Shown one piece after another: positions 1-50,399 of a stretch of 50,399 nucleotides of DNA (its first letter is position 1; each line of letters opens with the position of its first letter). The position numbers were made by a program, and so were the translations under genes. Under the pieces are notes generated by a model. The model was given only the letters and a program-made list of their open reading frames with translations, was not told the origin of the DNA and did not search any database. Source of the stretch: Planctomycetota bacterium (lineage in GTDB: Bacteria > Planctomycetota > Phycisphaerae > WQYP01); contig JAKBMM010000014.1 of NCBI GenBank assembly GCA_021831565.1, forward strand, positions 1 through 50,399, in the 5' to 3' direction.

Positions 1-89
1 CCGCCTCGACACCCGAACCCGCCACGCTGGCCCTGCTGGCCGTGGGCGGACTGGGCCTGCTGGCCCGGCGGCGTCGCAAACACGCCTGA
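1..89 (+). CDS. PEP-CTERM protein, C-terminal end only (5' end outside window)
   Basis: Only the last 28 codons are in the window, read in the frame starting at base 3 and ending with TGA at 87-89. The visible peptide contains the sorting signal PEPATLALLAVGGLGLLARR followed by a basic tail: a PEP motif, a hydrophobic helix and an Arg cluster. In the PEP-CTERM family this signal directs a secreted protein to an exosortase, which cleaves it and attaches it at the cell surface. The signal is nearly identical to that of the next gene (222-827), so the two are probably tandem paralogues or at least substrates of the same sorting enzyme. Nothing can be said about the body of the protein. Confidence 0.85.
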   Translation, partial: ASTPEPATLALLAVGGLGLLARRRRKHA

Positions 90-107
90 AAGAAAAGGGA
101 TAAAACC

Positions 108-142
108 CCGGCGGTGGGCCTTGTGGCGCTGCCCACCGCCGG
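108..142 (+). terminator. hairpin after the first PEP-CTERM gene
   Basis: A perfect 12-bp inverted repeat, CCGGCGGTGGGC at 108-119 and GCCCACCGCCGG at 131-142, encloses an 11-nt loop 18 nt after the stop codon. No T run follows, so it is not a canonical intrinsic terminator. It may act as a transcript-end or stability hairpin. Confidence 0.5.
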
Positions 143-166
143 AGTTCAGAAGATACCAAAAGCGCC

Positions 167-195
167 TTGTAGTGTGAGTGTCAGTTTAGTTTAGT
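167..195 (+). promoter_or_regulatory. candidate promoter of the PEP-CTERM gene
   Basis: TTGTAG (167-172) and TTTAGT (190-195) are 17 bp apart in an AT-richer stretch just before the gene at 222. The match to the sigma-70 consensus is only 3/6 and 4/6, so this is a weak guess. Confidence 0.25.
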
Positions 196-221
196 GTACT
201 TCTTACCGAAAGGGGACCATT

Positions 222-827
222 ATGTCACGGTCACGTAAACTTCCATTTGTGGCTTCACTGGCCGCGGGATGCCTGCTTTCCACCGGCGCCGCGTTCGCCG
301 GCGGATTCACGGCGCCTGCCTCCGGCAGCATGACCCTGTGGGTTAATACTTCCACGGGCGATGTCCAACTGGTCGGCAACAATGTCGAGTTTGGTGGATA
401 TGGCGTAACGACGACTGCCAACGGAACTTCCACCCAAGACCAATTTAACGTCGCTAATTACCTGAAGCCGTTGACGACGTATGACGCCGCCGGCGGCTGG
501 GGTGTTCTTACCTCACAAGCTTCGTATGTTGCCGAAGGCAATCTGTCGAGTTTTTCAACAGCCGGACCGATGCCCCCGGTTGTTGTTCTCAACAGCAGCA
601 ATGCCAGTGCATCGCCATTTCCAAATGCTTATGATCTGGGCGATATTTACAACACCTCGGCGAACAACCAGGATCTCACAATGAACTGGCTTAACAGCAG
701 CGACTTGAGCATTCCTGGTACAGTCCAGTATGGTTCTACGGTAGTTCCCGAACCGGCCACATTGGCTCTGCTGGCTGCGGGTGGCTTGGGATTGCTGGCC
801 CGGCGTCGCCGCAAGAGTTTGGCGTAA
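222..827 (+). CDS. PEP-CTERM sorting domain protein (secreted, 201 aa)
   Basis: A small exported protein. Residues 1-26 form a signal peptide with an Arg/Lys start, a hydrophobic core and an AFA end. The middle, about 145 residues, is rich in Ser, Asn, Thr and Gly and has no recognisable enzymatic motif. The C-terminus is VPEPATLALLAAGGLGLLAR followed by RRRRKSLA, a full PEP-CTERM signal. By family knowledge such proteins cross the inner membrane, are processed by exosortase and become surface or matrix components. The ATG at 222 is preceded by AAAGGGGA with good spacing. The preceding gene ends in the same signal, so the pair is likely a local duplication. No exosortase is encoded in the window. 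Confidence 0.85.
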   Translation: MSRSRKLPFVASLAAGCLLSTGAAFAGGFTAPASGSMTLWVNTSTGDVQLVGNNVEFGGYGVTTTANGTSTQDQFNVANYLKPLTTYDAAGGWGVLTSQASYVAEGNLSSFSTAGPMPPVVVLNSSNASASPFPNAYDLGDIYNTSANNQDLTMNWLNSSDLSIPGTVQYGSTVVPEPATLALLAAGGLGLLARRRRKSLA

Positions 828-855
828 AGCCGAGAAGAAATACCACCGAGCCGCG

Positions 856-1040
856 CGCGTAAGCAAGCGGCCGTGTAACCAATCCGATCCGCACGCGTAA
901 CCGAGCCGCGCGTGTAAGCAAGCGGCCGTGTAACCAATCCGATCCGCGCGTGTAAGCAAGCGGCCGTGTAACCAAACCGAGCCGCGCGTGTAAGCAAGCG
1001 GACGTGTAAACAAACCGAGCCGCGCGTGTAAGCAAGCGGA
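856..1040 (-). repeat. cluster of five short repeats, inverted relative to the 1513-1925 cluster
   Basis: Five copies of a core reading CGCGTGTAAGCAAGCGG (with C/G variation) lie 36-53 bp apart and are linked by CCGTGTAACCAA-type spacers. The reverse complement of the core, CCGCTTGCTTACACGCG, is the building block of the array at 1546-1869, so the two clusters face each other across about 470 bp. Open frames through here (for example LAYTRGSV-like peptides) come from the repeat, not from a gene. Confidence 0.85.
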
Positions 1041-1102
1041 AATGATCCGTTCGGTGACGCAACGGTGGGGGAGAGTGTCAAGGTCCCCTGCTCAAGGAAT
1101 AA

Positions 1103-1142
1103 AACCGGCCCGTACACTCTTATGTGCGGGCCGGTTCTTTTT
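1103..1142 (+). terminator. strong rho-independent terminator
   Basis: A 14-bp stem (AACCGGCCCGTACA at 1103-1116 with TGTGCGGGCCGGTT at 1123-1136, one G-U pair) has a 6-nt loop and is followed by CTTTTTAT. It terminates rightward transcription, presumably from the PEP-CTERM gene at 222-827. That would give the transcript a 3' tail of about 275 nt that includes the repeat cluster. The A-rich left flank could also serve leftward transcripts. Confidence 0.75.
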
Positions 1143-1176
1143 ATAAAACGGGCGAGCCAGCTTCCGGAATTCCCAC

Positions 1177-1470
1177 GTAACCGTTCACGGCGGCGCGGAA
1201 AACGGCCGCGGGATTGCGATCCTCGCGGCTGCCCCATGGTCGCCGCCCCCGCAGCCGTGGATGGAAATCCACGGCCGTCCGTAACCGCAAGGAAAACGGT
1301 GTTTAACGGGTCAGCCTGCTGACCGTGTCACCAATAACGCAAAACGGCCGCGGGATTGCACCACGCAGTTGCATAACTGGGGCGGCGCGGCGATTGGCGG
1401 TCCCGGCACACCGGGAAAACCCATGCCCGCCGGGACGTGCGCGAAAAACATCCGGTGCGTGAACGGTTAC
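1177..1470. mobile_element. inverted-repeat-bounded non-coding element (MITE-like), long copy
   Basis: The outer ends are GTAACCGTTCACG (1177-1189) and its exact reverse complement CGTGAACGGTTAC (1458-1470). Inside, the motif AAAACGGCCGCGGGATTGC occurs twice (near 1199 and 1340). The right part (GGGGCGGCGCGGCGATTGG, then GGTCCCGGCACACCGGGAAAA) closely matches the 155-bp copy at 43819-43973. A 9-bp hairpin with a GGAA tetraloop lies at 1254-1275 and a near-palindrome at about 1307-1326. No transposase or coding frame is visible. The copy looks like the shorter element with about 140 bp extra, or like two copies merged. Mobility is inferred from copy number and end symmetry only; flanking target duplications were not identified. 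Confidence 0.6.
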
Positions 1471-1512
1471 GTTTGGTCCGCGGGGAGCATTTTCTTCCGG
1501 CGCGGCGGCATT

Positions 1513-1925
1513 GTCCGCTTGCTGACGCGTCCGCTTGGCTTACACGTCCGCTTGCTTACACGCGCGGCTCGGTCGCGGCGCGGCTCGGCTTGCTTACACG
1601 TCCGCTTGCTTACACGCGCGGCTCGGTCGCGGCGCGGCTCGGCTTGCTTACGCGTCCGCTTGCTTACACGCGCGGCTCGGTCGCGGCGCGGCTCGGCTTG
1701 CTTACACGTCCGCTTGCTTACACGCGCGGCTCGGTCGCGGCGCGGCGCGGCTTGCTTACGCGTCCGCTTGCTTACACGCGCGGCTCGGTCGCGGCGCGGC
1801 GCGGCTTGCTTACGCGTCCGCTTGCTTACACGCGCGGCTCGGTCGCGGCGCGGCGCGGCTTGCTTTTCCGCTTGCTTACGCGCGCGGCTCGGTGGCGCGC
1901 GGCTCGGTGGCGCACGACTCGGTGG
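1513..1925 (+). repeat. 54-bp tandem array with degenerate flanking units
   Basis: Six copies of a 54-bp unit start at 1546, 1600, 1654, 1708, 1762 and 1816. Each has the pattern GTCCGCTTGCTTACACGCG, then GCTCGGTCGCGGCGCGGC, then GGCTTGCTTAC(A/G)C. Degenerate partial units precede (1513-1545) and follow (about 1868-1925). Each unit contains CGCTTGCTTACACGCGCGGC, the same core that occurs inverted at 856-1040. All six frames are largely open because 54 is a multiple of three and the array has few stops, but the predicted 18-residue peptide repeats are an artefact. I recall related repeats scattered in planctomycete genomes, so this is probably an expanded REP-like family. Confidence 0.9.
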
Positions 1926-2021
1926 CAATTCCGGTTGCCAAATTTCGGTTGCCTACTACCATTCGGCCGCGACTTGTGATACAGTGCCGTTGCGATGATG
2001 AAGAAAAAGAGGAAATATCCC

Positions 2022-2282
2022 ATGGCGCAAAAGAGCAGGTCGCGATTTGTGAATTTCAGCCGGCCGAAAATCCGCCTGGCCAAGGTGAGCAGCCTGGGCA
2101 AGGTATATGTGGATTATAAGGATATCGAAACGCTTAAGAGAATGCTTTCGATCAATGGAAAAATCCAGAGCCGATCCCGCACCGGCGCCGCCGCCTTTGA
2201 GCAGCGGCTGATTGCCTCGGCCATCAAGCGGGCGCGATTCCTGGGCATGCTACCCTATGTGGGCGCAACCAATCCTTCATAA
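2022..2282 (+). CDS. rpsR: 30S ribosomal protein bS18
   Basis: An 86-residue protein of the S18 family, which binds the platform of the small ribosomal subunit with S6. The conserved core is clear: VYVDYKDIETLKRML at 28-42, GKIQSRSRTG at 46-55, and AIKRARFLGMLPYV near 67-80, the family's RNA-binding signature. It has no cysteine, so it is the zinc-free form. An upstream in-frame ATG at 1995 would add nine residues, but GAGGA lies about 7 nt before the ATG at 2022, which is therefore preferred. The usual partners rpsF, ssb and rplI are absent. The gene stands alone after a repeat region and converges with the PH-domain gene, whose end is 6 nt away, so it may be a second S18 paralogue. Confidence 0.9.
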   Translation: MAQKSRSRFVNFSRPKIRLAKVSSLGKVYVDYKDIETLKRMLSINGKIQSRSRTGAAAFEQRLIASAIKRARFLGMLPYVGATNPS

Positions 2283-2288
2283 CCACTC

Positions 2289-2987
2289 TCACCGCCCGCG
2301 TTTGCGGAGCGCGTCCTCGATTTGCCGCCGCACGCGATCGGGATGGCGAATCCAGTTCCATAAGCCCGCGGGATGAATCGCGCCGCCGGTGGCGAAGCCG
2401 ATCGTGCCGACGCCGAAGCACCGCTGGATCGCCGGCCGCAGCAGGCGTACCTCGCTGATTCTGGAAAGGCTGACCTGAAAAATTTCCGGCTTTCGCGCGC
2501 CTTTGATGGTGACGATCCGGCAGTTGGTCAGCAGATAAAGATGGCTGATCCAGTCCATCACCCCATACATCACCCGCACAAGCACGACGGTCGCGGTAAC
2601 ATACACAAGCGTATCCGGGTGTAAAAACCTCCCGGCAAGCCCCAGTCTCTCCGCCAGAACCGCCAGAAGAACCGCCGCGGCGCAGAAACGAAAACTGCCC
2701 GCCGCAATAAACCACAACGACGGCCGAACCAGAAGAATCACAATTTCGTTGCCGTGCAGAATCGCCTCGGGATTCAGCCGGCCGGCCAACTCCCCCGCGC
2801 CGACGGCCTGACCTGTCGGCTGGGCCAGGCGGGTGTCGATCTCTCCGGACGCACCGGCGGGCGGAGAGTGGGCTGTTCCGGCGGTGATTCCACTGGCATC
2901 GGTACAGGGCGAGACAGGGCGGGATGCACCGAACACCCGGTGTCCCCGGCGGCGATCGGGAAAAGATAGAGTCGACGCGCCATCCAT
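2289..2987 (-). CDS. membrane protein with bacterial PH-like domain (bPH2/DUF304 type)
   Basis: 232 residues. The first 75 or so are low-complexity and rich in Pro, Ala and Arg. Two hydrophobic segments follow (about 85-115 and 125-150). The C-terminal 80 residues fit the bPH2 domain: YLLTNCRIVTIKG, then a polar strand SRISEVRLL, then GVGTIGFATGG and a final WNWIRHPDRVRRQIEDAL. Proteins of this kind sit in the inner membrane with the PH-like fold in the cytoplasm; their role is mostly unknown. It is the last gene of the run that begins with rpsA and follows aroA by 28 nt. The start is uncertain: the ATG at 2987 has only a weak AGG immediately upstream. Confidence 0.6.
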   Translation of the reverse strand: MDGASTLSFPDRRRGHRVFGASRPVSPCTDASGITAGTAHSPPAGASGEIDTRLAQPTGQAVGAGELAGRLNPEAILHGNEIVILLVRPSLWFIAAGSFRFCAAAVLLAVLAERLGLAGRFLHPDTLVYVTATVVLVRVMYGVMDWISHLYLLTNCRIVTIKGARKPEIFQVSLSRISEVRLLRPAIQRCFGVGTIGFATGGAIHPAGLWNWIRHPDRVRRQIEDALRKRGR

Positions 2988-3015
2988 ACCTGATCATTTT
3001 ACACTAATCTCTTAC

Positions 3016-4362
3016 TTACCGCGCCGCGGCGGTCATCGCCAGAAAATCGGTGAAGAATTCAGGATAGGTTTTGGCCGTGCAGCCGGGGTTTTCGATTTCC
3101 ACGCCTGGGACCCGCAATCCCGCCAGGGCGAACGCCATCGCCATGCGATGGTCGTCGTAGGTGGCGATGCGCGCCGGCCGGACCTCGGGCGGTGGAAAAA
3201 CGGTGATGGCATCCTGCGTGGTTTCCACCTGGGCGCCGAGTTTGGTCAGTTCCGCCTGGAGCGCGGCCAGGCGGTCGGTTTCCTTTACCCGCAGGTTGCC
3301 CACGCCCGTGATCCGCGTCGGAGAGTCGGCGAACAGGGCCAGCACGCAGAGCGTCTGGACCATGTCGGGGATCGCGTTCATGTTGATCGTCAGCCCGCGC
3401 AGGCGGTCGCGACCGGTGATGCGGACCATGGCGGTATCCATAAACATGGCGGCGCCCATCTGGTAAAGGACATCCGCAAAGAGAACGTCTCCCTGGAGGG
3501 AATTTCGCCCCAGTCCCCGGATGGTCACGCTGGCGCCGGGAATCAGCGCGGCGGCGGCCAGGAAGTAGCCGGCGTTGCTGGCGTCGGGTTCCATCCGGTA
3601 ATCGCGGGGCTGGTAGGGCTGGTCCACCGGCACATGAATCACGCAGTCCCCGATCGGCGCCGGGGCCGGCGCCGCGGCGTTCCGGGCCTCGATCGGGCAG
3701 CGCACGCCGAAGTGTTCCATCATGGCCAGCGTCATCCGCACGTAAGGTTCGCTGGTGACCGGTCCGGCGAGCACCACCCGCACCGGCCGGCGCGCCAGGG
3801 GAGCGGCCAGCAGAATAGCAGATATATATTGACTGCTCAATGTTTGTGTGAAACGGCAGGTTCCCCCGGCCCAGCCGGCGGCGGCGCCGAGAGCAAGCGG
3901 AGGGTATCCCTCCCGCTCCAGGCAGCGCGCTTTGCCACCGAGCGCAGCAATCGCCGCGAGCAATTCGCCGAGGGGCCGCCGGCGCATGCGTTCGTCGCCA
4001 TCCAGGCGGTAATCGCCCGGGGAAGCCGCCAGGATGGCCGCCAGGAAACGAATCGTCGTTCCGGAGTTTCCGCAGAAAAGTTCGCCGGAGCGGACCGGTA
4101 TATCCCCGCCGGCCCCCGCGACGCGGATGGTTTTTTCCGCTTCGTCCAGAGCCAGGGAAAAACCCAGCCGTTGCAACGCCCCGATCATGTACCGGGTATC
4201 ATCGGCCAAAAGCACGTTGCGCAGCGTGCTGGCGCCCCGGGCCAGCGCCGCCAGCGGCAGGGCGCGGTTGGTGATGCTTTTGCTGGCCGGTATGGCGGGT
4301 TGCGCGTGAAAAGCACGCTGGACCGGCGGCACACGAATCACATCCGGCGGGGTTGGGGGCAT
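3016..4362 (-). CDS. aroA: 3-phosphoshikimate 1-carboxyvinyltransferase (EPSP synthase)
   Basis: Transfers the enolpyruvyl group of phosphoenolpyruvate to shikimate 3-phosphate, the sixth step of the shikimate pathway to aromatic amino acids; cytoplasmic. The 448 residues cover the whole two-domain fold. Visible signatures are ASKSITNRA (Lys28, Ser29, Arg33, substrate binding), GNSGTTIR at 98-105 (PEP loop), TQTLSSQYISA at about 172, MEPDAS at 237-242, the catalytic Asp in IPDMV (about 323), KETDRLAA at 350-357 and DDHRMAMAF at 393-401. The start codon is 6 nt after the atpD stop, so it is probably translated from the atp message. It occupies the position where atpC normally stands, an unusual link between aromatic biosynthesis and ATP synthase. 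Confidence 0.95.
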   Translation of the reverse strand: MPPTPPDVIRVPPVQRAFHAQPAIPASKSITNRALPLAALARGASTLRNVLLADDTRYMIGALQRLGFSLALDEAEKTIRVAGAGGDIPVRSGELFCGNSGTTIRFLAAILAASPGDYRLDGDERMRRRPLGELLAAIAALGGKARCLEREGYPPLALGAAAGWAGGTCRFTQTLSSQYISAILLAAPLARRPVRVVLAGPVTSEPYVRMTLAMMEHFGVRCPIEARNAAAPAPAPIGDCVIHVPVDQPYQPRDYRMEPDASNAGYFLAAAALIPGASVTIRGLGRNSLQGDVLFADVLYQMGAAMFMDTAMVRITGRDRLRGLTINMNAIPDMVQTLCVLALFADSPTRITGVGNLRVKETDRLAALQAELTKLGAQVETTQDAITVFPPPEVRPARIATYDDHRMAMAFALAGLRVPGVEIENPGCTAKTYPEFFTDFLAMTAAAR

Positions 4363-4368
4363 GCGCGG

Positions 4369-5805
<1,437 letters not shown>

Positions 5806-5818
5806 TTACTCCAATCAA

Positions 5819-6730
5819 TTACTTAAGCGCTTCCACGCCACCCATCAGCTCGGAAAGCTCGCTGGTAATCTGCGACTGCCGCGCGCGGTTGTAATCGCGG
5901 GAAAGCCGCCGAATCATGGTTTGGGCATTTTCCGTCGCCGTGGACATGGCCACCATGCGGGCTATTTGTTCAGAAACGGCGGCATCGATAAATGCCTGAA
6001 AGACCGCGGCCTGGACCAGGGTCGGCAGGAGATCGGCCAGGATATCTGCGGCGTCGGGAAGAAACTCGCACGCCGCGGCTATTTTTGCCGGCCGGGTCTG
6101 ATCCGGCCGGCCGGCCGGCCCGGCGGCGGGCGTTTTGAAACCCGCCGGCGGCAGCACGTCCGCCACGAAAGGCTTCTGCCGGCCCGCGCTGAAAAACCGC
6201 ATGTAGACAATTTTGACGGCATCCACGCGACCGGCGGCATAGTCGTCCATCAGAAGCCGCGCCACGGGCGCGACCCGCTCGTAAGTGGGGCTGTCGCCGA
6301 GCTTCGTATAGGCGGCGCGAACTTCGCGGCGGGCGAATCGGAAATAGGCCGCTCCCTTTTTGCCCGCCACGTGTACGTCCACTCCCGGCGATTCCCGCTC
6401 CAGGTCGCGAATATGGAGCATGGCCAGACGGAGTATCTGGCTGTTGTAACCGCCCGCCAGCCCCCGATTGCTGGTTACGATCAACAGCGCGGTCCGCTTC
6501 GCCGGGCGCATTTTGAACAGGGGATGGCGCTGAACCTCGGTCAGGGTCCCGGGCGAGCGCAGGATACTTTCCACCATTGCCTGGAGTTTTTGCGCATAGA
6601 GCCGCGTATCTTTGGCCCGCTTGAGCGCTTTCTGGAAGCGCGCCGTGGCAATCATCTGCATCACTTTCGTGATCTTGTAGATGTTGCGAACGGCTTGCCG
6701 CCTCTTTTGAATTTCCCTGGCTTTGCCCAT
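5819..6730 (-). CDS. atpG: ATP synthase F1 subunit gamma
   Basis: Central rotating shaft of F1. 303 residues, slightly longer than the usual 285-290. Both ends form the expected coiled coil: the N-terminal ITKVMQMIATARFQKALKRA and the C-terminal ARMVAMSTATENAQTMIRRL, then DYNRARQSQIT. The globular part has the family motif TSNRGLAGGYN. A Pro/Ala/Gly-rich insertion near residues 205-225 (FKTPAAGPAGRPDQTRPAK) accounts for the extra length. It lies 44 nt after atpA and 16 nt before atpD. The Shine-Dalgarno sequence is weak, so translation may be coupled to atpA. Confidence 0.96.
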   Translation of the reverse strand: MGKAREIQKRRQAVRNIYKITKVMQMIATARFQKALKRAKDTRLYAQKLQAMVESILRSPGTLTEVQRHPLFKMRPAKRTALLIVTSNRGLAGGYNSQILRLAMLHIRDLERESPGVDVHVAGKKGAAYFRFARREVRAAYTKLGDSPTYERVAPVARLLMDDYAAGRVDAVKIVYMRFFSAGRQKPFVADVLPPAGFKTPAAGPAGRPDQTRPAKIAAACEFLPDAADILADLLPTLVQAAVFQAFIDAAVSEQIARMVAMSTATENAQTMIRRLSRDYNRARQSQITSELSELMGGVEALK

Positions 6731-6774
6731 GTACGCACCGTAAACGATTTACCCGCCGCTTCCCATCCCGTTCG

Positions 6775-8382
<1,608 letters not shown>

Positions 8383-8433
8383 TCAACCACCTACAAAACA
8401 TTGTATTTATATCCACTATATTTTATTATTTTT

Positions 8434-9033
8434 TCAGCCGGCGCCCGGCGCGCCGCCTTTTTCGCGCAGGCCGGCCAGAACGCTCCGCCGCAATTGCGCC
8501 CGCATGGCCGCGAGTTTCCGCCGGGCGGTCCCATCGATCAGCCGGTCGCCGATGCGCAGTTGCACCCCCGCGATCAGCAGCGGATCCACCGCGAGGTTCA
8601 GATCCACTCTCCGGCCCAGCACGCCGGCCAACCGCTCGGCAATCAGCTGCCGCCGGCTTTCCTCCCAAGGCGTCGGCGCGATCACCTCCACCGCCACGCA
8701 ATGGGACCGCTCCTTTTCCAGCGCCTGGAATAACGCCACAAAATCAGGGAGGAACTCCAGCCGGTCGCGGCGGGCCATGGCGCGGATCGCTCCGAGTGTC
8801 TGGGACTGCAAGCCGGCGGCGAAAACCTTTTCCACCGTGGCGAGTTTTTCGCCCGTGGAAATGGTGGCCGCCCGCAAAAAGACGTGCCACCGCGGCGCGG
8901 CGCGCAGAACGGCCGCCAGGGCCTCCATATCCGCCGCGACATCGCTCAGGCATCCGGCGGCGCGGGCCGAATCAAACAGAGCGATGGCGTATACCTTGAC
9001 GCCCGTGGATATTTGCCAATTCGTCTGAAGCAC
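8434..9033 (-). CDS. atpH: ATP synthase F1 subunit delta
   Basis: Peripheral-stalk protein that joins the F1 head to the b subunits. 199 residues. The N-terminal six-helix domain begins VKVYAIALFDSARAAG. The C-terminal family signature is readable as DPLLIAGVQLRIGDRLIDGT, where most homologues end in DGS or DAS. It is located between atpF (15 nt gap) and atpA (51 nt gap), as expected. The start is a GTG with AAGGG 2-3 nt upstream; no better ATG exists near the beginning of the conserved domain. Confidence 0.93.
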   Translation of the reverse strand: MLQTNWQISTGVKVYAIALFDSARAAGCLSDVAADMEALAAVLRAAPRWHVFLRAATISTGEKLATVEKVFAAGLQSQTLGAIRAMARRDRLEFLPDFVALFQALEKERSHCVAVEVIAPTPWEESRRQLIAERLAGVLGRRVDLNLAVDPLLIAGVQLRIGDRLIDGTARRKLAAMRAQLRRSVLAGLREKGGAPGAG

Positions 9034-9048
9034 AACCCTTCACCATTC

Positions 9049-9723
9049 TTAACCGGGGATATCCGACAACCGCGTGAGAGATTCATCCAGCAGTTTCTGA
9101 CGGTCGGCCGGGTTGACTTCGCGTTCGAGAATCCGCGACGCGATATCCACGCTCAGATCAACGGCCTTGAGGGCTATTTGATCCAGGGCCTGCCGCCTGG
9201 CGGCCTCGATGTCCCGCAAGGCCTGCTCCTTGAGCGCCTTGGACTGAGCCTGCGCCTGCTGGTGGATCGTCTGGGCCGCCTTGGACGCATCTTGTTTGGC
9301 CTGCTGGAGCTCCCGCGCCGCTTCCCGCTGGACCTGGGCTATTTTCTCTTCGAGTTGCCGGCGGGTCTGCTCGACACGGGCATGGGCCTCCGCCGCCGCC
9401 TGCACGCTTTGGCGGATGGCCTGTTCACGCTGCTGCAGACCCCGCAGCAGGGGCCGCCAGGCGTAACGCCCCAGAATGGTTACCAGCAGGATGAAGATAA
9501 TCAGCGTGAAAAAGGCCATGCCGGGATCAACCGACAATAAGCCACCGGCGCCCCCACCGGCGCCGCGGCCGGCGCCGGAAGCCGCCGCGGCGGCGTGGAC
9601 CGGCCGTAGCGCCACGGCGCCCAGCAGCAACCACGCCGCGACGGCTGCGGCCGGCAACAGGATGCGGTCGGGTCCACGGCCCGGCAAAAACAGTTGGCGA
9701 ATCCGATTGCACACTTTGTTCAT
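9049..9723 (-). CDS. atpF: ATP synthase Fo subunit b with N-terminal extension
   Basis: Peripheral stalk of the ATP synthase. 224 residues against a typical 155-170. The extra part is N-terminal: residues 20-45 form a hydrophobic, signal-peptide-like segment ending in PVHAAAAA, followed by an Ala/Gly-rich linker to about residue 62. The normal b subunit then begins: a membrane helix at about 68-86 (MAFFTLIIFILLVTILGRYA), and a long Gln/Ala/Glu-rich helix to the end that forms the stalk dimer. GGAAGG lies about 10 nt before the ATG at 9723, so the extension is likely translated. It may be a cleaved signal peptide, which would place the N-terminus correctly in the periplasm; this is inference. 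Confidence 0.92.
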   Translation of the reverse strand: MNKVCNRIRQLFLPGRGPDRILLPAAAVAAWLLLGAVALRPVHAAAAASGAGRGAGGGAGGLLSVDPGMAFFTLIIFILLVTILGRYAWRPLLRGLQQREQAIRQSVQAAAEAHARVEQTRRQLEEKIAQVQREAARELQQAKQDASKAAQTIHQQAQAQSKALKEQALRDIEAARRQALDQIALKAVDLSVDIASRILEREVNPADRQKLLDESLTRLSDIPG

Positions 9724-9790
9724 GACGAATATGCCTTCCCGGCGCCCGGGGATTCCATACGCGGAACCGTCCGGGGGCCGCGCGGAAATT

Positions 9791-10138
9791 TTAGAAAGCG
9801 CCGTTTTTGAATAATACGATCATCACCAGCACGAGCAGCAGGAAGGTAAAGCCTTCGATGATGGCCGCCGCCAGGAAAAACTGGACGCGGATGGTGTTGA
9901 TAAGTTCCGGCTGGCGGGCGGTGGCTTCGCACATGCTGCCGCCGATGGCACCGACGCCCGCCCCCGCGCCGCCCACGCCCGCGCCGCCACCGATGAGGGC
10001 GCCGGCCACCTTGATGGCCGTCGCGAGCGATTGCATCGCCTGGGTTCCCGACGCCACGGCGGGCGGGCCGTTCACGAGCAGAGTATGGGTAAGCGTGTGG
10101 GTCAATACGTGTGTATGGGTTGCGGCCACGGGATCCAT
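9791..10138 (-). CDS. atpE: ATP synthase Fo subunit c with His/Thr-rich N-terminal extension
   Basis: Membrane rotor-ring subunit. 115 residues against the usual 75-90. Helix 1 holds the glycine-rich stretch GGGAGVGGAGAGVGAIGG, the polar loop is ARQPE at about 74-78, and helix 2 carries the ion-binding Glu95 in AAAIIEGFTF. The sodium ligands of the Ilyobacter type (a Gln in helix 1 and Glu-Ser-Thr in helix 2) are replaced here by Ala and Glu-Gly-Phe, which argues for proton coupling. The first 38 residues are extra and include THTHVLTHTLTHTL, an unusual heptad-like His/Thr repeat. AAGGAG lies 8 nt before the ATG at 10138, so this extension is very probably made. Confidence 0.94.
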   Translation of the reverse strand: MDPVAATHTHVLTHTLTHTLLVNGPPAVASGTQAMQSLATAIKVAGALIGGGAGVGGAGAGVGAIGGSMCEATARQPELINTIRVQFFLAAAIIEGFTFLLLVLVMIVLFKNGAF

Positions 10139-10200
10139 GGTATGTACTCCTTGGTGTTTTCGGATGAACCGATACTTCCTAATTCAGCGCGGCATGACCG

Positions 10201-11175
10201 TCAATGCTCGCGCACGATCGCCTCGGCTATGTACGCGGCACTGAGCAGCGTAAAGATAAACGCCTGTAAAAACGCCTCCAGCAGGTGCAGGGCTTCAAAC
10301 GCCGTACCGAATAAAATCACCGGAAGGCCCACCAGGCCGCGAACCAGATATCCGGTGGCCATAAAAATCATGCTCACGAACACCGCGATCACCAGCGGAC
10401 CGGACATCATGACCGCGAACAACCGCATGCACAGGGAGAGGGGTTTGACCAGCGTGCTCAAGAGTTCCAGCACGAAAAAAACAGGGCCCAGCAGCCACGG
10501 CAGCGGAACGCTCGGCACCATCCCCTTGAAGTAGAGAATTACGCCGCCGATCAGGGCCAGGGGCCAGGGGCGCCGCGGCGCGGGGGACTCGGCGGGAGGG
10601 GGCGATCCGGCGACGGGCGCGGACCGGCGGCCGCGCCGGGCGATGCGGATATGCTCGGTCACCCCCGAGACATGCACCACCATAATCGTGCTGAGCGCCA
10701 GTACGGCGGTCACGGTGACGTTTCCCGTCGGTTCGCCCCAGAATTCGGGAATATGCAGGCCGGTGTAATAATTAATGATATTCAATAGTTCATTGATGGG
10801 CAGGATGCCCAGGAGGTCGCAGAATAGAATCAGAAAGAAGCATGTCCATAGATAAGGCGTGAAGACTTGAGACCAGCGGCCCAGCATGGGGTCGAAAATT
10901 TCCCGGCGAAGGAAATCCAGCATCGCCTCCAGGAAGTTGACGAATCCCGTCGGCACCGGATCGCGCCGCAGCCGCCGCGCCATGTATGGGAAAATGCCCA
11001 GCATCAGAAGCGCCGCCAGGAGGAGGACGCACAGATCGTTGGTCAGATAAACGGGCCAGCCGAAAATGCGCAGCAGCGGACGAGCCAGCAGACGATGCGG
11101 AACCACGCCTTGAAGAACGTTCACGGCGCCCAGCGCGGGATATCCGGCTGCGGATGTTATTGCCCAAATCATCAT
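10201..11175 (-). CDS. atpB: ATP synthase Fo subunit a
   Basis: Membrane stator subunit that forms the proton half-channels against the c ring. About 324 residues, with five to six hydrophobic helices. The essential arginine is in LSLCMRLFAVMMSGPL, corresponding to the RLFGNM motif of other bacteria; the following Gly-Asn is Ala-Val here. A charged loop of about 35 residues (RIARRGRRSAPVAGSPPP) separates two helices in the middle. The start is unclear: ATG at 11175 has a GGGGAGG 18 nt away, while a TTG at 11193 lies directly against that same sequence. I chose the ATG. It is 62 nt upstream of atpE. Confidence 0.93.
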   Translation of the reverse strand: MMIWAITSAAGYPALGAVNVLQGVVPHRLLARPLLRIFGWPVYLTNDLCVLLLAALLMLGIFPYMARRLRRDPVPTGFVNFLEAMLDFLRREIFDPMLGRWSQVFTPYLWTCFFLILFCDLLGILPINELLNIINYYTGLHIPEFWGEPTGNVTVTAVLALSTIMVVHVSGVTEHIRIARRGRRSAPVAGSPPPAESPAPRRPWPLALIGGVILYFKGMVPSVPLPWLLGPVFFVLELLSTLVKPLSLCMRLFAVMMSGPLVIAVFVSMIFMATGYLVRGLVGLPVILFGTAFEALHLLEAFLQAFIFTLLSAAYIAEAIVREH

Positions 11176-11310
11176 GACCCGGATTTTATCCAACCTCCCC
11201 GCGCCGGAGCGACTCGCAGGAGCCGCTTGAGGAAACGCAGGGCCGATTCTTTTAGCCTATCTTCCCGGCTACGTCAACACCGGCGTTTTCCCGGCCAGCG
11301 ACCAGCCGGT

Positions 11311-11757
11311 TTACACCGTGGAATGCTTGATGACCCACGAGCAAACCGCGCTCTGCCCGATCAACAGAACAAAGTAAAACGCGACCAGCCAGGCCACCAT
11401 ATCCATTTTGTTGAGATGTTCCGGCCCGAGCAGGACGACGAGCACGGCGCCGCCGGCGATCCCCACCAGCCGCGTCATGTTGGCGAACATCGCACAGCGC
11501 AGCAGCGACACCGCGCCGCGACCGAGCAGTACAATCATGGGAAGAACCGCCAGCCATCCGACGATTACGCTTAGCGCCCCGGCGAGAAGCATCGCCGGCG
11601 GGTGGATCGGCGCCCGAACCAGCGGCAAGATTCCCAGCGCCAGCAGCATGACGCCGCCGATCAGGACCGGCGGCGAAACCGCCAGACCCAGGCCAAGCCA
11701 GGCCGGCTGAATGGCCAGGGAGGATGAAGATTGCACTGACATGTTGACTCCATTCAT
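11311..11757 (-). CDS. four-helix membrane protein in the AtpI position
   Basis: 148 residues with about four hydrophobic helices (near 15-45, 55-80, 90-112 and 120-142) and few charged residues. It stands between the AtpZ-like gene and atpB, where atpI, a helper for c-ring assembly or magnesium uptake, is found in many atp operons. The ending YFVLLIGQSAVCSWVI resembles the last helix of AtpI-like proteins. Its ATG overlaps the stop codon of the preceding gene (ATGA), indicating translational coupling. The assignment rests on position and topology more than on motifs. 117 nt separate it from atpB (135 nt to the start used here). Confidence 0.6.
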   Translation of the reverse strand: MNGVNMSVQSSSSLAIQPAWLGLGLAVSPPVLIGGVMLLALGILPLVRAPIHPPAMLLAGALSVIVGWLAVLPMIVLLGRGAVSLLRCAMFANMTRLVGIAGGAVLVVLLGPEHLNKMDMVAWLVAFYFVLLIGQSAVCSWVIKHSTV

Positions 11758-12107
11758 TTTTTGTCCTTCCGCAGAATCGCCTTGATCTGCAGATACATTT
11801 CACCGATAAACGCGACCAGTAGCGCCGTGATGGTGGCAATTCCATGCCAGCCAAATTGGTCATCAAGCCAGTGGCCGAACAGGCCGAAAATAAGGAGCAC
11901 CCCGAAAAATTCAAAACCCATGGCCGCCAAACGGGCCAGTCCCGCACCTGCCTTGGCGGCCTGGCCGTACCGCTGTTGGTTTTGCGACTCCAGCGACTGG
12001 AAGCTGTGCTCGTCCAGGCGATCCAAAGCACCGCGTGCTCCCTGGTCCGGCACTTCTTGCGGATCATTGGGTTTATTTTCGGCGTTTTTTTTTCCCGCAT
12101 GCTCCAT
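11754..12107 (-). CDS. AtpZ/AtpI-family ATP synthase accessory protein
   Basis: 117 residues. The first 50 are hydrophilic and rich in Glu, Gln and Asn. Two membrane helices follow (about 60-80 and 88-108), with the family-like hairpin FGVLLIFGLFGHWLDDQFG and a basic end ILRKDKK. AtpZ-type proteins are found at the head of F-type ATP synthase operons, where they associate with AtpI and Fo. The ATG follows the rpsA stop directly (TAAATG) and its own stop overlaps the next start, so all three are translated in succession. Confidence 0.7.
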   Translation of the reverse strand: MEHAGKKNAENKPNDPQEVPDQGARGALDRLDEHSFQSLESQNQQRYGQAAKAGAGLARLAAMGFEFFGVLLIFGLFGHWLDDQFGWHGIATITALLVAFIGEMYLQIKAILRKDKK

Positions 12108-13466
12108 TTATAATCCGCCCTTGAGCGGCCGCTTCTGTGCCGCCACGGGTTTGGGGCCAACCGGCGGAGGCGTGGGGCCGCCGGCCGGCGGCGCTGCGGC
12201 CTGCCGTTGTTGTTGGGCAATCGACAGGCTGATTCGTTGGCGCGCCGGTTCCACGGCGAGCACCTTCGCCACCACCTCCTGGCCAATTTCCAGAACTTCT
12301 TTCGGATGGCCCACGCGTTTGTTGGCGACTTCGGAAACGTGGATCAAGCCCTCCACGCCCGGGGCCAGTTCCACGAAGGCTCCAAAATCCATCAGTCTGG
12401 TCACCTTCCCCCGCACCGCGGAACCGATCGGAAAGGCATCGATTGCTCTGGCCCAGGGGTCTTCCTGAAGCTGCTTAAGCCCCAGGGAAACCCGCTGTTT
12501 TTCCTGATCGATCGCCAGCACCATTACTTGAATTGTATCACCCGGTTTGACGATCTTGCCTGGATCGGTTACGCGGGTATAACTCATCGCCGAAACGTGC
12601 AGCAGTCCTTCCACGCCGCCGATATCGACAAAAGCGCCGTAGGGCTGCACGCTGCTTACCACGCCCTGAAGTATCTGGCCGGTGGCCAACCGACTCCAAG
12701 TCTTTTCCCGCAACTGGGCGATTTCCTCTTCCCGAATCACCCGCCGGCTCACGATGAGTCGTTTCGAACCGCGGTCAACCTGCATGATCCGACATGTAAT
12801 CTTTTGCCCCGCGAGCGAATTCAAATCAGCGGTGAATTTCACGTCCACCTGGCCCGCGGGCATAAAGGCGCGGATGTTGTTGACTTTGACCTCCAACCCG
12901 CCCTTATTGGCGCCCGTGACCTGGGCTTGCACGACATCGCCTTCATGGAGCTGCTCCCAACCGCCGTGATTCACCGCACCGGGGCGGGAAAGCAGAACCA
13001 ATCCTTCGCGTTCGTCGTATCCGGCATAGACAAAATCATATTCCTGGCCCGGAGCAACCGGCGTTTGCGGAATGTCCGGATCCGCCGGTCGAAATTGCTC
13101 CAACGGCACAATTCCCTGCGATTTACCGCCAAGATCCACGAAAACGCCGTCTTTCTGAATCGCCACCACTTTGCCGTGTTTGATCCGGCCCCACTCCGGT
13201 GATTCCGCCTGCTCCCGCGGCTCTGGCGACTGCAAAGTCTCCGGATCGTTTGCCGATGCGGCTTTCGGACGGCCTCCCCGTACCGGTCGCGACGGGTCGA
13301 GCGATCCGGCCCCATCCCGCTGCGGATGGTTCGTCACCTGGGCGAGCAGTTCATCAATGGAAAGTCCGCCCATGGCCGCGACCACCGCCTGTTCGATACT
13401 TTGCTGTTCCGGTCCATTTTGTGGCTGCGGACCGGCATGTTCCGACTGTTCAAATTCCGCGGTCAT
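12108..13466 (-). CDS. rpsA: 30S ribosomal protein S1 / four S1-domain RNA-binding protein
   Basis: 452 residues with four S1 OB-fold domains at about 92-162, 173-246, 261-337 and 348-420. The last two are the most typical (VQPYGAFVDIGGVEGLLHVS and MDFGAFVELAPGVEGLIHVS). A 90-residue charged leader precedes them and a Pro/Ala-rich tail follows. S1 binds mRNA leaders at the small ribosomal subunit and helps start translation; E. coli S1 has six domains, many other phyla have four. It is the first gene of the minus-strand run into the ATP synthase genes, with no gap before the AtpZ-like gene. If it is the genome's only S1, ribosome and ATP synthase expression are linked in one transcript. Confidence 0.8.
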   Translation of the reverse strand: MTAEFEQSEHAGPQPQNGPEQQSIEQAVVAAMGGLSIDELLAQVTNHPQRDGAGSLDPSRPVRGGRPKAASANDPETLQSPEPREQAESPEWGRIKHGKVVAIQKDGVFVDLGGKSQGIVPLEQFRPADPDIPQTPVAPGQEYDFVYAGYDEREGLVLLSRPGAVNHGGWEQLHEGDVVQAQVTGANKGGLEVKVNNIRAFMPAGQVDVKFTADLNSLAGQKITCRIMQVDRGSKRLIVSRRVIREEEIAQLREKTWSRLATGQILQGVVSSVQPYGAFVDIGGVEGLLHVSAMSYTRVTDPGKIVKPGDTIQVMVLAIDQEKQRVSLGLKQLQEDPWARAIDAFPIGSAVRGKVTRLMDFGAFVELAPGVEGLIHVSEVANKRVGHPKEVLEIGQEVVAKVLAVEPARQRISLSIAQQQRQAAAPPAGGPTPPPVGPKPVAAQKRPLKGGL

Positions 13467-13539
13467 GCAACTTTATCCTCATTTTCCGCGCTGCCCGCAG
13501 GCTATTCTAACCACCGGCGCCGGGAGCGTGAAACGCTTT

Positions 13540-14289
13540 TCACGGATAATCCTGGCCGGTGGGACGAATCACCAATTCATTGATGTGTACGTGCGCCGGT
13601 TGCGAGACAATAAAACTCACGGCGCGGGCGACATCGGCGGGAGCGAGCGGGCGGCCGAACTTTTTCACCCACTTGGTAAAGTTCTCGGTGTTGTAGCCGG
13701 CCACGGCCTGAAATTCGCTTGCGACGATTCCCGGTTTGATCGTGGTCACACGAACTCCTTTATCGCATACCTCGCGCCGCATCGCTTCGGCGGCGGCGGC
13801 GAGCGCCCATTTGCTCGAACCGTAAAATCCGCTGAAGGGGGAAATGTGATGACCCGCGACCGAACCGAGAACGACAATGTCGCCGCGGCCCCGCTGGAGG
13901 AAAATCTCGCCGGCTTTGCGCATCAAATGCGCCGCTCCCATTACGTTGACCTGATACATGGCTTCCCATTGATTCCGATCGCTGGATAGCAGACCGCCGG
14001 CCAATCCGCGACCCGCGTTCACCACGACAATGGCAAGCCGATGATCCCAGGCAAGGGTTTTCTCCAGCAGCGCGTCGATCTGTCCGGCGTCGCCGGCGTC
14101 CGCCTGTACGGCCAACGCCGCTCCGCCGGCTTTTTCGATCTCGCCGACGAGATCATTCAATCGATCCAAGCGGCGGGCCGAAACCACCACGCGGGCGCCG
14201 TGCGCCGCAAGGTCTTGCGCAATCGCCCGCCCGATACCGGCGCTGGCGCCGGTGACGAGAGCCGTTTTGTCATTGAAAATCTGCATCAT
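13540..14289 (-). CDS. short-chain dehydrogenase/reductase
   Basis: A classical SDR of about 249 residues, an NAD(P)-dependent oxidoreductase of unknown substrate. Signatures in order: cofactor motif TGASAGIG at 13-20, NAG near 90, the catalytic Ser in VVLGSVAG, the YGSSK motif (catalytic Tyr and Lys) and KPGIVASEF after it. The substrate-binding part ends with a short, family-typical C-terminus. An in-frame TTG at 14358 would add 23 basic residues, but the conserved fold begins at the ATG pair at 14289/14286. Its 5' end overlaps the preceding gene by 20 nt, suggesting co-transcription. It ends 73 nt before rpsA. Confidence 0.85.
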   Translation of the reverse strand: MMQIFNDKTALVTGASAGIGRAIAQDLAAHGARVVVSARRLDRLNDLVGEIEKAGGAALAVQADAGDAGQIDALLEKTLAWDHRLAIVVVNAGRGLAGGLLSSDRNQWEAMYQVNVMGAAHLMRKAGEIFLQRGRGDIVVLGSVAGHHISPFSGFYGSSKWALAAAAEAMRREVCDKGVRVTTIKPGIVASEFQAVAGYNTENFTKWVKKFGRPLAPADVARAVSFIVSQPAHVHINELVIRPTGQDYP

Positions 14290-15055
14290 CACGGATGTTT
14301 GTAGGGTCGCGCCGATTCTCCTTCGCCTGCCAGGCTCGGGCGTACGGAAGGCCGACAAAGTTTCCGAAAACGAATCGCGAGTGGGGGTTCAAGGAACCCC
14401 GCAAGCGCCGCAACGCAGCGGCACTTTTTTTGAGCTGCTCGCCCATAGCGCCCAACATCGCCCGTACACGCGGCGGCTGCGAATCCACCACTTTAACCAA
14501 ACGCTCAAAACGCCCACGTTCGGAGAGCAGTTCCACGGTTCTGCGGACGGTTTCTTCCGGCGATAACTCGCTCGCCCCGCCGACATGCCTGAGAAAATCA
14601 AGAAATGCGGCGTCGATTTCGGAAAGGCTTGCCCGTGCTCCCGGTCGCCGGGGGTGGATTACGGCCGCGGGGCCGATGCCCTTGCCTGGCAAGCGCCTGG
14701 CGCCGGCGGCGATTTCGCTATTCCCGGCGTTTGGCGTCGTGAACCCCAGGAGATTTGCGGCGGTACACCCGGGTGGAAAAACAGCTTTTAGCCGTGCAGT
14801 AATCTTCTGGATCTCCGCGGGGTTCAGCTTGCCGCGGCCGACGGCGGTCTGCCGGCTATGGTAATAGACTCCCTTACTAACCCGATAGATCGCACCAGTT
14901 CGCGTGAGCCGCGATAATGCCTGGGCCACGGCGGTAAAGGGAAGTTCACGGAAATCTTCAAACTGCCACAGTCGGTCGCCGCCGCACTCAATGCGGCGGC
15001 GAACCAAGGCGGTAGTGCCGCGCGACGGGGAAAGTGAACGGGAGGATGCGACCAT
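14270..15055 (-). CDS. DUF6088 / AbiEi-antitoxin-like winged-helix protein
   Basis: 261 residues. The N-terminal half resembles the winged-helix part of AbiEi-type antitoxins and DUF6088 proteins: FRELPFTAVAQALSRLTRTG, then IYRVSKGVYYHSR, then a GRGKLNP turn. These proteins bind DNA and autoregulate in type IV toxin-antitoxin pairs; others are stand-alone. The rest is helical and basic (VRAMLGAMGEQLKKSAAALR). No AbiEii-like nucleotidyltransferase toxin is next to it. The downstream neighbour is an SDR whose start it overlaps. It may be a solitary regulator; the antitoxin reading is tentative. Confidence 0.55.
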   Translation of the reverse strand: MVASSRSLSPSRGTTALVRRRIECGGDRLWQFEDFRELPFTAVAQALSRLTRTGAIYRVSKGVYYHSRQTAVGRGKLNPAEIQKITARLKAVFPPGCTAANLLGFTTPNAGNSEIAAGARRLPGKGIGPAAVIHPRRPGARASLSEIDAAFLDFLRHVGGASELSPEETVRRTVELLSERGRFERLVKVVDSQPPRVRAMLGAMGEQLKKSAAALRRLRGSLNPHSRFVFGNFVGLPYARAWQAKENRRDPTNIRDDADFQ

Positions 15056-15183
15056 GGCGTCAAGTTTCGGCTCGCTGCGGCATCATGTCAAGGTTTTTGA
15101 ATCTCGTCCGGCGTAAGCGACATCCCATTCTCTTGCTTTGGTTTTATTTACCCCGGGCCGGAAACGACCGGGGCACAGGACGA

Positions 15184-17085
15184 TCATTTGTTTTGAGCAA
15201 CGGCAATTTCAGATGTATCGTTTAATGGAGATGAAAATATTATATCCGTAGACGTCTCCTCCCGGCTTGCCCGCAGGCTCCGTCCCGGCGGTCGCGCCGC
15301 CCGGGCGGAATCCCGGCCGTTTTCCGCGTCCCGCGCCGCGTCCCCGGCGCGCCGGGGTTCGCCGCAAGCCGCGCCGGCGAGCGCCGCAGGCTCCGGCGCC
15401 ACTTGCAGAATGACCCGCAAGCGCCGCAAGGCGCGCTGCTCAATCTGCCGAACACGGGCTTTGGTGATTCCCATGCGTTCGGCGATCCGCGAGAGGCTCA
15501 TCGGTCCCTGCCCCGCCTCCAGGCCATAGTGAGCCGCCAGCAGATCGCGCTCGCGACGCGGCAGGCGAACCAGCGCGTCCGCCAGCCGGCCCTGGAGCAT
15601 CAGCATGTCGACGGCGTCGGGAATATTTGGATCCTCCGCGGCGCCGAGTTGATCCAGCAGAGAATCCTGGGCGAGGATGAACCGTGCCTCCTGTTGGCCG
15701 TTGGGTTGGCGCCGCTCGCCGGAGCGACGGGCGAAATTCTTCATCAGGACATAGGTCAGGTAGGTCGTGAACTTGACGCCGCGGGCGAAGTCATAGTTTT
15801 CCACGGCGCGCATCAGCCACAAGTTGCCATCGGAGATCAACTCGAAAAGATTCACGCCCGTGTGCTGGTGCCGCCGGGCCACGTGCACCACCACACGAAG
15901 GTGGGCCTGGAGGATCTCGTTGCGGATGGCGCCGGCGCGGGCGAGCAGGTCTTCAATCGCGGCCACCTCCTCGACCCGGGCGGTGTGCACGGCGAGCTGC
16001 GCCTGGAGCCGGCTGGCGCGGGCTTTGAGATAATTCATGCGGCGGAAAGCGTCACGCACCAGCGGGTACGGCAAAAGGGGCTGGCGGAACGCTTCGGCCA
16101 CATAGAGAGGCACGTTGGCGGGAACACGGCTCCAGATATCGTTGTTGGCGTCGGTCGGGGGCGGGACGGCGCTTTCGCGGGCGGCCTGTTCCGAGAGAAC
16201 ACGCAGAATGACATCTTCGGCGTCGGGCAGATCAAAAAGAGGGTTGGTGACAAAACGAATCGGCAGGTTCTTGACGCGTTGCGCCTTTTCCTGGCTGACC
16301 ACCCGATAAATGCTCGATCGCGTACGGCAATAACGGCGGGCCAGGCAATCGACCGAAATTCCACGGTCGAAACACTCCATGATGATGCGCCGGTCCTGCG
16401 CCGTCAGGGGAGTGGATGGTGCGGTGAAAATGGCGGATTCCGGATGACTCCGGTCATGGCGGCGAATGACGCACCGGATGGTTTGAGGACTGCGGTTCAT
16501 GCGCCGGGCGATTCGCCGGGAAATCTCCCGCAGGCAACAGCGGCAGTGCACGGCCAGCCGCGCGGCGCGCCGCAGTATCCGCTCTTTTTCTTCGTCGGTA
16601 AGCTGGCGGAAACGGGCGGAGCGATCAATTCGTTCGCGGTTACGCCGGCTGAAACGGACCACGTCGCCGGAAAGAAAACCCAGGCGCCGCAGACCATCCG
16701 GATAGCTGTAACGCATGGCGAGAAGTCCTTGCCGCCGCCAGCGCTGAATGGTTTTGCTCGACACGTTGAAGCGTTGCATAACCTCTTCGAGCGAAAGCAC
16801 TTCTTCCGGCGCTTCGCGCACGGAAATGTCCAGTGTGCCCGATATGCTTTCCACCAGGCAGGAGATGTCGGCCAATAACACACTTCCGGAAAGGCGATCA
16901 TCCGCCGCGGTGAGCGGTCGATGGCCGGTGATCCTATAAACGACAAACTCCCACGGATATTCTTCTTCCGGATCGATATCGGCCAGAAGCCGCCGGGCGC
17001 AGGCCAGTTGTTCCCGGCGCTTGCGCGCGGGTGTAAACGCCAACTGACGGGCGAATTCTTCCAGGCGGGAGTCAAGCCATGTCAT
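15184..17085 (-). CDS. sigma-70 family factor with multi-HTH N-terminus
   Basis: 633 residues. The last 240 are a sigma-70-type factor: region 2 at about 400-455 (GVNLFELISDGNLWLMRAVE, NYDFARGVKFTTYLTYVLMK) and region 4 at about 497-550 (LPRRERDLLAAHYGLE, then MSLSRIAERMGITKARVRQI, EQRALRRLR). No clear regions 1 or 3 are seen. The first 390 residues hold a MerR-like helix-turn-helix at 97-140 (LSLEEVMQRFNVSSKTIQRW) and two more HTH-like units (ISRRIARRMNRSPQTIR; LARRYCRTRSSIYRVV). AAGGAG lies 10 nt before the ATG at 17085, so this start is chosen over the in-frame ATG at 17109. It probably directs RNA polymerase to a special promoter set; targets are unknown. Confidence 0.85.
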   Translation of the reverse strand: MTWLDSRLEEFARQLAFTPARKRREQLACARRLLADIDPEEEYPWEFVVYRITGHRPLTAADDRLSGSVLLADISCLVESISGTLDISVREAPEEVLSLEEVMQRFNVSSKTIQRWRRQGLLAMRYSYPDGLRRLGFLSGDVVRFSRRNRERIDRSARFRQLTDEEKERILRRAARLAVHCRCCLREISRRIARRMNRSPQTIRCVIRRHDRSHPESAIFTAPSTPLTAQDRRIIMECFDRGISVDCLARRYCRTRSSIYRVVSQEKAQRVKNLPIRFVTNPLFDLPDAEDVILRVLSEQAARESAVPPPTDANNDIWSRVPANVPLYVAEAFRQPLLPYPLVRDAFRRMNYLKARASRLQAQLAVHTARVEEVAAIEDLLARAGAIRNEILQAHLRVVVHVARRHQHTGVNLFELISDGNLWLMRAVENYDFARGVKFTTYLTYVLMKNFARRSGERRQPNGQQEARFILAQDSLLDQLGAAEDPNIPDAVDMLMLQGRLADALVRLPRRERDLLAAHYGLEAGQGPMSLSRIAERMGITKARVRQIEQRALRRLRVILQVAPEPAALAGAACGEPRRAGDAARDAENGRDSARAARPPGRSLRASREETSTDIIFSSPLNDTSEIAVAQNK

Positions 17086-17307
17086 GGCCGGCAAACTCCT
17101 TGAACCCATATATTCTATCTCGGCCCGAAGGGATTGTGAAATGAAAAAATTGCCGCACCCGTATCGCCTCGCCTGCGCCAGGGGCGGCAGGCGTTCGAGC
17201 CGCCGTGTGATCCACCGCGCGCGGCTATTGTTGAGACATCTCCGTCTGCCATGGTGGAATCCCGCAATGCTTCAAACCTTGCCGCGTGCGGTATATCCGC
17301 GGGCGAT

Positions 17308-20300
17308 TTACCCCACGTTGAAATAGCGCGCCGCGGGATGATGGACCACCAGGGCGCTGGTGGACTGCTCGGGCTGGATCATCCAGTTCTCCGTGAGCGT
17401 ACAGCCGATACGGGAGGGATCCAGCAGGGCGAAGAGTTTCTCTTCGTCCTGCAAGTCCGGGCAGGCCGGATAACCAAAACTATACCGGCAGCCCTGGTAG
17501 CGGCAGGAAAAAATGTCGCGCATGGTCGGGCCGTCATGTTCGGCCAGGCCCAGTTCCCGCCGGATGCGCTGATGCCACATTTCCGCCAGCGCCTCGGCCG
17601 TCTGCACGCCGATGCCGTGAATGTAAAGATATTCCTGGAACTCGCCTTGTTCAAAAAGCTCTCTTTCGTAGGGCGATACCATCGGTCCGACGGTGACGCA
17701 TTGCAACGCCACCACGTCCATTTCGCCGGAGGCAACCGGACGGAAAAAGTCCGACAGGCACCAGCGTTTGCGATCCGTCTGGCGGGGGAAGTGAAAACGC
17801 AGAACCTCGGTTTTTTTATCCTCGGCATAAATGATCAAATCGTCTTTTTCACTTTGCGCCGGGAAATAGCCGTACACCACCCGCGGTTGTAGCAGGTTCA
17901 TATCTTTACACTTTTGTTTGATGCGCTGGAAAATCGGGCGGACGTTTTTCTCGGTCCATTGCCGGAATTCGTCGCGCCCCATGGCGCCGCTTTTGAACTG
18001 CCACTGGCCGCGGAAAAGGGCGACCTCGTCGATGTACGGGTAGACGGCGTCGAGGGGAATATCGTTGATCACGCGCGCGCCGTGAAAAGGAATCGGTGGA
18101 ATCGGATTGTCGCGACGAATGCCGGCGCCGATGGAGTCGCCGGTGGATGGCCTGGGCGCCGGTTCGCTTCCGGAAACGCCAGGGGCCGTCGTCGCGCCGC
18201 CGGGGCGGCAACGGTCCGTGGCGCGGTCGGAGGATTCGCCCGCGGCCGGAAGAATTTCATCGGTTTTTCCCGCGGCCACATGGTCCATAATCTTGAGTCC
18301 CTCAAAAGCGTCTTTTCCGTAGAACAGCGGTCCGCGGTAAATATCTCTTAGTTCGCCCTCTACATATTTGCGTGTCAAGGCCGCCCCGCCCAGCAGAACC
18401 GGAATATGTATATTCAGACGATTGAGTTCGGTAAGGTCCTCGCGCATCACCAGGGTGGATTTGACCAGGAGACCGGAAAGGCCGATGGCGTGGGCGTCAT
18501 GTTCCCTGGCCGCCGCAATCACATTGGCGATCGGCTGCTTGATCCCCAGGTTGTATACCGTGTAGCCGTTGTTCGAGAGAATAATGTCCACCAGGTTCTT
18601 GCCGATGTCGTGCACGTCGCCCTTGACGGTGGCCAGCACCAGCTTGCCGCGGCTTTGCCCCTGCATCTTGGGCATGTGCGGCTGGAGGTGGGCGACGGCG
18701 GCCTTCATCACTTCCGCGCTCTGGAGCACAAACGGAAGCTGCATCTGTCCGCTGCCGAAAAGCTCGCCGACGGTTTTCATTCCCGCGAGCAGAAAATTGT
18801 TGATGATCCGCAGCGGCGAATGCTCCCGGAGCGCTTCGTCCAGGTGCCGGGCCAGGTTCTGCTTCTCACCGTCGATAATGTGCCGCTTGAGTTTTTCCTC
18901 CAGCGGAAGCTGTTCGAGCGATTCGGCGGCGCGGGCGGGGGCGCCCAGTGAGCTTAAGAGCGCCAATGGATTATATCCTTCGCGCGCGCGATCGTAGATC
19001 AGGTCCAAGGCCCACTGGTAATGTTCGGGATCAATTTTATTTCGCGGGAGAATTTTACTCGCGTGTACGATGGCGCTGGTCAGCCCGGCCTGCACGCATT
19101 CGCTGTAAAAAGCGCTGTTAATCACCAGCCGGGCGTAAGGCTTGAGTCCGAAGGAGACATTGGAAAGTCCCAGCGTGGTGTGGCAATTGGGAAATTCCGC
19201 GCGGATGCGGCGAATGCCTTCAATGGTTTCCACCGCCAGTCGGCGGACTTCCTCCTGGCCGGTGACAATCGGAAAAATCAGCGGATCAAAATACACGTCC
19301 GTTTCCGGGATGCCGTTTCGATTCACCAGCAGATCATAAAGGCGGCGGGCAATGGCGATTTTCCGGTCGGCGGTTTTCGCCATGGCGTCGGTTTTATTTT
19401 CGTCGATCACACCGGCGACGATGGCGGCGCCGTAACGTTTGAGCAGGCGGCACATTTTCGCCAGCTTTTCCTCGCCATCCTCCAGATTGATGGAATTCAC
19501 GATGCACTTGCCCGGCGCCGCCTGCAGGCCGGCTTCGATTACGTCAAGTTGGGTCGAGTCAATCATCAGTGGAACGCGGATTTCCTGGGCGAAACGCTCC
19601 ACCACCTGTTTCATATCCGCCACGCCGTCCCGCCCGACGTAATCCACGCATATGTCGATGACATGCGAACCCTCCCGCGTTTGCTCGCGCCCCATTGCCG
19701 CGAGTGTATCCAAGTCCCCGGCCAGCAACGCCTCCTTGAATTTCCGCGAGCCGTTGGTATTGGTTCGTTCGCCGATGATGAGAATCGACGTTTCCTGCCG
19801 CGCCGTCTCCGCGGAATAAAGCGACGAAACGACCGCCCGCGCGGCATCGAGCCGCCGGCGCCAGGCGGCGCGCGGCGGGGGGACAAGTTCACGCACGGCC
19901 TCGGCCACGTGGCGAATGTGTTCCGGCGTGGTGCCGCAGCAACCGCCGACAATATTCACGCCCCATGTGCCGACGAATTCGCGGTGCGCCTCGGCCAGTT
20001 CCCGCGGACCCAGGGGATAATGCGTTTGACCAGCCTGCGTGATCGGCAGTCCCGCGTTGGGCTGAATGGAAATGTAACGCGTGCACTCCCGGCTGAGCGT
20101 TTCCACATGCGGGCGCATCGGCTCCGGGCCGGTGGCGCAGTTCATGCCCAGCACGTCCACCGGAAGGGCCTCGAGCGTGGCGATCGCCGCACTCATTTCG
20201 GTGCCCAGCAGCATCCGCCCGTTCGTTTCCATGGTCACCTGCGCCATGATCGGCACGCGGACGTTCATTTCCCGCATGGCGTCCAAGGCGGCGATCACCG

Positions 20301-20877
20301 CGACTTTGGCCTGCAAAATATCGAAGCATGTTTCAATGAGTATTACATCAACTTGCCCTTCCAGCAGGCCGCGGACCTGCTCCGTGTAGGAATCGAGCAT
20401 CACGGGAAAGGTGGTGTCGCCCAGCGTGATGGATTTGGTTCCCGGTCCCAGGGAACCGGCGACGAAGCGCGGGCGATCGGGCGAGGAAAACCGCGCCGCG
20501 GCCCGGCGGGCGATCCGGGCCGCAGCGCGGTTAATCTCACGGCAGCGGTCCTGCAGGCCGAATTCTCCCAACACGATTTTCCCGGCGCCGAAAGTGTTGG
20601 TTTCCACCGTATCGGCGCCGGCGGCGTAATAGGCCGCGTGAATGGATTCAATTACGTCCGGCCGGCTTAACACCAGCACTTCCGAACAATTTTCCAGATT
20701 CCAGTAATCCGCCAAGGGCAGATCGGCCGCGTGTATCTGCGTGCCCATGGCGCCGTCGAAAACCATCACGCGCCGCTGCAGGACGTCCAGAAACGGATGA
20801 CTCGCCAGCGGCTCTTCGTAGAGCCGGTGAAGGGTTGGCCCGGCGGCGTATTCAATTGGAGCGGATGCCTGTGTCAA
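17308..20877 (-). CDS. metH: cobalamin-dependent methionine synthase
   Basis: Moves a methyl group from methyltetrahydrofolate through cobalamin to homocysteine, forming methionine. 1189 residues, all four modules in order: a homocysteine domain at about 30-335 (FDGAMGTQ; zinc cysteines in MNCATGP and GGCCGTTPEH), a pterin-binding domain at about 360-630 (IIGERTNTNGSRKF), B12 cap and binding domains with the cobalt ligand His in KGDVHDIGKN near 760, and a C-terminal AdoMet-dependent reactivation domain (CRYQGCRYSFGYPACPDL). A Pro/Gly/Ala-rich linker separates the B12 and activation domains. The start is a TTG with AGGA 7 nt upstream and a TAG four codons earlier, so no other upstream start fits. 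Last gene of the manA - pseudouridine synthase - metH run. Confidence 0.96.
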   Translation of the reverse strand: MTQASAPIEYAAGPTLHRLYEEPLASHPFLDVLQRRVMVFDGAMGTQIHAADLPLADYWNLENCSEVLVLSRPDVIESIHAAYYAAGADTVETNTFGAGKIVLGEFGLQDRCREINRAAARIARRAAARFSSPDRPRFVAGSLGPGTKSITLGDTTFPVMLDSYTEQVRGLLEGQVDVILIETCFDILQAKVAVIAALDAMREMNVRVPIMAQVTMETNGRMLLGTEMSAAIATLEALPVDVLGMNCATGPEPMRPHVETLSRECTRYISIQPNAGLPITQAGQTHYPLGPRELAEAHREFVGTWGVNIVGGCCGTTPEHIRHVAEAVRELVPPPRAAWRRRLDAARAVVSSLYSAETARQETSILIIGERTNTNGSRKFKEALLAGDLDTLAAMGREQTREGSHVIDICVDYVGRDGVADMKQVVERFAQEIRVPLMIDSTQLDVIEAGLQAAPGKCIVNSINLEDGEEKLAKMCRLLKRYGAAIVAGVIDENKTDAMAKTADRKIAIARRLYDLLVNRNGIPETDVYFDPLIFPIVTGQEEVRRLAVETIEGIRRIRAEFPNCHTTLGLSNVSFGLKPYARLVINSAFYSECVQAGLTSAIVHASKILPRNKIDPEHYQWALDLIYDRAREGYNPLALLSSLGAPARAAESLEQLPLEEKLKRHIIDGEKQNLARHLDEALREHSPLRIINNFLLAGMKTVGELFGSGQMQLPFVLQSAEVMKAAVAHLQPHMPKMQGQSRGKLVLATVKGDVHDIGKNLVDIILSNNGYTVYNLGIKQPIANVIAAAREHDAHAIGLSGLLVKSTLVMREDLTELNRLNIHIPVLLGGAALTRKYVEGELRDIYRGPLFYGKDAFEGLKIMDHVAAGKTDEILPAAGESSDRATDRCRPGGATTAPGVSGSEPAPRPSTGDSIGAGIRRDNPIPPIPFHGARVINDIPLDAVYPYIDEVALFRGQWQFKSGAMGRDEFRQWTEKNVRPIFQRIKQKCKDMNLLQPRVVYGYFPAQSEKDDLIIYAEDKKTEVLRFHFPRQTDRKRWCLSDFFRPVASGEMDVVALQCVTVGPMVSPYERELFEQGEFQEYLYIHGIGVQTAEALAEMWHQRIRRELGLAEHDGPTMRDIFSCRYQGCRYSFGYPACPDLQDEEKLFALLDPSRIGCTLTENWMIQPEQSTSALVVHHPAARYFNVG

Positions 20878-20944
20878 GGCCTGTTCCTAAAACAAACAAA
20901 CCGTTTTTTCTTCCTGTTCCGAGAAAGCGGCAGCGCCCCGGCCA

Positions 20945-21835
20945 TCAGGAGCGGGATGGCGTCGCGGGCTTGCTGGTTCCACCGCCATCGCCCGGCGCCT
21001 GGCGTTCCAGGCGGCGACGTTCTTTTTGCATTTCTTTGCGTTCGTACCATTGCTCCGTAGCGGCGCGGCGAGCCTCGTGATATTCGCGCGAGCTGACCTT
21101 CCGCAGCCAGTCCACTTCCTGTTCGGTCAGGGGACGAAATTCGCCGGGGGACAAACCTTCAATGGTAATTTTATCCGCGACGGCCACACGGAACAGATCG
21201 CGGGCATGAAAACCGGCCCGCGCCAACATCCGCCGGATTTCCCCTTTTTTTCCTTCCGTGAGCTTCGCTTCCAGCACCGTTTTGTGCCGCTCGCGAACCA
21301 GCACCCTGGTTTTAATCCCCTGGGTTCGCACCACCCGCCGCGAACCGGGCGCCGGCCCGAACCACATCCCCTTCTTGATGCGTTCAATCGCCGCGGTTCC
21401 CATCTTTCCATCCACGGTTACCAGGTAGGTCTTTTCCACTCCATAACGCGGATGCGAAAGTCGATGGGCCAGTTCGCCGTCGTTGGTCATCAGCAACAGG
21501 CCGCGGGCATCCATATCCAGCCGGCCCACGGGAAACACTCGTGCGGCAACGCCGCGCATCAATTCCTGGACGGTCTTTCGGTTGGCTGGATCGCGGTTGG
21601 TCGCCAGCACTCCCTTGGGCTTGTACAGCAGATAATAGACCGGCTTTTCCGGCGCCAGCGTGGTTACGATCTCCCCGCCGACTTGTACCCGGTCATTTTC
21701 CGGATCAATCAGCACCGGCAGACGATCCGGGACCTGGTCGTTCACGCGCACCTGCCCCTGAAGAATCAACTCTTCGCAACGTCGCCGCGACGCCACACCG
21801 CAATCAGCCATGAATTTTTGCAGACGTACCTTCAT
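20945..21835 (-). CDS. rluB: RsuA/RluB-family rRNA pseudouridine synthase
   Basis: About 296 residues. An N-terminal S4 RNA-binding domain (MKVRLQKFMADCGVASRRRC, then GQVRVND) is followed by the catalytic domain with the active-site Asp in PVGRLDMDARGLLLMTNDGE and the KKGEIRRMLA-type motif near the end of the fold. It converts uridine to pseudouridine in rRNA; RluB and RsuA cannot be separated with certainty here, so the symbol is provisional. The C-terminus has a charged tail (RKEMQKERRRLERQ). GAGGAGG sits just before the ATG pair at 21838/21835 and spacing favours the second. It begins 9 nt after the manA stop and is followed by metH after 67 nt. Confidence 0.85.
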   Translation of the reverse strand: MKVRLQKFMADCGVASRRRCEELILQGQVRVNDQVPDRLPVLIDPENDRVQVGGEIVTTLAPEKPVYYLLYKPKGVLATNRDPANRKTVQELMRGVAARVFPVGRLDMDARGLLLMTNDGELAHRLSHPRYGVEKTYLVTVDGKMGTAAIERIKKGMWFGPAPGSRRVVRTQGIKTRVLVRERHKTVLEAKLTEGKKGEIRRMLARAGFHARDLFRVAVADKITIEGLSPGEFRPLTEQEVDWLRKVSSREYHEARRAATEQWYERKEMQKERRRLERQAPGDGGGTSKPATPSRS

Positions 21836-21843
21836 CATCCTCC

Positions 21844-22884
21844 TCAATTTCCGGATGATTCCGGAAGATGCGCTTCGAGCCACGTGCAGGGACTGACCAC
21901 CGCCAGGCGCGGCCGCCGGATTCCCGCCGGGATTAACAGCGTCTCCCCGGCGGCAAAGGCGGTGGGCGGAGAGTCCTGACACGTGAGCACGCCCTGCCCG
22001 CGAATACATATCCAGACAACTGCTTGCCCACCGGCCACCGCGCCTGAGCCCTGCTCCAGGGAAACGCGCCGAATGGAAAAATGGGGGCCATGCGCCAATT
22101 CCGTGCTCCGCCACGGCCCATTGCCAGGTCCACGGTCCATCGTCGCCGGGGCGGGCGGCGGAGCCGCGTCAAAACCAATCACCTCCAGCGCCGGTTCAAT
22201 ATGCAGTTGTCGCGGCTTTCCATTTGCATCCAGGCGATTCCAGTCAAACAAGCGGAATGTGGTGTCGCTGGGCGTTTGTACCTCCGCGACCAGTACACCG
22301 GCGCCCAGCGCATGCACCGTGCCGGATTCAAGATAATGGCAATCGCCGGTACGGGCGGGTACGGCTTGCAGGAGTGGTTCGACCCGGCCTGACCGCACCG
22401 CGACGGAAAAAGCTCTCCAATCCACCCCCGGCTTAAGGCCCTTGTAGATTTTTGCCCCCGCCGCGGCCGCCAGCACATACCAGGCCTCGCTTTTGAGATG
22501 CGCCCCGGGATGTTTTTGAACGTAGGCCGCGTCGGGATGAACCTGCACGGAGAGATTTTCCCGCGCGTCGAGAAACTTGATCAACAAGGGAAAATAACCA
22601 CTGCCGGCCGCGCCCATGATGGCCGCCGGTTCCGCCAGAATCGCCTGGCGCAACGTCTTTCCCGCCAGTTCCCCATTGGCGATCAGGCTGCTGAGGCTTC
22701 CGTCCGGCGCAGCGCCCGTGGAATCGCCCTGGACCGATCCGGGCGGCAGATCGGCGAGTTCCCAGGATTCACCCACCATCGCCCGGGCCGTTTGCGCCGG
22801 TACGGGCCGGCGGAGCAGTTGTTGTATCTTTTGTCCGCCCCAGATCCTTTTCTGGAATACGGGAACGAATTTCAGCGGATACAT
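21844..22884 (-). CDS. manA: mannose-6-phosphate isomerase, class I
   Basis: Interconverts fructose 6-phosphate and mannose 6-phosphate, feeding GDP-mannose and glycan synthesis. 346 residues. Zinc-site motifs of the type I family are visible: SVQVHPDAAYVQKHPG with KSEAWYVL, and ESGTVHALGAGVLVAEVQTP followed by SDTTFRLFDWNR. The C-terminal cupin part ends in a short tail. GAGG lies 5 nt before the ATG at 22884, which is preferred over an in-frame ATG at 22905. It starts the minus-strand run that ends in metH, divergent from the SahR-like gene with 65 bp between the start codons. It may supply mannose for the glycan cluster downstream at 25-37 kb. Confidence 0.9.
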   Translation of the reverse strand: MYPLKFVPVFQKRIWGGQKIQQLLRRPVPAQTARAMVGESWELADLPPGSVQGDSTGAAPDGSLSSLIANGELAGKTLRQAILAEPAAIMGAAGSGYFPLLIKFLDARENLSVQVHPDAAYVQKHPGAHLKSEAWYVLAAAAGAKIYKGLKPGVDWRAFSVAVRSGRVEPLLQAVPARTGDCHYLESGTVHALGAGVLVAEVQTPSDTTFRLFDWNRLDANGKPRQLHIEPALEVIGFDAAPPPAPATMDRGPGNGPWRSTELAHGPHFSIRRVSLEQGSGAVAGGQAVVWICIRGQGVLTCQDSPPTAFAAGETLLIPAGIRRPRLAVVSPCTWLEAHLPESSGN

Positions 22885-22949
22885 CCGAGCCTCACTATGT
22901 TCCATCGGCGCTTGCCGCAGGGACCGTCAGCGATTATCATTCTATCCGG

Positions 22950-25339
<2,390 letters not shown>

Positions 25340-25461
25340 GCGCAAGCCGACGCCGGGAATGGCGGCGAGATTTCGATTTATATGCGCCGGGCGATATCGC
25401 GCGCCACGTCCTTGAAATATCTATATACGACTGTTACGGCCTGAGTGGGGGCGACATGGGG

Positions 25462-27033
25462 TCACTTTGTCAGCGGCTCTAAATGCAGCACCTGGGCATA
25501 AATGAGTGGACTAACACCACCCAAATAGATGCTCTGGCGATGGTATTTCACGAGATTCATGGCAACCTTTCGGGCAGCCAATTGACGCCGAATATTTTCT
25601 AAAAAATGTTTCCTGATCCGACGGGAGAAATCGACAACCCACAGGCCGGCTCCCGTCTGAGCAAGCAACTGCTTGGCGGCCGGTAATTCCGTCAACCAGG
25701 AATGGCGCTGCCTCCGGAGGTACCATAACACATTAATCGGCATTGCCCCCGACTTGGCCATGAACACGATTTGTGTATTCTGATCGGCGCCGGAGAAAAC
25801 TTCTTGCACGATCCGCCGCGTCTGCTCCCACCCGCGGCTGATCCAGGGATTATAAACATTTATCAGCGCGGCGATCACAGCGAAGATTGCCATAGCCGCA
25901 CACGCACCTGCCACGGCGGTTTGTATCGCCAGGCGATGATTGGCCACGGCACGCAACAAAAATACCACGCCGTTGAAAAGCCCCAGCGACGCCAAAAGCA
26001 TGATCGCCGGAACCAGGTGCTGTTCCACCCGGGCATCGCGCCCGTAGGGGTAGGCGCGCACGAATGACGCAGCCAGTGTGGCCAGGAATGGCGCGACCAG
26101 CAGCACAAACTCGGCCCGCCGGCCACGACACCAGAGCCGCCATGCCCCAAGCCAGCACAGCGGAGAAATCAGCAGAGAAACGCCCCATTCTCCACCCATC
26201 GGATAGCTCATCATGTTGCCAAATTGAGCTCGGATCAGCCACCAGCCAAACCGCCAGTTCAAGGGTGGAAAGGCGGTACCCCAGGCGCGCACGATACCCT
26301 GTTGATGGGTCGCGTGTAATTGCCCGCCGGTGACCTTAAAAAATAGCACACCGAAACATCCCAGCAGAATTACGTTATACAACACCCACAATGTTGTGCG
26401 TGCTGTGGAGCGAACTCTCCACCAACGCGCCGCCAGAGCCAGGCTCACCGCTCCGGCGACAAACACCGACGGATAGGAGAAAACCAGGGCCAGCGGTGTG
26501 AATAGAATCAGCAGCAGCGGCGGAACCCAGTCGTGTGGCCGCCGCAGCGCCCAGAGTCCCAGGCCCGTGTAGCCCAGGGCAACCAGGAGATCAATGGAGT
26601 ACGGCTTAAAATCATTGCTGAACCGAGCCGGTGAAAGCGAGCACGCCAGCAAACCGGTCGCCAGTAACGCGACCCAAGGCCCGGAAAACTTACGGGCGAT
26701 CGGATACATGAGCAATACGCCGGCCAAGGCTGTCACGAGAGGCACAAATCGCACCACGAAGGAGGATGTACCAAAATGGACCACCATCCATTTGCTCAGC
26801 CAGAGAAATCCGATCGGGCATGCTTGGTCGTAGCTGAGCGGTCGCAGCAGGCCCAGATACGAACGGTTCAAGATGTTCAGCCCCACCGCCGCCTCGTCGC
26901 CCCATATCGGAAAATTGAGAAAGTACCGCGCCAAGCGCCAGGCCAAGCCAATGGACACAAGCAGAATCAGCCAGAATCTCCGCGAATGTAGCAATCTTTT
27001 TAATAAGCGCCCCGCGTAATTCACGGCGAACAT
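25462..27033 (-). CDS. GT39-like membrane glycosyltransferase
   Basis: About 523 residues with ten or more hydrophobic helices. Near the N-terminus, after the first helix, it has NFPIWGDEAAVGLNIL, the Asp-Glu of the catalytic loop found in PMT/ArnT-like (GT-C fold) enzymes, and later PARFSNDFKPYSID, a second conserved loop. Such proteins transfer a sugar from a lipid carrier on the outer face of the inner membrane. The C-terminal 100 residues are soluble and Arg-rich. The ATG at 27033 is preferred to a TTG at 27096 that would add 21 residues, but neither has a clear ribosome-binding site. It is at the edge of the glycan region and its acceptor is unknown. Confidence 0.75.
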   Translation of the reverse strand: MFAVNYAGRLLKRLLHSRRFWLILLVSIGLAWRLARYFLNFPIWGDEAAVGLNILNRSYLGLLRPLSYDQACPIGFLWLSKWMVVHFGTSSFVVRFVPLVTALAGVLLMYPIARKFSGPWVALLATGLLACSLSPARFSNDFKPYSIDLLVALGYTGLGLWALRRPHDWVPPLLLILFTPLALVFSYPSVFVAGAVSLALAARWWRVRSTARTTLWVLYNVILLGCFGVLFFKVTGGQLHATHQQGIVRAWGTAFPPLNWRFGWWLIRAQFGNMMSYPMGGEWGVSLLISPLCWLGAWRLWCRGRRAEFVLLVAPFLATLAASFVRAYPYGRDARVEQHLVPAIMLLASLGLFNGVVFLLRAVANHRLAIQTAVAGACAAMAIFAVIAALINVYNPWISRGWEQTRRIVQEVFSGADQNTQIVFMAKSGAMPINVLWYLRRQRHSWLTELPAAKQLLAQTGAGLWVVDFSRRIRKHFLENIRRQLAARKVAMNLVKYHRQSIYLGGVSPLIYAQVLHLEPLTK

Positions 27034-27240
27034 TCGCCGCTGTCTCTGCACCGGGGCGGCCTGTGATTTGGTCAAGGCTGGTATCCTCGCGGTCAATATT
27101 TCAACAGCGTTTCCACAACCGATTGTCGGAGCGTGTGGGTTATCTGGCTGAATTCCATTTTCATTTTTCGCATTTTTCTATCGGTATCGCGGTATCGACT
27201 CTTTAATTGCGGGACATTTTTTCGTTGGAAACGGCTTTCA

Positions 27241-27480
27241 TCAACCCACAATGGATTTCAAGCCGGAGCATACCAGATGTCTTCCTGGTCTGACGTCGAA
27301 CCAGGGATTATCCAGCATGACACCCGCCGTGCGGAGGTTCTCTTGAAAACAAGTTAAATTGTATGGCGGATGTAGTTCCACTACAATGTAAGCGATGCGA
27401 TGAATCCAATCTCGGAAGATGACATGAAATCCTGAAAATGCTTGCGATTTCGCCATTTTCGTGAAAATGTTCTGTACCAT
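27241..27480 (-). pseudogene. fragment of an FkbM-type methyltransferase gene
   Basis: The readable frame contains WIHRIAYIVVELHPPYNLTC, which aligns with WIGRVRCLTIELHPPYNVEA near the end of the intact FkbM gene at 29568-30383. Only about 40 residues match; the SAM-binding part is missing. The surrounding 27034-27506 contains no other gene that I can see. It is most likely the eroded 3' end of a second FkbM copy, consistent with the duplicated GT2 fragment at 30618-30743. Confidence 0.5.
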
Positions 27481-27506
27481 GGATTAGCCATAACAATTCT
27501 TCCTTG

Positions 27507-28397
27507 TTAGAGGGTCGTGTGAATCGTGATCGGTCGGCGCTGGGCCAGTAGATCGGGTTTTTCTGCGATGGACGTGAAGTAGCGGAAAATGTTCAAGCGT
27601 GTCCGGAGAATTTCGCGCTGCGCCAGCACCGCCGGACGGCGGCGGGCGTATTCCTCCGGCCAATGGTTCCAATCGATCTTGTCGGCATCGGCCAGAGGCA
27701 CGAAACATTCCGGCAGAAAATAGTCCCGCCAGTTGCGCACACCCTGGTAAACGGGTACGGCTTCATTCAGGATCACATCGGTGAATTTTTCTGTGAAATA
27801 ATCGTGAATCTGATTATTCTCAATGCCGATGCTGAACGCATAGTCGCGAAGCCCCAGGTATTTCTGATTATCGGTGTCGTCGCGGCCGTGGGCGCCGAAA
27901 AGTCTGCGGCGGAAGAATTTTCCGTAACCGTCCAGCCCCCCCACTATTTTGTCCATCCGTTTGAGCAGTTGGTTGCGCCAGGGATATTTTCCGCTTTCGA
28001 TGGCGGAACATTTGCGGCTTTTGGGATTGCTGGTGGGCGGCGACCAGAATAGCAGCGGCGGCGCCCACCAAGTATTCGGCAATTCGGGCGCGTTGTTGGT
28101 AAAGCGCCCGACCGACGAAGATTCGCGGCACAATTCGGCCGGTTCCGTGTGCAGACAAAATTTTATCCCCCCCAGGTTTTCCAGATAGTCGATATTCACA
28201 GGCGACGCGCCACCCACGCAAATAGTGTAATCGGCCGTAAGGCTCGCTTGTTGCGAATACGGCTTGTCGGCCATGGCCCAAGGCAGTATCCATGCGGTTT
28301 GCATTTCCCGGTCGTGGGCATACGGGAAAAGGTAGCGAATTCGCGCCGCTCCTACGCGCAGAACGAGATTATGTTCCGGTTTTTCCCAGTAATCCAT
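27507..28397 (-). CDS. GT10 (fucosyltransferase)-like glycosyltransferase
   Basis: 296 residues. The second half carries the nucleotide-sugar binding core of GT10 proteins: KYLGLRDYAFSIGIENNQIH, then DYFTEKFTDVILNEAVPVYQ and a YF acceptor region, matching the family pattern of Lys - FSI - EN - Tyr - TEK - PVY. The first half is variable, as usual for the family. GT10 enzymes transfer fucose or a related deoxy-sugar from GDP-sugar donors; manA at 21.8-22.9 kb and the dehydratase-like gene at 35 kb could belong to such a donor route. It is 80 nt downstream of the GT2 gene on the same strand. Confidence 0.7.
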   Translation of the reverse strand: MDYWEKPEHNLVLRVGAARIRYLFPYAHDREMQTAWILPWAMADKPYSQQASLTADYTICVGGASPVNIDYLENLGGIKFCLHTEPAELCRESSSVGRFTNNAPELPNTWWAPPLLFWSPPTSNPKSRKCSAIESGKYPWRNQLLKRMDKIVGGLDGYGKFFRRRLFGAHGRDDTDNQKYLGLRDYAFSIGIENNQIHDYFTEKFTDVILNEAVPVYQGVRNWRDYFLPECFVPLADADKIDWNHWPEEYARRRPAVLAQREILRTRLNIFRYFTSIAEKPDLLAQRRPITIHTTL

Positions 28398-28477
28398 GTG
28401 AATCGATATTCCTCTTGCGGGTGTCGAGAAACGCCGGCCCCGCTTACCGCGCGACTCTAATCACGCTGTGGCATCGT

Positions 28478-29431
28478 CTAAACCGGCGTTTGGCGCTTCG
28501 CCATCCGGTTCTGTCGCAGGGCGTCCAGCGCGCCGCGACAGGTCATGCGCCGGATATGCTGGTTTATTCGCCCCTTCTGATAGCCGGCAACCGCCGAAAG
28601 TTTTTCCATTGCGGCATAAAACCCGATTTTTATTCCATTTTCTATGAAGATTTTTCTATAATGCGACGGGGACAGATTGGACATCGTGAGAACTTTACCC
28701 AACCCCAGGCCTCGGGCCGCCCGGCCGAGATAATCCATGGTGATGCGTTCCGGCGCCACCCAATGGCGAATGGAAGCACGCGGCGCGTAGAACATCCGGT
28801 GGCCTGCGGCCAAGGCACGGGCGATAAAATCGGTATCCCCACCGCCCACCACCTGTCGGCCAACCCGGTCCACATCGGTGCGGAATTGTGAGACATCTTC
28901 CAACACACACCGGCGGATTGCCAGGTTGGCGGAGATGGCTTCGCCGGCGGTAAACAGTTCTCGAACCCGTGAACCATAATCCACGCAGCTTAATAAATGC
29001 GCGGATCGATGCGTCAGCCACCGCGGCCTGGCCACCGCGTCCCACCAGAGTTCCACACGACCGGCAACAAGACCGGCGGGGTACTGTGCGAACACCTCCA
29101 GAAGCCCTTCCAGCCAGCTGTGTTCCACGAATACGTCATCATCCAGGAAAGCCAGAATATCGCCGCGGGCCTCGGCCAGGAGGCGATTGCGGGCATGGGA
29201 GGCTCCGACGTTCGATTCCACGGTCCAGCGCAGCGGCAGGGGAAACGATGCCGCCAGCGCGGCGCATACGTCGGAGGTTGCATCGGTGCAGGCGTTGGCG
29301 ACAACCACAATTTCCGCCGTGGTCTCGTGAGGCACCTTCACCTCGCGCAGACTCGCCAGCGTGCGTTGCAGCAGATCCGCACGGTTATGGGTGGGAATGA
29401 GAACGGAGATGGCAAGATGATCCGAAGCCAT
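28478..29431 (-). CDS. family 2 glycosyltransferase
   Basis: 317 residues, GT-A fold. AISVLIPTHNRADLLQRTL opens the domain, DILAFLDDDVFVE is the metal- and donor-binding DDD motif, and GGGDTDFIARAL is the later acidic motif, with a helical C-terminus that is basic and soluble. It transfers a sugar from a nucleotide donor in surface glycan synthesis; the sugar is not predictable. The first 30 codons and about 85 bp of upstream DNA are duplicated at 30618-30835, showing a local duplication. Next downstream on the same strand is the GT10-like gene. Confidence 0.85.
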   Translation of the reverse strand: MASDHLAISVLIPTHNRADLLQRTLASLREVKVPHETTAEIVVVANACTDATSDVCAALAASFPLPLRWTVESNVGASHARNRLLAEARGDILAFLDDDVFVEHSWLEGLLEVFAQYPAGLVAGRVELWWDAVARPRWLTHRSAHLLSCVDYGSRVRELFTAGEAISANLAIRRCVLEDVSQFRTDVDRVGRQVVGGGDTDFIARALAAGHRMFYAPRASIRHWVAPERITMDYLGRAARGLGLGKVLTMSNLSPSHYRKIFIENGIKIGFYAAMEKLSAVAGYQKGRINQHIRRMTCRGALDALRQNRMAKRQTPV

Positions 29432-29567
29432 AATGACCCTTGCGTAATGCCGAGAGCCGTTCGCTTATCCTGATGCGTCTCGATAACACTTGCCTATGAG
29501 CGCGCCGCCCGCCGTCAGAAATTTAGTATTCACAAATGGATTGAATGTACAGAGACAGACCATCTCT

Positions 29568-30383
29568 TCAGTCTCGGCAGAGAGTCAGCATAGATGAAAG
29601 ATCACCGTCTCTGCGATCCACAATTCTGAGTCTGGCTCCATTATCGATCAGATCGCGCACGAAAGCTTCTACATTATACGGAGGATGCAGTTCGATCGTC
29701 AGGCATCGGACGCGCCCGATCCATTCACGGCAGTTGGCAAACACTTCGCGTTCGGCCCCCTCGATATCGCACTTCATGATGTCAATCTCGGAATCGAAGC
29801 CAGCTCTCATCAGAATTTCTGGCACAGTCAAGGTATCGATGCTCTCCGCCCCCTCGGAGGCATCGACCATCGAATACCCTGATGTCAATCTTCCGATACG
29901 GTATAGCGAGGCTTGGCCGTTTTTTGCGGCGGCACAAGCCCGAATTAGCTTCACAGCGTCGCCATTGCCCGACGCTTGCACGTTCATGCGGCAAACATCT
30001 AAGTTCGCAGTGTCGGGTTCTACTGTTACGATGTGGGCCTGAGGATAGTGCAGAATTGCGAAGCGAGTGAATAACCCGCAATTGCCCCCCAGATCCACGA
30101 TGAGGCGAACTTCTGAGGCAAGGTTTCCGGGCGGGTAACGGAGAAGCGCATTGTAAAACCGATCGATGAAAATTTCCCAAAAAATACCAAAATCAGCAGT
30201 TCCCGGTCGAAGAAATAATTTCCCAGGCGATTCCGGATGGGCAAATTGAACAGGCCGTATTTCTTTGAGAATTTGCTTGCGAACCATTTTCTCAAGAAAA
30301 CGGAAACGCCGAAATCGCAGCCACTCGGACATGGTTGCGAAATGGCGAAACCTCGGACGGGTAATCGGGTGGCGCTGTTCCAT
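29568..30383 (-). CDS. FkbM-family methyltransferase
   Basis: About 271 residues. SAM motif I is LIVDLGGNCGLFTRFA, followed by HIVTVEPDTANLDVCRMNV and the FkbM signature DIMKCDIEGAEREVFANC, with TIELHPPYN near the end. FkbM enzymes O-methylate sugars or polyketides; in glycan loci they usually cap polysaccharides. The ATG at 30383 has no strong ribosome-binding site. An in-frame ATG at 30572 would add 63 poorly conserved residues, and TACAATTATAAATG just before it looks more like a promoter -10 region. The 30384-30617 interval holds nothing else recognisable. Confidence 0.75.
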   Translation of the reverse strand: MEQRHPITRPRFRHFATMSEWLRFRRFRFLEKMVRKQILKEIRPVQFAHPESPGKLFLRPGTADFGIFWEIFIDRFYNALLRYPPGNLASEVRLIVDLGGNCGLFTRFAILHYPQAHIVTVEPDTANLDVCRMNVQASGNGDAVKLIRACAAAKNGQASLYRIGRLTSGYSMVDASEGAESIDTLTVPEILMRAGFDSEIDIMKCDIEGAEREVFANCREWIGRVRCLTIELHPPYNVEAFVRDLIDNGARLRIVDRRDGDLSSMLTLCRD

Positions 30384-30617
30384 GATGGTTACCGAAATCC
30401 GGCTCACAAAAAAAATCTGTAGCAACTGTGAAGAGGCCGCATGAGTATCTCCGCTGTTGGACGGCCTCTCTCGAATCAACATCCGAGCTTCGCTCTCGCG
30501 CAGGAAAGAGAGAGCCACTTGCGTTTCCCCCAGATCCCAGCGGAAGGTGGGAGACACCCCCAAAACCATCATTTATAATTGTATTTGGGGCCTGCGTCTA
30601 TATCGGCTGCGTGTGGA

Positions 30618-30743
30618 CTACATTTTAACCGCCGTTCCCGCAAGTGTTTTCGCCTCGCGCAGGCTCTCCCGTGTGCAGCGAATAATATCCGCACGGTTGT
30701 GTGTGGGAATGAGAACGGAGATGGCGAGAAGACCTGAAGCCAT
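30618..30743 (-). pseudogene. 5' fragment of a second GT2 glycosyltransferase gene
   Basis: 41 codons then a stop. The peptide begins MASGLLAISVLIPTHNRADI and continues SLREAKTLAG, matching the start of the intact GT2 protein (MASDHLAISVLIPTHNRADL). DNA similarity continues upstream of the start codon to about 30835, in parallel with 29431-29516. The catalytic region is gone. The rest of 30744-30989 contains the upstream part of this duplicate and presumably the promoter of the divergent gene at 30990. Confidence 0.75.
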
Positions 30744-30989
30744 AATGCCCCTTGCGTGAGGTCCAAGAGCTGTCCCCATTCCTGGCGCGCCGTGCGCACA
30801 CTTGCCCACGAGTGCGCCACCCGTCGCCTGTGTCTTCGCGGCCGGCAACCATCCAGCAACCATCCCTATTGTCGAACCAGACGGTATAATTCGCAATCGC
30901 CGCCGCTTGTCGGTGGTTGTATCAATGAGATTCCGCCGCGTATAACATGACGGCGGAGAAATCAGCAGGGCTATTCCGGCGGACGTGAA

Positions 30990-31781
30990 ATGATCCATCT
31001 GCGCAAGCCCATTGTGTGGCGGCGATTGAAAAAAAACCTGTATCGCCCCTGGGAAAAATATGCTGGAAAAGCCGATTTTTTCGCCGCTTACCTGCGCTTC
31101 TGCCGGCTGGCCGCGGCAGATCATCGGTTTGCGATCCGCTGGCGGGATCGCGCTCCGGAGGGAGAAGACAAGGCCCCAAGAGTCGGCGGGGGAGCAAATT
31201 ATGCGTGCCACGCCGCCTGGGCGGCGCGCCAGCTGGAGAGCATAAATACATCTTATCATATAGACATAACAAATGATATGTTTCTTTATGATTTAGCCAT
31301 GTCCGCGGCGCCGCCCCGCGAAGGCGGCTATCGCCCGGCCCGGCTGCGTCTGGGCGACCTGGCCGCCGGCCGCGGCGATCTGCTGCGCCTGCCTTTTCCC
31401 GACGAGAGCGTGGATTCCATTTCCTGCATGCACGTGGTGGAGCACGCGGGGCTGGGCCGATACGGCGATCCGCTGAATCCGCAGGGAGATCTCCAGGCGA
31501 TCCGCGAGTTGCAGCGTGTGGTTCGCCCCGGCGGATATCTGCTGCTGATCGTGCCGGTAGGCCGGGCGCGCATCCGTTTTAACGCCAACCGGGTTTATTC
31601 TCCCGCCCAGATGCTTTCCTATTTTCATGACATGACGCTTCTCGAATCCATCCTGATCCCTGATGACAATCAGCGCCCGGAATGTCTGATTTCCGGTACG
31701 CCGGAAGAAATGTTTCATCAGCAACTGGAAGGCACGGGGTGTTTCCTGTTTCAACGTCCGCGGCGGACACCATCTTCCTGA
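30990..31781 (+). CDS. DUF268-family protein, methyltransferase-like
   Basis: 263 residues. The centre and C-terminus match the DUF268 pattern: YHIDITND, LRLGDLAAGRGDLLRLPFPD, ESVDSISCMHVVEHAGLGRY, GDPLNPQGD, ELQRVVRPGGYLLLIVPVGR and RFNANRVYSPAQMLSYF. The fold resembles class I methyltransferases (the HVVEH and RPGG motifs), but the canonical glycine-rich SAM loop is not obvious, so activity is uncertain. These proteins are common in polysaccharide loci. A markedly AT-rich patch at about 31240-31305, inside the conserved HIDI segment, contrasts with the GC-rich rest of the gene. It is the first of the plus-strand glycan genes. Confidence 0.7.
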   Translation: MIHLRKPIVWRRLKKNLYRPWEKYAGKADFFAAYLRFCRLAAADHRFAIRWRDRAPEGEDKAPRVGGGANYACHAAWAARQLESINTSYHIDITNDMFLYDLAMSAAPPREGGYRPARLRLGDLAAGRGDLLRLPFPDESVDSISCMHVVEHAGLGRYGDPLNPQGDLQAIRELQRVVRPGGYLLLIVPVGRARIRFNANRVYSPAQMLSYFHDMTLLESILIPDDNQRPECLISGTPEEMFHQQLEGTGCFLFQRPRRTPSS

Positions 31782-32079
31782 ATTCCTCCCCCGTCACATC
31801 CTGCCCGTTCGCATGGCGCCAACGAGCCTCTTACCGGCTGGCGGCTTTTGCGCAGAGCCTACCGCGGCTACCGCTGGTCTGTGGTTTGCAGGCTACTCGT
31901 TCCCGACGATTGAAGATAAAATGGGATCAGGTTGCATGACGCACGCCCACCGATGGGCGGTGCGGAAGGATGCGAGCTGTTGCACCGCGCCGACGGATGG
32001 ATATCCGCCGACAACCGGAAGGGAGCGCCAATTGCCTCGTCGCCCGTTCGGATTTCTGCACCGGTTGACCCGCGATGAG

Positions 32080-33093
32080 ATGGACGCGAACGAATTTCTC
32101 ACTTGTCCCCCCACGATGATTCCCCGGATGGACATGCGGGACGTTGAACATATTGTCTTTTATAATCACTTTCATAATGGCGACGTTTATCTGGCGCGGG
32201 GGATTTTGGAAGGGATGGTGCGCGCTTATCCAAACAAACGGTACACCTACGCACACGGTTGTCCCCCCGACCTCCTGCGGGATATCGACGCGATCCGGCA
32301 TGATGGGGAACTGTTGCGCCGTCTGCCGAAAGACCGTCCCTACATGATCAACAAGCCGGCGGGAACGGTGTTTATCAATACCTGGATCGGGTGTCTGGGA
32401 CCCTCCATTGTCCAGCAGCGCGGCGGCGTCAACATTGTTCTTCTGCATCAGATTCTCGCGGCTACGGTGAAAAGAACGCTGGGCGCGGACATCCTGCCGC
32501 TGGCCCAGTGCGTACCCGATCCGGACTATTCAAAATTCCACATCCAGACTATCCGCGAATTTGCCGAAAGCGACACCCGGCGGAAAATTCTTATTTCCAA
32601 CGGAAATCCTCTCTCCGGCCAAAGCGCCCCATTTGATTTCACGCCTTTTGTCGCGCGTCTGGCCCGCCATTTTCCGGACGTTCTGTTTATTCTGACCAAT
32701 TCCGGCGCACCAGAGCCGCGTCTTTCCAACGTGATTCATTCCACAGACATCATTCAAAAAAAAGGCCCGGATTTAAACGAAAATGGCTATCTGAGCACCT
32801 TCTGCGACGCCATCATAGGCCGGAGTTCGGGAGCGTATACATATTCCATCAATCAGGCCAATCTGCGGACGCGAAAGCTTTTTCTGAGCTTCGTCAACTT
32901 GCCTATCGAAGCCAGTCTGGGATTCGACGAACCGGTATTCTCCGGCCGCTGTTTGTTCATCGCCTCGAACGATTATCGCGAACACTTCATGCTTCGGCGC
33001 ATGATTCAGGGGGTGCAAGCGGCGGTTGCGACCGGCCCGTTTCCAAGCGGACCGCCTGGCGCCCGAGACGAGACGGCGCTCGAGTACCGATAG
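32080..33093 (+). CDS. unrecognised protein of the glycan cluster
   Basis: About 337 residues, not assigned to a family. Recognisable segments: VEHIVFYNHFHNGDVYLARG near the N-terminus, YTYAHGCPPDLLRDID, VFINTWIGCLGP, RKILISNGNPLSGQ and FCDAIIGRSSGAYTYSINQ. The layout (an N-terminal loop with NGD, a middle linker, a C-terminal SSGAY loop) recalls GT-B-fold glycosyltransferases such as heptosyltransferase relatives, but this is only a resemblance. Start uncertain: the frame is open from 31813, yet codons before 32080 look non-coding; ATGs at 32116, 32128 and 32134 are alternatives. It lies between the DUF268 and DUF4254-like genes. Confidence 0.6.
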   Translation: MDANEFLTCPPTMIPRMDMRDVEHIVFYNHFHNGDVYLARGILEGMVRAYPNKRYTYAHGCPPDLLRDIDAIRHDGELLRRLPKDRPYMINKPAGTVFINTWIGCLGPSIVQQRGGVNIVLLHQILAATVKRTLGADILPLAQCVPDPDYSKFHIQTIREFAESDTRRKILISNGNPLSGQSAPFDFTPFVARLARHFPDVLFILTNSGAPEPRLSNVIHSTDIIQKKGPDLNENGYLSTFCDAIIGRSSGAYTYSINQANLRTRKLFLSFVNLPIEASLGFDEPVFSGRCLFIASNDYREHFMLRRMIQGVQAAVATGPFPSGPPGARDETALEYR

Positions 33094-33209
33094 CCCTGGG
33101 GATTCAGGCAGGGGGATTCCGGAAGACTTGTCCTTCCGCCTTACCCGACGGATAATGGCTTGGCGCCAGTGGCGTATATGGGAACAGCGATAAACAGGGC
33201 CGCCGATCC

Positions 33210-33674
33210 ATGGCTGAAACCCTTGGCTCTCTGTGTGACAAACTGACTGTGGTCAAACTCAAGCAGTGGCATACCAGGCATATCCCGCGCCGACAATGCC
33301 TGTCGCGCCAAGAAAGCGCCCTGCAACGGGAAATCAATGAATTCATTGCTGACGCCCTGACGGGTCGAATTCCGAAAGAGCGGCTTCAATTTGAAGCCAA
33401 CAAAGTGTATAGGAAAAAAGGCAATGCGGTCGCCGCCGTGCAGGGCGAACTGGGCGAGGTTTTTTCCCGATTGGCCGAGGTCAACTGCGCGCTCTGGCAT
33501 GAGCAGGAAAAAGTATATGCCTTTGAGAAGGTTGCAGATCGGGAAAAATGTTCCGTAGTGAAGAAACTGGCGCTGCTCAATCTGGAAAGAAACCGGTGTA
33601 TGGAGGCCATCGATAAAAACTTCCTGCGCTGCGTGCGGCGGAAAAGACGAACAGCGGGGCGGCGATGCACCTGA
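33210..33674 (+). CDS. DUF4254-like conserved hypothetical protein
   Basis: 154 residues, soluble and mostly helical. Segments of the kind seen in DUF4254 proteins are present: SLCDKLTVVKLKQWH at the N-terminus, then LAEVNCALWHEQEKVYAFE and KKLALLNLERNRCMEAIDKN. These proteins occur beside glycosyltransferase and methyltransferase genes, but the function is unknown. The ATG is preceded by a weak AGGG. The stop overlaps the start of the next gene by 10 nt, so the two are probably translated together. Confidence 0.6.
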   Translation: MAETLGSLCDKLTVVKLKQWHTRHIPRRQCLSRQESALQREINEFIADALTGRIPKERLQFEANKVYRKKGNAVAAVQGELGEVFSRLAEVNCALWHEQEKVYAFEKVADREKCSVVKKLALLNLERNRCMEAIDKNFLRCVRRKRRTAGRRCT

Positions 33675-34945
33675 CAAAACGTCAAACCTGCCGACTCTGT
33701 GGATGCCGATCTCTGGTGCGAGTCATTGATCTGGGAGAGCAGTACCTGCAGGGATCTTTTCTCAAACCCGGTCAAGAGTCTCCGCCGCTGCGAAAAATTC
33801 CCACCGCGCTGGTTCGTTGCGATCCCACAAAAGAAGAAAAAGCCTGCGGCCTTCTACAAATGGAGTACACGGTCCCGCCGCAGATACTATATTCCTCTTA
33901 TTGGTACCGCTCCGGCACCAATCAGACGATGCGCGATCATCTGCGGAGCATCGCCACGGAAGCCGCGGCGCTGAGCAATGCCAGCCGGGCCATGGTTCTG
34001 GACATTGGCTGCAACGACGGCACCTTGCTCGGATATTATCCGGATGACTACAGCAAGGTTGGCGTGGATCCCGCGAATGTGGCCCTGTCCAGCCCGATAC
34101 GGTTCCAATTGATCCAGGACGTCTTTCCCTCCGAGGAATTGCGGAATGTTCCGGGGTTCAGGAAGTTCGACATCATCACATCAATCGCCATGTTTTACGA
34201 TCTGGAAGATCCGGTTGCCTTTGCGCGGGGCATCCGTGAATTTCTCGCGCCGGATGGCGTATGGATTTTCGAAATGTCGTACATGCCGTCGATGCTGGAA
34301 ACCAACTCCTACGACACCATCTGCCATGAGCACCTGGAATATTACAGTCTGGCCGTCATTGAAAATATCCTCCGGCGGGCCGATCTTAAGGCGTTCCGCG
34401 CCACTCTCAACCCGATTAACGGCGGAAGCATCCGGGTGTACGCGGCGCATATCGCCAATTTTCGATTCAAGAATCCGGCGTATACGGAAGAGTTGCGCAA
34501 CCTGCGGCAGAGGGAGTTTGATATGGAACTGGACACGGATAAGCCCTATCGCAATTTTCAGGACCGGATCAACGTGCATCGGCAGGAATTGAACGCTCTG
34601 CTCAAGAAGCTCAAACGCGATGGCAAGCGTCTTCATATTTATGGCGCCTCCACCAAGGGCAATACGATCCTGCAATGGTGTGGAATCGATAACCGCATCA
34701 TCGATTTCGCGGCGGAACGCAATCCCGATAAATTCGGCGCGCAAACTCTCGGAACGGACATCCCGATTATCAGCGAAGAGGATTCCCGGAAAATGCGACC
34801 GGATTATTATCTGGTGCTGCCGTGGCATTTCGCGACGGAATTTCTCGCCCGGGAGCGGGAAACCATCGCCGGGGGTACGGGCATGATCTTTCCTTTGCCG
34901 CATATCAAAATTGTGGATAAGAATTCCCTCCCGGCAATGTTCTGA
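33665..34945 (+). CDS. C-methyltransferase of the NDP-hexose type
   Basis: 426 residues. The N-terminal zinc-binding region has CRLCG (Cys9, Cys12) and a later VRC. The SAM domain has MVLDIGCNDGTLLGYYP and FDIITSIAMFYDLEDP. The signature FEMSYMPSMLETNSYDTICHE with HLEYYSL is characteristic of the TylCIII/TcaB9 group, and a C-terminal Rossmann-like domain (RLHIYGASTKGNTILQWCG) completes the family's three-domain plan. Members add a methyl branch to carbon 3 of a nucleotide-linked keto-sugar. This implies that the surface glycan may contain a branched deoxy-sugar. It overlaps the DUF4254-like gene and precedes the dehydratase-like gene by 28 nt. Confidence 0.85.
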   Translation: MHLTKRQTCRLCGCRSLVRVIDLGEQYLQGSFLKPGQESPPLRKIPTALVRCDPTKEEKACGLLQMEYTVPPQILYSSYWYRSGTNQTMRDHLRSIATEAAALSNASRAMVLDIGCNDGTLLGYYPDDYSKVGVDPANVALSSPIRFQLIQDVFPSEELRNVPGFRKFDIITSIAMFYDLEDPVAFARGIREFLAPDGVWIFEMSYMPSMLETNSYDTICHEHLEYYSLAVIENILRRADLKAFRATLNPINGGSIRVYAAHIANFRFKNPAYTEELRNLRQREFDMELDTDKPYRNFQDRINVHRQELNALLKKLKRDGKRLHIYGASTKGNTILQWCGIDNRIIDFAAERNPDKFGAQTLGTDIPIISEEDSRKMRPDYYLVLPWHFATEFLARERETIAGGTGMIFPLPHIKIVDKNSLPAMF

Positions 34946-34973
34946 ACGGTTCTTTTGGGGATGTGGCCGGAGA

Positions 34974-35873
34974 ATGTCCAAGGCGATTATTTTCGGAGCC
35001 GGTGGCCAGACCGGATACTACTTAAGCCGGTTGCTTTCCGACCGTGGTGTGCACGTCGTAAAAACATCCTTGCACGGGTCGGATGTTCCGGTTGATGTGG
35101 CTTGTTTTTCCGCGGTGGAAAATCTCATTGGCCGGTGTCAACCGGACATGCTCTTTCACCTCGCCTCGAAATCAACCACGCAACATGACGCGGTCTTCGA
35201 CAACCACGCCGCCATCACCACCGGCACCCTGAATATTCTGGAGGCAGCGCGGCGGCATGCTCCCCAGGCGCGGATTTTCATCACCGGCAGCGGACTGCAG
35301 TTTGCCAACACCGGCGAACCGATTGCCGAGGAGGCCCCCTTTGCGGCATCCAGTCCGTACGCCGTCGCCAGGATTTCCGCCACCTATGCGGCGCGGTATT
35401 ACCGCCGCCGGGGACTTGCTGTTTACGTAGGCTATCTTTTTCATCATGAGAGTCCCCATCGGCCGCCGCAATATGTCAGCCAACAGGTGGCGCAGGCGGC
35501 GCGGGCCATTGCTGCGGGACGAGAACATCGACTGGATATCGGAGATCTCACGGTCCGCAGGGAATGGACCTTTGCGGGGGATGTGGCGGAGGCGATCGCC
35601 ATCCTGACACAACAGGACCGGGTGAGGGAAGCGGTGATCGGCTCCGGCCAGGGGTATACGATCGAACAATGGGTCGAGGCATGCTTTTCATCGGCTAAAC
35701 TGGAGTGGAAAAGATATGTTCATATAATTCCTGGATTCCAACCGGATTACCAGCAGCTTGTTTCCAATCCCCATCGCATATTCAGCCTCGGCTGGAAACC
35801 GGTGATGCCGCTGGGCGAGCTGGCCCGGCTGATGGTCGCCGGCGAGATACCATTCCGGCGCGCCGGGGGATAA
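34974..35873 (+). CDS. GDP-mannose dehydratase-like extended SDR with altered active site
   Basis: 299 residues. The Rossmann motif IIFGAGGQTGYYLSRLL, DMLFHLASKST and LNILEAARRH are those of extended SDRs close to GDP-mannose 4,6-dehydratase; ASSPYAVARISATYAARYY is the catalytic region and REWTFAGDVAEAI the late signature. The YxxxK motif reads YAVAR, so the catalytic lysine is replaced by arginine. If that is not a sequencing error, activity may be changed or lost. The ATG at 34974 fits the start of the fold better than one at 34911 that overlaps the previous gene. It probably makes or binds a nucleotide-sugar for the neighbouring C-methyltransferase. Confidence 0.8.
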   Translation: MSKAIIFGAGGQTGYYLSRLLSDRGVHVVKTSLHGSDVPVDVACFSAVENLIGRCQPDMLFHLASKSTTQHDAVFDNHAAITTGTLNILEAARRHAPQARIFITGSGLQFANTGEPIAEEAPFAASSPYAVARISATYAARYYRRRGLAVYVGYLFHHESPHRPPQYVSQQVAQAARAIAAGREHRLDIGDLTVRREWTFAGDVAEAIAILTQQDRVREAVIGSGQGYTIEQWVEACFSSAKLEWKRYVHIIPGFQPDYQQLVSNPHRIFSLGWKPVMPLGELARLMVAGEIPFRRAGG

Positions 35874-35952
35874 AAGAACCAGGGATGCGGTCGATCTTTG
35901 TCACGGCAAAAGTCGATCGGTGAATCAGGGCGGACCGCGTTGGGTTAGCGTT

Positions 35953-36726
35953 TTACACATCAATAAACTCTGCCCGCCTCTTTTGTATGTGGACGGGACC
36001 GACGGGAACTTTTTCTATAGCCAGTGGCTCAAACCGCCCGGAGACCAAATCATTCCGCACAAAAAAAAGGTTCACCAGTCTGGTGTAGGCAACGGGAGTG
36101 TAACCTTTGGCGCGGGCGAGTTTGTAGAGTGCCGCGGCGCTGGCTCCAAAAAACATCGTGCCATCCCATTGATGACGCGGGTTGTAGGGAATGGATTTAC
36201 TCTCTGCGGGTCCGAAGTTGGCGTTATATTCCGCCACAATGACCCGGGGATGAAATTGGGCGAGCGATTGGAAAATCCAGTAATCGTTCCCATCTATATC
36301 AATGCTCAATAAATCGAAATCCTCCGGGATATTCACTTGCGCCAGAATATGGTCCAGCCGCCCCTGTCCTTCACAACCGACGTACCGGCAAAGAGTCCGG
36401 ATCCGGGGATGGGCCGCCATGTTGCGGCGGAGTTTTTTGAATTTTTTCGGGTCCCCCTCAATGTATAAACCATCCCAGCCTTTTTTTACAAGGGCGTAGG
36501 TATTACTGAAAAGAATTCCATCCCAGGCTCCGAATTCCACAAAGGTTCCCCTGATCACCGATAGTCGGCGAAATATCTCTTGAATGATGCCATCTTCTCC
36601 TCCCTGGCTGGCGTTGCGATCCGGGCAGAAGTTTCGTTGATATTGACTACTCAAATCACCGCCGCCGTTTTCCCGGTTGGCGGTGAATACGCCGAAACGA
36701 ATGGCGAATTGAGATTTTGTATTCAT
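35953..36726 (-). CDS. FkbM-like SAM-dependent methyltransferase
   Basis: 257 residues. TFVEFGAWDGILFSNTYAL is the SAM-binding motif, LYIEGDPKKFKKLRRNM follows as the ribose-binding strand, and FDLLSIDIDGNDYWIFQSL is the variant of the FkbM signature found in exopolysaccharide-locus methyltransferases. It is distinct from the FkbM gene at 29568 (low similarity). It is transcribed towards the plus-strand glycan genes, leaving a short convergent gap of about 80 nt. The start at 36726 has no strong ribosome-binding site. Confidence 0.75.
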   Translation of the reverse strand: MNTKSQFAIRFGVFTANRENGGGDLSSQYQRNFCPDRNASQGGEDGIIQEIFRRLSVIRGTFVEFGAWDGILFSNTYALVKKGWDGLYIEGDPKKFKKLRRNMAAHPRIRTLCRYVGCEGQGRLDHILAQVNIPEDFDLLSIDIDGNDYWIFQSLAQFHPRVIVAEYNANFGPAESKSIPYNPRHQWDGTMFFGASAAALYKLARAKGYTPVAYTRLVNLFFVRNDLVSGRFEPLAIEKVPVGPVHIQKRRAEFIDV

Positions 36727-37072
36727 ATCGCGGTAGAGCAGCCGTTCTTAGAACCGCCTGTCGGCGCACCTTACGACCGGACATATTCGCGGCAAAAACT
36801 CTCCCCATTCAGGTATCACGCGAGTATAAGCGGCCAAATTGTCGCGGTCAATTTACTCTCACTAGAGATACCATGCGGGTGAAAACTACGCTGGCGGTTT
36901 GGCTGCGGATCGGGTTTACTGTTGGTTCGTCCTGATGGCCGCCTGGTTGCGTCTGCCTGTTCCGATTCCGGTAGCCGCCGAAATCGGGATGCAGATGGGC
37001 GCCACACTTGTCCGCCCCGACCAGGCAGATCCCGATTGCATATCGGGACCGGTGAAATCAAGAGGCGCAACG
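36727..37072. other. divergent intergenic region with no gene recognised
   Basis: Lies between the minus-strand FkbM-like gene and the AddA-like gene. The frame of the helicase is open back to 36899, but the residues there look unlike the family. No repeat, RNA gene or convincing promoter was identified; the AT-richer 36830-36880 part is the likeliest promoter area. Confidence 0.4.
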
Positions 37073-40000
37073 GTGAATTTTACGCCATCACAAGAAACCG
37101 CGGCCAGCCGCCGCAGCGGGCCGATGATGGTGCTGGCGGGCGCCGGGGCGGGCAAAACGGGGGTGCTCGCCGAGCGTTGCGCCCGGCTGGTGGCCGAAGG
37201 GCCTGATCCGTGCGGCGTATCGGAATTGCTGGTGGTGACGTTTACGCGTGAGGCGGCCGCCCAAATGCGCAGTCGCATCGCCGCGGCGTTGCGTGAGAAG
37301 GCGGCTCGGCCGGACCGGCACGGCGGACCGGAATTCCGCCAGAACGCGAGACTCCAACGCGAAGCCGCCCTGGTGGACCAGGCGCAGATATGCACGTTCG
37401 ATTCATTTTGCGCCTGGCTGGTGAAAACCTATTTTGCCGAGTGCGGGGTCGATCCCGGTTTTTCCGTTTTGGAAGAACTGGAGGGAAAGCTCCTGCTTGC
37501 CGACGCTATCCGCCAAACGGTTCGGCAATGGCTCGGGCGACCGGATGAATCCCAATCGACATCGGGATTCGCCGACATATTTGATATTTACGCCAATAGT
37601 TCCGTGGCGCGGATGCAAAAGCTTATAGATCCCATCGTGCGGATACTCCAGAGCATGAGCCTGGCCGATGGACAGGCCTGGGCGGCAAAGGCCGCCGGGG
37701 AAACGACTGATGCGGCGGATTTCACCGCTTGGTACGGCGAGCAATTGGAACAATTGGCTACAGATATCGATGCCACGCTGGACAACGCCACGTTCGCCGC
37801 CGACACCAAAAGATATATGCCGACCGGCCTGCGTCAGGCGCGGGATACAGCCCGGGCCGCCGCACGCGTTCTGCGAGAGCGCGGTCTGGATGGCTGGGAT
37901 GAGGCGGCGAAGGCGCTCCAGGATACGCCGTTTGCAAATTCGATATCGCTCGCAAAGGTCTCCCCGGACCACGCGGCGGCAAAAGATTTCAAGCAGACCC
38001 ATTACGAAATTCGCAAGAAGCAATTCAAGACCCTCGCCGCCGAAATGGCCGACTATCCTCTGGAAGAACTGCGGCGCGATCAGCGCGAAGCGAAAAAAAT
38101 GGTTCACTCTCTGCTGGATTTCACCCGCGATTGCCTGGCGGCTTACGCCCGCGCCAAGCAGGCGATTCATAAGCTTGATTTCGCCGACCTGGAACAGCGG
38201 GCCGTGGAGGCCCTGGCGAAACAAGACGGGGCGCTGGCGGCGCGGATCAGGACGAGGTTCAGACACATATTGGTTGATGAATACCAGGATATCAATCCCC
38301 TGCAGCAGCGGCTGGTGGATCTGCTGGCCGGCCGGGCGGAGGTCCTGGAGAATTCCCGGCGGAGCTTTTTCGGCGTGGGCGACGTTCATCAAAGCATTTA
38401 TGCCTTTCGCGGCGGTGAACCGGGCTTGCTGGAAGAGCGAAGCGCCGCGTTGGAAGAGGGCGGGACGGGGCGCGTGGTTCGCATGGCGGAAAATTTTCGC
38501 AGCCTGCCGCCGCTGATCGCGGCTCTGAACGAAATTTGCATACCGCTTTTTCGGCAAGTCGCGCCCGCCGGCGGCCCGGCCGACACCGCTCCGGCGCGGC
38601 GAATTCCGCAGCTCGACGGAATGCTGCTGCGCCCAGGCCGTCCCGCGGCGCCGCAAGCGGCGGGAGTGTTGGACGGCGCACCAGTGGAACTGCACGTAAT
38701 TGTGGGGGAGGATAAAAAAGGTGCAGCGCCCGACCAACCGGAAAGTAGTCCGGGCGCCGCCGCGGCCGGCGCGAATCAAACGCGGGGGGATCCCCCCGCC
38801 TGCACGAGAGACCAGAACGAAGATCAAGGCAGGGACGATCCATCGGCCCCCATGGAGCGGGCCGATCCATCCGGGGAAGAGCCCGCCGACGACGCCCTGG
38901 CCGAGCGGGACAACAATCAGCGGGAAGCCCGGCTTATTGCCCATTCGATCCAGACGATGTTCGCTCAGAATCGCCTCACCAGCGAGAACGACGGCCGGAC
39001 TCGTGCGCTGGAACCAACCGACATCGCCATTCTGCTGCGGGCGACCCGGTCCCATGCCGGGCAGTTTGTGCGCACGCTGGCGCAGCAAGGCGTGCCGGCG
39101 GTGGCGGAACTTCGCACGGGTTTTTTTGAATCGCAGGAAGTTCTTGAAACGCTCGAACTCCTCAAGGTACTGGACAATCCCGCGCAGGATATCGCGCTGG
39201 CCAGCGTATTGCTGGGACCTTTCGGCGACTGCACGCATGAAGAATTGCTGCGTATCCGTCTGGCTTTTCCCCAGCGCCGCCAAATACCTTTTTACCGGGC
39301 CGTGGAGCTTTTCGCCCAGAGCCGACCGGTTGCTTCCGCCATGGCGGATATACGATCCGCGGACAGGGAACTGGCGCAAAAAGTCCGGCGCATTCTGGAC
39401 CAGCTCCAGAAGTGGCGGCGGATCGTGCATACGCTGGGCGTGGCGGCGGGACTGGATCAGATTTTCGAGCAAAGCGGTATTCTGCTGCGGGTATTGGGCG
39501 AAACGCATGGCCGGCGGCGGTTGGCGAATCTGCAATTGCTGCATCGCCGGGCCGTGGAGTTCTCCGGCTTTGCGGCGCAGGATTTGGCGCGGTTCGCCGC
39601 ATTCATTCAACAGGTCAAAGAATCCGAGGATTGGGGCGAAGCCCCGCCGGCGGACGTTCACGCCGTGCGGGTGATGTCGATTCACGCCGCCAAAGGGTTG
39701 GAGTTTCCCGTGGTGTTCGTAGCCGGTCTGGGCAGGAAATTCAATATGAAACATTTGCATGACTATTTTCATATAAGTCGCCGGAGGGGCATAGCCGTCA
39801 AACTCCACAATCCCCCAATGCGGACGTTTCGTGAAACGGCCGGCTATCAACTGACTCGCAAACAGAACTTGCAGCGACTGCTGGAGGAAGAATCGCGGCT
39901 GCTTTATGTGGCCATGACGCGGGCGCGTGATCACCTGGTTCTGATCGGCCATGCCAAACAGACAAAGATCGAACAGTGGCGGACCTACGGCCAGTCGATC

Positions 40001-41092
40001 GAATCGGAAGAAGACAGCGACGACAATACCCAAACACGTACCAGCCACTCCATGATTAACCAGGCCTTGGACTGGCTGGGTCCGATTTTTTCTTTGTATC
40101 AACCGCGGGAGGAAGGCGCGCGGCAATTGCTGCGGTTGACTCTCCATCAGCCGGAGGATTTTGTCTGTTCGCCGGCGCCTTCTTCCGGCGGCGAGGGCAC
40201 GGTGAATCATATTCTTCAACGGATGCGTAACCTGGAACCATTGGAATTACCGCCAGCGGCCGAGGCCCTCTCCCCGGATGAGGTGGAATTGCAACGAACT
40301 CTCCGCGAGATTGAAAAACCATATTGTTTTGAGTCACTTACGCGCATACCCGCCGTGACCACAATAAGCCGGCTGAAGATGCGTCCGGAAAATGGGGACC
40401 CGGAAACCCCCGCGGCAGCGCTGGATCCGCGCGAAATTGGCCGGGAGATAACCCTGCCCGACGGCGGTGCGCCGGGCGAAGGAATCGTTCGCGGCTTGGC
40501 GATGCACCGTGTACTGGAGCGCCTGGATCTGGCTGGAACGCTCACGCCGGACGATATTCACAGGCAGATTGCGGGGCTGGTCACGACTGGTGTGCTCACG
40601 GCAGGGGAAGCCGCGTTGGTGGATGTGCCGGCCATCGCCTGGCTCTGGAGCACACCGCTGGGCCGGCGGATGCGCGGCGCGGCGCTCCAAAATCCTGCGA
40701 ATGACGCATCACGGGGCGCTGTTTTGAAACGTGAAGTGATGTTTCTCTGGACTCTGCCGGCGGGAGAACTTGCCGCGCCGGCCGATGCCGCCGGCGGTGG
40801 TTTCGACGAGTCGGCGAAAGGCGATTCGGAAGATGCCGGCGATCGCGCGGTTGTGCGGGGCACGATTGACGCGCTGTTGTTGCAGGATGACGCGCTGCAC
40901 GTGATTGATTACAAAACCGACCAGGCGGAAATGATCGAGTCCCGGCTTCCTGTTTATATCCGCCAGGTGCGTTGCTACGCCCGCGCCGCCGCGGCGATTC
41001 TCAAGCGACCGGTCACCGGGGGCACGCTGGTTTTTCTGACCGCCCGGCGGCTCGAAACGGTAGAGGTGGGGCCGGTGGAAGGATGCGGCTGA
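37073..41092 (+). CDS. addA: AddA-type helicase-nuclease (UvrD/Rep family with PD-(D/E)XK domain)
   Basis: About 1339 residues. Superfamily 1 helicase motifs in order: LAGAGAGKT (Walker A), VVTFTREAAAQMRSRI, ICTFDSFCAWL, ILVDEYQDINPLQQR (motif II), GVGDVHQSIYAFRGGEPG (III), VRMAENFRS (IV), VRVMSIHAAKGLEFPVVFV (V) and LLYVAMTRARDHLVL (VI). The C-terminus is a RecB-type nuclease: RGLAMHRVLERL, then VRGTIDALL and VIDYKTDQ (metal-binding Asp and catalytic Lys). It would resect double-strand breaks for recombination. A roughly 85-residue acidic, low-complexity insertion lies near the middle. The GTG at 37073 (AGAGG 7 nt upstream) is preferred; an ATG at 36989 is possible. No addB is adjacent. Confidence 0.9.
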   Translation: MNFTPSQETAASRRSGPMMVLAGAGAGKTGVLAERCARLVAEGPDPCGVSELLVVTFTREAAAQMRSRIAAALREKAARPDRHGGPEFRQNARLQREAALVDQAQICTFDSFCAWLVKTYFAECGVDPGFSVLEELEGKLLLADAIRQTVRQWLGRPDESQSTSGFADIFDIYANSSVARMQKLIDPIVRILQSMSLADGQAWAAKAAGETTDAADFTAWYGEQLEQLATDIDATLDNATFAADTKRYMPTGLRQARDTARAAARVLRERGLDGWDEAAKALQDTPFANSISLAKVSPDHAAAKDFKQTHYEIRKKQFKTLAAEMADYPLEELRRDQREAKKMVHSLLDFTRDCLAAYARAKQAIHKLDFADLEQRAVEALAKQDGALAARIRTRFRHILVDEYQDINPLQQRLVDLLAGRAEVLENSRRSFFGVGDVHQSIYAFRGGEPGLLEERSAALEEGGTGRVVRMAENFRSLPPLIAALNEICIPLFRQVAPAGGPADTAPARRIPQLDGMLLRPGRPAAPQAAGVLDGAPVELHVIVGEDKKGAAPDQPESSPGAAAAGANQTRGDPPACTRDQNEDQGRDDPSAPMERADPSGEEPADDALAERDNNQREARLIAHSIQTMFAQNRLTSENDGRTRALEPTDIAILLRATRSHAGQFVRTLAQQGVPAVAELRTGFFESQEVLETLELLKVLDNPAQDIALASVLLGPFGDCTHEELLRIRLAFPQRRQIPFYRAVELFAQSRPVASAMADIRSADRELAQKVRRILDQLQKWRRIVHTLGVAAGLDQIFEQSGILLRVLGETHGRRRLANLQLLHRRAVEFSGFAAQDLARFAAFIQQVKESEDWGEAPPADVHAVRVMSIHAAKGLEFPVVFVAGLGRKFNMKHLHDYFHISRRRGIAVKLHNPPMRTFRETAGYQLTRKQNLQRLLEEESRLLYVAMTRARDHLVLIGHAKQTKIEQWRTYGQSIESEEDSDDNTQTRTSHSMINQALDWLGPIFSLYQPREEGARQLLRLTLHQPEDFVCSPAPSSGGEGTVNHILQRMRNLEPLELPPAAEALSPDEVELQRTLREIEKPYCFESLTRIPAVTTISRLKMRPENGDPETPAAALDPREIGREITLPDGGAPGEGIVRGLAMHRVLERLDLAGTLTPDDIHRQIAGLVTTGVLTAGEAALVDVPAIAWLWSTPLGRRMRGAALQNPANDASRGAVLKREVMFLWTLPAGELAAPADAAGGGFDESAKGDSEDAGDRAVVRGTIDALLLQDDALHVIDYKTDQAEMIESRLPVYIRQVRCYARAAAAILKRPVTGGTLVFLTARRLETVEVGPVEGCG

Positions 41093-41223
41093 TTGATGCG
41101 GCGCGTATCAAATATAAATATATTTAGACATATATTGATCTATGGCGTTCCTGCGGGGGATCAAGCATCCCGCCCGCGCGAGGATCAGGACCAGGACGGC
41201 CTGGAAGGCCGCCCCCCCGGGTG

Positions 41224-42192
41224 TTACCAGGCGTAAGCTTGCGGCGCTTCACCGCCGGGTCCAGGCCAGATCTCATCAAGTGTTTTGAGCGCCGACGCAT
41301 CCAATTTCAGGTCCAGCGCCCGCATGGCGCCAACAAGCTGATCCATGGTGCGCGGCCCGATGATGGGGCTGGTAACCACGGGATTGGCCAGCATCCAGGC
41401 CAGGGCGACAGCGGCGGGCTTTTCACCGAGCCGGCGGCAGAAATCCTCCCATTTTTCCAGAGTGGGCCGCAGCGCGGCGCTGCGTTTGAGCATGGATTCG
41501 CCAACCCGCCGCCCCTCTTTACCGGGATTCAGAACGCCGCCCAACAGACCGCCATCCAAGGGACTCCAGGGAATGACGCCCACGCCGTAATGCCGGCAGC
41601 AGGGCAGCACTTCGAGTTCAATGTGCCGGCAGGCCAGGCTGTATTTGCTTTGTTCGCTGACCAGCCCCAGAAAATTCCGCCGCGCCGCGATCTGGTTGGC
41701 GGTGGCGATATCCCAGGCGGCGAAGTTGCTGCCGCCGACATAGATGATCTTGCCCTGTTGCACCAGGGTTTGCATCGCCTGGAAGATTTCATCCCAGGGC
41801 GTGGAACGTTCGATATGATGCATCTGATATAGATCTATGTAATCCGTTTGCAACCGCCGCAGGCTGTCTTCGCACGCCCGGCGAATGTGCGCGGCGCTCA
41901 GGCCGCGGTCGAAAGTCGCCTCGCCCATCGTGCCGTGGACTTTCGTGGCCAGGATGATCCGTTCGCGCCGGCCGCCCGACGCCAGCCAGCGCCCGATGAT
42001 CTGTTCCGTAACCCCCTGGCCTTTCTTGCCGCCGTAAACATCGGCGGTGTCAAAAAAGTTGATTCCCAGTTCCAGCGCCCGGTCCATGATGGCGAAACTA
42101 TCGGTTTCACTGGCTTGCGGCCCGAAATTCATGGTTCCCAGGCAGAATCTGCTGACCGACAGGCCGGTGCGGCCAAGGGGGGCGTAATGCAT
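41224..42192 (-). CDS. aldo/keto reductase
   Basis: 322 residues, NADPH-dependent oxidoreductase with a TIM-barrel fold. The catalytic tetrad is readable: Asp48 (NFFDTADVYG), Tyr53, Lys84 (LATKVHG) and His125 (YQMHHIE). SEQSKYSLACRHIELEVLP and PIIGPRTMDQLVGAM are typical of the YajO/Tas-like subgroup (AKR11/12). The substrate is unknown; these enzymes reduce aldehydes or sugar ketones. GAAGGAG lies about 7 nt before the ATG. It appears to be a single-gene unit, 181 nt downstream of rmuC on the same strand. Confidence 0.93.
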   Translation of the reverse strand: MHYAPLGRTGLSVSRFCLGTMNFGPQASETDSFAIMDRALELGINFFDTADVYGGKKGQGVTEQIIGRWLASGGRRERIILATKVHGTMGEATFDRGLSAAHIRRACEDSLRRLQTDYIDLYQMHHIERSTPWDEIFQAMQTLVQQGKIIYVGGSNFAAWDIATANQIAARRNFLGLVSEQSKYSLACRHIELEVLPCCRHYGVGVIPWSPLDGGLLGGVLNPGKEGRRVGESMLKRSAALRPTLEKWEDFCRRLGEKPAAVALAWMLANPVVTSPIIGPRTMDQLVGAMRALDLKLDASALKTLDEIWPGPGGEAPQAYAW

Positions 42193-42373
42193 AATAAAGC
42201 TCCTTCAAGAGTATTTACGGCCGTCTATAGTACGGGCCTCTCCGGCAGCCGTCAAGCGGGCGGGGGATAATTTTTATCAATTTCATTCGCCTTCATTGGC
42301 GCGCCTTTCGGATTTCTCTGTGCGCAATGGGGCCAGGAGATTGCCACGGCCCCCGTTTTTTTTCATCTCCCGT

Positions 42374-43711
42374 TTATTGCGCTTCGGGTAAGGCCGCCGG
42401 CGATTCCGGCGCGAGTTCCGCGCCGTTGGGCAGAGTCTGAACGGTTTTGAGCGCCTTTTCCATGATCCGCTTGCGGCTGGCGACCTCTTCGATGGAATTG
42501 GCGGCGGTCTGGAGATTCTTTTGCACCTTGTCCAGCGCTTCGCCGAATTTTCCAAACTCGGATTTGACCTTGGAAAGCAGTTCCCACACCTCACTGGAAC
42601 GCTTCTCGATGGCCAGCGTGCGGAAACCCATCTGCAGGCTGGTGAGAATGGCCCAGAGCGTGGTCGGACCGGCCACGGTGACGCGATATTGGCGCTGGAG
42701 TTGTTCCGCCAGGCCGGGGCGGCGCATTACCTCGGCGAAAAGCGCCTCCGTAGGCAGAAAAAGAATGGCGAAATCGGTGGTGACGGGCGGATTGATGTAT
42801 TTCTGGTTGATGTCGCGGGCGCACTGCCCGAGGCGCGCTTCCAGTTGCCGGGAAGCCGCCTCCACCGCGTCCGCGTCGCCCGCTTCCTGGGCCAGCACCA
42901 ACCGCTGATAATCTTCCAGCGGAAACTTGGCGTCGATGGGCAGAAGCACCGGTGTCTCGAGCCGGTTGCCCGGTCCGGGCATGCGGATGGCAAATTCGAC
43001 CCGCTCCTGGTTGTTGCGAACGGACACGTTGGTTTCGTATTGCGCCGGCGTGAGCACATCCTCCAGCAGCGATTGCAGTTGCGCCTCGCCCAGCACGCCG
43101 CGGGTTTTTACATTGCCGAGAACCCGTTTGAGATCGCCCACCCCCGCGGCCAGCGACTGCATTTCACCCAATCCCTTATGAACCTGTTCAAGCCGTTCGG
43201 TAACGAGCTTGAATGATTCGCCGAGGCGTTTTTCCAGCGTACCCTGGAGTTTTTCATCCACGGTTTGGCGCATCTGATCGAGATTCTTGTTGTTTTCCAA
43301 CTGCATTTGGACGAGGCGTTCCTCCACGGCGGCGCGCACCTTATCCAGCCGGGTTTCAACGGTTTCCCGCACCGCATCGAGCTTCTGGACGTTGCTCTGG
43401 GTGAGCTGAAGCAGGTTGGCCATCAGCGAGTCATTCGTTTTTTTGAGACCCGAAGAAAGTTCCTCGCGCGCCTGCTGTTGAAGCTGGGCGGATTCGGTGC
43501 GGTTGCGGGCGAGTTCCTCGCGGGTGGCGCGCTCCGTGCGCTCGAGGGCCTTTTCCAATACCTCCAGGCGGGCGGGAATATCGGCGGCGGCCTTATCCAT
43601 GCGGCCGGCGATGTCGCCGGCGAATCGATCCAGGCGCCGGCGCAGAGTGATGGCCAGGACAAACAGCAGAGCGATAACCGCCAGGAGAAGAACGATCAGC
43701 AAAAGCGTCAT
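42374..43711 (-). CDS. rmuC: DNA recombination protein RmuC
   Basis: 445 residues. An N-terminal membrane helix (LLLIVLLLAVIALLFVLAIT) is followed by about 170 residues of coiled coil (ERTERATREELARNRTESAQ and similar). The RmuC nuclease-like core has KTRGVLGEAQLQSLLEDVL, the Asp-containing PIDAKFPLEDYQRL and TDFAILFLPTEALFAEV motifs, and GPTTLWAILTSLQMGFRTLA. RmuC limits inversions and has been linked to restriction-like DNA cleavage. The ATG at 43711 is chosen because the membrane helix starts there; an in-frame ATG at 43729 is equally open and the ribosome-binding site is poor. Confidence 0.93.
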   Translation of the reverse strand: MTLLLIVLLLAVIALLFVLAITLRRRLDRFAGDIAGRMDKAAADIPARLEVLEKALERTERATREELARNRTESAQLQQQAREELSSGLKKTNDSLMANLLQLTQSNVQKLDAVRETVETRLDKVRAAVEERLVQMQLENNKNLDQMRQTVDEKLQGTLEKRLGESFKLVTERLEQVHKGLGEMQSLAAGVGDLKRVLGNVKTRGVLGEAQLQSLLEDVLTPAQYETNVSVRNNQERVEFAIRMPGPGNRLETPVLLPIDAKFPLEDYQRLVLAQEAGDADAVEAASRQLEARLGQCARDINQKYINPPVTTDFAILFLPTEALFAEVMRRPGLAEQLQRQYRVTVAGPTTLWAILTSLQMGFRTLAIEKRSSEVWELLSKVKSEFGKFGEALDKVQKNLQTAANSIEEVASRKRIMEKALKTVQTLPNGAELAPESPAALPEAQ

Positions 43712-43818
43712 GTCATTAGTTTCCCGCATCCGATACGCCGCCACTGTACAGCGTGCGCAAACCCGCGGCCAGCGGTTCGGGCGCGTTACGTAAGCCGTCA
43801 GCGGCGTGTTGTTTCCAT

Positions 43819-43973
43819 GGTATCCGTTCACGGCGGCGCGGAAAACGGCCACGGGATTGCGATCCACGCGGCTGCGGGGCTGGGGCGGCGCGGTGATTGG
43901 CGGTCCCGGCTCGCCGGGAAAACCCGGGGCCGTTGAAACACACGAAAAACACGCCGGCGCGTGAACGGTTACC
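43819..43973. mobile_element. inverted-repeat-bounded non-coding element, short copy
   Basis: A 155-bp element between rmuC and the RND pump. Left end GGTATCCGTTCACG (43819-43832) and right end CGTGAACGGTTACC (43960-43973) are inverted repeats with one mismatch. The interior (GGCGGCGCGGAAAACGGCC, CGGGATTGCGATCCACGCGG, GGCGGTCCCGGCTCGCCGGG) matches both the left and right parts of the 1177-1470 copy. No coding frame of its own. It lies entirely in the 290-bp gap and touches neither gene. Confidence 0.65.
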
Positions 43974-44001
43974 GGTAAATGACGCCTGGTGAATCGGAGT
44001 T

Positions 44002-47000
44002 TTATGCCGGCGCCTGGTCCAGCCCGAATTTTCCGAAACGGGCCGCCAGCGTCGGCAGCACCAGCAGGTTCAGGAGGGTGGAAGTGAGCAGTCCGCCGAC
44101 GATTATCTGGGCCAGCGGACCTTCGATTTCCCGGCCCGGCGCGCCGCTGCCCAGTGCCAATGGCAAGAGTCCCAGCGCCGCAACCAATGCGGTCATCAAA
44201 ATGGCCGGCAGGCGGTCGATCGCGCCCTCCATGGCGGTCTGAACATTCCAAGAGCGGCCTTCACGTTCAACCAGATGCTGATAATGCGACATGAGCATAA
44301 TGGAATTACGCAGGGTAATGCCAAAAAGCGTGATAAACCCGACCAAGGCGCCCAGCGACAAGACACCGCCGCAAACCCATGCCGCCAGAACGCCCCCCAC
44401 CATCGCCAAGGGAAGATTCAGCAGCAACAACAATACATTGTTGCGGTATTTGAGCACCATAAACAACAACAGCAGAATACCGATGAACGCAATAACCGAA
44501 TGAACCAGCAGATCATGCAAGGCTCGCGACGCGGCTTGCGCGGAGCCGGTGAAGTTGATCAGCACTCCCGGTGGAATTTTAATCCGGGCGATGGCGGCGC
44601 GCGCGGCTTGCACAAATTGCCCGGCGGTTACACCGGCCAGATGAATATTAATCATCTGCGCCCGCTGCCCGTTGATATGGGAAATTCGGTAGAATCCCCG
44701 CCCTTCATAAACCCTGGCGAGAGCGGAAAGAGGAATCCAAGTTCCCGCCGGTGTTTGAATGGGAAGTTGACGAACTTTGGATATGCGGTTCCATGTGGGC
44801 GTAAACGTAACCATAAGCGGCCAGACACGCGTGCCGTGATAAATGTGCCCGATCAGCCGCCCGCGGGCAAGCAGATGGATTGTGCTTAATACGGCCATGG
44901 GGGGCAAGCCCCACCGCCATAATTGCCGATAGCGCAGGCGCACTTTAATTTCCGGGGCGTTCCAGGCGGTCTGCGGGACAACGCTGCGCGCCCCGGGAAC
45001 ATTTTTCAGAACGGCGGTCAGAGCGGTGGTGGCTTTCTCAATGGCGGCGAAGTGATTCCCGATGATCTGAACAACAACGGGCGCTCCGGAACCGGAAATG
45101 GTTTCATTGATTCGTTCGGAGAGAACCGTATTGTAAGAAAGCAGCACACCGGGAAATTTTTTGATCAGGCGATTCATATCCCGGCGGAAATGTCCGGCCT
45201 GGCCGGGGGTCAGGGGTTGCACCTTAATCAGATATTCGCTGTACTGCGGGCCGAGAATATCGCCGGCGAGATTGGGCATGCCGGATCGTTGTTCAACCTC
45301 ACGTATGTAAGGAATTTTTCGTAAATCGCGCGTGACACGGTTGCCGATGGCGATGGATTGATCCAGGGATGATCCCGCAACCAGAGCCAGATGCAAGACA
45401 TAATTGCGTTCATTGAGGCGGGGAAAAAACTCGATTTTCAAAAATGGCGCGGTGGCAATCCCGGCAAGGGTACACAATGCCACCAGGGCAATGACCAACC
45501 CCCGCCGGTATTCAACCACCCGCAGAATTCGCCGGTACCATTTTTTTATCCGCCCGGTCAGCCAGGCATCGTGCCCGCGGACCGCAACCGAGGGCAGCAA
45601 CGAGAGGCAAAGCGCCGGCGTAAGCGTCAGAGCGAGCACTAGGGAGGAAAGCACCGCGGCAATATAAGCCACCCCCAGCGGCGCAAAAAAACGTCCCGCC
45701 AGTCCGGTAAGTCCAAAAATGGGAAGAAAAACAAGTATGACCGCGAAGGTTGCGAACACCACAGCCGTTCGCACTTCCAGTGACGCCATAAGCACCACGC
45801 GCAGGGGGTGGCGCGGCGCCGCGGACAGGGCGTTGATCCGCAGCCGACGGGTGATATTTTCCACATCAATTACCGCGTCATCAACCACTTCTCCAATGGC
45901 TACGGCCAGACCGCCCAGGGTCATGATGTTAAGGGTATAGCCCAGATGCGTAAGCACGGTAATGGCGGCCAACAACGAGAGGGGAATCGCCAGACAGGAA
46001 ATCAGACTGGTTCGCCACTCGCCCAGGAACAGAAAAAGCACGATGATGACCAGAGCGGCGCCAATAAGCAGAGAATCCATCAGATTGTGCAAGGCGGTGG
46101 TGATGAAATCAGCCGATTGAAGAATTTTTCCGTGCAGAATAATACCCTGGGCGCCAAGTACGGGCGTAAGAGAGGCCAGGGTTTTTTGCACGTGGGCGCT
46201 CACGTGCAGCAGGTTGGAGCCATACGCCAGTCCAATCATCAACAGCACCCCGGGGCGGCCCATGATGGATACCGCGCCCACCTGCGGCAAATGACTGATA
46301 CGGATACGGGCAACATCCGCCAGAGTAATCACATGATTCTGATGGTAGCCCACCGTGATCGCGTCAAATTGCCGGAGCGACGGAATCTGGCCGTGTACGC
46401 GTAACGTCAAGGCTTGATTGGGCGTAGTGACAAATGATCCGCCGATCAGGCCCGTGGCCCGGCGGGCGGCGGCTACCACCCGCCGGAGGGAGAGTCCATA
46501 CTGAACCAGCCGGCTGGGGATGATCTGAACCTGATAATCTTTTTGAAGTCCGCCATAAATGGCTATTTCCGAAACACCATGAACGGCCAGCAATCGCGGT
46601 TGCATCACCCAGTCGGCAACCGTGCGAAGTCGCCGGGTATCGTTGGTTTTGCTGGTGATGCCGACAACCGTTACCCAACGAATGGAACTGTTCAAAGGCA
46701 TCAGCACCGGAGCATGAACGTGGGGAGGCAATATTCCGGATACGTCGGCGAGTCGCTGGGCCGTCAATTGCTGATCGCGGTAAATATTGGATCCGCCGGG
46801 GAAGAGCACTTTAACAATGGAAATTCCGGCAAGTGAATTGGAGAAGGTCTCACGAGCATCCACACCACCGGCCAGCGCCCGTTCAATAGGCGTGGTCACG
46901 AGTTTTTCCACCTGGCTGGGGCTGAAACCCGGCGCAATGGTTTTAATATCCAGTTGCGGCTGGATGAAGTCGGGGTATACGTCGTAGCGCGCCTGGAGGA

Positions 47001-47091
47001 TGGAATAGACGCCAAACCCGGCCAGAACGCAGGCCAGCGCCACAATCACACCGCGAAAGCGCAACGCGAACTTTACGATTCGTTTGAACAT
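44002..47091 (-). CDS. RND efflux pump, CzcA/CusA (HME)-type permease
   Basis: 1029 residues, inner-membrane proton antiporter. Twelve membrane helices in the RND arrangement, with the large periplasmic loops after helices 1 and 7. VYPDFIQPQLDIKTIAPGFS and the VEKLVTTPIERALAG segment are those of the heavy-metal efflux group. Helix 4 reads GGLAVAIGEVVDDAVIDVEN: the Asp pair and VEN are kept, but the family's DFG aspartate position carries Ala (AIG). Substrate cation or compound not predictable. Last gene of the operon; the ATG lies 6 nt after the adaptor stop and has AGG 5 nt upstream. No metal-sensor regulator is adjacent. Confidence 0.92.
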   Translation of the reverse strand: MFKRIVKFALRFRGVIVALACVLAGFGVYSILQARYDVYPDFIQPQLDIKTIAPGFSPSQVEKLVTTPIERALAGGVDARETFSNSLAGISIVKVLFPGGSNIYRDQQLTAQRLADVSGILPPHVHAPVLMPLNSSIRWVTVVGITSKTNDTRRLRTVADWVMQPRLLAVHGVSEIAIYGGLQKDYQVQIIPSRLVQYGLSLRRVVAAARRATGLIGGSFVTTPNQALTLRVHGQIPSLRQFDAITVGYHQNHVITLADVARIRISHLPQVGAVSIMGRPGVLLMIGLAYGSNLLHVSAHVQKTLASLTPVLGAQGIILHGKILQSADFITTALHNLMDSLLIGAALVIIVLFLFLGEWRTSLISCLAIPLSLLAAITVLTHLGYTLNIMTLGGLAVAIGEVVDDAVIDVENITRRLRINALSAAPRHPLRVVLMASLEVRTAVVFATFAVILVFLPIFGLTGLAGRFFAPLGVAYIAAVLSSLVLALTLTPALCLSLLPSVAVRGHDAWLTGRIKKWYRRILRVVEYRRGLVIALVALCTLAGIATAPFLKIEFFPRLNERNYVLHLALVAGSSLDQSIAIGNRVTRDLRKIPYIREVEQRSGMPNLAGDILGPQYSEYLIKVQPLTPGQAGHFRRDMNRLIKKFPGVLLSYNTVLSERINETISGSGAPVVVQIIGNHFAAIEKATTALTAVLKNVPGARSVVPQTAWNAPEIKVRLRYRQLWRWGLPPMAVLSTIHLLARGRLIGHIYHGTRVWPLMVTFTPTWNRISKVRQLPIQTPAGTWIPLSALARVYEGRGFYRISHINGQRAQMINIHLAGVTAGQFVQAARAAIARIKIPPGVLINFTGSAQAASRALHDLLVHSVIAFIGILLLLFMVLKYRNNVLLLLLNLPLAMVGGVLAAWVCGGVLSLGALVGFITLFGITLRNSIMLMSHYQHLVEREGRSWNVQTAMEGAIDRLPAILMTALVAALGLLPLALGSGAPGREIEGPLAQIIVGGLLTSTLLNLLVLPTLAARFGKFGLDQAPA

Positions 47092-47097
47092 GAAAAC

Positions 47098-48369
47098 CTA
47101 TCCGGATGGTTTGATCTGGCCGCTCAATTCCAGAGACAAGAGCAACTGCGTTCCCCGCACCGCCACCATTTGGCCCGCGCGCAGGCCGTGTGCGAGAAAA
47201 ATTCCGCCGGGAACCATTCGGGAGCGGCCCAGCATGGTGGGGATAAACACCGTCGCGCTCCGGCGCACGTATACCCAGCGCTCGCCCCGGCGCCATACAA
47301 TGGCGGAGCGCGGAATCAGAACACCCTTGCGGGAGGGGCCGGGCAATTGCAGGTAGCCGGTGATCGCCATGTCGGGGCGCACGTTTCGATCGGTGGTAAC
47401 AAGGTACAAAGCCGTCAGGCCGCGGGTTTTACGATCGGCGTGCGGGCCGAGGCCAACGGGTTTTCCGAGCAACCAGCCCGGTTGTCCGAGCAGTTGAATC
47501 CGCGCCGGCGCCATGGCCGCCGCGGGAGGGGTGGACGGCCTAAGAGCCAGTTCCGCCAACAGACGGTGGAAATCGCTGATTATAAGAAGCGGCTGATTGG
47601 CGGCGACAAACTCGCCGGCGCGGGTTGGCAATTCCCGCACCACTCCGGTGTGCGACGCACGCAGCCACAAGGTGGCTTGGGACGTGGAGGTCCATTGCAA
47701 GGCGCGGGCGATCATCCGCGCGGTGCGTTGGTCCGCCGCGAGCCGGGCTTTTTGCGCCACCATTTTCGCCCGGGCGATTTGCACGCTTTGTTTGGATACC
47801 GCCTGCTGCTCGTGGTAGAGATGCAAGGCCCGGCGATAAGTCGCTCCGGTTGTTCGCAGCGCCGCCCGCGCGGCGATGACATCCGCTCTTATTTTTGCCA
47901 GCTCCAACGTAATGGAAACCCGCTCGCTGGCGCCGATCACCGGCTTGATTCCCAGCAACCGCTCGCCGCGTTTGATGCGCCGGCCTATCTGCAGTGGAGG
48001 ACCGGCGGCCACGAGAATTCCCGGCACGGGCGAGGAAAGCGTATACGTGGACGCTGGATCAGTCTTCAGCGAGCCGTAAACGGTCAGCTCCGGCGATTCG
48101 GCGATCGCCCGCAAGGGAGCACAGATGATTCCCAGCCGCTGTTGCTGTGAAACAGTCAGATGAATATGAACGCGGCGATCGACCATGGCGAATCTGAGAG
48201 CCGTTTTCACCGCGCCAGGGGCCGGGCGAACTTTGCCTGAACCCGCCCGCAGCGCGGTGGATGAGGTCATTATCGCGGCCACAAGGCAGCCACCCATAAG
48301 TGCCGCGATAAGCCATGAAGAATGAAACGATCGGCTGCGGCGCCGCCTGGGAATTTCTTGATGTTCCAT
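47098..48369 (-). CDS. RND periplasmic adaptor (membrane fusion protein)
   Basis: About 423 residues. A basic start (RRRRSRS) and one membrane helix (WLIAALMGGCLVAAIM) anchor it in the inner membrane. The rest is periplasmic: a split lipoyl/barrel-sandwich region (SSPVPGILVAAGPPLQIGRR and SHTGVVRELPTRAGEFVAAN) flanking a helical hairpin with TGATYRRALHLYHEQQAVSK, then beta-barrel and membrane-proximal parts (IPRSAIVWRRGERWVYVR). It links the pump to the outer-membrane channel. The TolC-type gene ends in a TGA two bases before this ATG, and GAGG lies 5 nt upstream. Confidence 0.88.
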   Translation of the reverse strand: MEHQEIPRRRRSRSFHSSWLIAALMGGCLVAAIMTSSTALRAGSGKVRPAPGAVKTALRFAMVDRRVHIHLTVSQQQRLGIICAPLRAIAESPELTVYGSLKTDPASTYTLSSPVPGILVAAGPPLQIGRRIKRGERLLGIKPVIGASERVSITLELAKIRADVIAARAALRTTGATYRRALHLYHEQQAVSKQSVQIARAKMVAQKARLAADQRTARMIARALQWTSTSQATLWLRASHTGVVRELPTRAGEFVAANQPLLIISDFHRLLAELALRPSTPPAAAMAPARIQLLGQPGWLLGKPVGLGPHADRKTRGLTALYLVTTDRNVRPDMAITGYLQLPGPSRKGVLIPRSAIVWRRGERWVYVRRSATVFIPTMLGRSRMVPGGIFLAHGLRAGQMVAVRGTQLLLSLELSGQIKPSG

Positions 48370-48371
48370 AG

Positions 48372-49874
48372 TCACCTCATTTTTTCCGCGGCAAGCCTGC
48401 GCATGACGGTTGGCACCGACGGTCCCGCCGGCGAATGCATCAGCGGGCGCTGCAAGGCATCTTCGAGCGATCCCAGCGCCAATTGGGCGTTTTCCAGCGA
48501 GTCCAATCGGCTTAGTTGCAGCAGCAGAAGTTGCTGTTGCGCCTCCACCAGAGCCAGACGGCTTTCCCCGCCGGCATGAAGAGCCGCCGCGGCCGCCGTC
48601 ACCTGCCGTTTCTGCAAATAGACAAGTTGCCGGGTTTTTCTAATTTGGCGCCAGGCCGCGCGATATCTTGCCCAGGCGATTTGTGTTTGATTGAAAACTC
48701 TGGTTTGCAGCGACTGGAATTCCCTGACCAGCAATATCCGGCGGGCCCGGGCCTGGGCTATCGGTCCCTGATTCTGATTGAAAATGGGAAGGCCCACGGA
48801 AAAACCGAAGATAAATTTATTTTGGCCCTGATCGAATTCATAACCCGGTCCAAGATGCACATTCGGATACTGGCGGGCGATTTGCAGTTTCAGATTCGCT
48901 TGCGCGGCGGCGTAGGCGGCCAGCAACGAACGCACATCCATGCGATTGAGCAAGGCCCAGCGCTGCAGACGGCTTACCGGCATGGAGCGCGGAGCGGGCG
49001 GACTTGCCCATTGCGGCCAAACCAAACGCACCGCGTGCAGTGCCCGAACCGGCAAGGCCAAAGCCGCGGCCAATTCAACCCGCCGCTCTTTTACCCGCCC
49101 CTTCTGACGGGTGGCGGCGAGCACGGCCTGCTGGAGCAGCAATTGGGCGGCGGTCAGGAGCGGGCGCGCGATCCGCCCGGCCCGGAAACGCGCCATAAGA
49201 ATCCGCTCGTTGAGGCGGGCCTTTTGCTTCTGCCGCCGCAGCAGCGCCAGGCGGCGAATGGAAAATAGATCACGCGTCCAGGCCAGGCGAATTCGACTGC
49301 GAATTTGCCAGGCCGTTTGTCCCAAACGGTACAGAACCGCTTGCGCGAGCGCCCGGGCGGCGGCAAGGCGATCTTCCCGCCGGCCGGCGGTCTGAATCGG
49401 AATGTCGAAATTAAAGCCAAGCACCCAGGGGTTGGTTCCCAGCGGCGATTTGAAGGCGTACGCCGGTGAAAAACCTACTGCGGGATTCGGAAATTCTCCG
49501 GCGGTGATTATTCCCGCACGGGCCACGGCAAGCCGCGCCTCGACCCGCCGCAGCGCGGGACTGTAATACCAGCCGGCGGCGACCAGCGCCGGCAGATTCC
49601 AATTTTTCGGAAACGCCTTGGGCAGGCGAACGCGCTGGTGGGAAACGAAGGCGACCGCCGCCGGCGCCGCCAGGGAACGCTTCTGAAATCGGGCCGGAAA
49701 AACGGCCGGATGAAGCGGACGAGCGGTATATTGCGCGCATCCGGTTATGATCCCCGCCGCCAAGGCAGTGATCATCAGAATCGGTCGGAGCTTGGAAGTA
49801 TCGGCAACATCGCGGCGGTTGACACGGGTTTTGATACTTGGCGGACTAAACACAACCAGAATTATAGGCGACAT
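48372..49874 (-). CDS. TolC-family outer-membrane efflux lipoprotein (CzcC-like)
   Basis: 500 residues. Residues 29-45 form a signal peptide ending in a lipobox, AAGIITGCAQ, with the lipid-bearing Cys46. The body shows the duplicated long-helix repeat of TolC proteins (ALRRVEARLAVARAGIITAG and SLLAAYAAAQANLKLQIARQ), each followed by a strand region rich in Gly and Tyr (NPAVGFSPAYAF; YPNVHLGPGYEF). It forms the outer-membrane exit duct of the RND system. First gene of the operon; the start at 49874 gives about 30 residues before the signal peptide, so the true start may be further in. A 14-bp direct repeat abuts this start codon. Confidence 0.85.
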   Translation of the reverse strand: MSPIILVVFSPPSIKTRVNRRDVADTSKLRPILMITALAAGIITGCAQYTARPLHPAVFPARFQKRSLAAPAAVAFVSHQRVRLPKAFPKNWNLPALVAAGWYYSPALRRVEARLAVARAGIITAGEFPNPAVGFSPAYAFKSPLGTNPWVLGFNFDIPIQTAGRREDRLAAARALAQAVLYRLGQTAWQIRSRIRLAWTRDLFSIRRLALLRRQKQKARLNERILMARFRAGRIARPLLTAAQLLLQQAVLAATRQKGRVKERRVELAAALALPVRALHAVRLVWPQWASPPAPRSMPVSRLQRWALLNRMDVRSLLAAYAAAQANLKLQIARQYPNVHLGPGYEFDQGQNKFIFGFSVGLPIFNQNQGPIAQARARRILLVREFQSLQTRVFNQTQIAWARYRAAWRQIRKTRQLVYLQKRQVTAAAAALHAGGESRLALVEAQQQLLLLQLSRLDSLENAQLALGSLEDALQRPLMHSPAGPSVPTVMRRLAAEKMR

Positions 49875-49907
49875 TGTTCACGCCGCAAGATAATGTTCAC
49901 GCCGCAA
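49875..49907 (-). promoter_or_regulatory. direct repeat at the start of the efflux operon, candidate operator
   Basis: TTGCGGCGTGAACA (minus strand) occurs twice, at 49894-49907 and 49875-49888, with a 19-bp period, i.e. nearly two helical turns. The second copy ends directly against the ATG at 49874. A tandem site of this kind could bind a regulator; it would then block translation start or early transcription. Function inferred. Confidence 0.35.
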
Positions 49908-50113
49908 CCGGGGAAGGAAGTGGGAAGCGATTCGGTTGTGTAAATTTTTGTGTGTAAAAGCCGGATAGAACAAAAGTAAGGCTTACCCGCATAGAAAATA
50001 AAAAGTTGTGCTTGCTTTTCACAAGAGAACAGGTCTGGATTCCGCGTAACGTCCCGTCTGGATGCCTTGGATACGCAACAGGACGTTATGGAAAGGAGTT
50101 CGCTTTCCTCCGC
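49908..50113. other. intergenic region upstream of the efflux operon
   Basis: AT-richer DNA (TTGTGTAAATTTTTGTGTGTAA near 49936) that probably contains the efflux operon promoter, then TAACGTCC (50047-50054) and its reverse complement GGACGTTA (50081-50088), an 8-bp inverted repeat 26 bp apart. GTCTGGAT occurs twice (50032 and 50056). No gene recognised. Confidence 0.4.
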
Positions 50114-50335
50114 TTAAAGTCCCCCATCGTTACATAACGATTCAATCAACTCAACAACCTTGTATACTTCAGTCCAGGAGGGATCGCGTTGGCAACGTTT
50201 TTTACATCGTTGAATCGCTTGAGTGCGAAACTCCATTAGTTTTGAGTAATCGGCCTGGGCTTTCTTTTTTTGGTAACCGTTCACGGCTTGTGGTGGCAAG
50301 CCACCACAATATATAGACTGGCGCGCTCGGGCCAA
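50114..50335 (-). CDS. small ORF of unknown function, possibly a gene remnant
   Basis: Up to 73 residues from a TTG at 50335; the likelier part starts at the internal ATG (MEFRTQAIQRC) and is 40 residues: basic, with Cys pairs (RCKKRCQRD) and an ending YKVVELIESLCNDGG. The N-terminal third of the longer frame is encoded by the inverted-repeat end sequence at 50272-50309. No family recognised and no good ribosome-binding site seen. Confidence 0.3.
   Translation of the reverse strand: MARARQSIYCGGLPPQAVNGYQKKKAQADYSKLMEFRTQAIQRCKKRCQRDPSWTEVYKVVELIESLCNDGGL
50272..50309. repeat. third copy of the element end, followed by a hairpin
   Basis: GGTAACCGTTCACGGC (50272-50287) is the same end sequence that bounds the elements at 1177 and 43819. 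It is followed at once by a 9-bp perfect hairpin, TTGTGGTGG / CCACCACAA with loop CAAG (50288-50309). The opposite end is not found before the window ends. Confidence 0.55.
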
Positions 50336-50354
50336 AGGTGGTACAAGATGAAGG

Positions 50355-50399
50355 ATGGAACGCAGCTACCGCGAAACTGAGGTCAAGCGTCTCATCGCC
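50355..50399 (+). CDS. possible start of a gene running off the window
   Basis: Fifteen codons from an ATG at 50355 (MERSYRETEVKRLIA) remain open to the end of the window. AAGG lies immediately before the ATG, which is too close to be convincing. Cannot be identified. Confidence 0.25.
   Translation, partial: MERSYRETEVKRLIA

Follow-up and report, generated by a model that had tools for sequence, protein, structure and literature searches.

Bacterial promoter choice is normally divided between sigma factors and separate activators. The locus described here, in a window of 50,399 nucleotides of planctomycete DNA, raises the question of whether a single polypeptide can do both. The original prediction was of a sigma factor with three DNA-binding modules added at its N terminus, which could recognize an upstream operator and the promoter at once. 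If true, this would be a natural test of a sigma factor steered by its own operator-binding domain. Planctomycetes have an unusual cell biology, and their transcription is poorly understood.

The gene and its two halves

We found that the gene lies where it was predicted and that it is read on the minus strand (Table 1). Between 15184 and 17085, the plus strand holds only stops and one spurious antisense ORF. We chose ATG 17085 as the start because the orthologue starts align there and AAGGAG lies 10 nt upstream; the same alignment and spacing led us to reject ATG 17109, the start of the mechanically called ORF. The antisense ORF opposite the gene (491 aa, 15403-16878, plus strand) is most likely an artifact of base composition.

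Table 1. Positions of the HTH-sigma gene, its upstream elements, and its protein segments
Feature	Position	Strand	Basis and remarks
HTH-sigma fusion gene (P0001, 633 aa)	15184..17085	-	ATG 17085, stop codon end 15184; ORF calls and orthologue alignment
Promoter-like TTTCAC-18-TAGAAT	17112..17141	-	Upstream of gene; common to congener L038 (alignment); consensus by eye
AAGGAG ribosome-binding site	17096-17101	-	Read from sequence
N0 domain, residues 1-85	16831..17085	-	AF2; helices 6-15 and 20-36 plus two strand-helix units
HTH1, residues 96-148, BldC/MerR-type winged HTH	16642..16800	-	Pfam HTH_17, BldC PDB profile, AF2
HTH2, residues 164-213, tri-helical	16447..16596	-	AF2 helices 164-181, 185-196, and 200-213
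HTH3, residues 229-272, tri-helical, homeodomain/resolvase-like	16270..16401	-	Pfam HTH_23/HTH_38, PDB profiles, AF2
Linker, residues 273-325 (53 residues), HTH3 to sigma half	16111..16269	-	Poorly conserved
Sigma region 1.2-like segment, residues 326-366	15988..16110	-	SigA PDB profile alignment
Sigma region 2, residues 380-455	15721..15948	-	Pfam Sigma70_r2, residue tables, SigA/RpoD profiles
Sigma region 4, residues 501-560	15406..15585	-	Pfam Sigma70_r4; 40/40 relatives
Inverted repeat CCTCATGGAATGAGG	Loci L049-L052 and L060 (genomes G002, G012, G017, and G020)		Conserved ~50-bp block; one mismatch in L060

The C-terminal half matched SigA/RpoD profiles with E values down to 1.6e-38, and the matches of the full-length model in Foldseek were all sigma factors. 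Two Pfam models scored above their curated cut-offs, Sigma70_r2 at residues 392-447 (40.3 bits) and Sigma70_r4 at residues 504-557 (52.9 bits; E, 2.5e-14). The SigA profile alignment reaches upstream of region 2 (profile positions 319-462), into the 1.2-like segment; region 1.2 had no Pfam match in P0001. There was also no Sigma70_r3 match in P0001, and residues 456-500, where groups 1 to 3 of the sigma-70 family have region 3 between regions 2 and 4, form a poorly conserved linker.

By our own alignment to E. coli sigma-70, P0001 keeps D419, N421, F439, and Y442, the equivalents of E. coli E407, N409, F427, and Y430. These include the core-binding and melting residues of region 2 by which sigma-70 membership is judged (E407, F427, and Y430). 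D or E at 419, N421, F439, and Y442 were nearly invariant in 37 sigma-intact relatives. On these residues, the best reading is that P0001 may still be able to act as a sigma factor in its source genome. The equivalents of W434 and Q437 in the HTH-sigma family are mostly A or V and K or R, respectively, which suggests altered −10 recognition; −10 specificity probably differs from that of SigA/RpoD.

The predicted N-terminal extension is real, but it is ~325 residues long instead of ~390, because residues 326-366 already belong to the 1.2-like segment, and its HTHs are confined to residues 96-272. It begins with N0, which was absent from the earlier reading; residues 1-85 had no Pfam match, and conservation of N0 within the class was 2.2 bits/column.

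A MerR-like HTH had been predicted at residues 97-140, and we found a MerR-type winged HTH there with somewhat wider limits (HTH1). Pfam HTH_17 matched at residues 96-125 (29.5 bits against a cut-off of 27), whereas the MerR Pfam models stayed under their own cut-offs on P0001. A profile of the N-terminal half searched against the PDB matched BldC (6amk; E, 2.4e-4; a second BldC match had an E of 1.6e-3). The AF2 model has a strand at 96-98, helices at 99-106 and 110-118, wing strands at 124-127 and 133-138, and a helix at 139-148. The turn and recognition helix of HTH1 rank 6th of the 286 conservation windows of the N-terminal half, and V108, K111, T112, R115, G120, and L121 are invariant or nearly so across relatives.

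The assignment of HTH2 draws mainly on structure prediction and weak Pfam scores: HTH_29 matched P0001 weakly at residues 190-209 and was found in 23 of 40 relatives. The HTH modules are net positive, with a net charge of +10 for this predicted one. HTH3 matched HTH_23 at residues 228-264 (40.9 bits against a cut-off of 24.6; E, 1.6e-10) and HTH_38 at residues 227-264 (3e-8), and its PDB profile matches were the tandem-HTH protein 2lvs and Tn3 resolvase. The recognition helices of HTH1 and HTH2 are conserved; that of HTH3, at 85th of 286 windows, is not specially conserved. The linker that follows, at 1.87 bits/column, has a net charge of −4 and lower pLDDT at residues 301-320.

All three HTH folds appeared in AF2 models of both the full-length protein (pLDDT, 75; pTM, 0.52; 22-sequence alignment) and the N-terminal 315 residues (pLDDT, 86; 20 sequences), with the limit that a pTM of 0.52 does not predict the relative placement of domains. 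Structure prediction of the N-terminal region, which had been proposed as a check, thus found HTH folds and not their absence. Since Pfam, AF2, and the PDB profiles agree, the description of a sigma factor with three added N-terminal HTH modules holds. Among 40 same-class relatives, Pfam detected Sigma70_r4 in 40, HTH_23 in 38, and Sigma70_r2 and HTH_17 in 37 each. The N-terminal half as a whole had no significant structural relative in the PDB or in the viral library BFVD. We rejected the idea that HTH2 and HTH3 are a duplicated sigma region 4, since their profile similarity is weak (hhalign probability, 20%).

Distribution and decay of the sigma half

The N-terminal profile matched 139 of the 392 genomes of the phylum, 63 from the same class and 76 from other classes. 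The 63 came from 64 sampled genomes of the class, which we take to be Phycisphaerae, and G038 was the only same-class genome among the misses listed, which were apparently ordered by kinship. Matching genomes nearly always carried one copy. The original prediction therefore understated the case: the gene is present in nearly every genome of the class and is not an isolated oddity. A gene that is single copy and near-universal in Phycisphaerae, and often present in the rest of the phylum as well, makes a strong candidate core regulator. We infer that the matching families outside Phycisphaerae are Planctomycetia. One genome (G018; contigs C155 and C179, loci L042 and L045) had a second gene copy, 61% identical to the query and with stop codons in its reading, which comes either from a second strain or from a paralogue.

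A search with the protein as the query found full-length relatives throughout the family and class, and in a genome-wide pattern scan the full-length relatives were all planctomycete. In three other phyla, those to which a verrucomicrobial, a gammaproteobacterial, and a bacteroidete genome belong, the N-terminal half matched 2 of 289, 2 of 299, and 0 of 198 genomes, respectively, and each match spanned only about one HTH. Within these samples (392 genomes of the phylum and three other phyla), the distribution search that had been suggested bore out the proposed restriction to planctomycetes. A phage or plasmid origin was rejected because the N-terminal half had no match in phage and plasmid collections. 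On a tree of 95 N-terminal sequences, each tested family except f75 fell as a whole on one side of a branch, and families that form single clades point to vertical descent.

The sigma half has not been kept everywhere. Sub-domain scoring put region 2 near background or much reduced in f4, f18, f19, and f20, which belong to Phycisphaerae, and in the more distant f86; members of f18 and f86 also had no region 4. The gene and its N-terminal half were retained in all sampled genomes of these families. Among 37 such members, Pfam found Sigma70_r2 in only 2, HTH_17 in 25, and HTH_23 in 19; Sigma70_r4 was reported in 25, some of these being matches to the N-terminal HTHs (e.g., L119). The equivalents of E407, N409, and Y430 were lost in essentially all of them, and that of F427 was lost in f4 and most of f19, whereas f86 and most members of f18 retain it. 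By hhalign, the C-terminal halves of the decayed members remain homologues of the sigma half (probability, 97.9 to 99.8%), and thus the sigma half decayed and was not replaced. On the unrooted tree, parsimony requires four state changes.

The persistence of the HTHs where the sigma half has decayed argues that they are functional DNA-binding modules, and a DNA-binding half that outlives the sigma half makes it probable that these modules are central to what the protein does. Judging from the lost residues and regions, the homologues in f4, f18, f19, f20, and f86 probably work only as multi-HTH DNA-binding regulators, and these lineages are natural separation-of-function variants.

The reverse case was also found. 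One member of f55 (L165 in G095) lacks all three HTHs but retains N0 together with sigma regions 2 and 4, so the HTHs are not required everywhere for the sigma half to persist. Smaller losses were seen in L092, without HTH2, and L093, without part of HTH3.

These patterns bear on three alternatives. The protein might everywhere be a multi-HTH DNA-binding regulator whose sigma half merely tethers or holds RNA polymerase, with no true promoter melting. In its favor, the sigma half has repeatedly decayed or been cut short in families whose sampled genomes all retain the HTH half, and the N-terminal domains were carried through vertical descent. We nevertheless consider it unlikely, because the strict conservation of F439, Y442, and region 4 in the lineage of the window, in most of the class, and in the Planctomycetia-like families is hard to account for without sigma activity, and because the f55 member lost its HTHs and kept its sigma half.

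N0 and the HTHs might instead be an autoinhibitory or sensory extension that folds onto the sigma domains and is released by a signal, by analogy with ECF41, ECF42, and ECF238, which are sigma factors with regulatory extensions (PMC8999054). Such extensions are common on sigma factors (PMC8999054), and N0 is conserved and kept even in the HTH-less f55 member. However, the extension consists mostly of basic HTHs and contains a conserved recognition helix, which sets it apart from SnoaL, TPR, or anti-sigma extensions, and the HTHs persist where no working sigma is left to inhibit; we think this arrangement quite improbable.

We give very little credence to the third possibility, an ordinary alternative sigma factor in which the extra HTHs are leftovers or neutral decoration. 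The sigma half does score as a standard sigma-70, but the fusion is retained across the class and beyond, the HTH1 residues listed above hardly vary, and the HTHs survive decay of the sigma half.

Upstream DNA and a possible mode of action

In four of the five genomes of genus g2, we found the perfect inverted repeat CCTCATGGAATGAGG once per genome, each time ~140 bp upstream of the HTH-sigma orthologue and nowhere else. The repeat may serve as an autoregulatory operator or form an RNA hairpin, and it was not found in the genome of the window itself. In g120, which may be Rhodopirellula, a block of ~40 bp, TTTGACTAAAATTA-TTTACGTGTGAACTTTTT, is strongly conserved upstream of the gene (L098, L100, L103, L104, and L148). 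We found no operator common to all orthologues and rejected that idea; the conserved upstream blocks are genus-specific. Members of f11 have, by eye, an ordinary TTGACA/TATTAT-like promoter upstream.

No neighboring gene was conserved outside the genus; the upstream gene metH occurs there only in the window, L038, and L175. The downstream neighbor in the window (14270-15055, minus strand) had a weak AbiEi-type HTH match, below the cut-off.

We somewhat favor the reading that P0001 is a sigma-70-family factor with its own sequence-specific DNA-binding module, sigma and activator in one polypeptide. It would most likely use region 2 to bind core RNA polymerase. Bound next to or within the promoter, the N-terminal HTHs would select or stabilize the factor at a subset of promoters, and the family-specific N0 may sense or dimerize. 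DNA binding, core-polymerase binding, and their joint action on one promoter are all inferred from sequence and predicted structure.

Simultaneous contact with an operator and a promoter is plausible. In known holoenzymes, sigma 1.2 lies near the −10/discriminator end, away from −35, which makes attachment of the HTH module there awkward for contacting DNA upstream of −35. Because the module lies ahead of sigma 1.2, an upstream-operator geometry depends on the ~50-residue linker (273-325) spanning the distance. MerR proteins bind within the promoter spacer, and for P0001 binding within the spacer or downstream is as likely as upstream-operator binding.

A broader reading is that this is a planctomycete-specific global regulator in which sigma and activator are fused, near-universal in Phycisphaerae, widespread elsewhere in the phylum, and evolved in several lineages into a sigma-free multi-HTH regulator. 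We hold this reading tentatively and put it a little short of an even chance.

Comparison with known systems

As the original prediction supposed, no characterized member was found in the open-licence papers searched. No sigma factor of this architecture was found in those papers at all; prior notice elsewhere is possible. What is new, as far as we could find, is a combination of known parts that we could not find reported, together with an unusual evolutionary history. Reported domain combinations of cyanobacterial sigma factors include no HTH or MerR addition (PMC11119718). Rhodopirellula baltica RB12251, annotated as "RNA polymerase specialized sigma factor" (567 aa), is repressed by heat, cold, and salt (PMC2754498). 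Its orthology was unsupported: the gene lies ~33 kb from rpoA in four g120 genomes, whereas RB12251 and rpoA (RB12626) are 375 tags apart (~200 kb, from tag density).

The best NCBIfam match was MzaA of the MZA anti-phage system (NF041931; 4e-31), which is likewise a sigma factor greatly extended at its N terminus. We rejected membership, since the match covers the sigma part only and scores 108.5 bits against a cut-off of 800 (PADLOC, 62.8 bits).

For HTH3 and the HTH2-HTH3 pair, the best PDB matches were 2LVS, a tandem-HTH protein that binds CRISPR repeats, and the HTH of Tn3/gamma-delta resolvase. These matches are weak (Foldseek E, 0.16 to 0.5), and in contrast to the resolvases, the HTH-sigma protein has no recombinase domain. 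HTH1 resembles the MerR family in its winged fold and in its HTH_17 score above the cut-off. Unlike MerR proteins, P0001 has tri-helical HTHs after the winged HTH and no long coiled coil or effector domain. The Streptomyces MerR-like regulator BldC (6AMA and 6AMK; PMC5859096) likewise has the winged HTH of the MerR type and shows no evident coiled coil or effector domain. However, BldC, with 68 residues, is a free protein and multimerizes head to tail, and its family is defined by a stand-alone winged HTH bound head to tail on direct repeats, whereas HTH1 is part of a 633-residue fusion with two more HTHs.

With SigA/RpoD-type sigma-70 factors (PF04542 and PF04545), P0001 shares regions 2 and 4, a 1.2-like segment, and the core-contact and melting residues; it differs in having no region 3 and in the three HTHs carried on an additional ~325 N-terminal residues. 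Like other extended sigma factors (PMC8999054), it joins a sigma core to an extension thought to be regulatory. In contrast, most of those extensions lie at the C terminus and are sensor, TPR, or SnoaL domains, and that of P0001 is N-terminal and consists largely of DNA-binding domains.
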